NCBI RefSeq assembly: GCF_024198235.1
Contig: NZ_JAKCFB010000035.1
Location: 1 to 64,000 of the forward strand
Length of the DNA: 64,000 bases
Reading direction: 5' to 3'
Source of the DNA: Myxococcus dinghuensis
GTDB taxonomy: Bacteria; Myxococcota; Myxococcia; Myxococcales; Myxococcaceae
The first letter of the stretch is position 1. Each line of letters begins with the position of its first letter. Positions 1 to 64,000 of the stretch are shown here, piece after piece. The translations under genes and the position numbers were made by a program. The notes beneath the pieces were generated by a model. That model saw only the letters and a program-made list of their open reading frames with translations, searched no databases and was not told where the DNA came from.

Positions 1-487
1 CCTCCGGTGGCGCGGGCGGCTGCGGCGCCTGGGGCGCGGCCACCGCGGCGGGCGGCGTGGGCGCCGCGACGGGTGCGGGGGTGGGCGCCGGGGCCGCGGG
101 CGTCACCGGCGTGGCGAGCGGCAGCTGCGCCCGGCCCTCGTCGACCGCCTTCTTCTCCTCCGGCGTCATGCGGCGCAGGGTGATGATGGTGCCGTCCTGC
201 TCCAGTCGCAGCGAGTAGGCGCGCGCCACGGTGTTGAGGGCCTGGGTGGCGGTGACGCCGCGCAGGTGGACCTCGGCGGGCACGTCCAGGTCGCCGGTGG
301 CGACGAGGTTGAGGCCGCCCTTCTCCGCGATGGCCTTGAGCACGTCGCGCAGGCTGCCGCGGGCGGACACGTCGATGGTGGCGGGGGCGCTGGCCGCGGC
401 CTGGGGGGCGGTGGCGGCGGGCTCGGCGAACGACAGCGGGGCGCCGAGCAGGAGCGCGGGGACGAGGAGTCGAGGGGAGATCTTCAT
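1..487 (-). CDS. STN-domain (secretin/TonB N-terminal) protein, partial
   Basis: The gene starts at an ATG at 487 and runs off the left edge, so the C-terminus is missing. About 162 residues are visible. They begin with a cleavable signal peptide (hydrophobic LLVPALLLGAPLSFA). An STN-like domain follows at about residues 38-105 (IDVSARGSLRDVLKAIAEKG, later VTATQALNTVARAYSL). After that comes a long Ala/Pro linker. STN domains occur at the N-terminus of secretins and of signalling TonB receptors such as FecA, where they contact an anti-sigma factor. The gene lies 6 bp downstream of an anti-sigma gene, so an envelope signalling or periplasmic scaffold role is plausible. The unseen C-terminus could still be a secretin, a barrel or nothing further. 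Confidence 0.7.
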   Translation of the reverse strand, partial: MKISPRLLVPALLLGAPLSFAEPAATAPQAAASAPATIDVSARGSLRDVLKAIAEKGGLNLVATGDLDVPAEVHLRGVTATQALNTVARAYSLRLEQDGTIITLRRMTPEEKKAVDEGRAQLPLATPVTPAAPAPTPAPVAAPTPPAAVAAPQAPQPPAPPE

Positions 488-493
488 GGTCGC

Positions 494-997
494 TCAGGCC
501 TCGGAGGGGGTGGGGGCGCTGCCTGCGAGCCGCTTCAGTCCGGCAAGGGAGGTGACGAGGAGGAAGGCGAGGATGGCCGCCACGGCCAGCCCCTCGGTGG
601 ACCACAGCGCGCGGGCGCCACTGAGCACGCCCTCGGCGAACAGCCGTCCCTCCACGACGAAGGACGCGACGCCCGTTCCGAGGCGGCTGAGGGCCTGGTC
701 GTTCAACACCAGGTAGCCGAGGCCGCCCACGAGCGAGGTCATCAGGATGGCGAGCCCGGACCACACCTCGCGTCGCTGCGGTACGGGCTCGGCCGCGACG
801 CGCGCCATGACGCTGGCGACCAGCGTGGGAGGCGGGAGGGGATCCGCCAGCCGGTACAGGTCCTTCTCCAGGAGGCGGTGGTCCTCGAGGACGGCGGCGC
901 AGGCCTCGCACTCCGCCGCGTGGTCCAGCGCGGGCCCTTCGCCCTCTTCCAGCTCGGCGAAGAGGACCTCCAGGTCGGGACACAGGTGCGCGCTCAT
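494..997 (-). CDS. Zinc-binding (ZAS-type) anti-sigma factor, membrane-anchored
   Basis: This 167-residue protein starts at the ATG that overlaps the sigma-factor stop by four bases (ATGA, 994-997), which signals translational coupling. The N-terminus carries the zinc anti-sigma motif H26-x3-C30-x2-C33. Two hydrophobic stretches follow at about 80-98 and 137-155, so the protein should sit in the inner membrane with its sigma-binding domain in the cytoplasm. In the ZAS family this domain holds the partner ECF sigma factor inactive. The cognate partner is almost certainly the gene upstream. The downstream STN-domain gene is 6 bp away and probably co-transcribed. Most ZAS anti-sigmas have one membrane helix; the second here is unusual. 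Confidence 0.85.
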   Translation of the reverse strand: MSAHLCPDLEVLFAELEEGEGPALDHAAECEACAAVLEDHRLLEKDLYRLADPLPPPTLVASVMARVAAEPVPQRREVWSGLAILMTSLVGGLGYLVLNDQALSRLGTGVASFVVEGRLFAEGVLSGARALWSTEGLAVAAILAFLLVTSLAGLKRLAGSAPTPSEA

Positions 998-1623
998 CGG
1001 GGGGCCTCCTCGGTGGTCATCTTCTTGCGCAGCTTCTCCCGGGCCCTGAAGAGCCGGGCCATGATGGTGCCAGGGGCGCACCCGAGGATCTGCGCGATCT
1101 CCTTCGTCGTGCGCTTCTGGACGTAGTAGAGCGCAAGGACTTCACGGTCGTCGACGGAGAGCGTGGCCATGGCCTCCTCGAGCGACTGGCGCTCCTCGCG
1201 GGCGATGGCGCCTTCCTCCTGCGACGCCTCGCCGCTGGGGAGGACCTCCTTCATGGGCTCCAGCTCCTCCGTGCGCACCTTCGTGCGGCGGCGCAGCAGG
1301 TCCAGGCAGAGGTTGCGGGTGATGGCGAGCACCCACAGGTCGAAGGGACGGGAGTCGTCGTAGCGGTGGAGGTTCTGGTAGGCGCGCAGCAGCGCCTCCT
1401 GGGAGATCTCCGCGGCCTCGGCCTCGCTCTGCAGCAGGCGCAGCGCCAGGCCGTACACCTGCCGCTGGACACTGCGGACCAGCGACTCGAAGGCGGACGG
1501 GTCACCCCGGCGGGCCGCCTGCACGTCGGCCTTCCAGGGGAGCGGGACGGCGTCGTCAGCCATCAGCATCCCGATGGCGTGGGCGAGCGTCCCGGGAGCG
1601 TCGTCGAGGGCAAGAGCGTTCAC
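994..1623 (-). CDS. ECF-type RNA polymerase sigma factor
   Basis: This 209-residue sigma-70 family protein lacks regions 1 and 3, as ECF factors do. Region 2 is at about residues 45-115, with the core-binding and -10 recognition segment around AEISQEALLRAYQNLHRY. Region 4 is at about 150-200, with the helix-turn-helix TTKEIAQILGCAPGTIMARL. The start chosen is GTG at 1623. A shorter start at an internal Met (MLMADD, about residue 19) is possible because no strong ribosome site is visible. The factor overlaps its anti-sigma gene by four bases. It probably directs an envelope-related regulon that includes this operon; that is inference from context. Confidence 0.9.
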   Translation of the reverse strand: MNALALDDAPGTLAHAIGMLMADDAVPLPWKADVQAARRGDPSAFESLVRSVQRQVYGLALRLLQSEAEAAEISQEALLRAYQNLHRYDDSRPFDLWVLAITRNLCLDLLRRRTKVRTEELEPMKEVLPSGEASQEEGAIAREERQSLEEAMATLSVDDREVLALYYVQKRTTKEIAQILGCAPGTIMARLFRAREKLRKKMTTEEAPR

Positions 1624-1685
1624 ATTCCGTTCTACGGCGTGAGCCCCGGCCCATTGCGTCCAGGTGTTTCATGCCCGTGGCAACT

Positions 1686-3170
1686 CTATTTCTTCCGTGA
1701 TTTCGCCCGCTTGGCGGCTGTCTCGGCCCGGGCGACCTCCCGGGCGGCCTTGCGCTGGCGCTGTTTTTCACGGAATCCGAGCGGCGCGGCGGGCTCCTGC
1801 TCCTTCTTGGGGACCGCCTGCTGGGCGAGCGCCTTGCCACGCGTGGGCGCGCCGGTGTCGGGCGTCTCCCGGGGGGCGGGACGGCGGCTGGGCGCCCGGG
1901 TGGGGGGGCCACGGCGGCTGGAGGGCAGGGCGGTGGCCTGTTCGGCCTCGACGAGCCTGGGCCGCTGCGAGGCGCGGATCTCCTCGGCGGTGTCCTCGGC
2001 GTACTCGAAATGGAACAGCCGCTTGACCACCAGGGTGGCGTAGGCGCCGGGGGGGAGGGTGAAGGCGACGTTGACCTTGATGTGGTCCCGGTTCAGCTCG
2101 TCGTTCTGGGTGCGGCCCACCACCAGCTTGTGGGGGAACGACAGGATGGGGCGCTCCTCGTGCTTGAAGAACAGCATGCGCCCCGCCTCGGGGATGCGCA
2201 GGTCCGCCAGTTGGAGCTTCTCGCGGCCCAGCACCCACCGCACGGCCTCCTCGACCTTCGGGTCGGAGAAGGTGCTGTCCGGGGCGAGCAGGGGGAAGGT
2301 GGCGTCGCGCAGGGTGCGCAGCACCTCCGGGCTCGCGTCGCGGTGGAACAGCAGCGTGCCCGCCTGGTACTTCATGGGGAACAGGTGCTCGCGCGGCAGC
2401 AGCAACTGGAGGTAGCGCCGGACGCCCTCGTTCCAGAGGTAGCTCTGGTAGGTGAACAGCAGCATCGCGCGGTAGTCCGCGTCGATCTGCAGGAACGCCT
2501 TCACGAAGTCCTTGGGCGCGTCGCGCAGCGCCTTGAGGACGCGGTGGTACTTCTTGGTCCCCTCGAAGGGCACGCGCGCGTCCCAGCGGCCCCAGTTGTC
2601 GCGCCAGAAGGCCTTCACCTTGGCGTCCTCGGTGCGGTCCAGCTCCGACGGCTTGGCCAGGTAGTTGTGGAGGGCCGCCTCGAAGTCGCCCCGGATGAGG
2701 TCCTTGGCGATGAAGCCCTGGCCGTGCTTCAGCGAGCCGAAGCGCTGGCTGTCGAAGTAGTTGACGACGCCCAGGCGGTTGACCTCGGCGGTGGCCACGT
2801 TGAGGGGCCCCAGGGACTCCGGCTCCAGGGACCGCACGGTGACGGAGAAGCGGTTGGAGGTGATGTTGGCCGCGGACAGGGCCTTGTTGGTGCGCCCCAG
2901 GTACTTCAGGCGCAGGTCGGGCTCCTGCATGTCTACGTCGGCGCCGTCCACCGCGATGAGCTGCTCGGTCCGGCCCTGCTTGTCCTTCAGCCCGCAGTAG
3001 CTGATGGAGCCCGGCTTGAGGCCGAACGCGTCGCGCAGGCGCGCCACGGCGTCGAAGGTGGACAGCTTCTGCTTGTCCATCAGGTAGACCCGGAAGCGCC
3101 CGCTGGGAACCTCGTCGAACCGGTAGGATTCCTTGACGCTGAAGTCTTCGGGCTTCTGTTTGATTCGCAC
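1686..3170 (-). CDS. truD: tRNA pseudouridine(13) synthase TruD with long basic C-terminal tail
   Basis: TruD isomerises U13 of certain tRNAs to pseudouridine. The family signature GLKDKQGRTEQ (residues 60-70) holds the catalytic Asp63, and the second signature NYFDSQRFGSLKHG is present. The start is GTG at 3170 with an AGGGGGG ribosome site just upstream. At 494 residues the protein is far longer than E. coli TruD (about 350). The excess is a C-terminal extension from about residue 400, first Pro/Arg-rich and ending in a Lys/Arg-rich tail (RKAAREVARAETAAKRAKSR). This tail could increase RNA affinity; its function is not known from the family. The gene stands alone between the sigma-factor operon and a divergent cyclase operon. 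Confidence 0.93.
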   Translation of the reverse strand: MRIKQKPEDFSVKESYRFDEVPSGRFRVYLMDKQKLSTFDAVARLRDAFGLKPGSISYCGLKDKQGRTEQLIAVDGADVDMQEPDLRLKYLGRTNKALSAANITSNRFSVTVRSLEPESLGPLNVATAEVNRLGVVNYFDSQRFGSLKHGQGFIAKDLIRGDFEAALHNYLAKPSELDRTEDAKVKAFWRDNWGRWDARVPFEGTKKYHRVLKALRDAPKDFVKAFLQIDADYRAMLLFTYQSYLWNEGVRRYLQLLLPREHLFPMKYQAGTLLFHRDASPEVLRTLRDATFPLLAPDSTFSDPKVEEAVRWVLGREKLQLADLRIPEAGRMLFFKHEERPILSFPHKLVVGRTQNDELNRDHIKVNVAFTLPPGAYATLVVKRLFHFEYAEDTAEEIRASQRPRLVEAEQATALPSSRRGPPTRAPSRRPAPRETPDTGAPTRGKALAQQAVPKKEQEPAAPLGFREKQRQRKAAREVARAETAAKRAKSRKK

Positions 3171-3392
3171 GGGCCCCCCTTACCAGCGAGTGCCCCGGGA
3201 TAGAAGCGGGGCGCATGGGGCCCATGCGAGAGGGCCCGGGGGTGGGGCGGGGAGTCCACCCCAGCCGGGGCCGGGGCCGGACCCTGACCGGCCGTGCAGG
3301 GCACCCCGGGGCGGGCGGAAAGGGGGGCGGGCGCCAGATGCTCCCCGGGCGCGACCGGCTCTGGTAGTGTCCGGGCCGGTGAGGATTTGCGC

Positions 3393-5054
3393 GTGAGCCA
3401 GGCACCCGCCCCATTCGCTCAAAAGTCCGGCCAGCTTCGCGGACCCCGACTGACGGGACGCTTCGCCGACGGCAGTCTCGGGGAGTTCCCCCTGGGACCG
3501 CTGACGTCGCTCGGCCGCCATCCGTCCAACACGCTGCGCCTGGTGGACCGGGAGGTCTCCAAGGAGCACGCCACCATCGAACGGGTGGGCAAGGACTTCG
3601 TCCTCAAGGACCTGGGGTCCTCCAACGGCACGTTCGTCAACGGCAAGCGGGTGAAGGAGCTGCGCCTCAAGGACGGGGATGAGATCGCCCTGGGGTCCTC
3701 GCGGCTCATCTTCCACAGCGGCGAGCCGGCGGTGAACCACGAGGCGCCCACCGCGCCCGGCGTGACGGTGGTCGCCCAGTCGGTGTCCATGCCCGCCTTC
3801 CTGGCGCAGATGGACCAGGTGCCGCAGAACTTCCGTCCGGTGGACCAGCTGACGGACGGGGAGGCGCTGCGCCGCGACTACGAGAAGCTGCGCATCGCCC
3901 ACGAGTTCCACCGGCAGGTGAGCCTGCAGGGCAGCCAGACGGGGCTGTTCGACCAGATCCTCAAGGTCGCCTTCCAGCTCCTGGCGGCGGACCACGGCGT
4001 CATCCTCAAGGTGTCCGGGGACGGCGAGTTCATCCCCGCCGCGGTGCACCACCGCACGGGCAAGCCCGTCAACGTCGTGCTCTCCGACACCGTGCTCAAG
4101 CGCGTGGTGGAGACGGGCAAGGCGGTGCTGACGGCGGACGCCATCATCGACGAGCGCTTCTCCGGGGCGCAGAGCATCGTCGCGCAGGGCATCCGGTCCG
4201 CCATGGCGGTGCCGCTGATGGTGAAGACGAAGATCCAGGCGGTGCTCTTCCTGGACAGCCGGCAGCAGATCAACGCCTTCTCGGAGAAGGACCTGAACAT
4301 CCTCTCCGGCATCGCCTCGCAGGCGAGCATCGCGCTGGAGAACGTGGTGCTGGGCGAGCAGATCCGCGCGGAGGCGGTGACGCGCGCGGAGCTCAGCCGC
4401 TTCCTGTCCAAGGCGGTGGCGGACGCGGTGATCTCCGGCGAGACGGAGGACCTGCGCCAGAGCCGCCTGGCCGAGGTGAGCTGCCTGTTCGCGGACATCC
4501 GCGGCTTCACCACCATCTCCGAGAACGAGTCGCCGCAGGAGGTGGTGGCGATGCTCAACACCTTCTTCTCCTCGATGGCGGACGTGGTGTTCCGCTACGA
4601 GGGGAACCTGGACAAGTTCATCGGCGACTGCGTCATGGCCGTGTGGGGCCCGCCGCTGTCGCACCCGGACGACGCGGCGCGGGCGCTGCGGGCGGCGCTG
4701 GAGATGCAGGACGCGGTGGAGGCGATCAACCGCCAGCGCGTCACGGTGGGCAAGGCGCCCATCGAGGTCGGCATCGGCATCAACACCGGCCAGGCCGTCG
4801 TCGGGTACATGGGCAGCGCGGAGCGGCACGAGTTCACCGCCATCGGCGACACGGTGAACACCGCCTCGCGCCTGTGCGGCATGGCCAAGAGCGGCGAGGT
4901 GCTGGCGTCCGAGTCGACGGTCCGCAAGGCGGGCGCCGGGTTCGACGTGGAGGAGCTGCCGGCCCTGCAGGTGAAGGGCAAGGAGAAGGCCGTGCCCACC
5001 TACCGGATCCACGGCGTGGAACACACGACCGCTGCCTCCCCGCGCCGCGCATGA
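3393..5054 (+). CDS. FHA-GAF-class III adenylate cyclase
   Basis: This 553-residue soluble protein makes cyclic nucleotide under the control of two sensor domains. An FHA domain (about 30-105: GRHPSN, VSKEHATI, DLGSSNGTFVNG) binds phospho-threonine. A GAF domain spans about 165-325. The class III cyclase catalytic domain spans about 360-535. The metal-binding aspartates are D368 (FADIRGFT) and D412 (DKFIGD). The purine-selecting lysine K408 is present, as is the FTAIGDTVNTASRL segment with its Thr, Asn and Arg, so ATP is the expected substrate and all catalytic residues look intact. The start is GTG at 3393, preceded at 8 bases by GAGG. The stop overlaps the next gene, a Ser/Thr kinase, by ATGA. 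A phospho-threonine reader joined to a kinase gene suggests the kinase controls the cyclase. Confidence 0.92.
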   Translation: MSQAPAPFAQKSGQLRGPRLTGRFADGSLGEFPLGPLTSLGRHPSNTLRLVDREVSKEHATIERVGKDFVLKDLGSSNGTFVNGKRVKELRLKDGDEIALGSSRLIFHSGEPAVNHEAPTAPGVTVVAQSVSMPAFLAQMDQVPQNFRPVDQLTDGEALRRDYEKLRIAHEFHRQVSLQGSQTGLFDQILKVAFQLLAADHGVILKVSGDGEFIPAAVHHRTGKPVNVVLSDTVLKRVVETGKAVLTADAIIDERFSGAQSIVAQGIRSAMAVPLMVKTKIQAVLFLDSRQQINAFSEKDLNILSGIASQASIALENVVLGEQIRAEAVTRAELSRFLSKAVADAVISGETEDLRQSRLAEVSCLFADIRGFTTISENESPQEVVAMLNTFFSSMADVVFRYEGNLDKFIGDCVMAVWGPPLSHPDDAARALRAALEMQDAVEAINRQRVTVGKAPIEVGIGINTGQAVVGYMGSAERHEFTAIGDTVNTASRLCGMAKSGEVLASESTVRKAGAGFDVEELPALQVKGKEKAVPTYRIHGVEHTTAASPRRA

Positions 5055-7453
5055 CGACGACGCAGGCGTGCCCCAACTGCGGGATCCAGCACGACATCCG
5101 TGTGTACGTCAGCGGTCAGCGCGTGACGTGCAAGTGTGGGATCCGCTTCGAGGTGCGCCGGCTGGATGTGCAGGGGACCCGCTCGGGCATGTCGGGCATC
5201 TCCCCGGCGGCCCGGGACGGCAACACGACCTTCGCGCCGCACCGCGCGCAGGGCGGGGCCGAGCACACGCGGGACACGGTGGTGCCCGGGGGCGGCGGGT
5301 CCCAGGTCCGGCGTGTCGAGGTGGACGTCCTCTTGCCAGGCGTCGCGGTGGGTGGTGGGGTGGGGGAAAGTGTCGAGGGGCCGACACTGGGGGACGTCAC
5401 CGACGTCGTCCAGGAGGTCGGCGGTGGAATGTTCCCGGGCGGGGCCGGGCCGGGGCAGGACCGTGGAGTTTCCGTGGAATCGGGTCGTACGGGTTCGAAC
5501 GGCGTGGCGCTTCCGGGCGTGCCCCTGTCGGGCGCGGCGCCGGTGGATGGGAGCGTGGGCGCGCCCGGGGCCAGCGGCGTGGCGCTGCCTTCGGCCACGC
5601 CGAGCATCGAGGAGGCCGTGGGTCGTACCGTGGTGCGCACCGGCCTGCCGACGGGGCGTGGCGACGAGGCCTCGGACCTGGATGTCCACGCGGCGAGCAC
5701 CTACGTCGGGCCGAAGGTGACGTTGCCGGGGTTCGAGCTGCTGGAGCTGCTCGGTCGCGGCGGCATGGGCGAGGTGTGGCTGGGGCGGCAGGTGTCGCTG
5801 GGGCGCACGGTGGCGGTGAAGCTGCTGCCGCCGAGGCTGGCGAAGGACCCGGAGTTCGTCGCCCGCTTCGAGAAGGAGGCCACGGCGCTGGCCGCCTTGA
5901 ACCACCCGCACATCGTGCAGATCATCGACCGGGGCGTGGTCGGTGAGCACTACTTCTTCGTGATGGAGTTCGTGGAGGGCCGCTCGCTGCGCGAGGCGAT
6001 GGGCAACAGCGCGCTCACGCCCCAGCAGGCGCTGAAGTGGATGCTGCAGGCGGCGCGCGCCATCGAGTGCGCGCACGACAAGGACATCATCCACCGCGAC
6101 CTCAAGCCGGAGAACATCCTCCTGGATGGTCGCGGGCACGTGAAGGTCGCGGACTTCGGGCTCGCGGGCATCCGCCAGGCGGACACGGCGCAGCACCTCA
6201 CGGCCACGGCGGTGGCCATGGGCACGCTGAACTACATGGCCCCGGAGCAGCGGCGCGACGCGAAGAGCGTGGATGGCCGCGCGGACCTGTTCTCGCTGGG
6301 CGTGGTGCTCTACGAGGTCCTCACGGGGGAGCTGCCCCTGGGGCGCTTCAAGCTGCCGTCCCGGAAGGTGCCGGGGCTGGATCCTCGCGTGGACACGGTC
6401 GTGGAGCGGCTGCTCGAGACCGACCCGGAGGCGCGCTACGCGAACGCCGGAGAGTTCTGTCAGGCGCTCGAGGCGATGATCTCCAGCTCGTCGGGCCCCG
6501 CGTTGATGCCCTCCGGCACGACGGAGCGCCGCCCCGTCACGACGCGAGGCAACAGCCAGTTGACGCGCAAGCTGCGGCTGGGGTGGCGGCGGGTGCGCGG
6601 CGGGTTGTCGTTGGTGGGTGGGCTCGCGGTGCTCGGGCTCGCGGTGCGCTGGTTCGTGGGGCCGGTCAGCCTCCATGTCGGCCCGGTCGACAAGGGCGGG
6701 CAGGAGGCGGCGCAGGGGCCCGCGAAGCCGTGGCCGCCCAACACGTACCACGAGGTGTTCGCGTCCGCGGAGCTGGTGGCCCCCGAGCAGCCCGGAGGCG
6801 TCTCGCGCTTCGAGGTGTCGTTCAACACGAACGGCGCCGAGGAGCTCAACCTCCACAGCGGCGAGTGGAAGCTGGTGGACGGGCAGCTCCAGGCGAAGCA
6901 GGGCGGCAAGGAGACCCAGGGGCGCCGGCTGGTGCCGCGCGCGTACGTGGCCCGGCGCTACTTCGCGGCGGACGACTTCGACGCACAGGTGCTGATGGAC
7001 GTGAAGCACCTGGGCAAGGAGTACGCCGAGGAGCCCGACGCCCAGCACTACGGCGAGCTGTCGTTCCGCATCAAGGACCTCCAGGTGTCGGCCTTCGCCA
7101 TTCCGGACGTGGGCATGCGCCTGGCGTGGCGCTACTTCTCCGACGACGGGCAGGAAGTGGTGGGGAACAGCGCGCAGGACACGGACAGTCTCGTCGAGGA
7201 CGAGATGCCGCTGCCGTCCGACGGCCCCTACACGGTGCGGTTGAAGATGAGCCGGGCGAAGGGTGGGGTGTTGGTGGAGGGCTTCCTGGGCCGCCACCGC
7301 TTCGCGCGCAAGCTGCTGCCGGGGCTGGAGAACCGGGTCGGCAAGGTGGCGCTCGGGTGCCGCAACCTCGCGTGCTCGTTCGACGACCTGAAGGTGAAGG
7401 GGCGCCTGGAAGAGCGGCCCGCGCGGAAGGTCGCCGCAGGTCAGGAGCAGTGA
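5051..7453 (+). CDS. Membrane Ser/Thr protein kinase with N-terminal zinc ribbon
   Basis: This 800-residue Hanks-type kinase begins with a small zinc-ribbon-like module (CPNC at 7-10 and CKC at about 29-31). A low-complexity linker of nearly 190 residues follows. The kinase domain spans about 228-480: glycine loop GRGGMGEV, catalytic Lys257 (VAVKLL), HRDLKPEN at 348-355, the DFG motif and GTLNYMAPEQ. One membrane helix lies at about 518-537. The C-terminal roughly 260 residues should face the periplasm and may sense a ligand; I do not recognise their fold. Translation is coupled to the FHA-cyclase through a four-base overlap, so the cyclase FHA domain is the first candidate substrate or reader. 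N-terminal zinc ribbons on such kinases are known from myxobacteria, but their role is unclear. Confidence 0.92.
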   Translation: MTTTQACPNCGIQHDIRVYVSGQRVTCKCGIRFEVRRLDVQGTRSGMSGISPAARDGNTTFAPHRAQGGAEHTRDTVVPGGGGSQVRRVEVDVLLPGVAVGGGVGESVEGPTLGDVTDVVQEVGGGMFPGGAGPGQDRGVSVESGRTGSNGVALPGVPLSGAAPVDGSVGAPGASGVALPSATPSIEEAVGRTVVRTGLPTGRGDEASDLDVHAASTYVGPKVTLPGFELLELLGRGGMGEVWLGRQVSLGRTVAVKLLPPRLAKDPEFVARFEKEATALAALNHPHIVQIIDRGVVGEHYFFVMEFVEGRSLREAMGNSALTPQQALKWMLQAARAIECAHDKDIIHRDLKPENILLDGRGHVKVADFGLAGIRQADTAQHLTATAVAMGTLNYMAPEQRRDAKSVDGRADLFSLGVVLYEVLTGELPLGRFKLPSRKVPGLDPRVDTVVERLLETDPEARYANAGEFCQALEAMISSSSGPALMPSGTTERRPVTTRGNSQLTRKLRLGWRRVRGGLSLVGGLAVLGLAVRWFVGPVSLHVGPVDKGGQEAAQGPAKPWPPNTYHEVFASAELVAPEQPGGVSRFEVSFNTNGAEELNLHSGEWKLVDGQLQAKQGGKETQGRRLVPRAYVARRYFAADDFDAQVLMDVKHLGKEYAEEPDAQHYGELSFRIKDLQVSAFAIPDVGMRLAWRYFSDDGQEVVGNSAQDTDSLVEDEMPLPSDGPYTVRLKMSRAKGGVLVEGFLGRHRFARKLLPGLENRVGKVALGCRNLACSFDDLKVKGRLEERPARKVAAGQEQ

Positions 7454-7482
7454 CGGCGCGGCAGTGAGGCCCGCGGTCTCCA

Positions 7483-7522
7483 CCGTGTGGCCGTGCGTGT
7501 GGCGCGTCTCTCCGCCACACGG
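7483..7522 (+). repeat. Competing hairpins downstream of the kinase gene
   Basis: Two 5' arms can pair with one 3' arm. CCGTGTGGC (7483-7491) pairs with GCCACACGG (7514-7522). GTGTGGCG (7497-7504) pairs with CGCCACAC (7513-7520) across an 8-base loop. Only one can form at a time. The site lies 30 bp after the kinase stop and about 190 bp before the next gene. It may be a terminator or attenuator. No T tract follows. Confidence 0.4.
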
Positions 7523-7708
7523 TCTGGAACCCTCCTGTTTCCGACACTCGCGCGGCATGCGTCCGTGCGAGGCGCGCGGGGTGGGCTGTTCGCTGACGGA
7601 CGCCGCATGGCACCGGGCGACCTTGCGCGTGTCCTTCGCGCACCCCAAGTTCCGGGCTCGTGGCCGGGATGCAGGGTTCGGGCGTGGTGGGGCCTGCCGG
7701 GGGTAGGG

Positions 7709-8656
7709 ATGGACAACTGGCGCATGGTGCTGGCGCCCCTCTACGCGGCGTTCCTCGCGGCGCTCGTCGTGGTGGCATTCACCTACGGGAGGCGAGGGGC
7801 CGCGGTCCGCGTCCCCCGTGTCCCGTTCGTCTGGTTCGGTCTGCTGGCCCTGGGCGCGCTGCTCGTCGTGGCGCGCATCGGCGACGGCCGGGTGTGGGTC
7901 TCCTCCGCCATCCTGGAGCGCAGCCTCGGGGCCGCGCTGCTGGTCCTGGCCGCGCTCGCGGCGGTGCGTGGGACGCGGGTCCGCTCCGGCGCGGAGTTGC
8001 TGCGGGCCTCGGCGCCGCGCAGGTTGGATGACGCCGTGGCGGCGCTGCGCTCCGGCCAGGGCTCGGGTTGGGGCGTCTACCAGGGAACGTTGGACGCGGA
8101 GAACGCGCTCGTCTCGCCCGGAGGCGTCCACTGCGCGTTCTACGAGGCGGAGGTCCGAGAGGTCGCCGCGGATGGCCGCAAGGGCCCGCTGTTGTCGCGT
8201 GAGCGCGCGTTCCCTCCGGAGCTCGCCCTGCGGGGGCTGCACAGCCGGGCGACCGTGAGGTTCTCCCCGGTGTCGCTCATGGCCTCCGTGCTGCCCCGAC
8301 GTTGTCGTGAGCTGCCCACGCTCGCTCGGGTGAGCCTTCGCGAGGAGGCCTCGGTGCTCGGGTCCGCTCGTGCCGGAGGGCCGGCGGAGCGGATGGACGC
8401 GGCCGAGCCTCGCGCCCTGTCCTGGGAATGCGTCGGCGCCGCCGGGGACTCGTGCTTCGTGGTGGGCGAGCTGACACGAGGAGCCGCCGCGGGCTCCTTC
8501 CTCCTCCGGGGGCGCGGTGGCGGCCCCGCGCTCCTCGTGCTCGGCGCGGAGGCGGAGGCCACGCGCGGCACGTTGGCGCGCCGCGCCTGGCGTCACTTCA
8601 CGGTGGCCGCCACGCTGTCGATCCTCGCGGCGGCCATGCTGTCACGCTCGATGTGA
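7709..8656 (+). CDS. Membrane protein with a GIDE/MULAN-like (BAM) domain, no RING
   Basis: This 315-residue protein starts at ATG 7709 after a G-rich stretch. It has hydrophobic segments at about 8-25, 38-53 and 68-85, and a C-terminal helix near 295-312. The middle part resembles the domain between the two membrane helices of eukaryotic mitochondrial E3 ligase GIDE/MULAN and its prokaryotic relatives. The supporting features are a conserved opening (LVSPGGVHCAFYEAEV) that follows a predicted strand pair, and a late SCFVVGELTRG segment just before the last helix. The RING finger is absent, as in bacterial members, so no ligase activity is implied. It is the last gene of the kinase/cyclase direction. 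Similarity was judged by eye and is moderate. Confidence 0.6.
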   Translation: MDNWRMVLAPLYAAFLAALVVVAFTYGRRGAAVRVPRVPFVWFGLLALGALLVVARIGDGRVWVSSAILERSLGAALLVLAALAAVRGTRVRSGAELLRASAPRRLDDAVAALRSGQGSGWGVYQGTLDAENALVSPGGVHCAFYEAEVREVAADGRKGPLLSRERAFPPELALRGLHSRATVRFSPVSLMASVLPRRCRELPTLARVSLREEASVLGSARAGGPAERMDAAEPRALSWECVGAAGDSCFVVGELTRGAAAGSFLLRGRGGGPALLVLGAEAEATRGTLARRAWRHFTVAATLSILAAAMLSRSM

Positions 8657-8673
8657 GTCGCTCCCGCCGGGGG

Positions 8674-11004
8674 TTACTGCGACTTCGGGCCCCAGGCGGT
8701 GGAGAACACGAGCTGCTCCTGGCTGTCCGCGATCCGCACGGTGAAGGTCCGCTCGATGCCGCCGAGCCCGCGCGGCGTGCCCCGCGCGACCTCCGCCAGC
8801 AGCGCGCCCGCGGTGCGCAGGTGGAAGCCGGTGTTCCACAGGCTCTCCATGTCGCTGAACACCGTGCGCAGCTCCTCGCCGCTGCGGCTCTCCTCGATGG
8901 AGCGGTTGAGCCGCACCATGCCGTCGATGAACCGGCGGCACTTGCCCAGCGTGTTGCGGTTCTTCTCGGTGATGTCCGCGAAGGTGAAGTTGCCGCCGCC
9001 GCCCTGCCAGGTCTTCTCCCGGAGCAGCAGGTCGGAGGCGAGCTGCTTCACGGTCGGGTCCTTGGTGATGACCCAGGCGGCGATCTCCGCGGCGCGCGTG
9101 GGGGACAGGTCGCCGGACAGGATGCTGCCCTTGTTCAACACCTCCGTGAGGTACAGCTCCCAGATGGGCGCGTAGACGAGCTTGCGGAACTCGGCCGACA
9201 CGCGCGCCGTCTGCGGACTCCAGGGCATGGCGCGCGCCAGGGCCCGCGAGAACAGCTTCACGTCGAACGTCTGGAGCCAGGGCACGAGGTCGCGGAGCAT
9301 GTCGTCGGCCACCTTGAGCTCGACCTGGGTGGCGACGTCCGTCTTGCCCACGTGCGCCTCGAGCGTGCTCGTCACGGTGAGCGCGTCGTTGGCGTCGAGC
9401 ACGCCCCACACGACGGCGTCATCCACCGCCTGCTGCAGCTCCTCCCGGGTGAGCTTCTTCTTCTGTCCCCACAGCAGGAAGTGCAGGCCGTAGCGGAAGT
9501 CCGACGCGGCGGGGGCCGCGGAGAAGGACTCCATGTCCGCCTGGAAGTCCACCACCCAGCGGTTGCGGTGCCCCATCCACGCGTCCTCGTACGCGCGCTG
9601 CCCGAGGAACGACTGCCGCCGCGCTCCCTCGGTGTTCTCCTGGGAGACCCACGTCTGCTTCAGCGAGTTGCGGGACTTGAGCACCTCGAACGAGCCCAGG
9701 CTGAGCGAGAAGCCCACCGTGTTCTGGAGCGTGAAGGACGCCGTGTTGAGGTAGTTCTTCAGCGTGAAGGTGCCCGCGTTGGCCGGATCCCTCAGGTGGG
9801 CGACCAGGTCCACCAGGCTGCCGCGCAGCAGCGAGCCGTGGAAGCGCAGCGCGGTGGCCTCGTCCAGCTCCACCTCCAGCAGCGACGAGGACTCGGAGAT
9901 GCGCAGGTATTCGTGCTGGAAGGACGCGGCGACCTTCGTCTTCACGACCTTCTCCAGCGCGCCCTCCACCTTCTTCTTGAAGTCCTCCCACTCCTGCTTC
10001 AGGTGCTCCAGCCGCGTCAGTTGCGGATCCAACCCCAGCCGCTCCAGGACGGCGCGCAGCAGGGCCTCCTCCTCGGGCGACAGCACCTTGCGGATGGCCT
10101 TGTCGACCCACTCCTCGACCTTCGCCTCGGCCTGTCCCGTGAGCGCGGTGAGCACCTCGTGCAGCCGCTGCTTCACCGCCTCCGGTTCGGCGAACGCGAC
10201 CTGGATGCCCAGCCCCGCGCCCGCGGCGGCCTCGTGGGACTTCGCCTTGCGCACCGTGAGCTGGATGCGCCCGGGGCTCGGACGGGAGAACACCAACTGG
10301 TAGTCGTCGGTGAGCGAGATGCGCGCGCGCACCAGCGCGGCGACCGACGACTTCAACTGGATGAGCTCGCTGTTGCGGACGTATGCCAGGTCCGCCAGGT
10401 TCGTGGTGAACAGGTCGGACCAACCCAGGTCCAGCCCCGTCTCCAGCATGCCGCGGACCTGCCACGCCATGGCGTCGCCGGTGCCCAGCTTGGTCAGGTC
10501 GGTGGAGAGCGCCAGGAGGCGCGGCTTCGCCAGGTCCTCTCTCGCCGCCTCGCGCATGTTGCGGCCCAGCGGATGGGCCCGATAGTCGCTGAGCGTGGCG
10601 GACAGCTCGCTCTTGCCATTGGCGGACACGAAGGACAGCGAGCCCCCACCCGCCGCCTTGATGCGTGCCGTGGCCTGGTAGCGCATCCAGCCCGTGTCGC
10701 CGCCCAGCAGCAGTTGCGGGCGCGGCGTGGTCGAAGCCTGTGGCGCCCCGGCCGGCGCGGGCTCGCCCACGACGCCGTTCTCGTCCACGTCTCCGGGCGA
10801 GTTGAAGTTGCGGACCGTGGCCTCCGCGGTGGCCTCGAACGACAGCGTGAAGTCCGCGAGGCTCAGCTTCGGCGGGAGGATGTTCTCCCGCGTGTAGCTC
10901 TCCTGGGCGACGGTGACCCGGATGTCCTGCTCCTGGAGCTTCACGTCCGGAATCTTCGAGGCGAGCTCGTCCGGCAACTTCACCAGTGCTTCGATGACCT
11001 TCAT
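8674..11004 (-). CDS. Large protein of unknown function
   Basis: This 776-residue protein has no signal peptide, no membrane segment and no motif I recognise. It is mixed alpha/beta in character, with an acidic coiled region around 330-400 rich in Glu, Lys and Leu (LKQEWEDFKKKVEGALEKVV) and a disordered Pro/Ala patch near residue 80. Codon use matches its neighbours, so it is not obviously foreign. The start at 11004 has an AGGGGGA-like ribosome site. It lies 125 bp downstream of the sigma-54 activator gene on the same strand and could be its target. It could be a structural or scaffold protein of a secretion-like or cytoplasmic assembly, but nothing in the sequence decides this. Confidence 0.75.
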   Translation of the reverse strand: MKVIEALVKLPDELASKIPDVKLQEQDIRVTVAQESYTRENILPPKLSLADFTLSFEATAEATVRNFNSPGDVDENGVVGEPAPAGAPQASTTPRPQLLLGGDTGWMRYQATARIKAAGGGSLSFVSANGKSELSATLSDYRAHPLGRNMREAAREDLAKPRLLALSTDLTKLGTGDAMAWQVRGMLETGLDLGWSDLFTTNLADLAYVRNSELIQLKSSVAALVRARISLTDDYQLVFSRPSPGRIQLTVRKAKSHEAAAGAGLGIQVAFAEPEAVKQRLHEVLTALTGQAEAKVEEWVDKAIRKVLSPEEEALLRAVLERLGLDPQLTRLEHLKQEWEDFKKKVEGALEKVVKTKVAASFQHEYLRISESSSLLEVELDEATALRFHGSLLRGSLVDLVAHLRDPANAGTFTLKNYLNTASFTLQNTVGFSLSLGSFEVLKSRNSLKQTWVSQENTEGARRQSFLGQRAYEDAWMGHRNRWVVDFQADMESFSAAPAASDFRYGLHFLLWGQKKKLTREELQQAVDDAVVWGVLDANDALTVTSTLEAHVGKTDVATQVELKVADDMLRDLVPWLQTFDVKLFSRALARAMPWSPQTARVSAEFRKLVYAPIWELYLTEVLNKGSILSGDLSPTRAAEIAAWVITKDPTVKQLASDLLLREKTWQGGGGNFTFADITEKNRNTLGKCRRFIDGMVRLNRSIEESRSGEELRTVFSDMESLWNTGFHLRTAGALLAEVARGTPRGLGGIERTFTVRIADSQEQLVFSTAWGPKSQ

Positions 11005-11129
11005 GTGGGGTCCCCCTGCACCTGCATGGATGGACCCAGCATGCTCCAGGTTGTCCCAGGAGGCACGTCCTGTCGGCTTCGGTCGACTATCCCGGGGTTG
11101 CGGGTGAGCCAGGAGCAGGTGGGGCGGGG

Positions 11130-12695
11130 TCAGACCTCTTCGCCCAGCCCGTACTCCTTGAGCTTGCGCGAAAGGGTGTTGCGCCCGATTTCGAGCGCAC
11201 GGGCCGCGGCGGTGCGGTTGCCCTTCACCGCGTCCAGGACATGGAGGATGTGGCGCCGCTCGACCTCGGCGAGGGGCAGCAGGGCGGGCTCGCTGGGGGC
11301 GAGGCTCTTCGCCGGAGCGGCGGCGGGGCCGGGCCGGTCCAGCGTGGGCAGGGGCAGGTGCTCCTCGAGGATCTCCCCCTCGCAGAGCACCACCGCGCTC
11401 TCGATGCAGTTCTCCAACTCGCGCACGTTGCCCGGCCAGCGGTAGTGCTTGAGCCGCTCCAGGGCGGTGGGGCCGAGGCGGGGAGGGGGCAGCCGGTGAC
11501 GTCGGGCCACGGTGGCGACGAAGTGGCGGGCCAGCCGCTCGATGTCCTCCGCGCCTCGCTCGCGCAGGGGCGGCAGCACCACCTCGACGACCTTGATGCG
11601 GTAGTAGAGGTCCTCGCGGAAGCGGCCCTCGGCCACCATGCGCGCCAGGTCCCGGTGCGTGGCGGCGACGATGCGCACGTCCACCTTGAGCGCCTGGGTG
11701 CCGCCCACGCGCTCGAACTCGCGGTCCTGCAGCACGCGCAGCAGCTTGCCCTGCACGGGCAGGGGCAGCTCGCCAATCTCGTCGATGAACACCGTGCCGC
11801 CGTCGGCCGCCTCGAACTTGCCGGGCACGCGGTGGTCCGCGCCGGTGAAGGCGCCGCGCTCGTGGCCGAACAGCTCGTTCTCGATGAGCGTCGCCGGCAG
11901 GGCCGCGCAGTCCACCTTGATGAAGGGCTTGTCGCGGCGCGGGCCGTTGACGTGGACGGCGCGGGCGAACAGCTCCTTGCCGCTGCCGCTCTCGCCGCGC
12001 AGCAGCACCGTGGCGTCCGTGGGGGCCGCCTTGCGCACCAGCCGGTAGATGGCCTGCAGTTGCGGGGACTCGCCGATGATGCGGTTGAAGAAGTAGCCGA
12101 CCGGCGCCTGGGGCTGGTCCTTGGCGCGCTGGAGCTCCTGGTAGAGGCTGGTGCTCTGCAGGGCGGTGCTCACCTGGGAGGCGATGGCCTCCAGCCGCGC
12201 GCCGTCGTCCTCGGAGAAGTGCTCACCCCCACGTCGATTGAGCACCTGGAGCACGCCGTAGAGCACGCCGTCCGCGTCCCGCATGGGCACCGCGAGCAGG
12301 CTGTTGGTGCGGTAGCCCGTCATGCGGTCGATGTCCGCGTAGAAGCGCTGCTCGCCGCGCGGGTCGGGCATGTTGATGGGGCGGCCCTGCTCGGCCACGG
12401 TGCCCGCGACGCCCTGGCCCAGCTTCACGCGGATCTGCGACAGCTCCGGCAGGTGGGCCGCGCGGCTGAACAGCTCCCGCCGCGCGGGGTCCAACAGCCA
12501 CAGCGTCCCCCGGTCCGCCTGCATCGTCGCCGCGATGCGGTCCATCAACGTCTGGAGGAAGTCGTCCAGGTCCACCTCGCGCCCGACGAGTCCGCCGAAG
12601 GGCAACAAGACCTGGGAGACGTCCGGGGAGGGGGGCATGGTGGGCAGCGGCGGGAGGACGAAGGCCGTGCTCCCACCATAGCATTCGAGGGCCAT
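11130..12695 (-). CDS. Sigma-54-dependent activator, GAF-AAA+-Fis (NtrC family)
   Basis: This 521-residue bacterial enhancer-binding protein has three parts. An N-terminal GAF sensor spans about 25-175. The AAA+ domain spans about 205-435, with Walker A GESGSGKE (about 234-241), the sigma-54 contact motif GAFTGA and the Walker B segment GTVFIDEIGELP. A Fis-type helix-turn-helix is at the end (NRTAAARALEIGRNTLSRKL). The GAFTGA loop is intact, so it should activate sigma-54 promoters. No response-regulator receiver domain is present, so the GAF domain must take the signal. It follows the MBL-hydrolase gene after 13 bp, so the two are probably one operon. The hydrolase may make or remove the GAF ligand. 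Confidence 0.93.
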   Translation of the reverse strand: MALECYGGSTAFVLPPLPTMPPSPDVSQVLLPFGGLVGREVDLDDFLQTLMDRIAATMQADRGTLWLLDPARRELFSRAAHLPELSQIRVKLGQGVAGTVAEQGRPINMPDPRGEQRFYADIDRMTGYRTNSLLAVPMRDADGVLYGVLQVLNRRGGEHFSEDDGARLEAIASQVSTALQSTSLYQELQRAKDQPQAPVGYFFNRIIGESPQLQAIYRLVRKAAPTDATVLLRGESGSGKELFARAVHVNGPRRDKPFIKVDCAALPATLIENELFGHERGAFTGADHRVPGKFEAADGGTVFIDEIGELPLPVQGKLLRVLQDREFERVGGTQALKVDVRIVAATHRDLARMVAEGRFREDLYYRIKVVEVVLPPLRERGAEDIERLARHFVATVARRHRLPPPRLGPTALERLKHYRWPGNVRELENCIESAVVLCEGEILEEHLPLPTLDRPGPAAAPAKSLAPSEPALLPLAEVERRHILHVLDAVKGNRTAAARALEIGRNTLSRKLKEYGLGEEV

Positions 12696-12708
12696 GGGGC
12701 CGCCCCTC

Positions 12709-13548
12709 TCACGCGCCGGCCGCGCGGCCCAGCACCAGGCGCTGGCCCTCGCGCGCGGGCTCGCAGACGGGGAACACGGAGCGGGCCTGCTCGGCCATGT
12801 CCTCCAGCACCTCGTCCGTGTGCGCCGGGTCGTGGTGGAACAGGCACAGCCGCCGCGCGCCCACCGTCTTCGCCACCCCCGCCGCGTCCATCATCGTCGA
12901 GTGGCCCCAGCCCTTCTTGGAGAGGCCGCGCACGCCCTCGTACTCGTCCGGCGTGTACTGCGCGTCCAGGCACAACACGTCCGCGCCCTCGAACAGGCGC
13001 GCGACCTCCGGCGACAGGTCCTTCATGCACACCTCCACGTCCGTGGCGTAGATGAACGAGTGGCCGTCCGCCTCCACCCGGTACGCGAGGCAGCCCTGCG
13101 GGTGCGGCACGTCGATGGGCGTCACCTTGAACGGGCCCACCTCCACGGGCCGGCTGTGCAGCGCGGAGCGGAAGTCCATGCGCGAGCGCATGATGGACAG
13201 GGGCACCGGGAAGTGCGGCGGCTGCATCTGCGCCGCCAGCTCCGTCTGGAGCGCCTGCGCGCCGTTCGCGCCGGGGCCGTACATCGTCAGCTCCGACGTC
13301 GGCAGGTACGCGGGCGTGAAGAAGGGGAAGCCCTGCACGTGATCCCAATGCAGGTGCGAGAAGAACATGGAGACCTTGTGCGGCGGGCCCTCGCGCATCA
13401 TGACCTCACCCAGCGCCCGGATGCCCGTGCCCGCGTCCAGGATGAGCCGGTGGCCCTGGCTCGTCACCTCCACGCACGCGGTGTTGCCACCGATGCGCGA
13501 GCCAGAAACCGCGATGCTCCCTCGAACGCCGTAGAACCGGATATCCAT
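12709..13548 (-). CDS. MBL-fold metallo-hydrolase
   Basis: This 279-residue cytoplasmic protein has the metallo-beta-lactamase fold. The metal-binding motif HxHxDH is seen as SHLHWDHVQG about 65 residues in, and later ligands include a His in the HPQG segment and an Asp in the YATDVE segment. The opening MDIRFYGVRGSIAVSG and overall length fit the group of phosphodiesterase-like MBL proteins related to RNase Z and PhnP. Substrates in that group are phosphodiesters or cyclic nucleotides, but this member cannot be assigned one. The ribosome site AAAGGAG lies just upstream of ATG 13548. It is 13 bp upstream of a GAF-containing activator, so a link to nucleotide signalling is possible. Confidence 0.88.
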   Translation of the reverse strand: MDIRFYGVRGSIAVSGSRIGGNTACVEVTSQGHRLILDAGTGIRALGEVMMREGPPHKVSMFFSHLHWDHVQGFPFFTPAYLPTSELTMYGPGANGAQALQTELAAQMQPPHFPVPLSIMRSRMDFRSALHSRPVEVGPFKVTPIDVPHPQGCLAYRVEADGHSFIYATDVEVCMKDLSPEVARLFEGADVLCLDAQYTPDEYEGVRGLSKKGWGHSTMMDAAGVAKTVGARRLCLFHHDPAHTDEVLEDMAEQARSVFPVCEPAREGQRLVLGRAAGA

Positions 13549-13838
13549 GATGAGTCTCCTTTGAAATGGGAGGCATCCCCGGGACGCCTGATGCCTGCGT
13601 GCTTGAGCACGCGGGGTGCCAACCCCAACTCCCTGGAATTATTGAGGGAGGGACTGACGTTCCGCGCGGGTGCGCCAGAATGGAGCGCCCCTGGATGGGG
13701 CGCCCTGCCCAGAACGGAGCGTCCGCTCTAGCTCGGAATCCGGGTTCGAGGGCCGGGGGCCCGGGGGCGGGTCGGGCCCCGCGGCGCCCTCATCGTGGCG
13801 CGGTCGCCCGCGTGGGAGATCCGGTATAGGACGGGGCC
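13549..13838. other. Divergent intergenic region with three hairpins
   Basis: This 290-bp gap separates the MBL-hydrolase (minus) from parA (plus). It holds three compact inverted repeats: GCGTGC/GCACGC at 13597-13612 (4-base loop), CTCCCT/AGGGAG at 13629-13650, and GCGCCCC/GGGGCGC at 13685-13703 (5-base loop). Both flanking promoters must lie here, so these are operator or leader structures rather than terminators. I could not pick a promoter with confidence. Confidence 0.45.
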
Positions 13839-14603
13839 ATGGCGCTGATTGCGTTCTGCACCATCAAGGGCGGCGTGGGGAAGACGACGCTGTGCGCGCA
13901 CGTCGCGGCGGCGCTGGCGGATGCCGGCAAGCGGGTGCTCCTGCTGGACATGGACCCGCAGGCGCACGCGTCGCTGGTGTTGGGGCTGGAGACGCGGGAC
14001 GGCCCCTGCGTGGCGGATGCGCTGGGGCCCCGGCCCCGGCACCGGCTGGACGAGGTGGTGGTGGCCTCGCCGAAGCGGCCGGGCCTCTTCATCGCGCCGG
14101 CGTCCCCGCGCATGGCGGCGATGGAGCGCGAGCTGTTCCAGTGGGGCCACCGGCTCCAGGCCATTCCCCGGGCGTTGAAGACGTTGAGCTGGGCGCCGGA
14201 CGTCATCATCGTGGACACGCCGCCGAGCATCGGCGCGTACACGGAGGCGGTGCTGGCGTTCTCCGACCTCGTGGTGGCGCCCGTCCCCACGGGGGCCTTC
14301 GCGCTCCAGGGGCTGGGGGAGATCGAGGCCGCGTGGCGCGACATCCGCGAGCAGCAGGGCGGTGAGCTGGTGGCGGTGGTGAACCTGTGGGATCGCCGCA
14401 CCACGGCCACCAACGTGGCCATGGAGGAGGCGCTCAAGGACTCCACGGTGCCGGTGCTGCGGGCGCGAATCCCGCGCTCGGAGTCCATCAACCAGGCGGG
14501 GCTGGGCTACGAGGTCGTCTTCGACACGAGCCCCACCGCGCCGGGCGTCGAGGAGCTGCGCGCGCTGGCCCAGGAGCTGGCGAAGCGCGTGGGCCTGCGC
14601 TGA
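13839..14603 (+). CDS. ParA/Soj-family ATPase (orphan)
   Basis: This 254-residue ParA/MinD-superfamily ATPase has a deviant Walker A KGGVGKTT (residues 10-17), the A' segment LLLDMDPQAH, and VDTPPSIGAYTEAVL as switch/Walker B. Such proteins form ATP-dependent dimers on DNA or membranes and position plasmids, chromosomes, chemoreceptor clusters or other cargo. There is no parB gene, centromere-like repeat or cargo gene beside it. The neighbours are a Rnk-type factor (convergent) and an MBL-hydrolase (divergent). It is therefore an orphan whose cargo is unknown, not the chromosome-segregation ParA. No N-terminal DNA-binding extension is present. Confidence 0.88.
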   Translation: MALIAFCTIKGGVGKTTLCAHVAAALADAGKRVLLLDMDPQAHASLVLGLETRDGPCVADALGPRPRHRLDEVVVASPKRPGLFIAPASPRMAAMERELFQWGHRLQAIPRALKTLSWAPDVIIVDTPPSIGAYTEAVLAFSDLVVAPVPTGAFALQGLGEIEAAWRDIREQQGGELVAVVNLWDRRTTATNVAMEEALKDSTVPVLRARIPRSESINQAGLGYEVVFDTSPTAPGVEELRALAQELAKRVGLR

Positions 14604-14617
14604 CGTGTGTCCCGAGC

Positions 14618-14643
14618 GCCCGTCCGCGCAAGGCGTGACGGGC
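14618..14643. terminator. Bidirectional hairpin between convergent genes
   Basis: GCCCGTC (14618-14624) pairs perfectly with GACGGGC (14637-14643), and the loop can add CGC/GCG. It lies in the 58-bp gap between the parA stop and the stop of the convergent Rnk-type gene. No T tract is present. Confidence 0.6.
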
Positions 14644-14661
14644 ACCCAGGTGTCATGCACG

Positions 14662-15078
14662 TCAGAGGTGGTAGTGCCCGGAGGCCTCGGGCTGGTAGGG
14701 CACCGCGACGATGCGCAACTGCTTGGTGCGCCCGCCCGGCAGCGGCCAGGAGATGGACTGGCCCACGGACAGGCCGATGAGGGCGCTGCCGATGGGGGCG
14801 AGCACGGAGATGCGGCCGTCGTCGCTGCGCGCGTCCTTCGGGTAGACGAGCGTCACCTCGCGCTGCTCGCCCGTCTGCACGTCCTCGAAGCGGACCGTGC
14901 TGTTCATCGTCACGACGGTGGGGGGCACTGTCTCCGAGGCGACGACCTCCGCCCGGGACAGCTCCGCGTCCAGCATCTCCGCGAGCTCGGCCATCCGGCC
15001 CCCTCCATGGTGGTCGATGACCTGGCGCAGCCGCTCCAAGTCGGTTTCCGTCACGATGAGGGACTGCTCGCTGGTCAT
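14662..15078 (-). CDS. GreA/GreB-family protein, Rnk-like
   Basis: This 138-residue protein matches the C-terminal FKBP-like domain of transcription elongation factors GreA/GreB and of Rnk. The key features are the family's 'VYPKDARSDDGRISVLAPIG' and SALIGLSVGQSISWPLPGG segments. The N-terminal part (about 1-50) is short and helical, as in Rnk, so it probably lacks a full GreA coiled-coil finger. Family members bind RNA polymerase and modulate elongation; Rnk also influences nucleoside diphosphate kinase levels in E. coli. The start was set at ATG 15078, which has a GGGGAGA ribosome site. An upstream ATG at 15126 would add 16 residues but lacks one. Confidence 0.85.
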   Translation of the reverse strand: MTSEQSLIVTETDLERLRQVIDHHGGGRMAELAEMLDAELSRAEVVASETVPPTVVTMNSTVRFEDVQTGEQREVTLVYPKDARSDDGRISVLAPIGSALIGLSVGQSISWPLPGGRTKQLRIVAVPYQPEASGHYHL

Positions 15079-15187
15079 GGCAAAGGTCTCCCCTGCAAAT
15101 GAAAAATGGAACGAGAATAGGCGCAACCCATCTCCAACGGCTGGCGTCGGAGCTTATTCCCGAGCGCCCCGGAACGCCTGTCCGGCC

Positions 15188-17992
15188 TCAGGGGGCCACG
15201 GGAGGGAGGGGCAGGACCCACCACTCCGTGCCCTGGGCGCCGTCGTCCGCGAGGAAGAAGACCTTCGCGCCCGCACGGATGAAGGCATGTGGCAGCGAGC
15301 CGAGCTGCCCGGGGGCCAGCTCCTGACGCAGCAGGGTGCCCGCCCCCACGCCCGTGGTCTCCCACAGCTCCGCGCCCGTCTCGCCGTTGTCCGCGTGAAA
15401 GAGGATGGTGTCGCCCACCGTCGTCAGCCAGCGAGGCTCGGAGGAGGCCACGCCCGCTCGCAGGTCCTTCACCAGCTCCGCGGCGCCCGTGGAGGTGCTC
15501 GCGCGCCAGAGCTCCACGCCGCGCTTCCCGTCGTTCGCGGCGAAGAGGACGCTGCCCCACAGCGGGCAGGGCCAGAGGGGGTAGGAGCCCTCGGGGCCCG
15601 GGTTGATGTCGAGGACGAGCCTCGTGCCGGGGGCCGTGCCGTCGGTGATCCACGGCTCGCGGCCCGCGGCGGGGGTCGTCGCGACGAAGACGACCTTGCC
15701 GAAGGCCACCGTGTAGCCGTCCGCCGCCGAGCCCTCCGGCCCGGGCCACAGGTCGCGCAGGAGCTGGGTGCCCGCGGCGGTGCCGTCGCTGACCCAGGGC
15801 TCCTCTCCGGAGACGCCGTCATTCGCCGTGAAGACGACGCGCGGGCCCAGGGCGGTCATCGCGGCGGGATAGGAACCGGCGATGCCGGGCCGGATGTCCT
15901 TGACGAGGAACGTGCCGGACTCGGTGCCGTCGCTGACGCCCAGCTCGTAGCCCGTCGAAGGGAAGCGGGCGATGAAGAACACGCGGTTGCCCACGGCGGT
16001 GAGCTGTCGCGGTGAGGCGCCTTCGGGACCGGGCATCAGGTCCTTGACCAGGTAGGTGCCGGCGGTCGTCCCATCGGTGCGCCACAGCTCCTCGCCGCGC
16101 GCGCTGTCGCGTCCGTTGAAGTAGGCGATGCCTCCGACGACGACGGGGGCGCCCGCGCCCTTGCCGTCCCCGGCGCCCACGTGGAGGTCCTTGACCAGGA
16201 CGGTGCCGGCGGGGGTGCCATCGGTGCGCCACAGCTCGCGGCCGCGCAGGCCGTCGTTGGCGAAGAAGAGCACGCGGCCGCCGAGCGTGAAGAAGTCGGA
16301 GGGCGCGGACGAGGCGGGGCCGGGGCGGATGTCCAGCAGGAGGCTGGTGCCTTGGGAGGTGCCGTCGCTGCGCCATGGCTCGAGGCCGACGCTGCCGTTG
16401 TCGGCGTCGAAGACGAGGCGGTCCTGGAGCACGGCCCACGAGGTGGAGTCGGAGCCCAGCGGACCCGGGCGGATGTCCTGGACGAGCTGGGCGCGCTCGC
16501 CGGCGAGGGGATGACGCTCGTCCGGAGGGAAGACCCAGGAGGGGCGTCGGGTGACGAGGCGGAAGGTGTAGCCCTCGTCCCAGGCCCACAGCTCCGCGCC
16601 GAGGGCCCGCTCGTTCGCGGTGAAGAAGACGCGCCGGCCGCTGGCGGTGAACTCGCGGGCACAGGAGGAGTCGGGCCCCTCGGCGATGTCCGCGAGGCGG
16701 GACGTCCCCCGGCCCGTCCCGTTGCTCGTCCACGGCTCGTGTCCCTTTCCGGGCTCGTGGGCGGAGAAGTAGAGCCGCCCCCGGCTGGCCCGCAGGAAGC
16801 TGAGCGCGGAGCCCTCCGGGCCCGGGCGGAGGTCCTTGACGAGCAGGGTGCCTGCCTCGGTGCCGTCGCTGCGCCACAGCTCGTCGCCGTGCTCGGCGGT
16901 CCACGCGGAGAAGTAGACGCGCCCGTCCATCGCGGTGAGCTCGCGGGGATTGGCGCTGTCGAGCCCTGGCGCGATGTCGCGCACGAGGAAGGTCCCCGCG
17001 ACGGTGCCGTCGCTGCGCCACAGCTCGTCGCCCTGCTCGGCGGTGCCGGTGACGAAGAAGAGCAGGGCGCCCGCGGCCGTGGCGCGCAGGGGCCCTCCGA
17101 GCACGGGGCGTCCCACGTCCGCGAGCTTCACGGTTCCCGCGGGCGTGCCATCGCTCGTCCAGAGCGCGAAGGGCGCCGGGCCCTCCTCGGTGGCGCCGTC
17201 CTGGACGTACTCCATGAAGAAGTGGAGCCGGCCATCCACGGCGGTGAGCGCGCGGGGGGAGAGGTCGACGTGGGGCAGGGTCTCGAACGTCCGGAGCAAC
17301 CGGGTGCCCTCGGGGGTGCCGTCGCTGTTCCAGAGGTCGTGGTCGACGAAGAAGAAGAGCCGGTCACCGACGACCGTGAGCTCCACGGGTGACGCGGGTT
17401 CGGCGCCCGGGACGAGGTCCTTCACGAGCTGGGTGCCTTCAGTCGTGCCGTCCGTCCGCCAGAGCTCCGCGCCCGTGACGCCATCATCGGCGACGAAGTA
17501 GACGAACCCGCCCAGGACGACCAGGTCTCGCGGATGGGAGCCCGAGGCCCCCGCGCACAGGTCCCTCAACAGACGCGTCCCGGAGGGCTTCCCATCGCTG
17601 ACCCACGGCTCCTCGCCATGGACGCCATCGTCCGCGACGAAGACGAGCGAGCGCCCCAGGGGCGTCAGGGAGTGGAGGGCCGAGCCTCGAGGGCCGGGGT
17701 GGATGTCCTTGACCAGGAAGGTGCCCGTGTCCGTGCCATCGCTCCGGAAGAGCTCCGTGCCGCGCGTGCGGTCGGTGGCGACGAAGACGAGGAGGCCGTC
17801 CAGGTCCGTGAGGTCTCGAGGCCCCGCACCCAGCCTGCCGCCGACGATGTCGTCCACGGGGTAGGGGGCGTCGAGCAGGTCCTCTGCGCCGCGGAGGCTT
17901 CCCGCGCGCGCGCGGGAGGGGGCCTCCGTGTCGACCCCACACGAGAGCAGCGCGACGACGAGGGGCAGCAGCCAGTGCGGGCGCGAGGCCAT
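15188..17992 (-). CDS. Lipoprotein made of about 17 ELWxxDGT repeats
   Basis: This 934-residue protein starts at ATG 17992. It has a lipoprotein signal peptide ending in the lipobox LLSCG, with the acylated Cys near residue 18. Nearly all the rest is a tandem array of about 17 units of 45-60 residues. Each unit carries ELWRSDGT, then GTxLVKDIxPG, and a strand such as VFFVADDG. One unit near the middle (around the WAWDEGYTF segment) is degenerate, and the last two are diverged. Such repeats are predicted to form beta-propellers on the cell surface, and they are common in myxobacteria and related deltaproteobacteria. Function is unknown; adhesion or carbohydrate binding is a guess. It stands alone, about 110 bp upstream of the Rnk-type gene. 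Confidence 0.9.
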   Translation of the reverse strand: MASRPHWLLPLVVALLSCGVDTEAPSRARAGSLRGAEDLLDAPYPVDDIVGGRLGAGPRDLTDLDGLLVFVATDRTRGTELFRSDGTDTGTFLVKDIHPGPRGSALHSLTPLGRSLVFVADDGVHGEEPWVSDGKPSGTRLLRDLCAGASGSHPRDLVVLGGFVYFVADDGVTGAELWRTDGTTEGTQLVKDLVPGAEPASPVELTVVGDRLFFFVDHDLWNSDGTPEGTRLLRTFETLPHVDLSPRALTAVDGRLHFFMEYVQDGATEEGPAPFALWTSDGTPAGTVKLADVGRPVLGGPLRATAAGALLFFVTGTAEQGDELWRSDGTVAGTFLVRDIAPGLDSANPRELTAMDGRVYFSAWTAEHGDELWRSDGTEAGTLLVKDLRPGPEGSALSFLRASRGRLYFSAHEPGKGHEPWTSNGTGRGTSRLADIAEGPDSSCAREFTASGRRVFFTANERALGAELWAWDEGYTFRLVTRRPSWVFPPDERHPLAGERAQLVQDIRPGPLGSDSTSWAVLQDRLVFDADNGSVGLEPWRSDGTSQGTSLLLDIRPGPASSAPSDFFTLGGRVLFFANDGLRGRELWRTDGTPAGTVLVKDLHVGAGDGKGAGAPVVVGGIAYFNGRDSARGEELWRTDGTTAGTYLVKDLMPGPEGASPRQLTAVGNRVFFIARFPSTGYELGVSDGTESGTFLVKDIRPGIAGSYPAAMTALGPRVVFTANDGVSGEEPWVSDGTAAGTQLLRDLWPGPEGSAADGYTVAFGKVVFVATTPAAGREPWITDGTAPGTRLVLDINPGPEGSYPLWPCPLWGSVLFAANDGKRGVELWRASTSTGAAELVKDLRAGVASSEPRWLTTVGDTILFHADNGETGAELWETTGVGAGTLLRQELAPGQLGSLPHAFIRAGAKVFFLADDGAQGTEWWVLPLPPVAP

Positions 17993-18184
17993 GGGGACGC
18001 CGTTCTGCGCGAGAAGGCGCGCGAGTGGGCGCCAAAGGTGTCCTGGCCGTCGGTCCTGCAAACCCTCCCGAACGGATGAGGGAACCAGCGAATGGACGAC
18101 AGCGTGAGGGCGTCATGGCCCCGGTGCGTGAGCCGTGCCTCGCGACGGCGAGCACGGCTCACGGATCCCCGGCGACGCGGAGGC

Positions 18185-19645
18185 TCAGAACGGGCTGTCC
18201 GCCCCGCGCGTGGCCAGCACCGACACGCCGCCGGAGAGGTACGCGTCGATGGACTTCGCCGCCTCGCGTCCGTCCGACAGCGCCCAGACGATGAGGCTCG
18301 CGCCCCGGCTGGCGTCACCCGCGCAGAACACGCCGTCCGCGGACGTCGCGAAGCGGGTGTCCACCTGCACGGTGCCGCGCGGCGACAGCGCCACGCCCAG
18401 CTCGTCCACGAGGCCCGTCGTCTCCGGGCCGGTGAAGCCCATGGCCAGGATGAGCAGGTCGACCTCCATCGTCGTCTCCGAGCCCGGGACCTCCACCAGC
18501 CTCGGCGCGCTGCCCACGGCGCGCTGCACCTCCACCTTCACGGCGTGCAGCGCCTCGAGTCGACCGTTCGCCCCGCTCAGGTGCTTCGTCATCATCGCGA
18601 AGGCGCGCTCGCCGCCTTCCTCCTGGCTGGAGGAGGTCCGGAAGATGAACGGCCACTTCGGCCACGGGTTGTCGCCCGCGCGCAGGGGGGGCGGGGCGGG
18701 GAACAGCTCCACCTGGTGAACGCTCTTCGCGCCCTGGCGCAGCGCCGTGCCCAGGCAGTCCGAGCCCGTGTCGCCGCCACCGAGGATGACCACCCGCTTG
18801 CCCGCCGCGTCCAGTCGCGCCTGCTGCTCGCCCTGGCCTTCGACCCGCCGGTTCTGGTGCTCCAGGTACTCCATGGCCTGCACCACGCCGGAGAGCTCCC
18901 GTCCAGGGACCTCCAGCTCGCGGGCCTTGCGCGCGCCCATGGCCAGGAGGAGGGCGTCATGTCGCCCGCGCAGCTCGCGGAAGCCCAGCGCGCCGCCCAC
19001 GTCCACGCCGGTGCGGAACACCACGCCCTCGGCCTCCATCAAGGCCAGGCGTCGCTCCACCACCGACTTCTCCAGCTTGAAGTCGGGGATGCCGTAGCGC
19101 AGCAGGCCGCCCGCTCGCGCGTCGCGCTCGTACACGGTGACACTGTGCCCGGCCGCGTTGAGCTGTGCCGCGGCCGCCAGGCCCGCGGGACCGGAGCCCA
19201 CCACGCCCACCGTGCGGCCGGTGCGGCGCGCGGGCGGGCGGGGCTTCACCCAGCCCTCGGCGAAGGCGCGGTCGGAGATCTCCTTCTCCATCTGCTCGAT
19301 GGTCACCGCGTCGCGGTCGATGGCCAGCACGCACGCGGCCTCGCACGGCGCCGGGCACAGCCGCCCCGTCATCTCCGGGAACGTGTTGGTGCGGCTGAGG
19401 ACCTCGTACGCCTCGCGCCAGCGTCCTCGGAACACCGCCTCGTTGAAGTCGGGGATGAGGTTCCCCAGGGGACACCCCTGGTGGCAGAAGGGGACGCCAC
19501 AGTCCATGCAGCGTCCGGCCTGGCGCTTCGCCTCGTCCGGCGCGAGCGGGAGGGCGAACTCGCGGAAGTCCCCGAGCCGCTCCTGCTTCTCGCGCTTGTG
19601 CGCGTGGACGCGGCCCCACTCCATGAATCCAGTCGGCTTGCCCAT
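18185..19645 (-). CDS. gltD: Glutamate synthase (NADPH) small subunit
   Basis: This 486-residue protein supplies electrons from NADPH to the large subunit for glutamate synthesis from glutamine and 2-oxoglutarate. The N-terminal cysteine clusters (RCMDCGVPFCHQGCPLGN and CPAPCEAACV) bind two 4Fe-4S centres. The FAD site is GVVGSGPAGLAAAAQL at about residues 150-165, and the NADPH site is VVILGGGDTGSDCLG. Length is normal for GltD. It begins 3 bp after the gltB stop, so the pair forms one operon. Confidence 0.97.
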   Translation of the reverse strand: MGKPTGFMEWGRVHAHKREKQERLGDFREFALPLAPDEAKRQAGRCMDCGVPFCHQGCPLGNLIPDFNEAVFRGRWREAYEVLSRTNTFPEMTGRLCPAPCEAACVLAIDRDAVTIEQMEKEISDRAFAEGWVKPRPPARRTGRTVGVVGSGPAGLAAAAQLNAAGHSVTVYERDARAGGLLRYGIPDFKLEKSVVERRLALMEAEGVVFRTGVDVGGALGFRELRGRHDALLLAMGARKARELEVPGRELSGVVQAMEYLEHQNRRVEGQGEQQARLDAAGKRVVILGGGDTGSDCLGTALRQGAKSVHQVELFPAPPPLRAGDNPWPKWPFIFRTSSSQEEGGERAFAMMTKHLSGANGRLEALHAVKVEVQRAVGSAPRLVEVPGSETTMEVDLLILAMGFTGPETTGLVDELGVALSPRGTVQVDTRFATSADGVFCAGDASRGASLIVWALSDGREAAKSIDAYLSGGVSVLATRGADSPF

Positions 19646-19648
19646 GGC

Positions 19649-24217
<4,569 letters not shown>

Positions 24218-24539
24218 CAACTTCCCCCTTTCCCGCCTGACGCGGGTGGTCATCGCTGTGTCCCCTCAGGCTAACGCGACGCGTTGCGTGCCGTAAAGAC
24301 GGTCTCTGCCGAGGGAGCGCCAGTCGGGTGGATCAGCAAGGGGCCGTCCCGGCCGTCCGCGGGGGCGAGTTCGGCGTCGCCTTGCCGTCGGAGGGCGGCC
24401 TGGGAGGGAGGGGCGGAGGCGTCCCCGGGGGCTCGCTCGGGCCGCTTTGGTCCGCGCCCGTCGCGGCGTGATTCGTTAAGAAGCGGCGCGGGCGAGGTCG
24501 CGTGTGTCGCGCGGCGTCAAGCCCTCGAGGACACCCCCC
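24218..24539. other. Divergent gltB / Nudix intergenic region
   Basis: This 322-bp gap must hold both divergent promoters. I looked for a sigma-54 -24/-12 box, an inverted-repeat operator and a riboswitch-like fold, and saw none that convinced me. Confidence 0.4.
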
Positions 24540-25028
24540 ATGCCGCATACCCCCATCATCGGCACCCTCGGCTACGTGATGTCGCCGGACCGGCAGCGCG
24601 TGCTGATGATCCACCGCAACGCGCGCCCCGACGACGCGCACCTGGGCAAGTACAACGGCCTGGGCGGGAAGATGGACCGCGGCGAGGACGTGGCGGCCTG
24701 CATGCGCCGGGAGCTGCGCGAGGAGGCCGGCATCGAGGTCACCCGCATGGTGCTGCGCGGCACCCTCTCCTGGCCCGGCTTCGGCAAGCAGGGCGAGGAC
24801 TGGCTCGGCTTCGTCTTCCGCATCGACGCCTTCGAGGGCACGCCGCTCGAGCGCAACCCGGAGGGCTCCCTCTCCTGGGTCCCCCTGTCGGCGCTCCCCT
24901 CGCTGCCCATGTGGGACGGGGATCGCCACTTCCTGCCGCTCGTGTTCGATGACGACGAGCGGGTGTTTCACGGAGTCATGCCGTATTCCGGAGGGCGCGC
25001 GGTGAGCTGGAGTTACACGCGTTTGTGA
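24540..25028 (+). CDS. Nudix hydrolase, MutT/MTH1-like
   Basis: This 162-residue protein has a perfect Nudix box (G-x5-E-x7-RE-x2-EE-x-G), visible as GGKMDRGE, then CMRRELREEAGI. The preceding segment GKYNGLGGK and the length resemble MTH1-type 8-oxo-dGTP diphosphatases, which remove oxidised nucleotides before they enter DNA. Substrate specificity cannot be proven from sequence alone. The start chosen is ATG 24540, with GAGG 9 bases upstream; an in-frame GTG at 24504 would add 12 residues. It is transcribed alone and divergently from gltB. Confidence 0.9.
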   Translation: MPHTPIIGTLGYVMSPDRQRVLMIHRNARPDDAHLGKYNGLGGKMDRGEDVAACMRRELREEAGIEVTRMVLRGTLSWPGFGKQGEDWLGFVFRIDAFEGTPLERNPEGSLSWVPLSALPSLPMWDGDRHFLPLVFDDDERVFHGVMPYSGGRAVSWSYTRL

Positions 25029-25050
25029 TGGCGCGCTGTCCGCTCAGGCA

Positions 25051-25075
25051 ATGCTGCGCGTGCGAGCGCAGGCAT
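25051..25075 (+). terminator. Hairpin after the Nudix gene
   Basis: CTGCGC (25054-25059) pairs with GCGCAG (25066-25071) across a 6-base loop. ATG/CAT extend the stem on the outside with one bulged G. It lies 22 bp after the Nudix stop. Confidence 0.45.
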
Positions 25076-25161
25076 GTTTCATGGGGAGCGTCTCGACAGC
25101 GAATGCTTGCGCGTTGACGACGACGGCTGGGGACGGGTAGTCCTGGCGCCACCACGAGAGT

Positions 25162-25180
25162 GAGAATGATTATCAATTTC
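25162..25180 (+). promoter_or_regulatory. Fur box
   Basis: GAGAATGATTATCAATTTC matches the classical 19-bp Fur consensus at 15 of 19 positions and is an AT-rich island in very GC-rich DNA. It sits 24 bp upstream of the small ORF start at 25205 and about 175 bp upstream of the PepSY gene. This is where a Fur repressor would block transcription when iron is plentiful. Confidence 0.8.
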
Positions 25181-25204
25181 GAGCAACCGTCCCTGGGGGG
25201 CGCC

Positions 25205-25342
25205 ATGGCGTCGGCGCAGCCGTCCTGGAGGGGCGCGCCGCGGAACACGCGGAGCCTCCGCTCCATCCCCGCGCTCGACGAGGTCGCCCTCGCGGCGGTC
25301 CGGGGCATCGTCGAACTTCCTGTCCAGTCCTCCCTGAAGTGA
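25205..25342 (+). CDS. Small ORF under the Fur box (45 residues)
   Basis: This ORF starts at ATG 25205 with a GGGGGG run about 4 bases upstream. It ends in a TGA at 25340-25342 that overlaps an in-frame GTG start of the PepSY gene (GTGA). Of its 45 codons, 42 end in G or C while second positions are far less GC-rich, the pattern expected of a real gene here. The product (MASAQPSWRGAPRNTRSLRS then a more hydrophobic C-terminus) matches no family I know; it is not HemP. It may be a leader peptide or a small iron-response protein. The alternative is chance reading frame in leader DNA. Confidence 0.4.
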   Translation: MASAQPSWRGAPRNTRSLRSIPALDEVALAAVRGIVELPVQSSLK

Positions 25343-25353
25343 AGCCGCCCGCC

Positions 25354-26670
25354 ATGTCCCTTCCTCTGCGCAAGCCGTTGTTCTGGATCCACCTGGTCGT
25401 CGGAATCGTCGCGGGCCTCGTCGTGGCCATCATGTCCATCACGGGCGTGGCGATCGCGTTCGAGTCCCAGGTGCTGTCGTGGGCGGAGTCCGAGGCGCGC
25501 ACGGTGGCGGCCCCCCCGGGCGAGGTGAAGCGCCTGCCGGTGGAGGAGCTGCTGGCGAAGGTCCGCGCGGCGAAGCCCGACGCGCAGGTGTCCGGCGTGA
25601 CGGTGTATCCGGCGCCGACGTCCGCCGTCCTGGTGAGCCTGGGCCGCACCAGCGGCGTCTACGTCAATCCCTACACGGGCGAGGTCCGCGAGGGCGGCGC
25701 GCAGGGCTGGCGCGACTTCTTCCACTTCATGGAGGAGTGGCACCGGTGGCTGGCCACCGCGGGCGACAACCGCCCCACCGGAAAGCTCATCACCGGTGTG
25801 AGCAACGTGAGCTTCCTGTTCCTGGCGCTCTCCGGGCTCTACCTCTGGTTCCCTCGCAAGTGGTCGCTCAAGCAGCTGCGGCCCATCGTCTGGTTCCGGC
25901 GCGGGCTCAAGGGCAAGGCGCGCGACTTCAACTGGCACAACGTCATCGGCTTGTGGTCGGTGCCCGTGCTCGTCGTGGTGACGGCGTCGGCCATGGTCAT
26001 CTCGTTCAAGTGGGCATCGGACTTCACCTACACCGTGACGGGGAACACGCCGCCGGCGCAGCAGGGCCCCGGGGGCTCCGCGGGCGTCAAGGTGGATGCG
26101 CCCTCGTCGGAGACCCGGCGGCTGCCGCTGGAGCCGTTGTTCGCGACGGCGCAGCAGGCGATGCCGGCGTGGGAGAGCATCACGTACCGGCTTCCGAGCC
26201 CGCCGCGTGGCGCCGGGCCGAAGCCGGAGGGACAACAGGGCGAGGCGAACGGCCCGCGCGGCCAGCAGGGGGAGCGCGATGGAAAGAAGGACGCCGCACC
26301 CCAGGCTGATTCGAGCGCACAGGGGCGCGACGCCGGCAAGGTGGACGCGGTGACCCTCAGCGTCCGCGAGCGGGACGGCTGGCCGTACTTCGCGTCCACG
26401 CAGCTGTCGATGAATCCCTTCTCGGGAGAGCTTGCGAAGCGCGAGGGCTACGCGGACTTCAACAGTGGCCGCAAGCTCCGCACCTGGCTGCGCTTCCTCC
26501 ACACGGGGGAGGCGCTCGGGTGGCCGGGGCAGCTCATCGCCGCCATCGCCTCACTCGGCGGCGTCTTCCTCGTCTGGACCGGCCTCGCGCTCGCCTGGAG
26601 GCGCTTCTTCCCACGCCGCCAGGCGCGAACCACAGCCTCGGAGCAGGAGGGGCCGGAGCCCGTGGCCTAG
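25354..26670 (+). CDS. PepSY-domain membrane protein, iron-regulated
   Basis: This 438-residue protein of the PepSY-associated membrane family has four predicted membrane helices. The first is at about 10-33, two more surround LITGVSNVSFLFLALSGLYL and NWHNVIGLWSVPVLVVVTAS, and the last is near 390-410. PepSY-like periplasmic segments lie between them, with a Gln/Gly-rich low-complexity insert (about 290-330). Conserved His residues in the helices (HRWL, NWHN) fit the idea that the family carries electrons or haem for reductive iron release from siderophores. The Fur box upstream supports an iron-uptake role. No TonB-dependent receptor is adjacent. The start could instead be GTG 25339, overlapping the small ORF stop. 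Confidence 0.9.
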   Translation: MSLPLRKPLFWIHLVVGIVAGLVVAIMSITGVAIAFESQVLSWAESEARTVAAPPGEVKRLPVEELLAKVRAAKPDAQVSGVTVYPAPTSAVLVSLGRTSGVYVNPYTGEVREGGAQGWRDFFHFMEEWHRWLATAGDNRPTGKLITGVSNVSFLFLALSGLYLWFPRKWSLKQLRPIVWFRRGLKGKARDFNWHNVIGLWSVPVLVVVTASAMVISFKWASDFTYTVTGNTPPAQQGPGGSAGVKVDAPSSETRRLPLEPLFATAQQAMPAWESITYRLPSPPRGAGPKPEGQQGEANGPRGQQGERDGKKDAAPQADSSAQGRDAGKVDAVTLSVRERDGWPYFASTQLSMNPFSGELAKREGYADFNSGRKLRTWLRFLHTGEALGWPGQLIAAIASLGGVFLVWTGLALAWRRFFPRRQARTTASEQEGPEPVA

Positions 26671-26686
26671 CCGACGACGGCGGCGT

Positions 26687-26717
26687 GGCCCACGACCTCC
26701 CGAGGAGGCCGTGGGCC
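26687..26717. terminator. Strong bidirectional hairpin
   Basis: GGCCCACG (26687-26694) pairs with CGTGGGCC (26710-26717). CCTCC (26696-26700) pairs with GGAGG (26704-26708) inside, with one A.C mismatch and a 3-base loop. It lies in the 62-bp gap between the convergent PepSY and DEAD-box genes and can serve both. No T tract. Confidence 0.75.
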
Positions 26718-26732
26718 GAGCCCTGACGGCGC

Positions 26733-28484
26733 TCAGCCCCGGTCCTTGCGGACCTGCACCTTGCGTCCGCGGATGGTCGCGGACTTCAGCGCGGCGATGA
26801 CCCGGTTGGCGTCCGCCTCCGGGACCTCCACCAGCGAGAAGCTGTCGGTGATCTGGATGGCGCCGATGCGCGACGACTCCAGGCCGGCCTCGCCGGCGAT
26901 CGCACCCACCAGGTCCGCGGGACGCATGCCCGCCTGACGACCGGCGCCGATCCACAGCCGGGCGATGTCCCATTCAGGCTCGGCGCCCGTGGGCCGCCGG
27001 GGCGGCCGGGCACCCGGAGGGCCCGCGCGTCCGGCCGGGGCGGCGCCCGGGCGACCCGGGCGCTCGAAGCGTCCGGCCGCCCGGTCGGGCTTGCCGCGCT
27101 TCTCCTGGGGCGGCGCCACGGTGGGGATCTCCTCCTCCTCCTTGGCGCGTCCCTCGTCCTGGGACTCCTGGTAGAGCTTCACGGCGGCCGCCGCGATGTC
27201 GAGCGGCTCGAACTCGCTGGCCAGGTCCTCCACGCTGCTGCGGAACGCGTCGAGTCCACCGGCGACCAGCGTCTCGCGCAGCGTCGCGCGCAACATCTCC
27301 TGCTTCTTCGCGCGCAGGTCCGCCACGGTGGGGACGGTGGCCACCTCGATGCGCTGGCCGGTGACGCGCTCGATGTTGCGCAACAGCCGGTGCTCGCGCG
27401 GCTCGACCAGGGTGATGGCCACGCCCTCGCGCCCCGCGCGGCCCGTGCGGCCGATGCGGTGCACGTACGCCTCCGGCGCGTTGGGCACGTCGAAGTTCAC
27501 CACGTGCGACAGCCGGGGGATGTCCAGGCCGCGGGCCGCCACGTCGGTGGCCACGAGCAGGTCCGTGCCGTGGGACTTGAGCTGCTTGATGACGCGGTCG
27601 CGCTGCTCCTGCGTCATGCCGCCGTGGAGCGCGTGGGAGCGCCAGCCACGCCCGTTGAGGGACACGGCGAGGTCGTCCACCTCCGTGCGGGTGCGGCAGA
27701 AGATGATGGCGGCGGTGGGGGACTCCACGTCGAGCAGGCGGCTGAGCGTGGCGATCTTGAACGCGCGCGGGACGACGTACGCGGTCTGGCGGATGCGGGG
27801 CAGCTCACCCGGCTCCACCTTCTCCTTGGCGATGCGCACGCGCACCGGCTCGTGCATGTGCCGCTCGGCGATGCTGGCGATGCGCGGGGGGAGGGTGGCG
27901 GAGAACAGGGCCGTCTGCCGGTCCTCGGGCGTCTCGGAGAGGATGGCCTCCAGGTCGTCCGCGAAGCCCATGTCGAGCATCTCGTCCGCCTCGTCGAGGA
28001 CGACGGTGCGCACGTTCTCGAGCTGGAGCGTGCCCCGGCGCAGGTGGTCCAGCGCCCGGCCGGGGGTGGCCACGACGACGTCCACGCCGCGCTTGAGCAC
28101 GCGCAACTGCTGCCCGATGACCTGACCGCCGTACAGCGGCAGCACCGTGGCGCCCAGCTTCTGGCCGTAGCGGTGGATGGCCTCGGAGACCTGCATGGCC
28201 AGCTCGCGCGTGGGGACCAGCACCAGGGCGCTGGTGGCGTGCGGGCCACTCTCACCGGGCGTCAGGTGGTGGAGCAGGGGGAGGGAGAAGGCCGCCGTCT
28301 TCCCGGTGCCGGTGGCGGCGATGCCCAGCAGGTCCTTTCCCGCGAGCAGCGGCGGGAGGGAGGCGTGCTGGATGGGGGTGGGCTCCTCGTAACCGAGGGC
28401 ACTGAGCGCCTCCACGAGCTGCGGCTTGAGGCCCAGGGACTCGAAGGTGGCGTCGGGGGACGCGGACGGCGGGACGGAAGTCAC
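26733..28484 (-). CDS. DEAD-box ATP-dependent RNA helicase
   Basis: The protein has the full set of DEAD-box motifs: Q motif (YEEPTPIQ), Walker A ATGTGKT, PTRELA, the DEAD box (VVLDEADEMLDMGF), SAT (FSATLP), and the helicase C motifs ATDVAARGLDI and HRIGRTGRAGR. The C-terminus has an acidic stretch, then an Arg/Gly/Pro-rich linker (about 480-520), then a DbpA-type RNA-binding domain with VGAIAGEAGLESSRIG. This architecture fits DeaD/CshA-type helicases in ribosome assembly and cold response. The start is uncertain: GTG 28484 begins just before conserved sequence, but the frame is open to 28577 and neither start has a clear ribosome site. Confidence 0.93.
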   Translation of the reverse strand: MTSVPPSASPDATFESLGLKPQLVEALSALGYEEPTPIQHASLPPLLAGKDLLGIAATGTGKTAAFSLPLLHHLTPGESGPHATSALVLVPTRELAMQVSEAIHRYGQKLGATVLPLYGGQVIGQQLRVLKRGVDVVVATPGRALDHLRRGTLQLENVRTVVLDEADEMLDMGFADDLEAILSETPEDRQTALFSATLPPRIASIAERHMHEPVRVRIAKEKVEPGELPRIRQTAYVVPRAFKIATLSRLLDVESPTAAIIFCRTRTEVDDLAVSLNGRGWRSHALHGGMTQEQRDRVIKQLKSHGTDLLVATDVAARGLDIPRLSHVVNFDVPNAPEAYVHRIGRTGRAGREGVAITLVEPREHRLLRNIERVTGQRIEVATVPTVADLRAKKQEMLRATLRETLVAGGLDAFRSSVEDLASEFEPLDIAAAAVKLYQESQDEGRAKEEEEIPTVAPPQEKRGKPDRAAGRFERPGRPGAAPAGRAGPPGARPPRRPTGAEPEWDIARLWIGAGRQAGMRPADLVGAIAGEAGLESSRIGAIQITDSFSLVEVPEADANRVIAALKSATIRGRKVQVRKDRG

Positions 28485-28601
28485 GGGCGGGCTTGTACCA
28501 TCGGCTCCCTCCCTCGTGGCTCGAAGAATCGCCGGAGTGTCCCGCACGGAGCGTCTTTCCGGCGGGCCCCTCGCCACGCCTGCTCGCCTGGTCCCCGGTT
28601 C

Positions 28602-29447
28602 TCAGGGGTCGGGAACCCCCATCCAGGTCACCTCCTGGAGGAGCTTTCCGGTGACACGGAAGACGGCGAAGGCCCCGGGGCCCTCCTCGACGCTGGACAG
28701 GCAGCACACGCGGGAGCGGACATCCTCCGCGTGCTCCACCCAGCCTCGATAGGGCCGGTGCAGGTGGCCGCAGAGTACGAGCCGGGGTCTGAGCGCGTCC
28801 ACGAGCAGCCGCGCGTAGGGGTTGCCCACGTCCTCGGGGCTCGGGCTGCGGCGTCGCCCCTGGAAGGCCGCCCCGTCCTTGGCCGCGATGACGCCGGAGG
28901 GCCAGTCGTGCAGGAGCAGGACGTCCGCCGAGCCCGCCTCCATCGCCCGCTCGACGTCCTCCTCGGTGAAGAACGTGAAGTCCCTGTTGGAGACGCTGCC
29001 CAGTCGGGACAGGGGTGGGCGCCGCCGCGTGAAGGCGGCCTCGTCGTGGATGCCGGACAGCCCCACCACCCGCACCCCGCCCAGGTCCAGGGCCCGCACC
29101 CGGCCCAGGTAGTGGCAGTTCGTGGTCAGCTCGAAGCCCTCGGGCGCGGTGTCGAGGTAGCCATAGGGCTCGTGGTTCCCCCCGATGAAGTACACCGGCC
29201 AGGGGAAACGGCGACGCTGCTGGTGGTACGCCGCGAAGTCGCCCAACTGCTTGTAGCGCGCGGGCGCGGACATGGTGGCGAGGTCGGCTTCGCTCCGGTG
29301 GGGCTCGAAGTCCCCGACCTGGAGGACGAAGGCCAGCTCCCGGCGGGCATGCCGCGTCCAGGCCTGGAGCTCGCGCACCATCCGGTCCATGTGCCCATGC
29401 ACGTCACCGACGGCGGCGAAGTAGCGCTCTTCGGGCAGGGGGGACAT
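28602..29447 (-). CDS. Calcineurin-like metallophosphoesterase
   Basis: This 281-residue protein has the metallophosphoesterase motifs in order: GDVHGHMDRM (residues 14-23), VGDFEPH in place of GDxxDRG, GGNHEPYGYL for GNHE, and GHLHRPY near the C-terminus. It is soluble, without a signal peptide. The family hydrolyses phosphomonoesters or diesters with a two-metal centre; the substrate here is unknown. The short GDF motif without a second Asp-Arg pair places it among the small single-domain members rather than protein phosphatases. It lies between the DEAD-box gene and the PLD-fusion gene, all on the minus strand. Confidence 0.87.
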   Translation of the reverse strand: MSPLPEERYFAAVGDVHGHMDRMVRELQAWTRHARRELAFVLQVGDFEPHRSEADLATMSAPARYKQLGDFAAYHQQRRRFPWPVYFIGGNHEPYGYLDTAPEGFELTTNCHYLGRVRALDLGGVRVVGLSGIHDEAAFTRRRPPLSRLGSVSNRDFTFFTEEDVERAMEAGSADVLLLHDWPSGVIAAKDGAAFQGRRRSPSPEDVGNPYARLLVDALRPRLVLCGHLHRPYRGWVEHAEDVRSRVCCLSSVEEGPGAFAVFRVTGKLLQEVTWMGVPDP

Positions 29448-29527
29448 GGTCGGTTCCGATGATGGCGTGGGGCGTGGGGCGCCGCCAGGGACGGTCGGCG
29501 CACGGCTCGCTGACGCGTGGAGGCGAG

Positions 29528-32284
29528 CTAGCCCACCAGGGACGGCCAGTTCTTCCCGACCCAGGCGCGTTGCTCGACCTCCGCCCGCCAGTCCGCGTCG
29601 CTCCGGTCGATGCGACGTGACGTGGCGAACAGGGCCTCGAGCGCGGTGAGCATTCGTCGGGCGAAGGGGGCGTCCTCCACGAGCAGCAGCGCCTCGCTCT
29701 CCCAGTAGGCCGCCGTGACGTCGAGGTTGGCGCTGCCCAGCGCCACGGTCTGGTCGTCGCTGACGAGGATCTTCGCGTGGACGTGGGGGGACACGCGCTC
29801 GAGCTCGGGCTCCCAGCCGGGCCTGGGGGGCAGGGCGAACTCGTAGGCGATGCCGCCCTCGGCGATGACGGCGTCGAGCCGGCTGCGCACGTAGCGGTCC
29901 GCCACCTCGCGGATGGTGCCGCCGGGGAAGTAGGTCCGCGCCTGGCCGTGGTGGGGACGCACGCTCCCGAAGAGCACCTCCACGCGCACGCCCCGGTGGA
30001 GCGCGTCGACGAGCGCGTTCTGGAGCTCGAGCAGCAGCGGGAAGGTGTTCACGAGCACCAGCCGCGCGCGCGCCTGCCGGATGAGGGCCAGTTGGGTGTC
30101 GAGCGTGTGGGTGTCCCGCAGTCCGTCGTGCAGCGACAGCCGCGCGCGGAGTGTTCCTCGCGGCGTCGGCGCCGGGAGGTCGAAGGGCTCACCTCCGGCG
30201 CGGGTCCACTCGGCGAGGAACGACTGCTCCAGCGTGGCGACGAGGGGGCCCTCCACGCGGGCGCCACAGTCGAGCCACGGGATGTCCCGGTAGTGGGAGT
30301 CGCGACGGAGGCCCACCTCGTCGAAGCTGGTGTAGTAGGGCGCGCCCAGGTTGCGCCCGGTCACGACCGCCTGCGCCGAGTCGATGATGACGAGCTTGCG
30401 GTGGTTGCGCTGCTTCAGCTCCGCGAGGCTGGGGCCGCCGATGAGGGGCGCGATGGCGCGCACGTCGACCCCCGGCGCCCTCGCGAGCGAGACGAGCGCG
30501 GGGTTCAGGTCTCCGAACGAGTCGTGCCCGCTGTAGAGCGCATCCGCGAGGAAGCGGACGCGCACCCCGCGCGCCGCCGCGCGCTTCATCGCGTCCGTGA
30601 TTCGCGCGGTGACGGGGTCGTCCTCGACGATGTAGCACTGCCAATGGATGGTGGCGCGGGCCGCGTCGATGGCCGCGACCACCGCCTCCCGGGCGAGCGC
30701 GTTGTCGAGCTCGAAGTCGACGCCGTGGCCCTCCAGGCTCGGGGTGCAGCCCGCGAAGCGGAGCACGCGCGCCGCCGGGTCCGGCTCCTCGGGGACCGGG
30801 AGCGGCTCCAGCCGGGTGTCTCGTGGGAGGTCGAGCACCTCCCGAGGGGTCAGCGTGCGGATGAAGGGGTGGATGGGCTTCTGCTCGTCCTGGGTGACGA
30901 CCGCGCAGATGCCGACGCCCGCCGCCGCGAGCCGGGTGGCCACGCGCAGCAGCCGCAGTCCATCCACCTGTCGTGGCACGTCCTCCGCGCGCGCGTCGTC
31001 GAGCCAGGCCGAGGCGTCGAGCAGGTGGGGCCAGGACAGGGACGGGAGCCGCTCTCTCAGTCGTTCCCGATGCGACTCGAGGGACTCCGTGTCGCGCATC
31101 CGGACGAAGACGGGATGGAACGCCTCGCCGGCCAGGGCGTGCGCCGCTTCGAGCGGCTCCTCCTCCAGGGCGCTGTCGATGAGGACCAGCGGCTTTTCGG
31201 GCCGGAGGACATAGCAGGGGGCGAGCGCCCCGGACGCCATGGGGCCGGTGAACGAGACGGCCAATGCCTGCGCCCCGTGGGCATCCGCCAGGCACTCCGA
31301 GGGCAGGATGGCGATGCCGCGCGCATGGGGTTGCTCTCCCAGGCTCACGCCTTCCGCGAACATCGTCAGGGTGCCCATGTCCGGGACGGAGACGTGGGAC
31401 AGGAAGCCCACCTGCTCCACCGCGAAGCGTGGCGCGAGCGAGGGCGCGACGACGGAGTCCGAGACGACGAGCCGCTCCTCGAAGAAGGCCGTGCCGGACT
31501 GGGTCCGGGGCAGGAGCAGGATGGGGACGCGCGCCTCCTGGAGCGCCCTCGCTCCGAAGACCCCCATCATCAGCGCGGACACGTCCGCCACCGCGTCCAG
31601 CGGCGCGACGAGCAGGTCCGCGCCACAACGGAGCGCGGCGGTGTCGAACGCCTCCGCGCTCCCTCCGAGGGGAGACTCCGCGAGCGACTCGACCTGGAGG
31701 ACCTGGGGGATGCCCAGCGCCCGCGCGAGCGCCGGGAAGTCGTGGGCATCGTCGGGCGCGGCGCCCGTCGTGAGCGCGACGAGCTCCGAGGGCAGGGCAC
31801 ACTTCGACAGGAACGACGCGACCGAGCCCAGCCCCCGTCCGTCGGGAGCGACCGCGATCGCCATGCGCGACGGCGCGGACGGCGCGCGCTCGAAGGCCCG
31901 ACCGATGGAGAGCACCGGCAGGCGCTCGCGCAACGCGAGCCCGAGCATCGCGCCCACGCGGGCTCGGGGGGACGAGTCGAGCAGGGGGCCGAGGACCACC
32001 AGGTCCGCGCCATGGCGCGAGGCCGCGCGCAGCAGGTCCGCCGTGTCGAGGTGACTCTCCAGGACCTGGCTGACATGGGTGGCCGGGTGCCACGCGTGGA
32101 CTGCCTCCTGGAACCGGTCCAGCACGGTGAGGCTCGTGGGGGGCGGAGCGTCCAGCTCGCTGCGCTCCGGGACGAGCCCGTAGAGGTGCACGGCCTCCGG
32201 CGCGTCACAGAGCCGGCGCGCCGCGAGCACCACCTGCTCGGGCGCCGAGCCGGAGTCGAAGAGGATGAGCAGACGTCGGAACAT
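29528..32284 (-). CDS. Universal stress protein-phospholipase D fusion
   Basis: This 918-residue protein combines two modules. The N-terminal about 290 residues look like two UspA-type nucleotide-binding domains (FRRLLILFDSGSAPEQVVLA; ADLVVLGP; LLVAPLDAVADV). The C-terminal half is a phospholipase D/cardiolipin synthase unit with two HKD motifs, NHRKLVIID (His about 628) followed by GRN, and HAKILVSDD (His about 836) followed by GSANLD. PLD enzymes of this type make cardiolipin or transfer phosphatidyl groups. No signal peptide or membrane helix is obvious. The gene lies only 15 bp downstream of an MCE/Mla transporter operon, so it is likely co-transcribed with it. USP sensing could control the lipid enzyme. 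Confidence 0.85.
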   Translation of the reverse strand: MFRRLLILFDSGSAPEQVVLAARRLCDAPEAVHLYGLVPERSELDAPPPTSLTVLDRFQEAVHAWHPATHVSQVLESHLDTADLLRAASRHGADLVVLGPLLDSSPRARVGAMLGLALRERLPVLSIGRAFERAPSAPSRMAIAVAPDGRGLGSVASFLSKCALPSELVALTTGAAPDDAHDFPALARALGIPQVLQVESLAESPLGGSAEAFDTAALRCGADLLVAPLDAVADVSALMMGVFGARALQEARVPILLLPRTQSGTAFFEERLVVSDSVVAPSLAPRFAVEQVGFLSHVSVPDMGTLTMFAEGVSLGEQPHARGIAILPSECLADAHGAQALAVSFTGPMASGALAPCYVLRPEKPLVLIDSALEEEPLEAAHALAGEAFHPVFVRMRDTESLESHRERLRERLPSLSWPHLLDASAWLDDARAEDVPRQVDGLRLLRVATRLAAAGVGICAVVTQDEQKPIHPFIRTLTPREVLDLPRDTRLEPLPVPEEPDPAARVLRFAGCTPSLEGHGVDFELDNALAREAVVAAIDAARATIHWQCYIVEDDPVTARITDAMKRAAARGVRVRFLADALYSGHDSFGDLNPALVSLARAPGVDVRAIAPLIGGPSLAELKQRNHRKLVIIDSAQAVVTGRNLGAPYYTSFDEVGLRRDSHYRDIPWLDCGARVEGPLVATLEQSFLAEWTRAGGEPFDLPAPTPRGTLRARLSLHDGLRDTHTLDTQLALIRQARARLVLVNTFPLLLELQNALVDALHRGVRVEVLFGSVRPHHGQARTYFPGGTIREVADRYVRSRLDAVIAEGGIAYEFALPPRPGWEPELERVSPHVHAKILVSDDQTVALGSANLDVTAAYWESEALLLVEDAPFARRMLTALEALFATSRRIDRSDADWRAEVEQRAWVGKNWPSLVG

Positions 32285-32299
32285 GGCGCCCGGTGGGCT

Positions 32300-33310
32300 T
32301 CAGTCCTTCCAGAGGATCTTCCACGGGTGCTTGCGCAGGTCCGTGGTGAGCGTTCGCAGCTCTTCATACAGCGTCGGGTCCTGGAGCGCCGCACCCACGG
32401 TGCCTTCGCCCGCCTCGATCTTCGCGAGGACCCGGTCCGCCCGCGCCGCGATGGACTCCAACTGCCCGGCCGCCGTGGTGACGTGCGCCAGGGCCGCCTT
32501 CACCCGCTGTCCATCCTCGGGGCCGAGCGGTCCCGTCACCGCGGCGAGCGCGTCCAGCGTCGTGCCCGCCGACTTCGTGAGCCGGGGCAGCTCCCCCCGG
32601 ATGAGCGTCGCGGAGGCCGCCGCGTCGTCCAGGAGTCGAGCCGCCTTGCCCCCGGGCTCGAAGGCCTCGCGCGTGAGCTGGGCCAGTCGCCGCAGGTCCT
32701 TCGACGCCGCGGCCAACTCGGACGCCAGCACCTTCACGTCGCCCTTGTTCTCCATCAGCACCTCGTCGAGCGTCTTCGTCAGCCGCGACACGTTCGACAC
32801 CAGGTTCGTCACCGCGTCCGGGTCCTTCTCGAGCATGCGCGACATCACGTCGACGAAGCGCGAGAGCTGCTCGGCGAGGATGTCCAGCCGCGGGGCGTCC
32901 GTGCCACGCACCGGCTCGTTCCTCGGCAGCGGTGTGGGGGCGTCACCCGGGTTGAGTTCCAGATAGGGCTCGCCGAGCAGGCCCACCGTCGCCACCGTCA
33001 CCCGCGCGTCGCTCCGCAGGGCCTCGAGCGCCTTGCCGGAGACGGCCAGTTCCATCTGGACGGGGAGGGGACGGCCGCTCGCGTCCCGCCGCTCCGGGAG
33101 CAGCGAGATGTGCTGGACCCGCCCCACCTGCACGCCGCCCAACTTCACGGGGGCGCCCTCCACGACATTGCCCGTGTGGCTGAAGTCCACCGCGAGGACG
33201 GGCGAGGAGCCCAGCGTCAGCTCGCCCATGAGCCACAGGAGGACGAGCACGCCCGCCACGGCCGCCAGCACCAGGGCGCCCACCTTCAGCTCCAGCCGTT
33301 GCTCATCCAT
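32300..33310 (-). CDS. MCE-domain (MlaD-like) substrate-binding protein
   Basis: This 336-residue protein is anchored by an N-terminal helix (VGALVLAAVAGVLVLLWLMG) and carries one MCE domain at about 37-115 (VDFSHTGNVVEGAPVKLGGV). A helical segment of about 180 residues follows. It ends with GEGTVGAALQDPTLYEELRT, typical of MlaD-like proteins. MCE proteins form hexameric rings or tubes that pass lipids between membranes. Here a single copy serves two permeases and two ATPases. Its start codon overlaps the end of the ATPase gene by 8 bp. Homologues contribute to outer-membrane lipid homeostasis or sterol/lipid uptake; direction of transport cannot be read from sequence. Confidence 0.93.
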   Translation of the reverse strand: MDEQRLELKVGALVLAAVAGVLVLLWLMGELTLGSSPVLAVDFSHTGNVVEGAPVKLGGVQVGRVQHISLLPERRDASGRPLPVQMELAVSGKALEALRSDARVTVATVGLLGEPYLELNPGDAPTPLPRNEPVRGTDAPRLDILAEQLSRFVDVMSRMLEKDPDAVTNLVSNVSRLTKTLDEVLMENKGDVKVLASELAAASKDLRRLAQLTREAFEPGGKAARLLDDAAASATLIRGELPRLTKSAGTTLDALAAVTGPLGPEDGQRVKAALAHVTTAAGQLESIAARADRVLAKIEAGEGTVGAALQDPTLYEELRTLTTDLRKHPWKILWKD

Positions 33311-34061
33311 CCGTCGCGCCCTCCATGAACGGCGCCGTCAACACCTTCAGCGAGGGCTCCGTGGACGTCAGGAACCCCTCCGGCGAACCCAGATACGCGC
33401 AGCGCCCCGCGGCCACCACCAGCACCCGGTCCGCCAGCGTCTTCAACTGTCGATAGTCGTGCGTCACCACCAGCCCACCGAGTCCCCGCATCTTCAACGA
33501 TGCCAGCACGTCCTCCACCTGCGCCGCCGCCCTCCGGTCCAGCCCGGTGGTCGGTTCGTCGAGCAGCAGATAGCGCGGCCCCAACACCAACGCCCGGGCG
33601 ATAGCCGTGCGCTTCTTGGCCCCCGGTCCGACCTCGGGCGGCAACCGGTCCGCCCACTCCAGCAACCCTACCTGCTCCAGGGCGGACTCCACTGCCTCGT
33701 TCGGGGCATGCGGATCCGCCAGCCGCACGTTCTCGCGCAGCGTGCGCCAGTCGAGCAGCGCGGGCCCCTGGACCAGGTACGGCGCCTGTCGGCGCAACCG
33801 GACCAGCTCCCGCTCCGGCAGCGTGTCCACCCGCGTACCCCACAGCTCCACGCTCCCTGTGTCCGGCCGCAGCAGGCCCACCGCCATCCGGCACAGCACG
33901 CTCTTGCCGGAGCCGCTCGCCCCCGCGACGAACGTCAGCTCCTTCGTGGACAGTCGCGCCGTCAGGCCATCCAACACCCGACGGCCCTCCTCGAACGCGA
34001 TGCGCACGTCCGTGAAGCCCAGGACGTCGTCGGTGGGCGGGGGCGGGCTCACGGGACTCAC
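33303..34061 (-). CDS. ABC ATPase 2 of MCE transporter (intact catalytic residues, degenerate signature)
   Basis: This 252-residue MlaF-like ATPase has Walker A GASGSGKS (47-54), a Q-loop, Walker B LLLDEP with catalytic Glu169, and H-loop His201 (VVTHDYRQ). The signature LSGGQ is replaced by VGPGA (144-148). The start is GTG 34061, overlapping the upstream permease stop as GTGA. On its own it should form a working half-site but cannot present a proper signature to a partner. It therefore fits as one subunit of a heterodimer with the ATPase encoded at 35607-36305, which has the mirror-image defects. A homodimer looks unlikely. Confidence 0.92.
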   Translation of the reverse strand: MSPVSPPPPTDDVLGFTDVRIAFEEGRRVLDGLTARLSTKELTFVAGASGSGKSVLCRMAVGLLRPDTGSVELWGTRVDTLPERELVRLRRQAPYLVQGPALLDWRTLRENVRLADPHAPNEAVESALEQVGLLEWADRLPPEVGPGAKKRTAIARALVLGPRYLLLDEPTTGLDRRAAAQVEDVLASLKMRGLGGLVVTHDYRQLKTLADRVLVVAAGRCAYLGSPEGFLTSTEPSLKVLTAPFMEGATDG

Positions 34062-34804
34062 AGGCGCAGCAGTTGGAAGGCGAGGGACACGGCGAAGTCG
34101 ATGAGCAGACACCCGAGGCTGGCGGCGACCACGCCGTCGGTGGTGGCCTCGCCCACGGCCTCCGCGCCGCCCCGCGCCCGGAGGCCGGCGACCGCCGCCG
34201 CGAGGGGGATGTAGACGCCGCAGGCCACGGCCTTGATGGCCGCGGCGAGCAGGTCCCAGACGTCGACGTAGCGCGGGTCCATGAAGGCGCGGCCATCCAC
34301 GCCGAACCCGAGCTGCGCCACCGTGGCCGCGGACAGCGTCGCGGCCACCGTGCCCAGCACGCACAGCAGCGGGACGCCGACCAGCCCCGCGACCACGCGC
34401 GGGGCCACGAGGTCCGCGAGGGGATCCCCCGCGGACATCTCCAGCGCCTCGAGCTGCTCGTTCACGCCCATGGTGGACAGCTCCGCCGCGTGGCCCGCGC
34501 CCGCGCGCGACGCGGTGAGCACCGCGGACACCACGGGGCCCAGCTCGCGGATGAGCAGCTCGAAGTAGGCGGGACCGAGCACCGCCACGTTCCCCACGAA
34601 CCTGCGCGCCTGGCTGTTCGCGATGGTGACGAGCACGGCGCCGAAGAAGGCCATGCCCGACAGGACCAGCCACACGCTGCGCCCACCCAGCTCGTGGAGC
34701 TGGACGAGGCACTCCCGCCAGCCGAGCCCCTCCCGCGCCGTGGCGCGCGTCGTGCGCGCCAAGAGCACCACCGGGGCGCCGAAGAAGGCCAGCGCGCGCT
34801 TCAT
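34058..34804 (-). CDS. MlaE-family permease 2
   Basis: This 248-residue integral membrane protein has about five hydrophobic segments. It has the MlaE signature around ELGPVVSAVLTASRAGAG, then EQLEALEMSAGDPLADLVAPRV. The coupling segment contacts the ATPases in MlaFE. It overlaps the first permease by ATGA (34801-34804) and the ATPase by GTGA. Compared with permease 1, the signature is partly diverged (SRAGAGHAAE versus ARIGARNAAE), so the two are not simple duplicates and probably form a heterodimer. Confidence 0.92.
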   Translation of the reverse strand: MKRALAFFGAPVVLLARTTRATAREGLGWRECLVQLHELGGRSVWLVLSGMAFFGAVLVTIANSQARRFVGNVAVLGPAYFELLIRELGPVVSAVLTASRAGAGHAAELSTMGVNEQLEALEMSAGDPLADLVAPRVVAGLVGVPLLCVLGTVAATLSAATVAQLGFGVDGRAFMDPRYVDVWDLLAAAIKAVACGVYIPLAAAVAGLRARGGAEAVGEATTDGVVAASLGCLLIDFAVSLAFQLLRL

Positions 34805-35610
34805 GACATCCACCCCGCGAGCGCGAGCGTGAGCAGGAGGTCGAGCACGAAGATGGCGGCGCAGCCCCGCACCACCGCGCTCGCCGCGGCCTGCCCCACC
34901 GCCCGGGCGCCGCCCCGCGCGGACAACCCCACCGCCGTGGACACCAGCGAGATGGCCAGTCCGAACGTCCCCACCTTCACCACGCCTCCCACCAGGTCCA
35001 GGGCTCCCAGCATCTGCGCGAACGTGCCGAAGAAGACGCGCAACGGCAGGTCGAGCATGAAGTACGCGGCGACGGCCTCGAACACGATGGCCACCAGGAA
35101 CGTGAAGGTGCTGAGCGCGAGCATGCTCAGCTCCATGGCCACCACGCGCGGGGCCACGAGGATGGCGAACGGATCCAACCCGATGCCGCGCAGCCCCTCG
35201 ATCTGCCCGCCGACCTGGAGGAGGGCGAGCTCCGCCGCGTTCCTCGCCCCGATGCGCGCGGACATGATGAGCCCCAGCAGCAGCGGGCCGAACTCCCACA
35301 GCACGCCGTAGCCCGCCGCCCAGCCGAGGAAGGCGCGCGCGCCGAAGCGCTGGATGTAGAGGCCGGACTGCAACACGACGATGACGCCCGCCAGCGCCGC
35401 GGTGGCCATCGCCAGCGGCACGGAGTCATAGCCGAACTGCACGAGCGCTCGGACCAGCTCCCTCCGCTCCAGTCGGGGAAGCCCCAACACGGTGCGCGCC
35501 GCGACCAGGGCGATGGCGCCCAGGCTCCGCGCCAGCTCCAACGTGAAGGCGCCCACGCCCCGCACGGGGCCCTCCACCAGCGCATGCGGGAGGCGGGAGT
35601 CGACGCTCAC
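34801..35610 (-). CDS. MlaE-family permease 1
   Basis: This 269-residue membrane protein matches the MlaE/YrbE permease family closely (EFGPLLLGLIMSARIGARN, then QIEGLRGIGLDPFAILVAPR). It has about five membrane helices. The start is GTG 35610, overlapping the ATPase 1 stop as GTGA. In the Mla system two MlaE copies form the channel through which lipid is extracted. Here a second distinct permease follows, so the channel is predicted to be heterodimeric, as for YrbEA/YrbEB of mycobacterial Mce operons. Confidence 0.94.
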   Translation of the reverse strand: MSVDSRLPHALVEGPVRGVGAFTLELARSLGAIALVAARTVLGLPRLERRELVRALVQFGYDSVPLAMATAALAGVIVVLQSGLYIQRFGARAFLGWAAGYGVLWEFGPLLLGLIMSARIGARNAAELALLQVGGQIEGLRGIGLDPFAILVAPRVVAMELSMLALSTFTFLVAIVFEAVAAYFMLDLPLRVFFGTFAQMLGALDLVGGVVKVGTFGLAISLVSTAVGLSARGGARAVGQAAASAVVRGCAAIFVLDLLLTLALAGWMS

Positions 35611-36305
35611 GGCCGCGCCCCGTCCTTCGCGCGCTCCAGCTCCGGCGCGGGCGGGCCGTCGTGCACCAGCCGCCCGTCGCGCAGGAACAGCCAGCGAGAC
35701 AGGGGCAGGTCCACGGGGGCCTCGGGCGCCGCGACCAGGAGCGTGCTGCCCCGGGAGACCTCGCTCAACACGCGCGCCACCTGTCGCGCGGTGCCGGGGT
35801 CCAGTCCCGCGAAGGGGTCATCCGCCAGCAGCACGGAGGGACGGGCCGCCAGCGCCCTGGCGAGCCCCGCGCGCTTCTTCATCCCCCCGGAGAGCCGCTC
35901 CGGGAGCGTGTCCGCCGCGTCCAGCAGTCCCACGGCGCGCAACACCTCGTCCGCGCGCGCCTCGGCCTCGGCGTCCGGGACGTGGCGACGGCGCAGGGGC
36001 AGCAACACGTTCTGTCGCACGGAGAGCGAGTCGAACAGCGCATCCGTCTGGAACACCATGCCGAACGCCGCTTGCCGCTCCCGGCGTTCGGTGGCCGACA
36101 GCCGCGAGACGTCCTCGCCGTTCCACAGGACCTGTCCGCCCTGGACCGGCACGAGCCCCGCGAGCGCTTTCAGGAGCGTGGTCTTCCCGGCGCCCGACCG
36201 CCCGAGCACCAGGGCCTGCGTGCCCGGTGGCAGCGCGCAGTCCACCCGCGCGAGCACCGTCCGCGTGCCGTATCGGACCGTCAGGCTCGTCGCGCGCAGA
36301 TCCAT
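35607..36305 (-). CDS. ABC ATPase 1 of MCE transporter (canonical signature, degenerate catalytic site)
   Basis: This 232-residue MlaF-like ATPase has Walker A GRSGAGKT (35-42) and a canonical signature LSGGM (138-142). Its Walker B reads LLADDP (159-164), so the catalytic Glu is replaced by Asp163. The usual H-loop His is missing: VVTHD becomes VAAPE at 191-195. Its own ATP site is therefore probably slow or dead. The partner ATPase 2 has the reverse pattern. The pair predicts one consensus and one degenerate ATP site, as known for heterodimeric ABC exporters. It is the first gene of the operon, with ATG at 36305; the promoter must lie in the 430-bp region shared with tolC. Confidence 0.93.
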   Translation of the reverse strand: MDLRATSLTVRYGTRTVLARVDCALPPGTQALVLGRSGAGKTTLLKALAGLVPVQGGQVLWNGEDVSRLSATERRERQAAFGMVFQTDALFDSLSVRQNVLLPLRRRHVPDAEAEARADEVLRAVGLLDAADTLPERLSGGMKKRAGLARALAARPSVLLADDPFAGLDPGTARQVARVLSEVSRGSTLLVAAPEAPVDLPLSRWLFLRDGRLVHDGPPAPELERAKDGARP

Positions 36306-36734
36306 GGGGCTCGCTCGTGCGATTCAGGGCGTCCAACCCCTTCGTCGTTCATCGGCAACAGCGCCAGACAGCCAGGACGGAAGGTGGCATCGGAGGGGGG
36401 AGCGTGCGGTCCTCGCGACGCGGCGGCGCAAGGCCGCTCCTCGCCGACCGCCAGGTCGACGCGCGGGCCCTGGAACGACCGCCTCAGGAATTTTCGCATC
36501 ATTCGTGCATTGACGGGCGCGCCGGCGCCATGCCCGGTCGGTTGCGAGGCGGAGGAGTCTCTTCACGGGTGGATGTGAAGCCTTCTCAGGATAGATCAGG
36601 TGGGCCTCGCAACCCCGGGTGCTGTCGGATGGAGCCGATACGACGTGCCAGACAGTCCCCGCAGTGCTGGCCGCGGTTTTGAAACGAGGGTGCTCCGACA
36701 CGCCCTCTCTGGCTCGAGCCTCCGCCGTTTGACC
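36306..36734. other. Divergent MCE operon / tolC intergenic region
   Basis: These 429 bp contain the promoters of both operons. A GC-rich palindromic patch (GGCGCGCCGGCGCC, near 36518) is visible. A slightly more AT-rich stretch at about 36575-36600 (CTTCTCAGGATAGATCAGG) could hold a -10 region. No known operator was recognised. Confidence 0.35.
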
Positions 36735-38189
36735 ATGCCCACCGTTCGATCCGTGCTCGCCGCGCCCCTCGGGGCGTGGATTGCCTTGACCCCGCTGGCC
36801 GCCTCCACGGCCCCCGCTGACGCCCCCGTGATGGCGCCGCTCGCCGCTGCGGATTCCGCACCCGCGGCTGCCGATTCCGCACGGAGCGCTGCGGATTCCG
36901 CACCCGACCCTTCACGGTCCGGGACCCCCGCGCCGACGGGGTCGGGAGCGGAGGCGCCCCTGACGCTGGAGCAGGCGGTGTCGTTCGCCGCCGAGCGCAA
37001 CGAGGCCGCCCTGGCGGCCCAGCAGCGCGCCCTGGCCGCGGATGCCCGGGTGTCCAGGGCCCGGGCCTTCTTCTTCCCGGAGCTGACGGCGACCGGCACG
37101 TATACGCGCCGCTCCAACCAGTCGACCCGGGAAGTAGGCGGCCAGCAGGTCGTCCTCCAGCGTTACAACGCCTTCGGCGCCAGCATCGTCGGCCGCTGGA
37201 CGCTCTTCGACGCCCGTGGCTTCCCGCTCTACAAGGCGGCGAAGCGCGAAGGGGAGGCCGCCGGGCTGGAGGCGGTCGAGGCCCGCCGGCAGATCGGCTT
37301 CGAGGCCGCCAACGCCTTCCTCATCACCCTGCAGGAGCAGCAGGTCTTCCAGGCCGCCGGGCAGCGCATCGCCTTCGCCCGTCAGTCGCTCGCGGATGCG
37401 CGGGCGCGCGCCAAGGCGGGGCTGGCGAGCACCAACGACGTCACGCGCGCGGAGGTCGAGCTGGCCACCGCCGAGGTGGACCTGACGGGCGCGCGCAACG
37501 CGGCGCAGACCAGCCGCCTGGAGCTCGGCTACCTGCTGGTGGAGCCGGTCGAGGCCGGGCTCGCCATGCCCCAGTCGCTGCTCGACGACGCGGCCCGTCC
37601 GCTCTCCTCGCACGACGCCCTGGCGCAGGGCGCGCTCGAGCGCCGTCCGGACATCCTCGCCTCGCACCTGCGGGTGCAGGCGCTGGAGGCCAACGCGCTG
37701 GAGCCGCTCGCGCGGCTGTTGCCCGTGCTGGGCGTCTCCGCCACCTACCGCCTCACCAACGAGGGCGGCCTGACGGGACGCACGGGGGATGGCTTCCTGG
37801 CCGCGGACCTGACGTGGAACCTCTTCGACGGCGGCGAACGCTACGCGGAGCGACACGAACGCGTGGCGCTGGCCCGCGCCGCCGCGCTGGAGCAGCAGGC
37901 GAGCACGCGGCGCGTGGATGTGGACATCCAGCGCGCGCGGGTGGCATTGGAGAACGCCCAGGCGGCGCTCTCCCAGAGTGAGTTGGCGGCCCGGGCGGCG
38001 CGGCAGAACGCCGACGAGCAGGGCATCCTCTACCGGCAGGGCCTCTCCACCGCGCTGACGCTGGCGGACGCGTCGCTGCGGATGTTCGAGGCGGACGTGG
38101 CCCTGGCCCGCAGCCGCTACTCGCTGGGAGTCGCCCTGTTGGGGCTCAGGGCTTCGGTCGGACTCGATCCGCTGGGGAAGGAACCGTGA
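36735..38189 (+). CDS. TolC-family outer-membrane efflux protein
   Basis: This 484-residue protein starts at ATG 36735 with a signal peptide (SVLAAPLGAWIALTPLAAS). A low-complexity stretch with three AADSA(P/R) repeats follows, then two OEP repeats. The first OEP repeat begins at LTLEQAVSFAAERNEAA. Long Ala-rich helices dominate, as expected for the periplasmic tunnel of TolC. The stop overlaps the GTG start of the adaptor gene (GTGA). It forms the outer-membrane exit of the RND pump encoded downstream. The substrate of the pump cannot be told from sequence. Confidence 0.93.
   Translation: MPTVRSVLAAPLGAWIALTPLAASTAPADAPVMAPLAAADSAPAAADSARSAADSAPDPSRSGTPAPTGSGAEAPLTLEQAVSFAAERNEAALAAQQRALAADARVSRARAFFFPELTATGTYTRRSNQSTREVGGQQVVLQRYNAFGASIVGRWTLFDARGFPLYKAAKREGEAAGLEAVEARRQIGFEAANAFLITLQEQQVFQAAGQRIAFARQSLADARARAKAGLASTNDVTRAEVELATAEVDLTGARNAAQTSRLELGYLLVEPVEAGLAMPQSLLDDAARPLSSHDALAQGALERRPDILASHLRVQALEANALEPLARLLPVLGVSATYRLTNEGGLTGRTGDGFLAADLTWNLFDGGERYAERHERVALARAAALEQQASTRRVDVDIQRARVALENAQAALSQSELAARAARQNADEQGILYRQGLSTALTLADASLRMFEADVALARSRYSLGVALLGLRASVGLDPLGKEP
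36846..36908 (+). repeat. Three 21-bp tandem repeats in the TolC N-terminus
   Basis: Copies start at 36846, 36867 and 36888, exactly 21 bp (7 codons) apart. Each begins GCTGCGGATTCCGCAC, with one mismatch in copy 2. Each encodes AADSAPx or AADSARx. The GCGGATTCCGC core is self-complementary around a central T. Such in-frame arrays may change copy number by slippage. Confidence 0.85.
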
Positions 38190-39400
38190 AGGCGATGCGA
38201 CGCGCAGGAACGCTGACCGTGGCCCTGGCCGTGCTGGCCATGGGTGGAGCTTGCAAGAAGGACGCGGAGGCGTCGAACGCGGGCGGTCCGCCCTCGGCGG
38301 CGCCTGGCGGTGGCCGAGGCGGAGGCGGGGGCCGTGGCCCCATCGCCTTCCCCGTGGAGGTCGCGCCGGTGGAGACGCGCGACGTGGAGTTCGTCGTCAA
38401 CGCCGTGGGCTCCGTGGAGGCCTTCGAGCGCGTGCAGATCACCGCGCGCGTGCCGGGCGCGGTGGAGCGCGTGCTCTTCATGGAGGGGCAGGCGGTGAAG
38501 AAGGGCGACGTGCTCGCGGAGATCGAACCGGCGCGCTACGCCATCGCCGTGCGCTCGGCCGAGGCCGCCTTCGCCAAGGCGCGCGCGTCGTTGGCCGAGG
38601 CGCAGGCGGGCTCCGAGCGCCGCGTCGCCGTCAACGAGGCGAGCCCGGGACTCCTGCCCGCGGAGCAGCTCGACACCTACCAGGCCCGCGCCCGCACCGC
38701 GGAGGCGGACGTGGCCGCGGCCCGGGCCAACCTGGACCAGGCGCAGCTCAACCAGCGCGACGCCTACGTGCGGGCGCCCATGGACGGCGTGCTCCAGACC
38801 CGCACGGTGCAGACGGGCCAGTACGTGCAGCCGGGCGTGGTGCTGGCCACGTTGCTGCGCCGCGACCCGCTGCTGCTCCGCTTCAACGTCCCGGAGGCCG
38901 ACACCGCGCGGCTGAAGCCGGGCATGCCCGCGCGCTTCACGGTGCCCTCGGAGACGGGGACGTTCACCGGCCGCATCACCCACGTGGCGCAGGCCGCGGA
39001 CGCGACCAGCCGCATGGTGCCCGTGACGGCGGAGGTCGCGGGCGAGGACGCCCACCGGCTGCGCGCTGGGGCCTTCGCCTCCGTGGCCGTCCCGGTCGAG
39101 ACGCGCGGGGGCAGCCCGGTGGTGCCGCAGACGGCGGTGCGTCCCAGCGAGCGGGGCTTCATCGCGTTCGTGGTGGACGGCGACAAGGCCCGCGAGCGCA
39201 TCCTGGAGCTGGGCATGCGCACGGCGGACGGCCGCGTCGAGGTGCGGGAGGGCCTGAAGCCCGGTGAGACGCTGGTGGTGCGCGGCGGCGAGGCCCTGCG
39301 CGACGGCGTCACGGTGAAGGTGGCCGAGGGCCGCAAGCCCGCGTTCACCGGTGAGCCGCGCGCGGAAGACGCGGGCGGCGCTGGAGGGGCCGGGCGATGA
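38186..39400 (+). CDS. RND efflux periplasmic adaptor (HlyD/AcrA family), lipoprotein
   Basis: This 404-residue membrane-fusion protein begins with a lipoprotein signal (LAVLAMGGAC) and a Gly/Arg-rich linker. The paired barrel-sandwich halves follow, with FERVQITARVPGAVERVLFMEG and YVRAPMDGVLQTR. The long coiled hairpin and beta-barrel domain are present at expected positions. It links TolC to the RND pump across the periplasm. GTG start overlaps tolC by GTGA, and its own stop overlaps the pump start by ATGA. Confidence 0.95.
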   Translation: MKAMRRAGTLTVALAVLAMGGACKKDAEASNAGGPPSAAPGGGRGGGGGRGPIAFPVEVAPVETRDVEFVVNAVGSVEAFERVQITARVPGAVERVLFMEGQAVKKGDVLAEIEPARYAIAVRSAEAAFAKARASLAEAQAGSERRVAVNEASPGLLPAEQLDTYQARARTAEADVAAARANLDQAQLNQRDAYVRAPMDGVLQTRTVQTGQYVQPGVVLATLLRRDPLLLRFNVPEADTARLKPGMPARFTVPSETGTFTGRITHVAQAADATSRMVPVTAEVAGEDAHRLRAGAFASVAVPVETRGGSPVVPQTAVRPSERGFIAFVVDGDKARERILELGMRTADGRVEVREGLKPGETLVVRGGEALRDGVTVKVAEGRKPAFTGEPRAEDAGGAGGAGR

Positions 39401-42400
39401 ACCTGACCGAGGCGTGCATCAAGAAGCCGGTCCTCGCGTGGATGATCATGGCGGCGACCATCGTCTTCGGACTGGTGGCGGCGCAGCGCATCGGCATCAG
39501 CCAGTTCCCGGACGTCGACTTCCCCACCATCAACATCAGCGTGTCGTGGGAGGGCGCCAACCCGGAGGCGGTGGAGAGCGACGTCATCGAGCCCATCGAG
39601 GAGGCCGTGACGCAGGTGGAGGGCGTGGTCTCCATCACCTCCACGGCCCGGCAGGGCGGCGCCAACATCACGGTGGAGCTGGACCTGGCGCGCAACGTCG
39701 ACATGGCGCTCCAGGACGTCCAGACGAAGGTGAGCCAGGCCCAGCGCCAGCTCCCCGAGGACATCGACCCGCCCGTCGTCACCAAGACGAACCCGGAGGA
39801 CCAGCCCATCATCCAGGTGGGCGTGTCCGGGCCCTTCTCCCAGCAGGTGGTGAGCGACTTCGCGCGCTACCGCGTCAAGGAGAAGCTCCAGACGGTGCCC
39901 GGCGTGGGCGAGGTGCAGATCGGCGGCTCGCTGGAGCGCAACGTCCGCATCTGGGTGGACGCGAAGAAGCTGGACGCCCACGCCCTCACCGTGACGGACG
40001 TCATCCAGGCGCTCCAGCGCGAACACGTGGAGCTGCCCGCGGGCCGCATCGAGACGGCGGGGCGCGAGGTCAACGTGCGCGTGCTGGGCGAGGCGCTCGA
40101 CCTGGAGACGCTGCGCAACATCGTCGTGCGCGAGCAGGAGGGCCAGCCCGTCTACCTGCACGACGTGGCGCTGGTGGAGGACGGCTTCGAGGACATCCGG
40201 CGCATGGCGCGCGTCAACGGCACGCCCGCGCAGGGCCTGGGCATCAAGAAGCAGCGCGGCGCCAACGCCGTCGCCGTGGCCAAGGGCGTGCGCGCGGAGC
40301 TGGTGCGCATCCAGAAGGAGGCCCCGGAGGGCATGGACGTGGCCGTGCGCTTCGACTCGACGCAGTTCATCGAGGAGAGCGTCCACGAGATCGAGTTCGA
40401 GCTGCTCCTCGCGTGCATCCTCACCGCGTTCGTGTGCTGGGTGTTCCTGGGCTCGTTGTCGAGCACGATGAACGTGGTGCTGGCCATCCCCATGTCGCTG
40501 CTGGGCACGGTGGCCGTCATCTACTTCCTGGGCTTCACGCTCAACACCTTCACGCTGCTGGGCCTGGCCCTGGCGGTGGGCATCGTCGTGGACGACGCCA
40601 TCATGGTGCTGGAGAACATCTTCCGGCACGCGGAGGAGGGGAAGGAGCGGGTGCGCGCCGCGCGCGAGGGTACGGCGGAGATCACCTTCGCCGCGCTGGC
40701 GGCGACCATGGCCGTCATCGCCATCTTCCTGCCCGTGGTGTTCATGAAGGGCATCATCGGCAAGTTCTTCCTCCAGTTCGGCGTCACGCTCTGCGTGGCG
40801 GTGCTCCTGTCCTACGTGGAGGCAATCACCCTGGCGCCGGCCCGCTGCGCGCAACTGCTCAAGACGTCGCGCGAGGGTCGCAGCAAGCTGGGCGTGTGGG
40901 TGGACCAGGGCTTCACCCGGCTGGAGCACGCCTATGGCCGGGCCCTGGGCTGGGGCCTGAAGCGCCCCTGGTGGGTGCTGTTCACGGCCGTGCTCATCCT
41001 CGGCGCCAGCGTCTTCGCCTTCCGCGCGCTGCCCGGTGAGTTCGTCCCGTCGCAGGACCAGAGCCGGCTGATGGTGCGCCTCCAGACGGCGGTGGGCAGC
41101 AGCCTGGAGGAGACCAACCGCCTGTTCCAGCGGGCGGAGGCGTTCGCCAGCTCGCGGCCGGAGGTGCAGAGCGTGTTCGCGGTGGTGGGCGGTGGCGGCG
41201 GCAACGCCAGCGTCAACGCGGGCATGATGATGCTGACGCTCAAGCCGCCCGAGGAGCGCATGCCCCAGGCCCAGTTCCAGCAGCTCCTGCGCAAGGAGCT
41301 GAACAGCTACCCGGGCCTGCGCGCGGTGGTCCAGGACCTGTCGCAGCAGGGCTTCACCGCGCAGCGCGGCTTCCCGGTGGAGTTCAGCGTCCGCGGCTCG
41401 GATTGGGACAAGCTGGTCTCCGCCAGCCAGGAGATGCGCGAGAAGCTCCAGGCCAGCGGCAAGGTGGTGGACCTGGACACGGACTACCAGCTGGGCATGC
41501 CGGAGTTGCGCATCACCCCGGACCGGGCCCGCGCGGCGGACCTGGGGGTGCCCATGCAGACGGTGGCCTCCACCATCAACGCGCTGATCGGCGGGGTGCG
41601 CGTGGGCAAGTACAGCACCGGGGGCCGGCGCATCGACGTGCGGCTGCGCCTGCTGGCGGACCAGCGCTCGCGCCCGGAGGACCTGTCGGTGTTGAAGGTC
41701 CGCACCGCGAACGGCGCGCTGGTGCCGCTGTCGTCGCTGGTGCTCCAGGAGGAGCGCCCGGCGCTCCAGGCCATCACCCGGAGGGATCGCGAGCGCGCCA
41801 TCAGCTTGTTCGCCAACGTGGCGCCCGGCGCCAGCCAGGAGGAGGCGCTGGCCACGGTGGAGCGGTTGGCGAAGGACCTGCCCGGCGGGGTGCGCGTGGT
41901 GGCCGGCGGGGCCAGCGTGGCGTTCCGTGACTCGATGAGCAGCCTGTTCTTCGCGCTCTTCCTCGGGATCGGAGTGGCCTACATGGTGCTCGGCGCGCAG
42001 TTCAACTCGTTCCTGCACCCGGTGACGGTGCTCACCATCCTCCCGTTGTCCGTGGCGGGCGCGGCGTTCGCCCTGTTGGGGACCGGGAGCACGCTGAACA
42101 TCTTCAGCATGATCGGCCTGTTGTTGCTGATGGGCATCGTGAAGAAGAACTCCATCATCCTGGTGGACTACGCGCTCCAGGAGCGGGAGCGGGGCGCGGA
42201 CGCGCTCACCGCCATGCTCCGCGCGGGGCCGGTGCGCCTGCGGCCCATCCTCATGACGTCCACCGCGACGATGATGGCGGCGGTGCCGGCCGCGCTGGCG
42301 CTGGGGGCGGGCTCGGAGACGCGCGCGCCCATGTCCATCGCGGTGCTCGGCGGCCTGTCCGTGTCCACGGTGCTCAGCCTGCTGGTCGTCCCCGCCTTCT

Positions 42401-42528
42401 ACGTGGTCGCCGACCGCATGAAGACGCGGCTCGGCAACCTGCGGGGCAAGCGCCCGGACGACGCACCGGGGACGCCGTCCCACCCGGCGCCGCACGACGA
42501 GGCGACACGGCCCGCCGCCCACGGGTAG
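39397..42528 (+). CDS. RND efflux pump (HAE1/AcrB-like)
   Basis: This 1043-residue inner-membrane pump has twelve predicted helices in two similar halves. The proton-relay aspartates are in GLALAVGIVVDDAIMVLENI. The pore domain starts NLTEACIKKPVLAWMIMAAT. Length and motifs fit the hydrophobe/amphiphile efflux-1 family, proton-driven export of drugs, detergents or lipid-like molecules. ATGA overlap couples it to the adaptor. The substrate is unknown; proximity to the MCE lipid transporter is suggestive only. Confidence 0.96.
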   Translation: MNLTEACIKKPVLAWMIMAATIVFGLVAAQRIGISQFPDVDFPTINISVSWEGANPEAVESDVIEPIEEAVTQVEGVVSITSTARQGGANITVELDLARNVDMALQDVQTKVSQAQRQLPEDIDPPVVTKTNPEDQPIIQVGVSGPFSQQVVSDFARYRVKEKLQTVPGVGEVQIGGSLERNVRIWVDAKKLDAHALTVTDVIQALQREHVELPAGRIETAGREVNVRVLGEALDLETLRNIVVREQEGQPVYLHDVALVEDGFEDIRRMARVNGTPAQGLGIKKQRGANAVAVAKGVRAELVRIQKEAPEGMDVAVRFDSTQFIEESVHEIEFELLLACILTAFVCWVFLGSLSSTMNVVLAIPMSLLGTVAVIYFLGFTLNTFTLLGLALAVGIVVDDAIMVLENIFRHAEEGKERVRAAREGTAEITFAALAATMAVIAIFLPVVFMKGIIGKFFLQFGVTLCVAVLLSYVEAITLAPARCAQLLKTSREGRSKLGVWVDQGFTRLEHAYGRALGWGLKRPWWVLFTAVLILGASVFAFRALPGEFVPSQDQSRLMVRLQTAVGSSLEETNRLFQRAEAFASSRPEVQSVFAVVGGGGGNASVNAGMMMLTLKPPEERMPQAQFQQLLRKELNSYPGLRAVVQDLSQQGFTAQRGFPVEFSVRGSDWDKLVSASQEMREKLQASGKVVDLDTDYQLGMPELRITPDRARAADLGVPMQTVASTINALIGGVRVGKYSTGGRRIDVRLRLLADQRSRPEDLSVLKVRTANGALVPLSSLVLQEERPALQAITRRDRERAISLFANVAPGASQEEALATVERLAKDLPGGVRVVAGGASVAFRDSMSSLFFALFLGIGVAYMVLGAQFNSFLHPVTVLTILPLSVAGAAFALLGTGSTLNIFSMIGLLLLMGIVKKNSIILVDYALQERERGADALTAMLRAGPVRLRPILMTSTATMMAAVPAALALGAGSETRAPMSIAVLGGLSVSTVLSLLVVPAFYVVADRMKTRLGNLRGKRPDDAPGTPSHPAPHDEATRPAAHG

Positions 42529-42545
42529 GAGGAGGGGAGCCGTCA

Positions 42546-42571
42546 GCCCCCCGCTGTGGCGCGCGGGGGGC
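42546..42571 (+). terminator. Hairpin after the RND operon
   Basis: GCCCCCCGC (42546-42554) pairs with GCGGGGGGC (42563-42571) across an 8-base loop. It begins 17 bp after the pump stop and lies upstream of the DUF2267 gene. No T tract. Confidence 0.65.
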
Positions 42572-42637
42572 ATGGCCATCGTCTCAGGCATCGTCCGTGG
42601 ACGGCCCTTCGTCCACCCCGAGCAAGGAGACGACCCC

Positions 42638-43096
42638 ATGGCGCACGAGACGGAGTTCCCTTCCACCGCCACGCCCGTGAAGGAGCGCGACGAGTCCCTG
42701 GACCTGCAGGCGTTCCTGGACGAGATCGGCAACAGCCGCGAGGTCAGCGTCAACCGGGTGAGCGGGCGCGACGCGGCGCACGCGGTGCTGTGCACGCTGG
42801 CCCGGCGCCTGTCGGACGGCGAGGACGTGAAGCTGATGCGCTCGCTGGGCCGCGACATCGGCGAGATCCTCGGCGAGTGCACCATCCTCCGGGGCCCGTC
42901 CCACGCGCGGCGCATGCACCGCGACGAGTTCATCTCCGACGTGGCGGACCACCTCAAGATCCCCGTGGACCAGGCGTTCCGGGTGATGACGGTGGTGTTC
43001 ACCGCCATCCGCGACCGCATCCCGGACGAGGAGGTCGCGGCGGTGGCGTCGCAGCTCCCCGCGGACCTCGCGGACAGCTTCCGGCGCCCGGTCTGA
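42638..43096 (+). CDS. DUF2267 domain protein
   Basis: This 152-residue soluble protein starts at ATG 42638 with AAGGAGA seven bases upstream. The DUF2267 features are a helix-rich core with a first lobe (AHAVLCTLARRLSDGEDVKL), a central RDEFISDVADHL segment, and the closing VASQLPADLADSF. The family function is unknown; members are small helical proteins often annotated near stress genes. It is separated from the RND pump by a strong hairpin and followed by an even stronger one, so it is likely a single-gene transcript. Confidence 0.85.
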   Translation: MAHETEFPSTATPVKERDESLDLQAFLDEIGNSREVSVNRVSGRDAAHAVLCTLARRLSDGEDVKLMRSLGRDIGEILGECTILRGPSHARRMHRDEFISDVADHLKIPVDQAFRVMTVVFTAIRDRIPDEEVAAVASQLPADLADSFRRPV

Positions 43097-43118
43097 GGCG
43101 CCCTCGTGTGAAGTGCCC

Positions 43119-43162
43119 CGCCTCCCGGGATCGACGCCCGCAAGGGTGACTCCCGGGAGGCG
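43119..43162 (+). terminator. 12-bp perfect hairpin after the DUF2267 gene
   Basis: CGCCTCCCGGGA (43119-43130) is the exact inverse of TCCCGGGAGGCG (43151-43162). The 20-base loop carries a further CCC/GGG mini-stem. It is 22 bp past the DUF2267 stop. Confidence 0.8.
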
Positions 43163-43594
43163 TCGCAATGCCTCGTCAAACCCTTGCGTCGTGAGCCCGC
43201 AGTCCGAGCGTGTGCTCAGTGCGCGAGCCTCCGGAAGGAGGACCCCGCCCTCCGGGGCTGGGGACGCGCCGGTTCCCACCACTGCTTCGTCCCCCGGACG
43301 CAGGTGCTCCTCCTTTCGCGAGTTCCGAGACGACGTGTCGACACAATGTCTGTCCATGCGAGGACAGCGGGTTGGGATTGCTGGAAAGACTTGCCTGGCC
43401 TGATTGAGGAAGGAAATGGCGCGATTTATAGGTTTCGCGCCGTCGGAGAGTCGTTGCTCACGCTTTCGAGCCCTGGGCGGTCCACCACCACTTCGCCATG
43501 GGTGGTGGTGGGTTTCATGTCGACGCGGACAAGGGGCTCTGTCGTGGAAGAACCGTGGTCCTGAGCAAGCCACAGCTCAGATGAGGAGTGCTAC
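43163..43594. other. Long leader region before the cysteine-rich gene
   Basis: About 430 bp hold no convincing gene. They are less GC-rich than coding DNA, especially near 43395-43440 (GGAAATGGCGCGATTTATAGG), where a promoter could lie. Short open frames here have poor third-position bias. Confidence 0.5.
43482..43511 (+). promoter_or_regulatory. Hairpin in the leader of the cysteine-rich gene
   Basis: CCACCACCA (43482-43490) pairs with TGGTGGTGG (43503-43511) over a 12-base loop, 83 bp before ATG 43595. It may be an operator or a leader stem. A shift in register is possible because of the repeat. Confidence 0.4.
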
Positions 43595-44116
43595 ATGCGT
43601 AGGAATCACACGTATGTCCTGGGACTGGTCTGCCTGCTGTTCCTGGCGGGCAGTGCGAACGCATCCAGCAGCAAGCAGCTCATCCACATGACGGTGTATG
43701 CCGAGACGGGGGAGAGCGCCGCGCTCCGTGCCCTGGACGGTCAGGCGCTGCATGCGTCCAACGACGCGCTGAAGCAGGCGTATCGCATCGTCCCCGAGGT
43801 CGTCGGGGAGGACGTGGTCCGTTTCAAGGTCTATGACGAGTACGACGTCGCCACGGCCGCGCCCATCGAGGTCATCGAGGCGCGCGCCGACGGGCAGATC
43901 CACCAGGGCTTCCGGGCCTTCTTCAAGGTCTCCGTCACCAGCATCGACACCCAGGTCATCGACGTCGGACCGTTCGCCGCGCCCGCGCTCGACAACAGCG
44001 CCACGTGCTGTGTCACCTGCGGTGGCTGGCGGTACTGCTGTACGCCGAACCCCGGCTACTGCTGCACCATCACCACGAGCTGCAACCGCGGCTGCCGCGC
44101 CTGCACGGCCCGGTGA
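43595..44116 (+). CDS. Small secreted protein with a ten-cysteine C-terminal domain
   Basis: This 173-residue protein starts at ATG 43595 with a GAGGAG ribosome site. A signal peptide (LGLVCLLFLAGSANA) ends near residue 24. The mature middle part (about 25-135) is acidic and beta-rich with no Cys. The last 35 residues hold ten cysteines, including three CC pairs (CCVTC, CCTPNPGYCC). The pattern suggests disulfides or metal binding outside the cell. I do not recognise the family. It could be a small toxin-like or matrix protein. Export and a dense Cys tail separated from a Cys-free body also recall precursor architectures, but no modifying enzyme is nearby. Confidence 0.8.
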   Translation: MRRNHTYVLGLVCLLFLAGSANASSSKQLIHMTVYAETGESAALRALDGQALHASNDALKQAYRIVPEVVGEDVVRFKVYDEYDVATAAPIEVIEARADGQIHQGFRAFFKVSVTSIDTQVIDVGPFAAPALDNSATCCVTCGGWRYCCTPNPGYCCTITTSCNRGCRACTAR

Positions 44117-44149
44117 GGTGGGGCTGGAACGAGCCCCGTCCCGAGACAG

Positions 44150-44184
44150 GTCCCCGCGCGAAGCAGGTCGTTTCGCGCGGGGAC
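44150..44184. terminator. 13-bp perfect hairpin between convergent genes
   Basis: GTCCCCGCGCGAA (44150-44162) pairs perfectly with TTCGCGCGGGGAC (44172-44184) over a 9-base loop. A smaller GGGGC/GCCCC hairpin precedes it at 44120-44137. It serves the cysteine-rich gene (plus) and ubiB (minus). Confidence 0.85.
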
Positions 44185-44259
44185 GCCGCGCGTCGAGAGG
44201 GCTCCTGCCGGAGTGGGCACTCGCGGCCCGGAATGGACCGGGTACGGCAGGGGGGCCGG

Positions 44260-45954
44260 CTACCGCTTCTTGGTGGGCTTCTTCAGGAACCGGCTCAGCC
44301 GCACCTTGCCCAGGCCACGTCCGCCGAAGAGGTACCAGGTGATGGCGGCGCCGAAGAGGGCCGCCGCTCCCGCGATGCCCACCGCCCCCAGTACCGGAAT
44401 CCCGCTGTACATCCACGGCTTGGGCGCGAAGGAGATGAACGCGCCCACGATGAAGCCACACGCGCACAGGCCCAGGAAGGCGATCACCGCCGCGCTGCGC
44501 AGGTTCTCGTTGAGCTTCTCGAACTGGTCCGCGCGCACCGTCACGGTGAACTTGCCGGACTCCATGTCCAGGAGGATTTGCGACAGTTGCGTGGGCAGGT
44601 CCGCCGCCATGGACTGCAGCCGCAGCAGGGTGCGCATCAGCCCGCCCTGGAGCTGCGTGGGGTCGTAGCGCCCGGCGAGCAGCTCCTTGGCGTAGGGGAG
44701 CACCACCTCGATGATGTTCATCTCCGGGTAGAGGCTGCGCAGCATGCCCTCCGTCGACACGGAGGCGCGGCTGAGCAGGGCGTACTCCTTGGGGATGCGG
44801 ATGCGGTACTTCACCGCCAGGTCCAGCAGGTCCCGGAGCAGCGTGCGCGTGTCCACCTGGCCCAGCGTCGTGGGCAGGTGGTGTCCCAGGATGCTCTCGA
44901 TGTCGTTGCGGAACCCCACCAGGTTGGCGCGCGCGTCCGGGACGCCCATCCGGTAGAGGATGCGCGCCACGGAGTCGCTGTCCTTCAGCGCCACCGCGAG
45001 GCACAGCATCACCAGCGTCTCTTGCATGGGGCGCGTCAGCCGGCCCACCAGCCCGAAGTCGAGCAGCGCCAGCCGGTTGCCCTCCAGCAGCAGCAGGTTC
45101 CCCGGGTGGGGGTCGCCATGGAAGAGCCCGTCGTCGAAGAGCTGCCGGAAGCTCGCCTCCAGGATGTGGTGCGCGATGGTCTTCCGGTCCTCGTCGGAGA
45201 GCTGCGCCTGGTTGATCTTCACGCCCCGGATGAACTCCAGCGTGAGCACCGTGCGGCTGGAGAGCGTGGAGTAGACGCGAGGAATCACCAGGTAGGGCCG
45301 CTCGCGGTGGTTCTCCAGGAACGCGCGGATGTTGGTGGCCTCGTTGATGAAGTCCAGCTCCTCGTGGATGGCGCGGTCGAACTCGTCGACGATGCCCGTG
45401 GGCGTGTAGATGCCCGTCTCCTCCACGACGGCCTCGAGCAGCCGCGCCAGGTTGCGCAGCACCGCCAGGTCGGAGTCGATGCTCGAGGCGATGCCCGGCC
45501 GCTGCACCTTCACCACCACCTCGTCGCCCTCGAGCGTGACGGCGCGGTGCACCTGGGCGATGGACGCGGCGGCCAGCGGCGTCTCGTCGATGCTCGCGAA
45601 CAGCTCCGAGGACTCCTTGCCCAGCGAGTCGCGGATCTGCGCGTGCACCTGCTCCAGCGGGATGGGCTCCACGTGGTCCTGGAGCATCGACAGCTCGTCG
45701 ATGAACTCCGCCGGCAGCAGGTCCGCGCGCGTGGAGAGCACCTGGCCCAGCTTGATGAACGTGGGGCCCAGGTCGCTCAGCAGCATGCGGAAGCGCCGCG
45801 CCGTGGACGCGCGCTGCGCCTCCGGCGACACCTCCACCTTCTCCTTGCGCCCGAGGATGCGCCACAGCCCCGCGCGCTCCAGCACCTCGCCGAACCCATG
45901 GCGGGCCGCGATGACGGTGATCTGCCGCACACGGTTGAGGTCCTGGAGGATCAC
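44260..45954 (-). CDS. ABC1/UbiB/AarF atypical kinase
   Basis: This 564-residue UbiB-family protein has the family KxGQ motif (FIKLGQVLSTRADLLP), the alanine-rich loop (PLAAASIAQVHRA), the HGDPHPGNLLL catalytic segment and DFG. A pair of C-terminal membrane helices lies near 495-545. UbiB proteins bind ATP and coenzyme Q intermediates and act as ATPases in quinone biosynthesis; they are not ordinary protein kinases. No ubi genes are nearby, so a general lipid/quinone role is the most that can be said. It ends about 75 bp from the convergent terminator. Confidence 0.93.
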   Translation of the reverse strand: MILQDLNRVRQITVIAARHGFGEVLERAGLWRILGRKEKVEVSPEAQRASTARRFRMLLSDLGPTFIKLGQVLSTRADLLPAEFIDELSMLQDHVEPIPLEQVHAQIRDSLGKESSELFASIDETPLAAASIAQVHRAVTLEGDEVVVKVQRPGIASSIDSDLAVLRNLARLLEAVVEETGIYTPTGIVDEFDRAIHEELDFINEATNIRAFLENHRERPYLVIPRVYSTLSSRTVLTLEFIRGVKINQAQLSDEDRKTIAHHILEASFRQLFDDGLFHGDPHPGNLLLLEGNRLALLDFGLVGRLTRPMQETLVMLCLAVALKDSDSVARILYRMGVPDARANLVGFRNDIESILGHHLPTTLGQVDTRTLLRDLLDLAVKYRIRIPKEYALLSRASVSTEGMLRSLYPEMNIIEVVLPYAKELLAGRYDPTQLQGGLMRTLLRLQSMAADLPTQLSQILLDMESGKFTVTVRADQFEKLNENLRSAAVIAFLGLCACGFIVGAFISFAPKPWMYSGIPVLGAVGIAGAAALFGAAITWYLFGGRGLGKVRLSRFLKKPTKKR

Positions 45955-45975
45955 GGGAGTGCCTGTCCCCTCACG

Positions 45976-47325
45976 TTACGCCGCCGCCACGGGTTTCGCC
46001 ACGAAGCGCAGCAGCCCGTAGCCCACCACCGCGGAGAGCAGCGACCCCACGAGGATGCCCAGCTTGGCCTCCGTCAGCAGCTCGGGCTGGTCGCCGAACG
46101 CCAGCCCCGCGACGAACAGCGCCACCGTGAAGCCGATGCCCGCCACCACCGCCACGCCGTGCAGTTGCCCCAGCCCCGCACCGCCCGGCATCCCGGACAC
46201 GCCCAGCCGCACCGCCGCGGCGGTGAAGGCGAAGATGCCCACCTGCTTGCCCACGAAGAGGCCGACGATGATGCCCAGCGGCAGCGGGCGCAGCAGGTCG
46301 CCCAGGCCCATGCCCGACAGGGAGATGCCCGAGTTGGCCAGCGCGAAGAGGGGCACGATGCCGTAGGACACCCAGCCCTTCCACAGGTGCTCGAAGCGGT
46401 TGAGCGGCGGCTCCAGCTCCTCCAGCCGCTCCTCGATGTAGAGCAACTGCGCGCCGCGCATCGACTCCTCCGCGTCGCCGCGGATGCACCCCTCGATATA
46501 GGTCGACAGCTCCTCCAGCACCTCGCGGCCCGGACGGGTCGGCCTGGAGGGGATGCACAGCCCCACGATGACGCCCGCCAGCGTGGCGTGGATGCCGGCG
46601 TGGTGCATGGCGTACCAGAGCGCGGCGCTCGCCACGAACCACACGACGCCGTTGCGCACGTAGAAGCGGTTGAGCGCCCAGAGCGCGGCGACCACCGCCG
46701 CGCTCGCCACCAGCCAGTCGACGTGCAGCCCGGTGCCGTAGAACAGCGCGATGACCAGGATGCCGCCGATGTCGTCGAAGATGGCCAGCGCGGTGAGGAA
46801 GACCACGAGCCCGTGGCCCACGCGCGCCTTCACCAGCGTGAGGCACCCGATGGCGAACGCGATGTCCGTGGCCATGGGGATGGCCCAGCCCGCCGCGGCG
46901 GGGGTCCCCCGGTTGATGACCGCGTAGAGCGCGGCGGGCACCAGCATGCCTCCCAGGGCCGCGATGAGCGGCAGCACCGCGCGGGCGGGCGTGCGCAGCT
47001 CACCCTCGCTCAGCTCCCGCTTGACCTCCATCCCGACGAGGAAGAAGAAGAGCGTCATCAGCCCGTCGTTGATGAGCTCCTGGAGGGTGAACGCCGCCCG
47101 CGCGCCCGCCAGCCCCAGCTCCAGCCGAGCGCCGAACAGCCGCGCATAGGTGTCCGCCCACGGGGAGTTGGCCCAGGCCATGGCCACCACGGCGCACAGC
47201 GCCAGGAGGATGCCGCTGCTCGCCTCGAGGCGGAAGAAGGCTTGGAGCGGCGCGATGGCGACCCGGAAGAGCGCCGGGACCGGGGCGGGCACGCGCGTGT
47301 GCGGAGGCGGGGTGGGTGACTGCAT
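45976..47325 (-). CDS. nhaA: Na+/H+ antiporter NhaA
   Basis: This 449-residue membrane protein matches NhaA. It has the TDIAFAIG segment and the ALAIFDDIGGILVIALFYG segment with the paired aspartates that bind Na+ or H+. It has about twelve helices plus a hydrophilic loop of about 60 residues (near 235-300) between helices, longer than in E. coli NhaA (388 residues). It exports Na+ in exchange for H+ and keeps cytoplasmic pH. The start chosen is ATG 47325; a longer frame extends upstream into mutS leader DNA and is not used. Confidence 0.95.
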   Translation of the reverse strand: MQSPTPPPHTRVPAPVPALFRVAIAPLQAFFRLEASSGILLALCAVVAMAWANSPWADTYARLFGARLELGLAGARAAFTLQELINDGLMTLFFFLVGMEVKRELSEGELRTPARAVLPLIAALGGMLVPAALYAVINRGTPAAAGWAIPMATDIAFAIGCLTLVKARVGHGLVVFLTALAIFDDIGGILVIALFYGTGLHVDWLVASAAVVAALWALNRFYVRNGVVWFVASAALWYAMHHAGIHATLAGVIVGLCIPSRPTRPGREVLEELSTYIEGCIRGDAEESMRGAQLLYIEERLEELEPPLNRFEHLWKGWVSYGIVPLFALANSGISLSGMGLGDLLRPLPLGIIVGLFVGKQVGIFAFTAAAVRLGVSGMPGGAGLGQLHGVAVVAGIGFTVALFVAGLAFGDQPELLTEAKLGILVGSLLSAVVGYGLLRFVAKPVAAA

Positions 47326-47476
47326 GATGGCGGCCAAGATGCCCTGGCTCGCATGGGGTGGCACCCGTTTTCGGCCGGGCGCGCGGCGAAATGTCGGGGG
47401 CGGGTGGTAGGGATACGTGACGGGTAGGGTGATGCGTCCGTTGATCCAGGGGTGGGGGCATGAGAGAAGGGCGACG

Positions 47477-50251
47477 ATGGCCGTGACGCACCAGGTGAAG
47501 GCAGCGAAGGCAGCAGCGATGGCACCCTCCAGCGACCCGACGCCGGACGTCGTCCTGGACGGGGAGAAGGCGGGCGAGGGCTCGGGCTCCGGGGCGCGCG
47601 AGATCGCGTCGCTCACGCCGATGATGCGCCAGTACCTGGAGGTGAAGGCGCTGCACCCGGACACGGTGCTCTTCTTCCGCCTGGGGGACTTCTACGAGAT
47701 GTTCTTCGAGGACGCGGTGCGCGCCTCGGAGATCCTCCAGATCACCCTCACCGCCAGGGCCAAGGGCGCCGACAAGGTGCCCATGTGCGGGATTCCGTAC
47801 CACTCCTCGCGCCGCTACATCGCGCGGCTCATCGCGGAGGGCCTGAGCGTGGCCATCTGCGAGCAGGTGGAGGAGGCGGGCAGCGGGCCGGGCATCGTCC
47901 GGCGCGAGGTCACCCGCGTCATCACCCCGGGCATGGTGCTGGACGAGGAGGTCCTCGAGCCGCGCGACAGCAACTTCCTGGCCGCCGTGTGCTGGTCCGA
48001 CAAAGGCTGGGGCGGCGCGCTGCTGGAGGCGTCCACGGGCGAGTTCCTCGCAGTGGAGGCCGCCACGGCGGCGGAGCTGGCGGAGTCGCTCGCGCGGGTG
48101 GAGCCCCGCGAGCTGCTCGTCCCCACGGGCCAGCGCAACGCGGCGGAGGTGGCGCAACTGGTCTCCCGCCTGTCGCGCGTCCCGGCCGTCGCGGAGGGCG
48201 AGTCCGCCGCGTTCGACCCGGCCCGGGCCGCAAGCTACCTGCGCTCGCACTTCTCGGTGCAGTCGCTGTCCGCGTTCGGCCTGGACGACGCCCCGCTGGC
48301 CACGGGCGCGGCGGGCGCGGCGCTGCGCTACCTGAAGGACACGCAGAAGACGCCCGCGGCGCACGTGGACCGGCTGAGCCGACAGGAGCGCTCCGGCAGC
48401 CTGATGATGGACGAGTCCTCGCGCGCGAACCTGGAGGTCCTGCGCTCGCAGCGCGACGGGGGGCGCAAGGGCTCGCTCCTGGGCGTGCTGGACCGGACGG
48501 TGACGAGCCTGGGCGCGCGCAAGCTGGCGCGCTGGCTGGCGACGCCGCTGGGCTCGCTGCCGGAGATCCACGCGCGCCTGGACTCGGTGGAGGAGCTGTC
48601 GTCGCGCAGCGTCTGGCGCGAGGAGCTCGCGGGCATCCTCAAGGAGGTCGCGGACCTGGAGCGGCTCACGGGCCGGCTGTCGCTGGGCGCGGGCAACGCC
48701 AGGGACCTGCGCGCGCTGGGCGTGTCGCTCGCGCAGCTCCCCCGGCTGGGCGCGGCGCTGGCGCGGTGCCAGTCCTCGCTGCTGCAGTCGCTCGCGGGGC
48801 CGCTGGGCGCGCTGCCGGAGCTGGCGGAGCTGCTGTCGCGCGCGGTGGTGGACGAGCCGCCCGTGGCGCTCAAGGAGGGCGGCCTCATCCGCACCGGCTA
48901 CCACGCGGAGCTGGATCGCCTGGTGGAGCTGTCCACGTCCGGCAAGGACGTGCTGCTGAAGATCGAGCAGCGGGAGAAGGACCGCACCGGCATCGGCTCG
49001 CTGAAGATCCGCTACAACAAGGTCTTCGGGTACTACCTGGAGGTGACGAAGGCGAACCTGCACCTGGTGCCCGCGGACTACATCCGCAAGCAGACCACGG
49101 TGGGGGCGGAGCGCTTCGTCACGCCGGAGCTGAAGGAGCACGAGGAGCAGGTGCTCACCGCGGAGGAGCGGCGGTGCGCGCTGGAGCTCCAGTTGTTCGA
49201 GGAGCTGCGCGCGAAGGTGACGGCGGCTGCGCCGCGCATCCGCTCGGCGGCGGAGGCGGTGGCCACGGCGGACGCGCTGCTGTCCTTCGCCCGGTGCGCG
49301 GCGGAGTACGGCTACACGCGGCCGGAGGTGGACGCGTCGGAGGTGTTGACCATCACCGCCGGGCGGCATCCGGTGGTGGAGCGGATGCTGGGGGCGGGGG
49401 AGTCGTTCGTCCCCAACGACGTGCGGATGGACCCCGAGGACGCCCAGTTGCTCGTCATCACCGGCCCGAACATGGCCGGCAAGAGCACGGTGATGCGGCA
49501 GGTGGCGCTGACGGCGCTGATGGCGCAGGCGGGCTCGTTCGTCCCGGCGAAGGCGGCGCGCATCGGCCTGTGCGACCGCATCTTCACGCGCGTGGGCGCG
49601 GCGGACAACCTGGCGCGCGGGCAGTCCACGTTCATGGTGGAGATGACGGAGACGAGCCACATCCTCCACCACGCCACGCGCAAGAGCCTCATCATCCTGG
49701 ACGAGATCGGCCGTGGCACGTCCACGTTCGACGGGCTCTCCATCGCGTGGGCGGTGGCGGAGCACCTGCACGACCACGTCTCCGCGCGCACGCTGTTCGC
49801 GACCCACTACCACGAACTGGTGGACCTGGCCCGCGAGCGGGCGAAGGTGAAGAACCTCTGCATCGCGGTGAAGGAGCAGGGCGGCAAGGTCATCTTCCTG
49901 CGCAAGCTGATTGCCGGCGGGGCGAGCCGCTCCTACGGCATCGAGGTGGCGAAGCTGGCCGGCCTGCCCCCGGAGGTGGTGGGGCGGGCGCGGGAGCTGC
50001 TCCAGAACCTGGAGTCGGGCGAGCTGGACGACGCGGGTCGCCCCCGGGTGGCGGTGCGCCAGTCCACCCGGCGCGCCGCTCCGGCGGGGCAGCTCGGCTT
50101 GTTCGCGCCCGCGCCGGTCGCCGCCGCGCCGGCCCTGCCCGCGGCGCACCAGAAGGCCCTGGAGACGCTCAAGACCCTCTCGGTGGACCGCATGACGCCG
50201 CTCGACGCCCTCAACCTCCTGGCCCGCCTCCAGCGCGAGCTGGAGGAGTGA
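47477..50251 (+). CDS. mutS: DNA mismatch repair protein MutS
   Basis: This 924-residue protein recognises base mismatches and small loops and starts repair with MutL. The mismatch-reading Phe-x-Glu is in GDFYEMF. The ATPase has Walker A GPNMAGKST (about residue 663), DEIGRGTSTFDG as Walker B, and the ATHYHEL motif. It is longer than E. coli MutS (853) mainly because of an N-terminal extension and a Pro/Ala linker before the C-terminal tetramerisation segment (MTPLDALNLLARLQRELEE). The start was set at ATG 47477 with GAGAAGGG upstream. mutL is not in the window. Confidence 0.97.
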   Translation: MAVTHQVKAAKAAAMAPSSDPTPDVVLDGEKAGEGSGSGAREIASLTPMMRQYLEVKALHPDTVLFFRLGDFYEMFFEDAVRASEILQITLTARAKGADKVPMCGIPYHSSRRYIARLIAEGLSVAICEQVEEAGSGPGIVRREVTRVITPGMVLDEEVLEPRDSNFLAAVCWSDKGWGGALLEASTGEFLAVEAATAAELAESLARVEPRELLVPTGQRNAAEVAQLVSRLSRVPAVAEGESAAFDPARAASYLRSHFSVQSLSAFGLDDAPLATGAAGAALRYLKDTQKTPAAHVDRLSRQERSGSLMMDESSRANLEVLRSQRDGGRKGSLLGVLDRTVTSLGARKLARWLATPLGSLPEIHARLDSVEELSSRSVWREELAGILKEVADLERLTGRLSLGAGNARDLRALGVSLAQLPRLGAALARCQSSLLQSLAGPLGALPELAELLSRAVVDEPPVALKEGGLIRTGYHAELDRLVELSTSGKDVLLKIEQREKDRTGIGSLKIRYNKVFGYYLEVTKANLHLVPADYIRKQTTVGAERFVTPELKEHEEQVLTAEERRCALELQLFEELRAKVTAAAPRIRSAAEAVATADALLSFARCAAEYGYTRPEVDASEVLTITAGRHPVVERMLGAGESFVPNDVRMDPEDAQLLVITGPNMAGKSTVMRQVALTALMAQAGSFVPAKAARIGLCDRIFTRVGAADNLARGQSTFMVEMTETSHILHHATRKSLIILDEIGRGTSTFDGLSIAWAVAEHLHDHVSARTLFATHYHELVDLARERAKVKNLCIAVKEQGGKVIFLRKLIAGGASRSYGIEVAKLAGLPPEVVGRARELLQNLESGELDDAGRPRVAVRQSTRRAAPAGQLGLFAPAPVAAAPALPAAHQKALETLKTLSVDRMTPLDALNLLARLQRELEE

Positions 50252-50257
50252 CGGACC

Positions 50258-51817
50258 TCAGGGCGCGGTGGCGCCCGGGGTCTGCCCTCCCAGGTCGAAG
50301 CGGCTGACGACGGGGAAGTGGTCGGAGGTGTTGTACCGGTAGTTGGTGATGGCCGGCTCCAGGACCGTCGTCGAGTCGGGGAGGTAGTCGGCGCCGAGCT
50401 CGTTGCTGACGAGCTGGTGGTCGATGAAGTCCCCGTGGCTCGCGGTGCTGCTGACGCCCTGGCGCGCGAGGGCCTCCGTCGTGAACAGGTAGTGGCCCGG
50501 GTCCTCGACGAAGTTCCGATAGGGCGACTCCCGGGGCTCGACGCGCTCCGGGTCGAAGACGATCGACGCGTCCACGTCGTCATTCCAGTCGCCCAGCACG
50601 ATGACCCGCTGCGTGGGGAGGAGGGTGTCCAGATACTCCTTCAGTGCGGCGGAGGCGGCGGACCGGCGCGAGTAGTCCGAGGAGGTGATGTCCGCCTTCA
50701 TGTGGAGGACGATGGCCGTCACGTCCACGGTGGCGTTGCGCCGCTGGATGCGCAGGTCCAGCTTCAAGGGAGGCCGGCCGGCGAACAGGAAGCCCTGCTC
50801 CGTGAGGATCAGCTCCGCCTTCAGCACCCGCACCGCGTTCGACTTGAAGAGGATGCCCACCTTCTGGTCGGTGCTGGAGTAGTAGCTCGCGCCGCCGGGA
50901 ACCTGGGCGCTGTTCGCGAGGAAGCCGTCGTAGCCCGGCAGCACGGCCTTCAACGTGTTGAACTGCGTGGTGCCGACGATCTCCACCAGTCCCCAGACAT
51001 CGACGCCGGCCTCGGAGATGACCTTCTGGACGTTGGTGAGTTGGAGTGCTTCGTCGGTGGGGCCATTCCCCATGTCGCCGAACCACTCGATGTTCCAGTT
51101 CCCCACCGTGAGCGGGAAGCTGCGCTGGCCGTCCGGGCGCAGGACCTCCAGCTCCACCGGCACGTCGACCCGGGCCCCGCTGCCGTCCTGGACGGCCAGG
51201 GTGAACGCGTAGGTGCCGGCCGTCCGGGGCTGGCCGGTGAGGCGGCCGGTCTGGGTGAAGGTGATGCCCGCGGGCAGGGTGCCTGTCTCCAGCTTCCAGG
51301 TCAGGGGCGGCTGGCCCCCCGTCGCCGTGAAGGCGTGCTCGTAGGCGCTGCCCGAGCGGGCGCTGGTGACCGCGGTGTCGACCACCTCGAGCCGGGGGTA
51401 GACCTTCAGGGGATAGGTCCGGGTGTCCTCGTCGCCCTCCGCGTCCCGGACATGGACGACGAGGTCGTAGTCGCCGGCCTCGGTGGCGGGCCCCACCAGG
51501 CGGCCCTCGGCCGTGAAGAAGGAGAAGCCGGGCGGCGGATTCACCGTGTACGCCAGGGGCCGCTTGCCTCCCGCGACCTCGAAGACCGCCTCGTAGCCGA
51601 CGCCGACGCTGGTGGGCCTCAGCTCGAGGTTCGACAGCCACGGGCCGTCGTCGCTGGCGCGATTGCTGGGGCAGGCGGACAACAGCGCGAGGACGGCGAT
51701 GGCGCCCACCCATCGCGCGGGGGTGCCACCGGGCGACCGGCGGGCGGCGTGTCGCGAGAGGGACGGGGGCGGGGAGGGGACTTCGTTCTTCGAGAGGGGG
51801 CGACTGCTGCGAGCCAT
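50258..51817 (-). CDS. Exported endonuclease/exonuclease/phosphatase lipoprotein with Ig-like repeats
   Basis: This 519-residue protein has a lipoprotein signal (AIAVLALLSAC, near residue 49) after an unusually long polar start. Two Ig/cadherin-like domains follow (about 65-150 and 155-240, each ending in LxV). An endonuclease/exonuclease/phosphatase domain then spans about 250-510, with GNWNIEWFGD, GLVEI, LGDWNDD and DHFPV. All catalytic motifs of the DNase I-like fold are present, so DNA or phospho-ester cleavage outside the cell is likely. The true start may be later than ATG 51817, given the long n-region. It is convergent with mutS, 6 bp apart. Confidence 0.88.
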   Translation of the reverse strand: MARSSRPLSKNEVPSPPPSLSRHAARRSPGGTPARWVGAIAVLALLSACPSNRASDDGPWLSNLELRPTSVGVGYEAVFEVAGGKRPLAYTVNPPPGFSFFTAEGRLVGPATEAGDYDLVVHVRDAEGDEDTRTYPLKVYPRLEVVDTAVTSARSGSAYEHAFTATGGQPPLTWKLETGTLPAGITFTQTGRLTGQPRTAGTYAFTLAVQDGSGARVDVPVELEVLRPDGQRSFPLTVGNWNIEWFGDMGNGPTDEALQLTNVQKVISEAGVDVWGLVEIVGTTQFNTLKAVLPGYDGFLANSAQVPGGASYYSSTDQKVGILFKSNAVRVLKAELILTEQGFLFAGRPPLKLDLRIQRRNATVDVTAIVLHMKADITSSDYSRRSAASAALKEYLDTLLPTQRVIVLGDWNDDVDASIVFDPERVEPRESPYRNFVEDPGHYLFTTEALARQGVSSTASHGDFIDHQLVSNELGADYLPDSTTVLEPAITNYRYNTSDHFPVVSRFDLGGQTPGATAP

Positions 51818-52239
51818 CCTGAGGCCTCGACGCGTGGGGGCGTCGTCCCCGAAATGCAATCGGAGGGTCCGATTCACACTCCGCCGGACGACGCGTGGTG
51901 GTCGGCGGCAAGGTCCTCCATCCGCCGACGCACGGCCTCACGTGGCGGGCATCGTCCCATCATGATTCCATCACGATTCTGTTGTATCTCAGTGGCGAAT
52001 TTGGGACTCCCGGATCCATTGGGCGTCGTGTCGGACTCCAGGGGGGGCCTGCGCGTACGGCCCTCCCTCGGGCGGCGGGGCCAACCGTACCCAGCGCGCA
52101 CCGTCGATGGCCGCGAGCCCCAGGTCCTCCGTCTTCGGGCTCGGTGGATTGAGTCCGCGCTTCTGCCCGGCGCATGATGTCGTGCCCCGTTGAGGGCCGC
52201 CCTCCGGCGGCGCGAGGGGCCTCGACCCAGGGAGGCATC
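51818..52239. other. Divergent intergenic region with AT dip and leader stem
   Basis: These 422 bp carry an AT-richer stretch at about 51957-52010 that likely holds one or both promoters. Nested stems precede the next gene: GCCGCC/GGCGGC (52196-52211) inside GCCCC/GGGGC (52184-52220), ending 10 bp before the GGAGG of the 52240 gene. Nothing else is visible. Confidence 0.4.
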
Positions 52240-52659
52240 ATGCGGAACCTCGTGGCACGTGTGGTGGTGATGTCGGCGGTGGCGTTCGCGGGCGCTGCGC
52301 CGGCTGCGGGCAAGGCCGGTGCGCCGGGGGTCGCGGTCAAGCCCCTCACGGAGCAGGACCTGACGGACCACGCGGGGGCTGGCTGTTCGCTGGGGAAGGG
52401 GAGCTCGGTCTACCTGTTCGATGACTTCCAGCAGGCCGTGGTACGGGTCGATGGGAAGGTCTTCGAGCTCAAGCCGAGCAAGGCGGACGCCAACCTCTCC
52501 GGCCTCGACAAGAAGGGCGACAGCATCCAGTACGCCGACGCCACCGGGGCGGTCACCGCCGAGGTCGTGATGATCACGAGCAAGACGCTGAAGCTCACCC
52601 TGACGAAGGAGGGCAAGACGGCGTCCGTGGAGAAGCTGAAGGTGTCCTGCGGCGACTGA
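52240..52659 (+). CDS. Small exported protein of unknown function
   Basis: This 139-residue protein starts at ATG 52240 with GGAGG five bases upstream. It has a signal peptide (VVVMSAVAFAGAAPAAG). The mature part is small and soluble. It contains two cysteines, one after AGAG (GCSLGKGS) and one at the very end (VSCGD), that could form a disulfide. No family is recognised. Beta-strand character is suggested by alternating Val/Lys segments (TLKLTLTKEGKTASV). It ends 32 bp from a convergent dioxygenase gene. Confidence 0.75.
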   Translation: MRNLVARVVVMSAVAFAGAAPAAGKAGAPGVAVKPLTEQDLTDHAGAGCSLGKGSSVYLFDDFQQAVVRVDGKVFELKPSKADANLSGLDKKGDSIQYADATGAVTAEVVMITSKTLKLTLTKEGKTASVEKLKVSCGD

Positions 52660-52691
52660 GCCAGGGGCGGGCGCGGCGCGCCAGGGGGCCC

Positions 52692-53648
52692 CTACCCGAA
52701 CTGGAACGCCGAGAGGCGAAGCCCCATGAACGTGCCGTTCCACGCCACGGTGCCACGGTCCTCTCCCGCCGCTCCGGCGACGACCATGAGCGGCAGCAGG
52801 TGCTCCTCGCGGGGGTGGGCCGCGCGGGCCTGCGGGGCGCGGGCCCAGGCCGTGAGCCGCTGGTCGCGCTCGGCGGAGGCGAGCACGGCGCTCTCCGTCA
52901 GCCAGGCGTCGAAGGCCCGGCTGATTTCACGGCCGGGGGCGCCGAACGCCCGCAGGTTGTGGAAGGTCATGCCGCTGCCGATGATGAGCACGCCTTCGTC
53001 GCGCAGCGGGGCCAGCGCGCGTCCCAGGGCGAGGTGCTCCGCCGGGTCCAGGCTCTCGAGGAGGGAGAGCTGCACGGTGGGGACGTCCGCGTCCGGATAG
53101 GTGAGCTTCAGCGGGACGAAGGTGCCGTGATCGAACCCGCGCTGGGCATCCGTCCCTGTCTCGAAGCCCGCTCCCTGTAGCAACTCCCGGACGCGCGCCG
53201 CGAGGCGCGGCTCACCGGGCGCCGGCCAGGTGATGCGGTACGACTCCGGCGGGAAGCCGTAGTAGTCGTAGAGGATGGGCGGGTTCGCGGAGGTCATCAC
53301 CGTGGGCACCCGCTCCTCCCAGTGGGCGGAGACGACGAGCAGGGCCCTGGGAGGCGTCTTCGGCAGGGTGCGGACGGACCGGAGATAGGCGGCCAGGTCG
53401 TCGAGCTCGGCGCGGTCCCCCATCCCGAGGTCGACGAACGGCCACGGACCTCCGCCGTGGGGGACGAACACGACGGGCATGCGACCTGGGGGCGCCTCGG
53501 CGGGCTTCGGGGCTTCGTCTGCCTGGGGGCCCGTCCGGGACACCACCTGCGCCACCGCCACCGTGGACGCCGCGAGGACGCCCGCCCCGATCGCCTGACG
53601 GCGGGTGAGGCCCGGTCCCTGCTTCTCGTCGGAGGAATCGCCCGTCAT
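52692..53648 (-). CDS. Tat-exported extradiol dioxygenase-like protein (LigB/DODA family)
   Basis: This 318-residue protein has a twin-arginine signal (LTRRQAIGAGVLAAS). The class III extradiol dioxygenase domain follows, similar to DODA: VFVPHGGGPW, SAHWEE, ESLDPAEHLALG, GSGMTFHN and a terminal His region. The family uses Fe or Zn with His/Glu ligands. Most members are cytoplasmic, so the Tat signal is unusual. A related small-molecule dioxygenase or a non-catalytic role in the periplasm is possible. The start was moved to ATG 53648, whose GGAAGG lies 8 bases upstream; a GTG at 53657 is also in frame. Confidence 0.87.
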   Translation of the reverse strand: MTGDSSDEKQGPGLTRRQAIGAGVLAASTVAVAQVVSRTGPQADEAPKPAEAPPGRMPVVFVPHGGGPWPFVDLGMGDRAELDDLAAYLRSVRTLPKTPPRALLVVSAHWEERVPTVMTSANPPILYDYYGFPPESYRITWPAPGEPRLAARVRELLQGAGFETGTDAQRGFDHGTFVPLKLTYPDADVPTVQLSLLESLDPAEHLALGRALAPLRDEGVLIIGSGMTFHNLRAFGAPGREISRAFDAWLTESAVLASAERDQRLTAWARAPQARAAHPREEHLLPLMVVAGAAGEDRGTVAWNGTFMGLRLSAFQFG

Positions 53649-53861
53649 GTCGCCCACCTTCCATCGCCAGAGGCCCGCGATGCGCGTCGCCCCGCATCGA
53701 ACGTCAGGGCGTCGTCGACGAGGCTAACGAGCGACCCGCGCCGTCACAAGCCAGGTGTCATCGCGAGGCAAGCGCGGCGGACGATGCCGAGGTCCCGGCG
53801 AAGAGGGGCGGCGCCGGCCGACGACGTGGATGATGGGCGGCGGGTGGCCGGCGCGGGGAGG

Positions 53862-53889
53862 GGCCCCCGCCCGGTGTGGGGCGGGGGCC
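53862..53889. terminator. 11-bp hairpin after the tandem esterase gene
   Basis: GGCCCCCGCCC (53862-53872) pairs with GGGCGGGGGCC (53879-53889) over a 6-base loop. It begins 12 bp after the esterase stop (minus strand). Confidence 0.75.
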
Positions 53890-53901
53890 GTGCTTCGTCC
53901 G

Positions 53902-56397
53902 CTACGGGCGCTGCTGGGCGAGCAGCCACTCGTAGAGGTTCGGGTCGTGCCACTGATGGTTCGTGACGTAGGCCCGCGTGTAGGCCTCATGGCCGAGGCC
54001 GTCGTAGCGCGTCACCTTGGTGGGCGTCGGCGGAGCGCACGCGGAGAGTCGCGCGAGGAAGTCCGTGACGGTCCAGGCCCAGCCGTCGGTCTGCCCGTAG
54101 AACTGCCAGACCTTCACGTCCGCCTGGGCGAGGTAGCAGGCGTTGGTCGTCACGTTGTCCCGGTCCGGCGTCCAGATGAGCCCGCCGTAGTGGGCGCCGT
54201 CCGTGGGGGCGATCGCCGCGATGCGGTTGGCGTTCTCCTGGGAGAACTCCACGAAGGCGGTGGTGCCGAAGCCCCCGAGCGACAGGCCGGTCAGGTACAC
54301 GCGCTTGGGGTTGATGCGGTAGCTGGCCATGGCGACGTCGAGGAGCCGCTCGACGTGGTAGGGGTGCCAGCCGGAGGTGTCCGCGGTGATCTGCGGGATG
54401 AGCACCACGAAGGACTCCGTCACCCCGTTCACCGTGAACTCGAGCTGGTTGCCGCTGCCGATGTTGGCGGGGAGCGCCGTCTCCAGGGTCCTGGGCAGCT
54501 CGGTCGTCCCGTTGCCGCGCTGTCCGGCTCCGTGGAGGAAGACGAGCAGCGGCCACTGACGGTTGGGGTCGGCGTCATAACCGCGCGGCAGGGACTCGTA
54601 GTAGCCCAGGGGCCCGTTCCAGAGCTTGGGGACGTTGGTCATCCTGGGCGTGAGCGTCCTGGGCGTGAGCGGGGTGGTGGGGGGCGTGGTGCTGCGCCGG
54701 TTCTGGAGCATCCACCGGTAGATGTTGGAGCCCTCCGGCTGGGTCGGGCTCGCGCCCCAGCCGATGATCCAATGGTCCCCGGTCGCGGGGCGCGTGTAGC
54801 GGGGCGCGGGGGCCGGGGCGGGGGAGCAGGCGTTGAGCGCGTTCACCGCGCTGTCCGTCGTGCCCACGGCCACCGTGTGGTCATCCACCGCGTGGAACGT
54901 CCACACGGGCACGTTCTTCGTCGCCAGGCGGCAGACCTGGGACGCGCCGTTCGCGCTGTAGATGCGCCCGCCGGAGAAGGGGACGATGGCGGCGATCTGG
55001 CTGGCGTTCGCGTCCGAGCGCTGCGGGAAGCTCCAGGTGTGGAACGCGCCCAGCGAGAAGCCCATCAGGTAGACGCGGTCCGCGTCCACGCGGAGGTTCG
55101 CCTTGGCGGTGTCGATCATCGCCTGCGTGAAGAAGTCCTGCCAGTCGCTGTAGTTGTCGTGCAACTGCGGTATCAGGACGATGAAGGACTCGGTGACGCC
55201 GTTGATGTCGAACTCCAGCGGCGCGTTGTCCCGGATGAGGGTCATGTTGCCCAGCACGTTGGGCAGCGTCTCGGGGATGGCGCCCTTCTCGGCGATGCCG
55301 TGGTGGAAGACGAGGACCGGCCACTTGCGGTTCGGGTCGGTGTTGTAACCGCGTGGCAGTGACTCGTAGTAGTAGATGACCTTGTTGTTCGAGGTGACGG
55401 ACTTCTCGGTGAGGGTGCGCTGGAAGGGGGTTCCGCTGCCGGTGCTCGGCACGACGGACACGCTCACGTCGTCGGAGGCGCTCGCGCCCTGGGCGTCCGT
55501 CACGGTGAGGCGGAAGACGTAGGTGCCCTGCACCAGGTTGCTCGCGACGAGCGGGCTCCAGGGGTTCTGGTAGAGCCGCGCGGTGGTGGGGCCGGACACC
55601 TGGGTCCACACGAAGGTGGTGGACTGCCCCTCCGGGTCGGAGAAGCTCTGCTGGAGGGCCACCGTGTTGGTCGGCAGCGGCACGGTGCGGTCCGCGCCCG
55701 CGTTCGCGACCGGGGGCAGGTTGCTCGGCTCGGGCTCCGGCTCCGGCTCGCTGGTGCCGTCCTGCTGGATGACCTCGAGCACGCCCAGGTAGGCGAAGAC
55801 GGCGCCGGGCTTCATCGCCACGGTGATGTCCAGCGCGCCGCTGGTGGGCACCAGCCCGGTCATCAGGGCGGAGTCGTTGATGTTGTTGCGCGCCTGCAGC
55901 TCCACCGTCTGCGCGCCCACGGTGTATTGCGCCGTGCGGTCCGACGTCTGGTCATCCGTCATGCGCGACGCGTAGAAGCGCAATGAGTAGGTGCCGGTCG
56001 CGCTCAGCCCGGCGAGTCGCAGCTTCGCCAGGCTGTCGGTGGTGCCCTCGTTGGTCCCGATGAAGAACGTGTCCTGGGTGGCCGTGGCGGGGTAGAGCGT
56101 GCTCGCGGTGGTGCCGGCGCCGTTGTAGGCCCCCACCCAGCCCTGCCAGAACCCGTCCGTGATCTGCAGCGACAACCCGGAGCTCTGCCCTCCGGTGTCC
56201 ACCAGCCCCGTCAACGAGGAGCCCGTCGAGCCGAAATAGAGATTGTTCCAGCCAGGGGTGGCGGATGTCTCCGCGCCGAAGTCGATGAGGAAGCGCCGCT
56301 CGGCGGCGACGGCCTCGGATGCGCCCCACACCTGAAGGAGCATCGAACCCACGGCGAACATGGGAAGTCCGGGCAGGGCCCGGCGGAAGATACGCAT
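53902..56397 (-). CDS. Secreted tandem esterase with PKD domain
   Basis: This 831-residue protein starts at ATG 56397 with GGAGGG upstream, followed by a signal peptide. Its domains are: a galactose-binding-like region (about 30-210, opening RRFLIDFGAETSATPGWNN), a Pro/Glu linker, a PKD/cadherin-like domain (about 225-330), then two related alpha/beta-hydrolase esterase domains. Esterase 1 has HHG and the nucleophile GFSLG; esterase 2 has HGAG and GLSLG. Each retains a catalytic Asp and His (DDH and GDHW; QTDG and GLGHEAY). This resembles bacterial feruloyl/acetyl-esterase enzymes that strip side groups from polysaccharides. The duplication of the esterase unit is unusual. Confidence 0.88.
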   Translation of the reverse strand: MRIFRRALPGLPMFAVGSMLLQVWGASEAVAAERRFLIDFGAETSATPGWNNLYFGSTGSSLTGLVDTGGQSSGLSLQITDGFWQGWVGAYNGAGTTASTLYPATATQDTFFIGTNEGTTDSLAKLRLAGLSATGTYSLRFYASRMTDDQTSDRTAQYTVGAQTVELQARNNINDSALMTGLVPTSGALDITVAMKPGAVFAYLGVLEVIQQDGTSEPEPEPEPSNLPPVANAGADRTVPLPTNTVALQQSFSDPEGQSTTFVWTQVSGPTTARLYQNPWSPLVASNLVQGTYVFRLTVTDAQGASASDDVSVSVVPSTGSGTPFQRTLTEKSVTSNNKVIYYYESLPRGYNTDPNRKWPVLVFHHGIAEKGAIPETLPNVLGNMTLIRDNAPLEFDINGVTESFIVLIPQLHDNYSDWQDFFTQAMIDTAKANLRVDADRVYLMGFSLGAFHTWSFPQRSDANASQIAAIVPFSGGRIYSANGASQVCRLATKNVPVWTFHAVDDHTVAVGTTDSAVNALNACSPAPAPAPRYTRPATGDHWIIGWGASPTQPEGSNIYRWMLQNRRSTTPPTTPLTPRTLTPRMTNVPKLWNGPLGYYESLPRGYDADPNRQWPLLVFLHGAGQRGNGTTELPRTLETALPANIGSGNQLEFTVNGVTESFVVLIPQITADTSGWHPYHVERLLDVAMASYRINPKRVYLTGLSLGGFGTTAFVEFSQENANRIAAIAPTDGAHYGGLIWTPDRDNVTTNACYLAQADVKVWQFYGQTDGWAWTVTDFLARLSACAPPTPTKVTRYDGLGHEAYTRAYVTNHQWHDPNLYEWLLAQQRP

Positions 56398-56545
56398 GAT
56401 GAAGAACCCTCCTTGGTTCACGGACATGCTATCCAAATTTGACTGCTAGTTCTTGAATTTCTCGTTGTTTCAGTTTCGTGAGACGTCGATGCAGCTGTAT
56501 CCAAGGTGCCGGAAAGGTGGTTGCTCCGGGCCGCTCGAGGACCGC

Positions 56546-58684
56546 ATGCGTATCCGCTCGTTCGTGTTGGTCGCGTTGGTCGTGGGGTGGGCGTGGCCCG
56601 CCGTCGCCGGGGCCGCGCTTTCACCGTTGGGGCCCGTGTCGCCCACCACCGGCCTGGTGCTCCGGGACGAGGTGGTGCGCGCGCTCATCCAGGAGAGCTC
56701 GGGAGACCGCATCCACGACGGCGTGCAGCGACTGTCGCTCCTCGCGAGGGATCACCAGGCGGGCTACGCCGAGGCCGCCGAGTGGGTGCGGGGGGCGGCC
56801 GTGGCGGCGGGGCTGCGAGACGTCCGGCTGGAGCCCATGGACGTGAAGCCTCAGTGGCGGGCGTCGCGAGGGGAGCTGTGGGTGGCCGGTCCCCAGCGCT
56901 ACCGGGTGACGTCGCACGCGGAGCTCCCCATGTCGTTGGCGCTGGGCAGCGGCAGCTTCGAGGGCGCCGCCCTGGAGCTGGTCGACGTGGGGATGGGGGC
57001 CGTGGAGGCCGACTACGCCGGGCTGGACGTGAAGGGGAAGGTGGTCCTCACGCGCGGCCACCCCTCACCCGTCCTGCTCCTGGCGGTGGCGAAGCGGGGG
57101 GCGGTGGGCGTCGTCTCGTCGTACTCGACGCCGCCGTGGAACCAACCCCACCGCATGGATGGGGACTTCCCGGACCAGGTGGGGTGGGCCGTGGTCCCGT
57201 CGAAGCTGACGCCCCCGGGCGCCCGGGCGCCGTTCCTGTTCATGGTGTCGGACCGACAGGGCCGCGAGCTCCGTGCCCAGGTCCGCGCGGGGCCGGTGAA
57301 GGTGGACGTGAGCGTCGCCACGGAGACCCGGGAGGGGTCCTTCGGCATCGTCAGCGGAGTCATCCCCGGGACGCGCGCGGGCGAGGAGGTCGTGCTGACG
57401 GCCCACCTGGACCACTACAAGCCGGGGGCCGACGACAATGCCTCGGGCTCCGCGACGATGCTGGAGATGGCGCGGACCTATGCGGAGCTCATCCGTCGGG
57501 GCGCGCTGCCGCCGCCGGTGCGCACCCTGCGCTTCCTGTGGCTGCCGGAGTTCGAGGGCACGCGCGAGTGGTTCGCCGTCCACCGCGACGACCCCGTGCG
57601 ACGGGTGGCGCAGTTCAACTTCGACATGCTCGGGGCGAGCCTGTCGGGGGCCCACTCGCGCTTCCTGGTGTCCTATACGCCCGACTGGAACGGCAGCTTC
57701 GTGAACGCGGTGTCGGAGTCCACGGTGGACTTCATGAACCGCTTCAACGGGGTGCGCTATCCGGCGCGCAAGGACTTCCGCATCGCCTCGCTCACCGGGT
57801 CGAGGGATCCGCTCGACGCGCACATGGATCGCTACAGCCGGGGGTCGGACCACCAGCTCTTCAACGACCACGGCATCCCGGGCGTGGCCTTCTCCACGTG
57901 GCCGGACGACAACTACCACACCAGCGGAGATCGACCGGAGCTGGTGGACCCCACGCAGTTGCACCGCGCCGCCTTCGCGGGGCTCGCCTCCGTGACGGTG
58001 GCCGCCTGGGCCGAGGGGCAGGGCGCCCTGGAGCTGGCGCGACTGGTGTCGGTCCATGGCGGGCGACGCGTGGCGGACGACGAGTTCCGGGTGCGACGCG
58101 CGCTGGCCTCCACGTCCGGGGCGGAGCTGCCGGAGGTCTACCGGCTCGCGCGGGCGGCGATCCGCCTGGCCTTCCAGCGCGAGCGCGACGCCCTGCGCTC
58201 ATGCCAGGCGCTCGGGGCGTCCGCGGCGCCGGTGCAGGGGCTCGTCAAGGCGCAGGAGGCCTCCGAGTCCCAGGCCCTGGCGAGACTGGAGACGGACGTG
58301 AAGGCGCGGGGCGTGAGCACGCGCGAGCCGAAGCCCTCCGAGGCGGAGCGCCGCGCTCGCGGCCTCGTGCCCCGGCGCGTGAAGGGACAGGAGCTGGCGT
58401 CGTTCGACGAGGTCGTGGGCCGGGGAGGTGCCGAGGATGCGCGGGTGGGGCGCGTGCAGGCGGCCCTGACCGCGGTGGCCGTCGCGCTGCGTGAGCAGGG
58501 AGAGAGCGAGCTGCGCTTCTACCAGGGGGCGGATGCCCTCGCGAGCTACGCCGACGGGCAGCGCTCCGTGGCGGACATCCGCGACGCGGCGTTCGCCGAG
58601 TACGGATACGTCATTCCGGTGGAGGTGCTCATCGACCTCTTCGCGCTGCTGGAGCGGGGCGGCGTCATGGCGCCGCCCCGTTGA
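56546..58684 (+). CDS. Exported M28-like metallopeptidase
   Basis: This 712-residue protein starts at ATG 56546 with a signal peptide (SFVLVALVVGWAWPAVAG). A protease-associated-like segment precedes an M28 aminopeptidase-type zinc domain. Ligand candidates are H287 and D289 (AHLDHYKPGADDNASG), E335 and E337 (LPEFEGT), D360 (FNFDMLG) and H458 (DNYHTSGDR). The PEFEGT pattern in place of the usual AEE places it in a diverged branch of the family. A C-terminal helical region of about 200 residues is not recognised. It should release N-terminal residues from peptides outside the cell, useful for a predatory bacterium. It is divergent from the tandem esterase gene. Confidence 0.87.
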   Translation: MRIRSFVLVALVVGWAWPAVAGAALSPLGPVSPTTGLVLRDEVVRALIQESSGDRIHDGVQRLSLLARDHQAGYAEAAEWVRGAAVAAGLRDVRLEPMDVKPQWRASRGELWVAGPQRYRVTSHAELPMSLALGSGSFEGAALELVDVGMGAVEADYAGLDVKGKVVLTRGHPSPVLLLAVAKRGAVGVVSSYSTPPWNQPHRMDGDFPDQVGWAVVPSKLTPPGARAPFLFMVSDRQGRELRAQVRAGPVKVDVSVATETREGSFGIVSGVIPGTRAGEEVVLTAHLDHYKPGADDNASGSATMLEMARTYAELIRRGALPPPVRTLRFLWLPEFEGTREWFAVHRDDPVRRVAQFNFDMLGASLSGAHSRFLVSYTPDWNGSFVNAVSESTVDFMNRFNGVRYPARKDFRIASLTGSRDPLDAHMDRYSRGSDHQLFNDHGIPGVAFSTWPDDNYHTSGDRPELVDPTQLHRAAFAGLASVTVAAWAEGQGALELARLVSVHGGRRVADDEFRVRRALASTSGAELPEVYRLARAAIRLAFQRERDALRSCQALGASAAPVQGLVKAQEASESQALARLETDVKARGVSTREPKPSEAERRARGLVPRRVKGQELASFDEVVGRGGAEDARVGRVQAALTAVAVALREQGESELRFYQGADALASYADGQRSVADIRDAAFAEYGYVIPVEVLIDLFALLERGGVMAPPR

Positions 58685-58704
58685 GCCACGTCCCGCGTGA
58701 GCCC

Positions 58705-58737
58705 TGCGCGGCCCGCTCCTGGAGAACGGGCCACGCA
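58705..58737. terminator. Bidirectional hairpin between convergent genes
   Basis: GGCCCG (58710-58715) pairs with CGGGCC (58727-58732). TGCG (58705-58708) and CGCA (58734-58737) extend the stem past one mismatch. It lies between the convergent peptidase and propeller-like lipoprotein genes. Confidence 0.65.
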
Positions 58738-58747
58738 CGGCGAGGCA

Positions 58748-61210
58748 TCAAGGCGCGGGGACGTCGAGGCCGAAGTGGGCCACGCCCACGGAGGGGATGA
58801 GGGTGTCGTCGCGTCCGGCCTCGGCGATGAGGCCGCCCACCCAGAGGCCCTCGGGGGTGACCGCGACGGCGTCGACGCTGATGGCGTTGACGCCCTGGCC
58901 GATGGGCACCAGCCGCTCACCGTCGAAGACGAAGGCGTGCGAGGGGCCCCGGTCCTCCGGGATGACCGTCCCCACGGCGACCAGGTGGTCCCCGGTGGCG
59001 ATCAGCTTGCGGAAGCTGTGGACGCCCCCGGACGAGGCGTCGAGCGGAGGCAGCAGGCCCCGCTCCGGCGTCGCCAACTCGACCCACTCCTTGCCGCTCC
59101 AGTGCCCCAGGGTGATGCGTCCCGGGACGGGCAGGCCGTCCATTCCGTATTCCGCGTTGGTGCTCATGAAGATGCCGCGCTTCCCATAGGCGGCCGTGAT
59201 GACGGAGGTGACCGACCCGGTGCCCAGCGTCTCGAACGTGGTGCCGTTCCAGTGGACGATGCGCTGCGCGACGAGCCGGTTCACGTGGGTGAACTCGCCG
59301 GTGGCGACGAACGCGGGATGGTCCGGGTCCGGATTCTCGGGCCGGAGGGCGATCGTGGACACCGGGCCGTCGAAGCCGTCGGCGACCTTCACGAACGCCT
59401 CTCCGTCCCAGCGAACGACCCGCACGGAGTCCTCGGCCTGGGTCGCGACCCACGGACGCCCGAGTTCATCCAGCGTCATGTCGGAGATGAAGCCGTGCTC
59501 GCGCAGGTCCCCGAGCGAGCGCCAATCCTCTCCCGTCCACGTGAGCACATGCGACTGGGGCACGTCCCAGTCCGTGCACGCGACATAGACGTCTCCGCGC
59601 GCGTTCACCTCCAGGTCGGTGCACTCCATGGAGGAAGGCAGCTCACCGAGCGGCGCCCAGCCGGAGTCACCGAAGCGCAACACCGTGCGCGGCACGCGCT
59701 CGCCGCCCGCGTGGGAGATGGCGCCCATCGCGTGGACCGCGCACTGGGGGCCTCCCGCCGCGAGCTTGTCCGCGCTGCCGCTCAAGCCGAAGCCGGAGCG
59801 GGCGCCCTCCGGCCGCCATTGGCCGTCGCGGAAGGCCGCGAGGCTCTGCGACGACGCGTCCTCGACGCTGGCGAAGGTCCCCGCCAGGTAGAGCGTGTCT
59901 CCATCGACGAGGAAGCGCTGGATGGGGACCTCCCACAGCGGGAAGGCGCTGGGGCCCTCGTCGCCGCAGAACAACGGCGAGAACCAGGCGGTGCGGTTGG
60001 GCAACGAGGTGTTGGGCCACTTCTCCCAGCCTGACTGGGGTGACCACCGCGCCAGCGCGTTCGCGGGGATTGCCTCCGGATTCGTCCACGCCTTTCCGTT
60101 GACGTGGGAGAAGCAGCCACCGACATGGAGCTTGCCCTGCGTGAACGCGAGGTCCGTCACGACGCCGGGGAACTGTCCGGTGCTGACGCCTTCGTCGAGC
60201 ATCTCCCACTGAGTCCCCGTCCAGCGCGCGATGGAGCCCACGCCGTCCATGCTGAAGTCGTGCGCGAACGTGCCGCCCGCGTAGGGCGTCCCATCGTCAC
60301 CGAGCGCGAGCGCGTAGACGGCGTTCCCGGGCAACGGGAGGTCGTAGGCCTCCCACGCGGCGCCGTTCCAGCGCGCCACCTTGTTGCTCGAGACGCCACC
60401 CACCTGGGAGAAGCCGCCGCCGACCCAGACGGCGTCTCCGTCGACGAGCAGCTCGTAGACGGGGCCGTCCGCGGGACCTCCCGTGGGGAACCTCCACTTC
60501 GCGCCATCCCAGATGGCCAGGCCGATGGCGCCGTTGTCCGCGAGCTGGAACAGGCCCGCGACCCACAGCTCGCCCTTCACGAAGGCCATGGTGCGCACCA
60601 GTCCCTCGAACGCGCCGATGACCCGCACGCCCTCCGCGGTCGCGAGCCAGACCTCGCCCGACCGTGCTCCGAACGTGTCGTTGGTCGCGAGGGCCAGGGT
60701 GCCGTCCTCGTTCGCCGCGACGGCGGAGAAGCCCGAACCGGGAATCGCCTGCGGCCACGCCTTCGACACGGGCTGCCACGTGTCACCGTGACGCTGGATG
60801 AGGGGCGGGGTGGCTTGGGTGCCGAGCCAACGGAAGTAGCCCGTCGCCAGGATGTCTCCCGAGGCCGTCTTCGCGAGGTCGTAGATGTGCGGGACGTGGC
60901 CGTCCATGCCGGAGACACCCGCGATGGAGAAGCGCGGATCCCACTTTCCTCGTTGAATCACATCCGTCATCTCCGGTGCGCACGAGGCGCCGGCATCGGG
61001 TCCTCCCCCGTCGGGCGCCCCCGCGTCCGGCGAGCCCGAGTCCGGCGTTCCGGAGTCGGGCGCTCCCGCGTCCGGGCCGGCGTCCTGGCCTCCTCCCGCA
61101 TCGGGGGACGGTGGCGTCGGGTCGTCGTCACTACAAGCGGTGAAGAGGAGTCCCGCGAGCAAGAGCGGGGCGATACTGCGCGTCCAGGTGTCGAGCAGAG
61201 GTGTACGCAT
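58748..61210 (-). CDS. Large propeller-like lipoprotein with PDAG linker
   Basis: This 820-residue protein starts at ATG 61210 with a lipobox (GLLFTAC, Cys about 26). A disordered linker of repeated (S/A)PDAG and PDSG units spans about 35-75. The rest is a long series of short strand-rich units with recurrent W-DGx motifs (AIWDGAKW, ARWNGAAW, HWSGKEW), as in multi-bladed beta-propellers. No enzyme motif is seen. Such lipoproteins are common on myxobacterial surfaces and their ligands are mostly unknown. No strong ribosome site precedes the start; the frame is open 55 codons further upstream. Confidence 0.82.
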   Translation of the reverse strand: MRTPLLDTWTRSIAPLLLAGLLFTACSDDDPTPPSPDAGGGQDAGPDAGAPDSGTPDSGSPDAGAPDGGGPDAGASCAPEMTDVIQRGKWDPRFSIAGVSGMDGHVPHIYDLAKTASGDILATGYFRWLGTQATPPLIQRHGDTWQPVSKAWPQAIPGSGFSAVAANEDGTLALATNDTFGARSGEVWLATAEGVRVIGAFEGLVRTMAFVKGELWVAGLFQLADNGAIGLAIWDGAKWRFPTGGPADGPVYELLVDGDAVWVGGGFSQVGGVSSNKVARWNGAAWEAYDLPLPGNAVYALALGDDGTPYAGGTFAHDFSMDGVGSIARWTGTQWEMLDEGVSTGQFPGVVTDLAFTQGKLHVGGCFSHVNGKAWTNPEAIPANALARWSPQSGWEKWPNTSLPNRTAWFSPLFCGDEGPSAFPLWEVPIQRFLVDGDTLYLAGTFASVEDASSQSLAAFRDGQWRPEGARSGFGLSGSADKLAAGGPQCAVHAMGAISHAGGERVPRTVLRFGDSGWAPLGELPSSMECTDLEVNARGDVYVACTDWDVPQSHVLTWTGEDWRSLGDLREHGFISDMTLDELGRPWVATQAEDSVRVVRWDGEAFVKVADGFDGPVSTIALRPENPDPDHPAFVATGEFTHVNRLVAQRIVHWNGTTFETLGTGSVTSVITAAYGKRGIFMSTNAEYGMDGLPVPGRITLGHWSGKEWVELATPERGLLPPLDASSGGVHSFRKLIATGDHLVAVGTVIPEDRGPSHAFVFDGERLVPIGQGVNAISVDAVAVTPEGLWVGGLIAEAGRDDTLIPSVGVAHFGLDVPAP

Positions 61211-61245
61211 GGGGGGCGCATACGTCTGCAATCGAAAGGCCTGTT

Positions 61246-61266
61246 CTCGGAATTTGAGATTCCGAG
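61246..61266. promoter_or_regulatory. 8-bp perfect inverted repeat in a divergent promoter region
   Basis: CTCGGAAT (61246-61253) and ATTCCGAG (61259-61266) form a perfect dyad with a 5-base spacer, 36 bp upstream of the lipoprotein start. It has the size of a dimeric repressor operator. The rest of the 270-bp gap shows nothing else. Confidence 0.5.
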
Positions 61267-61480
61267 CAGTTGACGGCCATGGCGCGAGGTCGAGGGCGTC
61301 GAGGTCTCGGAGCCCTGAGGTGTGATCGCGGGAATCTGAGGCGGAAGACGTGCCGCTGAAGCAGCGCGGCATCACCGCGACCCGTACGCACAGGCGAAGT
61401 CACGGTGATGGGATGTCGCGAGGACCACACTCGTCCGGCGGCCACTTCCCGGGCGTGGGGCTCGTGACGACAAAGAGGCC

Positions 61481-62503
61481 ATGACGCGGGCCTTCATCGT
61501 CTTGGGTGTCTGGCTGCTGGGCTGCTCTGGTCGGGGGACCTCCTCGCCCGTGGGCGAGGCGCTCGTCTCCGGTGGGGCGGCGCGCGACGTGCTCGTCTTC
61601 GAGGGGATGTGTGACGCGTCGGGGGCGGTCGCGCTCGCGGGAGATCTGTTCGTCGTGGGGGACGACGAGGACAACATCCTGCGGGTCTATGACGCTCGAC
61701 GCGGTGGCGCTCCGATGCGGAGCGTGGACCTGTCTCCGGCGCTGGAGCTGGCCGTGCCCGGGAAGAAGGCCCCCGAGGCGGACATCGAGGCGGCGACGCG
61801 GCTGGGGCCGTGGTCCTTCTGGCTCACGTCCCATGGTCGCGACAGCGCGGGGAAGAAGGCGCCCAGCCGCCTGCGCTTCTTCGCCACGGAGGAATCGTCC
61901 GAGGGACCGCAGGTGGTGGGGCGACCCTACGCGCGGTTGTTGGAGGATCTGCTCTCCGTCCCTGCGTTGGCCCGCTTCCACCTCGACGAGGCCGAGCGGC
62001 GGGCCCCCAAGGCCCCGGGTGGGCTCAACATCGAGGGCATGACGGCGACGGCGGATGGGGCCGCGGTCCTCATCGGCTTCCGGAGTCCCGTGCCGGAGGG
62101 GAAGGCGCTGGTGGTCCCGCTGCACAACCCACGGGAGATGGTGCTCGAGGGGACGGCCGCGCGCGTGGGCACACCGCTGCTGCTGGACCTGGGAGGTCAG
62201 GGCATCCGCTCCATGTCCTTCTGGCGGGGGCGCTACCTCCTCATCAGCGGAGGCACGGCGGGGGAGTCGACCTCGCGCCTCTTCACGTGGCACGGCGGCG
62301 ACGACGTCCCGGTGCCGGTGGGGGAGGTGGACCTGCGCGGCTTCAACCCGGAGGCCTTCTTCACGCCGGAGTCCGCGGAGGAGATCCTCCTCCTCAGCGA
62401 CGACGGCACGCGGTCTGTGGATGGCGTGGCGTGCAAGAAGCTCCGGGAGCCCGCGCGCAAACGCTTCCGTGGCGTCTGGGTCCGCTTGCCCGAGCGCACC
62501 TGA
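61481..62503 (+). CDS. DUF3616-like lipoprotein
   Basis: This 340-residue protein starts at ATG 61481 with a lipobox (FIVLGVWLLGC). It resembles DUF3616 proteins. The pattern includes FEGMCDASGAVALAGDLFVVGDDEDN, GGLNIEGMTA followed by VLIGFRSP, and a late FNPEAFF. The family is predicted to be a beta-propeller and its function is unknown. It is followed 52 bp later by a DUF3592-like gene on the same strand. Confidence 0.8.
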   Translation: MTRAFIVLGVWLLGCSGRGTSSPVGEALVSGGAARDVLVFEGMCDASGAVALAGDLFVVGDDEDNILRVYDARRGGAPMRSVDLSPALELAVPGKKAPEADIEAATRLGPWSFWLTSHGRDSAGKKAPSRLRFFATEESSEGPQVVGRPYARLLEDLLSVPALARFHLDEAERRAPKAPGGLNIEGMTATADGAAVLIGFRSPVPEGKALVVPLHNPREMVLEGTAARVGTPLLLDLGGQGIRSMSFWRGRYLLISGGTAGESTSRLFTWHGGDDVPVPVGEVDLRGFNPEAFFTPESAEEILLLSDDGTRSVDGVACKKLREPARKRFRGVWVRLPERT

Positions 62504-62555
62504 GTCGCGGGCGCGGGATGGCGGACCCGCTCAACGCGTGTAGGCTGGCGGACGT

Positions 62556-63320
62556 ATGCAGCTCGCCATTCCCCATGCGCCTCGAAAGGTGCGACTGACG
62601 CAGGTGCCCGGTGCGGTGGGGCGCCTCGCGCGCGACGCCGTGCTCGGACTCATCTTCATGGCGCTGCTCGGCGCGGGCGCCATGTGGGTGGGGCGCTTCT
62701 TCGTGGAGGAGCAGGGCTTCATCGCCCGCGCCGAACCGGTGGACGGCGTGCTGGCCACCACGCGGCTGCCGCCTCCCGGACAGCGGGACGGCGCCGAGGC
62801 GTCGCTGTCGGTGCTCTATGTCTTCCAGGACGTGGAGCACACCGCCACGGACGTGAAGACCTTCGCCGAGTACGCCGAGGGGCTGGGGCAGGGCGCCACG
62901 GTGCAACTGCTGGTGGATCCGAAACACCCGGACCGTCCGCGCGAGGCGGGCTATGCGCGCAGCCGCGCGATGAAGGTCGGGTGGCTTCCCTGGGGGCTCG
63001 CCCTGGGCGCGCTGCTCGCCGGGCTCGTCTTCGCGCGGGAGGCCCGGCGCATCATCCGGTCGGAGGTGGAGCCGCTGCGAATGGGCGCCCTGGTCTGGCT
63101 GACGCCGGACGGGCCGCTGCCGGAGAGCCGGGGCGAGGTCGTGTTCCCGGCACATTACTTCCGACAGGACGTCAAGAACGAGGTCCGCGCCCGCGTGAGG
63201 CCCGGCCGTGCCCCGGTCCGCAACGGGACGAAGGTGCTGGCGGCGGTGATTCCGCGCGAGCCCGGCTGGGCGCGCGTCATCGATCAGGACCTCGCCAACG
63301 TGCTCGGGTGGATGCGCTGA
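62556..63320 (+). CDS. DUF3592-like membrane protein
   Basis: This 254-residue protein has two membrane helices (about 28-46 and 146-165) around a soluble loop. The loop holds features of the DUF3592 family: a short strand-rich domain ending in VQLLVDPKHPDRPREA. A cytoplasmic or periplasmic C-terminal tail of about 85 residues follows. Function is unknown. Confidence 0.8.
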   Translation: MQLAIPHAPRKVRLTQVPGAVGRLARDAVLGLIFMALLGAGAMWVGRFFVEEQGFIARAEPVDGVLATTRLPPPGQRDGAEASLSVLYVFQDVEHTATDVKTFAEYAEGLGQGATVQLLVDPKHPDRPREAGYARSRAMKVGWLPWGLALGALLAGLVFAREARRIIRSEVEPLRMGALVWLTPDGPLPESRGEVVFPAHYFRQDVKNEVRARVRPGRAPVRNGTKVLAAVIPREPGWARVIDQDLANVLGWMR

Positions 63321-63405
63321 CGGGGACCGGGACGGGCGAAAAGTTGCCGGTGACCTGGGGCCATGTGACACACGCCTGTAGCTCCCAGTTCAACCGAGGT
63401 CCTCC

Positions 63406-64000
63406 ATGCGCCGTCTCCTCGCTCTCGTGCTGCCAGTGCTGCTGCTGCTCGCTCCGGGCACAGGTGCGGCCGCGAAGCGCGACGAGGCGGAGGAGGCCTA
63501 CCAGGGCGCTCGCAAGGCCTACTACGCGCTGAAGGACGACTCGGCGCGGCGCAAGCTGCGGCACCACTGGCTGAACGTGGTGCAGAAGTTCGAGGCGGTG
63601 GCTCGCAACCACCCCAAGTCCACGCGCGCGCCGGACGCCCTCTTCACCGCGGGCGAGCTGCTCCAGGAGTTGAGCCGCATCTCCTTCGTCGAGGAGGACC
63701 TCCGGGCGGCCATCGCGGACTACGACAAGCTGCGCACGGACTTCCCGAAGCACCGGCTCGCGGACGACGCCGCGCTCGCGCTGGCGCGCATCCACGTCCA
63801 CCGGTTGGACCACCCGGAGGACGCGCGCCGCGTGCTGACCGACTCGCTCGCGCAGATGACGAAGGGCGACCAGTTGTCGGAGATGAAGGCGCTCCTGGCC
63901 TCGCTGCCGCCCTCCAAGAACGTCCCCGCGAAGAAGCCGGCCGCGCCCACGAAGGCTCCGGCGGTCGAGGAGAAGGCCACCGCCGTGGCCCAGGCCGAGC
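63406..64000 (+). CDS. Exported TPR-like envelope protein, partial
   Basis: The gene starts at ATG 63406 and runs off the right edge. It has a signal peptide (LALVLPVLLLLAPGTGAAA) and then TPR-like helical repeats (about 25-150: AYQGARKAYYAL, FEAVARNHPKS, ADYDKLRTDFPKH), like the YbgF/BamD type. A Lys/Ala/Pro linker begins at about 165. In myxobacteria such N-termini often precede a cell-wall amidase domain, which cannot be seen here. It is therefore best called an envelope protein of uncertain enzymatic activity. Confidence 0.75.
   Translation, partial: MRRLLALVLPVLLLLAPGTGAAAKRDEAEEAYQGARKAYYALKDDSARRKLRHHWLNVVQKFEAVARNHPKSTRAPDALFTAGELLQELSRISFVEEDLRAAIADYDKLRTDFPKHRLADDAALALARIHVHRLDHPEDARRVLTDSLAQMTKGDQLSEMKALLASLPPSKNVPAKKPAAPTKAPAVEEKATAVAQAE

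Follow-up and report, generated by a model that had tools for sequence, protein, structure and literature searches.

Two ATPases with complementary motif losses in a putative Mla/Mce-type ABC transporter of the Myxococcota

The best comparisons for the locus described here come from two MCE lipid transporters and two other groups of ABC transporters. In Escherichia coli MlaFEDB, the ATPase MlaF and the permease MlaE each form a homodimer, and the complex also includes MlaB; MlaF variants K47A and E170Q do not rescue (PMC7367683). In mycobacterial Mce1, a homodimer of the ATPase MceG sits on a YrbE1A–YrbE1B permease heterodimer, and six different MCE proteins accompany it (PMC9882608). For Mla/Mce systems there is debate over the coupling between ATP hydrolysis and lipid movement and over its direction. 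Drug and peptide exporters provide known cases in which the two ATP sites are unequal. In such exporters with a single degenerate site (TM287/288, TAP1/2, TmrAB and human ABCC proteins), the signature is lost on one half and the other half has Asp for the catalytic Glu, often with a change in the H-loop. Human degenerate sites all have signature changes, with Glu to Asp the second commonest change (PMC7756269). In the Dpp/Opp group of peptide importers, each transporter has a pair of unlike ATPases and a pair of unlike permeases.

The window analysed here is a 64,000-nucleotide stretch of the Myxococcus dinghuensis genome (contig NZ_JAKCFB010000035.1). It contains an operon of five genes, all on the minus strand and overlapping by 4–8 nt, in the order A1-E1-E2-A2-MCE (Table 1). 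Pfam identifies two ABC_tran, two MlaE and one MlaD domain in the operon, every match above cut-off. Three criteria for an MCE ABC lipid transporter are met: (i) an MlaE-family permease, by E1 and E2; (ii) an MCE/MlaD-domain protein within the operon; and (iii) an ATPase of the MlaF/MceG group, with FtsE and MetN scoring close in the Foldseek comparison. From sequence alone, we infer that the product of the operon is a type VIII (Mla/Mce-type) MCE lipid transporter; lipid movement itself is also an inference. Two further MlaE loci lie on other contigs of the same genome, and their adjoining ATPases have intact motifs.

Table 1. Positions of the operon genes, diagnostic ATPase motifs and neighbouring genes in the window
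Feature	Positions	Strand	Evidence or remark
A1, MlaF/MceG-type ATPase, intact signature, degenerate own catalytic side	35607-36305	-	ABC_tran Pfam, model
A1 LSGG intact, residues 138-141 (LSGGM 138-142)	35883-35894	-	codons read
A1 Asp163 in place of catalytic Glu	35817-35819	-	codon read; ADDP, after Walker-B Asp162
A1 H-loop position Pro194, not His	35724-35726	-	codon read; LLVAAPEAP
E1, MlaE-family permease	34801-35610	-	PF02405, 164 bits
E2, second distinct MlaE-family permease	34058-34804	-	PF02405, 159 bits
A2, MlaF-type ATPase, catalytic side intact, signature lost	33303-34061	-	ABC_tran Pfam, model
A2 VGPGA (144-148) in place of expected LSGGM	33618-33632	-	codons read
A2 catalytic Glu169 intact	33555-33557	-	codon read; LLLDEPTTGLD
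A2 H-loop His201 intact	33459-33461	-	codon read; VVTHD
MCE protein, MlaD domain 39-122 then long tail ending HPWKILWKD	32300-33310	-	PF02470, 48.5 bits; C-terminal PWK conserved
UbiB/ABC1 kinase-like gene	44260-45954	-	PF03109, 245 bits; ~8 kb upstream of A1
PLD-domain gene	29528-32284		
Divergent OEP-HlyD-RND efflux cassette	36726-42528		

The two ATPases are damaged in opposite ways. Their Walker A motifs are GRSGAGKT (A1) and GASGSGKS (A2), and the codons at the motif positions of both were checked by eye at the DNA level. The sound LSGG comes from A1, and the sound Walker, Q-loop and H-loop motifs come from A2; the reverse combination, of the A1 catalytic side with the A2 signature, is damaged. 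The single-chain models are well formed (pLDDT 91 for A1 and 89 for A2), with MceG (8fed) as the top Foldseek PDB match of A1 and E. coli MlaF (6xgz/6xbd) as those of A2. In these models the window A1 is without a C-terminal helix that A2 retains. An initial annotation had described two MlaF-like ATPases, two MlaE permeases and one MlaD in one operon, and had reported that A1 keeps LSGG with Asp163 for Glu and no H-loop His, and that A2 keeps Glu169 and His201 with its signature changed to VGPGA. Each of these claims held, as did its positions for the five reading frames. Its background statements, on mycobacterial Mce permeases and ATPase and on the same asymmetry in exporters, agree with PMC9882608 and PMC7756269, respectively.

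Like MlaFEDB, the system combines an ATPase of MlaF-type fold, MlaE-family permeases and an MCE protein, and MlaF structures are the best matches of A2, but two ATPases and two permeases are encoded here in place of the MlaF and MlaE homodimers. There is also no space for an mlaB gene between the overlapping operon genes, whereas MlaB is part of the E. coli complex; STAS genes elsewhere were outside the search. No match to PF04333 (MlaA) occurs anywhere in the genome, and two MlaC-family genes sit on other contigs. We therefore rejected the label of an Mla system in its strict E. coli meaning, which requires MlaA and MlaC partners and MlaB in the operon. The likeness to Mce1 lies in the inferred permease heterodimer, in an MCE ring with a helical tail and in MceG as the top match of A1, but Mce1 has a homodimeric ATPase and six different MCE proteins. 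The motif losses are those of the one-degenerate-site exporters; those belong to type I, however, whereas in this MCE system ATPases and permeases are separate subunits. Dpp shares the two-plus-two composition but differs in that a catalytic Glu is assigned to DppD and DppF alike, and both are proposed to hydrolyse ATP (PMC12136057). We found no description of an MCE system with a complementary ATPase pair in the literature searched, which mostly did not cover subscription papers or preprints and is not proof that none has been published. The operon appears to represent a novel form of Mla/Mce ABC transporter, with its assembly, substrate and direction inferred or open.

The complementary losses extend across the phylum. 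We surveyed 90 genomes of the phylum that carry both ATPases. The composite site built from the A2 Walker motifs and the A1 signature is intact in 89 of the 90 pairs, and the site built from the A1 Walker motifs and the A2 signature is damaged in all 90: the A2 signature is altered in 90/90 and A1 is without Glu and/or His in 89/90. The definition of a degenerate site, with all deviations on one composite site and the other at consensus, is thus met in 89/90 pairs. The exception at the consensus site, G110, has Thr for the Walker-A Lys and is a draft genome of 80% completeness. By protein, SGG is kept in 94/94 A1 sequences, in which the catalytic-Glu position is Asp in 81, Glu in 11 and Gly in 2 and the H-loop His is present in only four. 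Among 94 A2 sequences, all have a signature other than SGG and all keep the catalytic Glu, and 93 keep the His, the remaining one being a gap at a contig end (G016). Four pairs that came to light afterwards by way of the MCE protein (G071, G183, G185 and G186) all fit the pattern, and the seven A1 genes that are unlinked from the operon all retain [L/I]SGG and lack His. The pattern is more than chance: set against the 90 pairs, 23/23 ordinary MlaF-type ATPases sampled from this phylum keep all motifs. This control is partly circular, and the 90 pairs are not independent, 71 of them sharing one state (Asp, no His, GPG).

The trees indicate more than one route to this asymmetry. A1 and A2 form clades apart from the ordinary ATPases (100/98 and 100/99, respectively), and each remains a single group (SH-aLRT 99 and 99) in a second tree that omitted the motif columns and added 42 rows. 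In different lineages the A1 Glu is replaced by Asp or Gly and the His by Pro, Ser, Asn, Ala, Thr or Gly; the A2 signature occurs as GPG, GDG, SDG, GAG, SAG, GKG and others. On the second tree (53 A1 and 55 A2 rows), at least 5 changes are required in the Glu state, at least 3 in the His state and at least 14 in the signature, with zero changes at A2 Gln/Glu/His or A1 SGG. Lineages have arrived at the same asymmetry via different residues, and the complementary pattern is far older than the genus Myxococcus. The profile assignment of some deep ATPases rests on narrow margins.

An E2 orthologue is present in 92 of 195 genomes of the phylum (E ≤ 1e-45). Fourteen Myxococcaceae genomes (genera g30 and g32–g34, each at least 98% complete) have no E2 and no MCE protein of the operon type, and none has an A1 or A2 of the same type above the level of ordinary ATPases; E1 was outside this search. 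G191, a 100% complete genome, has E1-E2-A2-MCE with an A2 signature of LGPG, and two A1 alignments returned only ordinary ATPases there; its A2 must then function by itself, pair with an ordinary MlaF, or be inactive. In G171, an MCE protein of the operon type (189 bits) comes with ordinary ATPases only and no recognised A1 or A2. Some A1 proteins are less degenerate: G164 retains both Glu and His, and its site is therefore degenerate through the A2 signature only; His is kept with Gly or Asp for Glu in G168, G170 and G106, and with Asp for Glu in L271, L328 and G071. A scan of 84,980 species genomes with an MCE alignment gave 281 relatives. The best 80 carry titles from Myxococcota, Deltaproteobacteria or unplaced metagenome-assembled genomes, plus one Comamonas-named record that looks mislabelled. 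Among these 80 stretches, 17 are without an ATPase and 15 have A2 but no A1, and all of these were excluded from the pair counts. Only these 80 of the 281 were examined, and absence from other phyla is not demonstrated.

The most probable explanation by a wide margin is that A1 and A2 form an obligate heterodimer, in which one site is consensus and the other degenerate, and that it sits on an E1–E2 heterodimer. This assembly is inferred from sequence and has no physical evidence. Besides the motif survey, the co-loss in the 14 genomes and the match of both single-chain models to MlaF/MceG speak for it, and G191, G171, the less degenerate A1 proteins and the non-independence of the pairs speak against it. 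The A2 Walker motifs and A1 LSGG would form the composite site that hydrolyses ATP, and the A1 Walker A with the A2 VGPG would form one that retains ATP with slow turnover. By analogy with TAP, TM287/288 or CFTR, the ATPase pair may open and close asymmetrically round a semi-permanent ATP, each stroke shifting lipid between the E1–E2 cavity and the MCE ring with its periplasmic tail. The gene order suggests that E1 would dock A1 and E2 would dock A2. The initial annotation had proposed this geometry, with the A1 site degenerate and the A2 site at consensus, and it is supported, exactly this arrangement being conserved in 89/90 pairs. Its asymmetric MCE importer or exporter is likewise supported, with heterodimerisation and the choice between import and export still inference. 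Absence of the changes from orthologues, which it had named as grounds for refutation, was checked and did not refute it. It understated the age and spread of a pattern that is phylum-wide, and it did not foresee two things: unlinked A1 genes conform to the pattern as well, and A1 often has a UbiB-family gene beside it.

Other arrangements can be considered. A2 might form a homodimer that tolerates its odd signature, with A1 a regulatory ATP-binding subunit that joins only sometimes. In favour of this are G191, with A2 and no detectable A1, the several families in which A1 lies apart from E1-E2-A2 next to a UbiB-family gene, and the missing C-terminal helix of the window A1. Against it, LSGG is kept in 94/94 A1 proteins, which would be needless for a pure ATP sensor, and a normal signature never occurs in 94 A2 proteins; we regard this reading as very improbable. 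Still less credible, and practically ruled out, is a pair of alternative transporters that share the permeases and use A1 or A2 homodimers by condition. Two permeases and two ATPases are indeed encoded, and the genes are scattered in a few genomes, but in either homodimer both sites would be damaged, which is the case in 0/23 ordinary MlaF-type ATPases, and E2, MCE and both ATPase types are jointly absent in the 14 genomes described above. It is equally hard to maintain that one or both ATPases are decaying and that the pattern is drift from a single ancestor. The common state of 71/90 pairs would fit such drift, but across divergence as deep as the phylum the frames are open and Walker A is intact in nearly all rows, the losses of the two ATPases complement each other and have recurred through different residues, and A1 SGG and A2 Glu/His show no drift.

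The neighbourhood of the operon offers few constant companions. The PLD-domain gene begins 15 nt after the MCE gene, and adjoins the operon only in some Myxococcus-type loci and in no other genus, although the flanks of some loci are too short to judge; it was dropped as a clue to the substrate. The efflux cassette adjoins the operon in several Myxococcaceae genera, was not seen next to it outside that family, and is regarded as a neighbour only. The UbiB/ABC1 kinase-like gene of the window shares 47% identity with the G050 gene that is linked to A1 and nests among A1-linked genes, and we take it to be orthologous to the genes found immediately upstream of A1 in other lineages. Of 81 genomes with sufficient sequence, 26 have a UbiB gene no more than 1.5 kb upstream of A1; among the other 55 is G188, whose A1 is probably not a true A1. 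In several families, A1 is unlinked from E1-E2-A2 and is beside a UbiB-family gene instead. PF03109 scores merely 29 bits in G191, and the UbiB–A1 module is therefore apparently missing there as a whole. Despite the linkage in 26/81 genomes, the persistence of orthologues in genera without the transporter (G115, G133 and G137) led us to reject UbiB as an obligate part. It remains a candidate partner, with no evidence of joint action. A bolder reading, which we consider doubtful, is that the degenerate A1 belongs with the kinase-like protein to a regulatory module of the MCE lipid pump, in which the kinase-like protein gates or charges the degenerate site. The authors of a yeast study likened a possible accessory role of the UbiB protein Cqd1 to the Mla system (PMC10214851).

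For the obligate A1–A2 heterodimer, the interest lies in the sites themselves. In a symmetric homodimer the ATP sites are indistinguishable, whereas in the A1/A2 system they are labelled by nature, and single conservative changes (A2 E169Q versus A1 D163N) could show which site drives transport, in a genus that offers an experimentally tractable strain. The degenerate site, best studied in exporters, is now placed in a cell-envelope lipid transporter. The role of UbiB/COQ8-type proteins in lipid distribution is unexplained. If the UbiB link is functional, a kinase-like family that is widespread and whose function is unclear would be tied to lipid transport; if the regulatory module is real, it would let the transporter be switched or tuned, and would connect that UbiB/COQ8-type role to a bacterial lipid transporter.

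The operon encodes two MlaF-type ATPases (A1 and A2), two MlaE-family permeases (E1 and E2) and an MlaD-domain protein (MCE). All five proteins pass the curated Pfam cut-offs, A1 and A2 for ABC_tran, E1 and E2 for MlaE and the MCE protein for MlaD. None of the listed NCBIfam families (for either ATPase, the top 25 of 181) has its cut-off reached by the operon proteins, which are therefore relatives of the Mla parts rather than Mla proteins by NCBI's rules. The 10.4 Mb genome contains two further MlaE loci and two MlaC-family genes, the latter on contigs other than that of the window; a match to MlaA was found nowhere in the genome.

Features of the operon and its surroundings
Feature	Position	Strand	Remarks
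Operon, five ORFs	36305 to 32300	-	neighbours overlap by 4-8 nt; in order, A1 232 aa, E1 269 aa, E2 248 aa, A2 252 aa, MCE protein 336 aa
PLD-domain protein	29528-32284	-	918 aa; start 15 nt past the MCE gene
UbiB/ABC1 kinase-like orthologue	44260-45954	-	8 kb upstream of A1, same strand

A1 has an intact Walker A, the signature LSGGM and the Walker-B Asp162, with Asp163 at the catalytic position and an H-loop that lacks His. A2 has an intact Walker A, Gln, Glu169 and His201, and VGPGA replaces LSGGM. Because each site of an ABC dimer combines the Walker A/B motifs and the Q- and H-loops of one subunit with the signature of the other (PMC7756269), the A2-Walker/A1-signature site would be complete and the A1-Walker/A2-signature site would be damaged on both sides. 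The motif asymmetry reported in the initial annotation holds; that an A1–A2 pair would assemble, with one complete and one doubly damaged composite site, is inferred from sequence alone.

Within the genus of the window, A1 and A2 were each found in 27/27 genomes, the A2 of G016 being truncated by a contig end. Searches of 195 Myxococcota genomes (G numbers), together with stretches from part of those genomes, yielded a sorted set of 94 A1, 94 A2 and 23 ordinary MlaF-type ATPases, the last serving as a comparison set. The counts exclude four ATPases of doubtful type in which Glu and SGG are intact, and the A1 of G070, 0.9 bits closer to the ordinary profile, was assigned by hand and grouped with A1 in both trees. 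SGG is present in all 94 A1 sequences; their catalytic position is Asp in 81, Glu in 11 and Gly in 2, and only 4/94 have the His. A2 has Glu and Gln in 94/94, His in 93 (with one gap) and the Walker-A Lys in 92 (with one Thr and one gap), and its signature is SGG in 0/94: the Ser is gone in 87, and in the other 7 it is present with a later Gly altered. All nine positions are intact in 23/23 ordinary ATPases. This control is partly circular, as 20 seeds of its own profile were chosen with their motifs already known, most of them also for adjoining ordinary MlaE or MCE genes. Among the 90 genomes with both ATPases, the consensus site is intact in 89 (gaps in G016 and G043 being scored as intact), the A2 signature is altered in 90, and A1 has lost Glu and/or His in 89. 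Genome counts are not independent events. The sorted set also includes A1 without A2 (G120, G124, G152 and G192) and A2 without A1 (G028, G122, G161 and G191); the cluster reaches a contig end in G120, G124, G122 and G192.

The MCE alignment was also used to scan 84,980 species genomes, and the best 80 of 281 related loci (L numbers) were considered. Both ATPases occur in 48 of the 80. A1 has SGG in 48/48 and has lost Glu and/or His in 47/48 (the exception is L251); A2 has Glu and His in 48/48, with an altered signature in 48/48. Seven of the 48 A1 rows score 0-13 bits higher against the ordinary profile and were assigned to A1 from their position; all seven group with A1 in a tree built without the motif columns. 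These loci partly coincide with the 90 genome pairs, and the two counts were not summed. At Kofleriaceae-, Nannocystineae- and similar loci, A1 is mostly DEP with Ser replacing His, and the A2 signature is mostly LGDG or LSDG. In the two genomes of family f20, the A1 catalytic Glu is Gly and the Q-loop Gln is Asp.

Six families have E1-E2-A2 without an adjoining A1 (G187, G189, G070, G190, G191 and G194), although in G070, G190 and G194 the contig starts near E1, so that adjacency remains possible. The pair model requires a partner for A2. An unlinked A1 was located for five of the six families, and likewise in G192 and G193; in all seven of these genes [L/I]SGG is present and His is absent. 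Genome searches found no A1 in G191. At L144 and G191, E1-E2-A2-MCE is present with an LGPG signature, in a genome given as 100% complete; searches gave neither A1 nor a strong UbiB-family gene. A separate MCE-protein search pointed to more genomes, from which 11 stretches were examined. An A2-type ATPase is found in five (G071 and G183-G186), whose A1, A2 and MCE sequences were absent from all profiles; the other six have an MCE gene without one, G180 having an ordinary ATPase. The five A2 proteins all combine DEP and His with an altered signature (LSAG, LAVA, LSPS, LSPS and LSPA), that of G185 being assigned from its position between E2 and MCE against a profile preference of 4 bits. A1 is visible in four (unlinked in G071), with LSGG in 4/4, Asp for Glu in 4/4 and His absent in 3/4.

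In 26/81 genomes with enough sequence, spanning 12 family codes, A1 is preceded within 1.5 kb, on its own strand, by a UbiB/ABC1 kinase-like gene. Such a gene adjoins 10 of 11 unlinked A1 genes (G045, G050, G054, G070, G071, G189, G190, G192, G193 and G194; the exception is G187). In many other Myxococcota, orthologues of the window's UbiB gene immediately precede A1; in the window, an OEP-HlyD-RND efflux cassette separates the two. In the seven Myxococcaceae genomes checked (G000, G011, G024, G033, G034, G036 and G117), the best PF03109 gene shares the strand of A1 and precedes it by 8-27 kb. The UbiB gene was rejected as an obligate part of the transporter, since genera that lack the transporter still have orthologues (G115, G133 and G137).

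The PLD-domain gene, whose product has an N-terminal half resembling universal-stress-protein repeats by eye, adjoins the operon in only part of the Myxococcus-type loci. In Archangium-type genomes (genus g8; L051, L106, L107 and L109) E1 and E2 are 1.3-3.4 kb apart, and in L051 the gap holds two ORFs, of 310 and 798 aa, with no relation to the operon. L253, L254, L267, L268, L310 and other loci of Kofleriaceae/Nannocystineae type have two adjoining MCE genes, the second with a lower score than the first; at some of these loci the MCE pair is on the opposite strand, convergent with A2. One or two small genes, MaoC-like by eye only, follow MCE at L141, L145 and L151, where A1 is unlinked. L322, from a record named Comamonas sp. 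KCTC 72670, has the operon at 76-85% identity, and the name seems wrong for the sequence.

In the tree, A1, A2 and the ordinary ATPases form three groups (support 100/98, 100/99 and 98/92). A quick-method tree without the motif columns and with 42 more rows still recovers A1 (99) and A2 (99) as single groups, with 86 for the ordinary ATPases. No A2 with an unaltered signature was seen, and the A1 Glu and His show several changes of state, which suggests that the signature was lost first and the A1 catalytic side later; this order is a possible inference only. A set of 14 Myxococcaceae genomes from four genera lacks E2 together with the MCE protein and both types of ATPase (E1 was not separately searched). 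Confident single-chain models (pLDDT 89 for A2 and 91 for A1) give E. coli MlaF chains as the best PDB matches of A2 and MceG as that of A1, and show a C-terminal helix (236-249) in A2 that A1 lacks. E. coli MlaF has a C-terminal extension that grips the partner protomer in a handshake (PMC7367683). It is possible, by inference, that the A1–A2 asymmetry includes this contact.

The kinds of change in A1 and A2 are the same as those of human degenerate ABC sites, every one of which has signature changes; Glu to Asp ranks second in frequency, and H-loop changes often accompany it (PMC7756269). In the published MCE systems we have seen, the ATPase is of one kind only and forms a homodimer (MlaF or MceG), whereas the operon described here encodes two, and the literature searched gave no description of an MCE system with complementary ATPases. 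On this comparison, and as inferred from sequence only, the A1/A2 system would be a variant of the known MCE kind in which the transporter has a complementary two-ATPase design.
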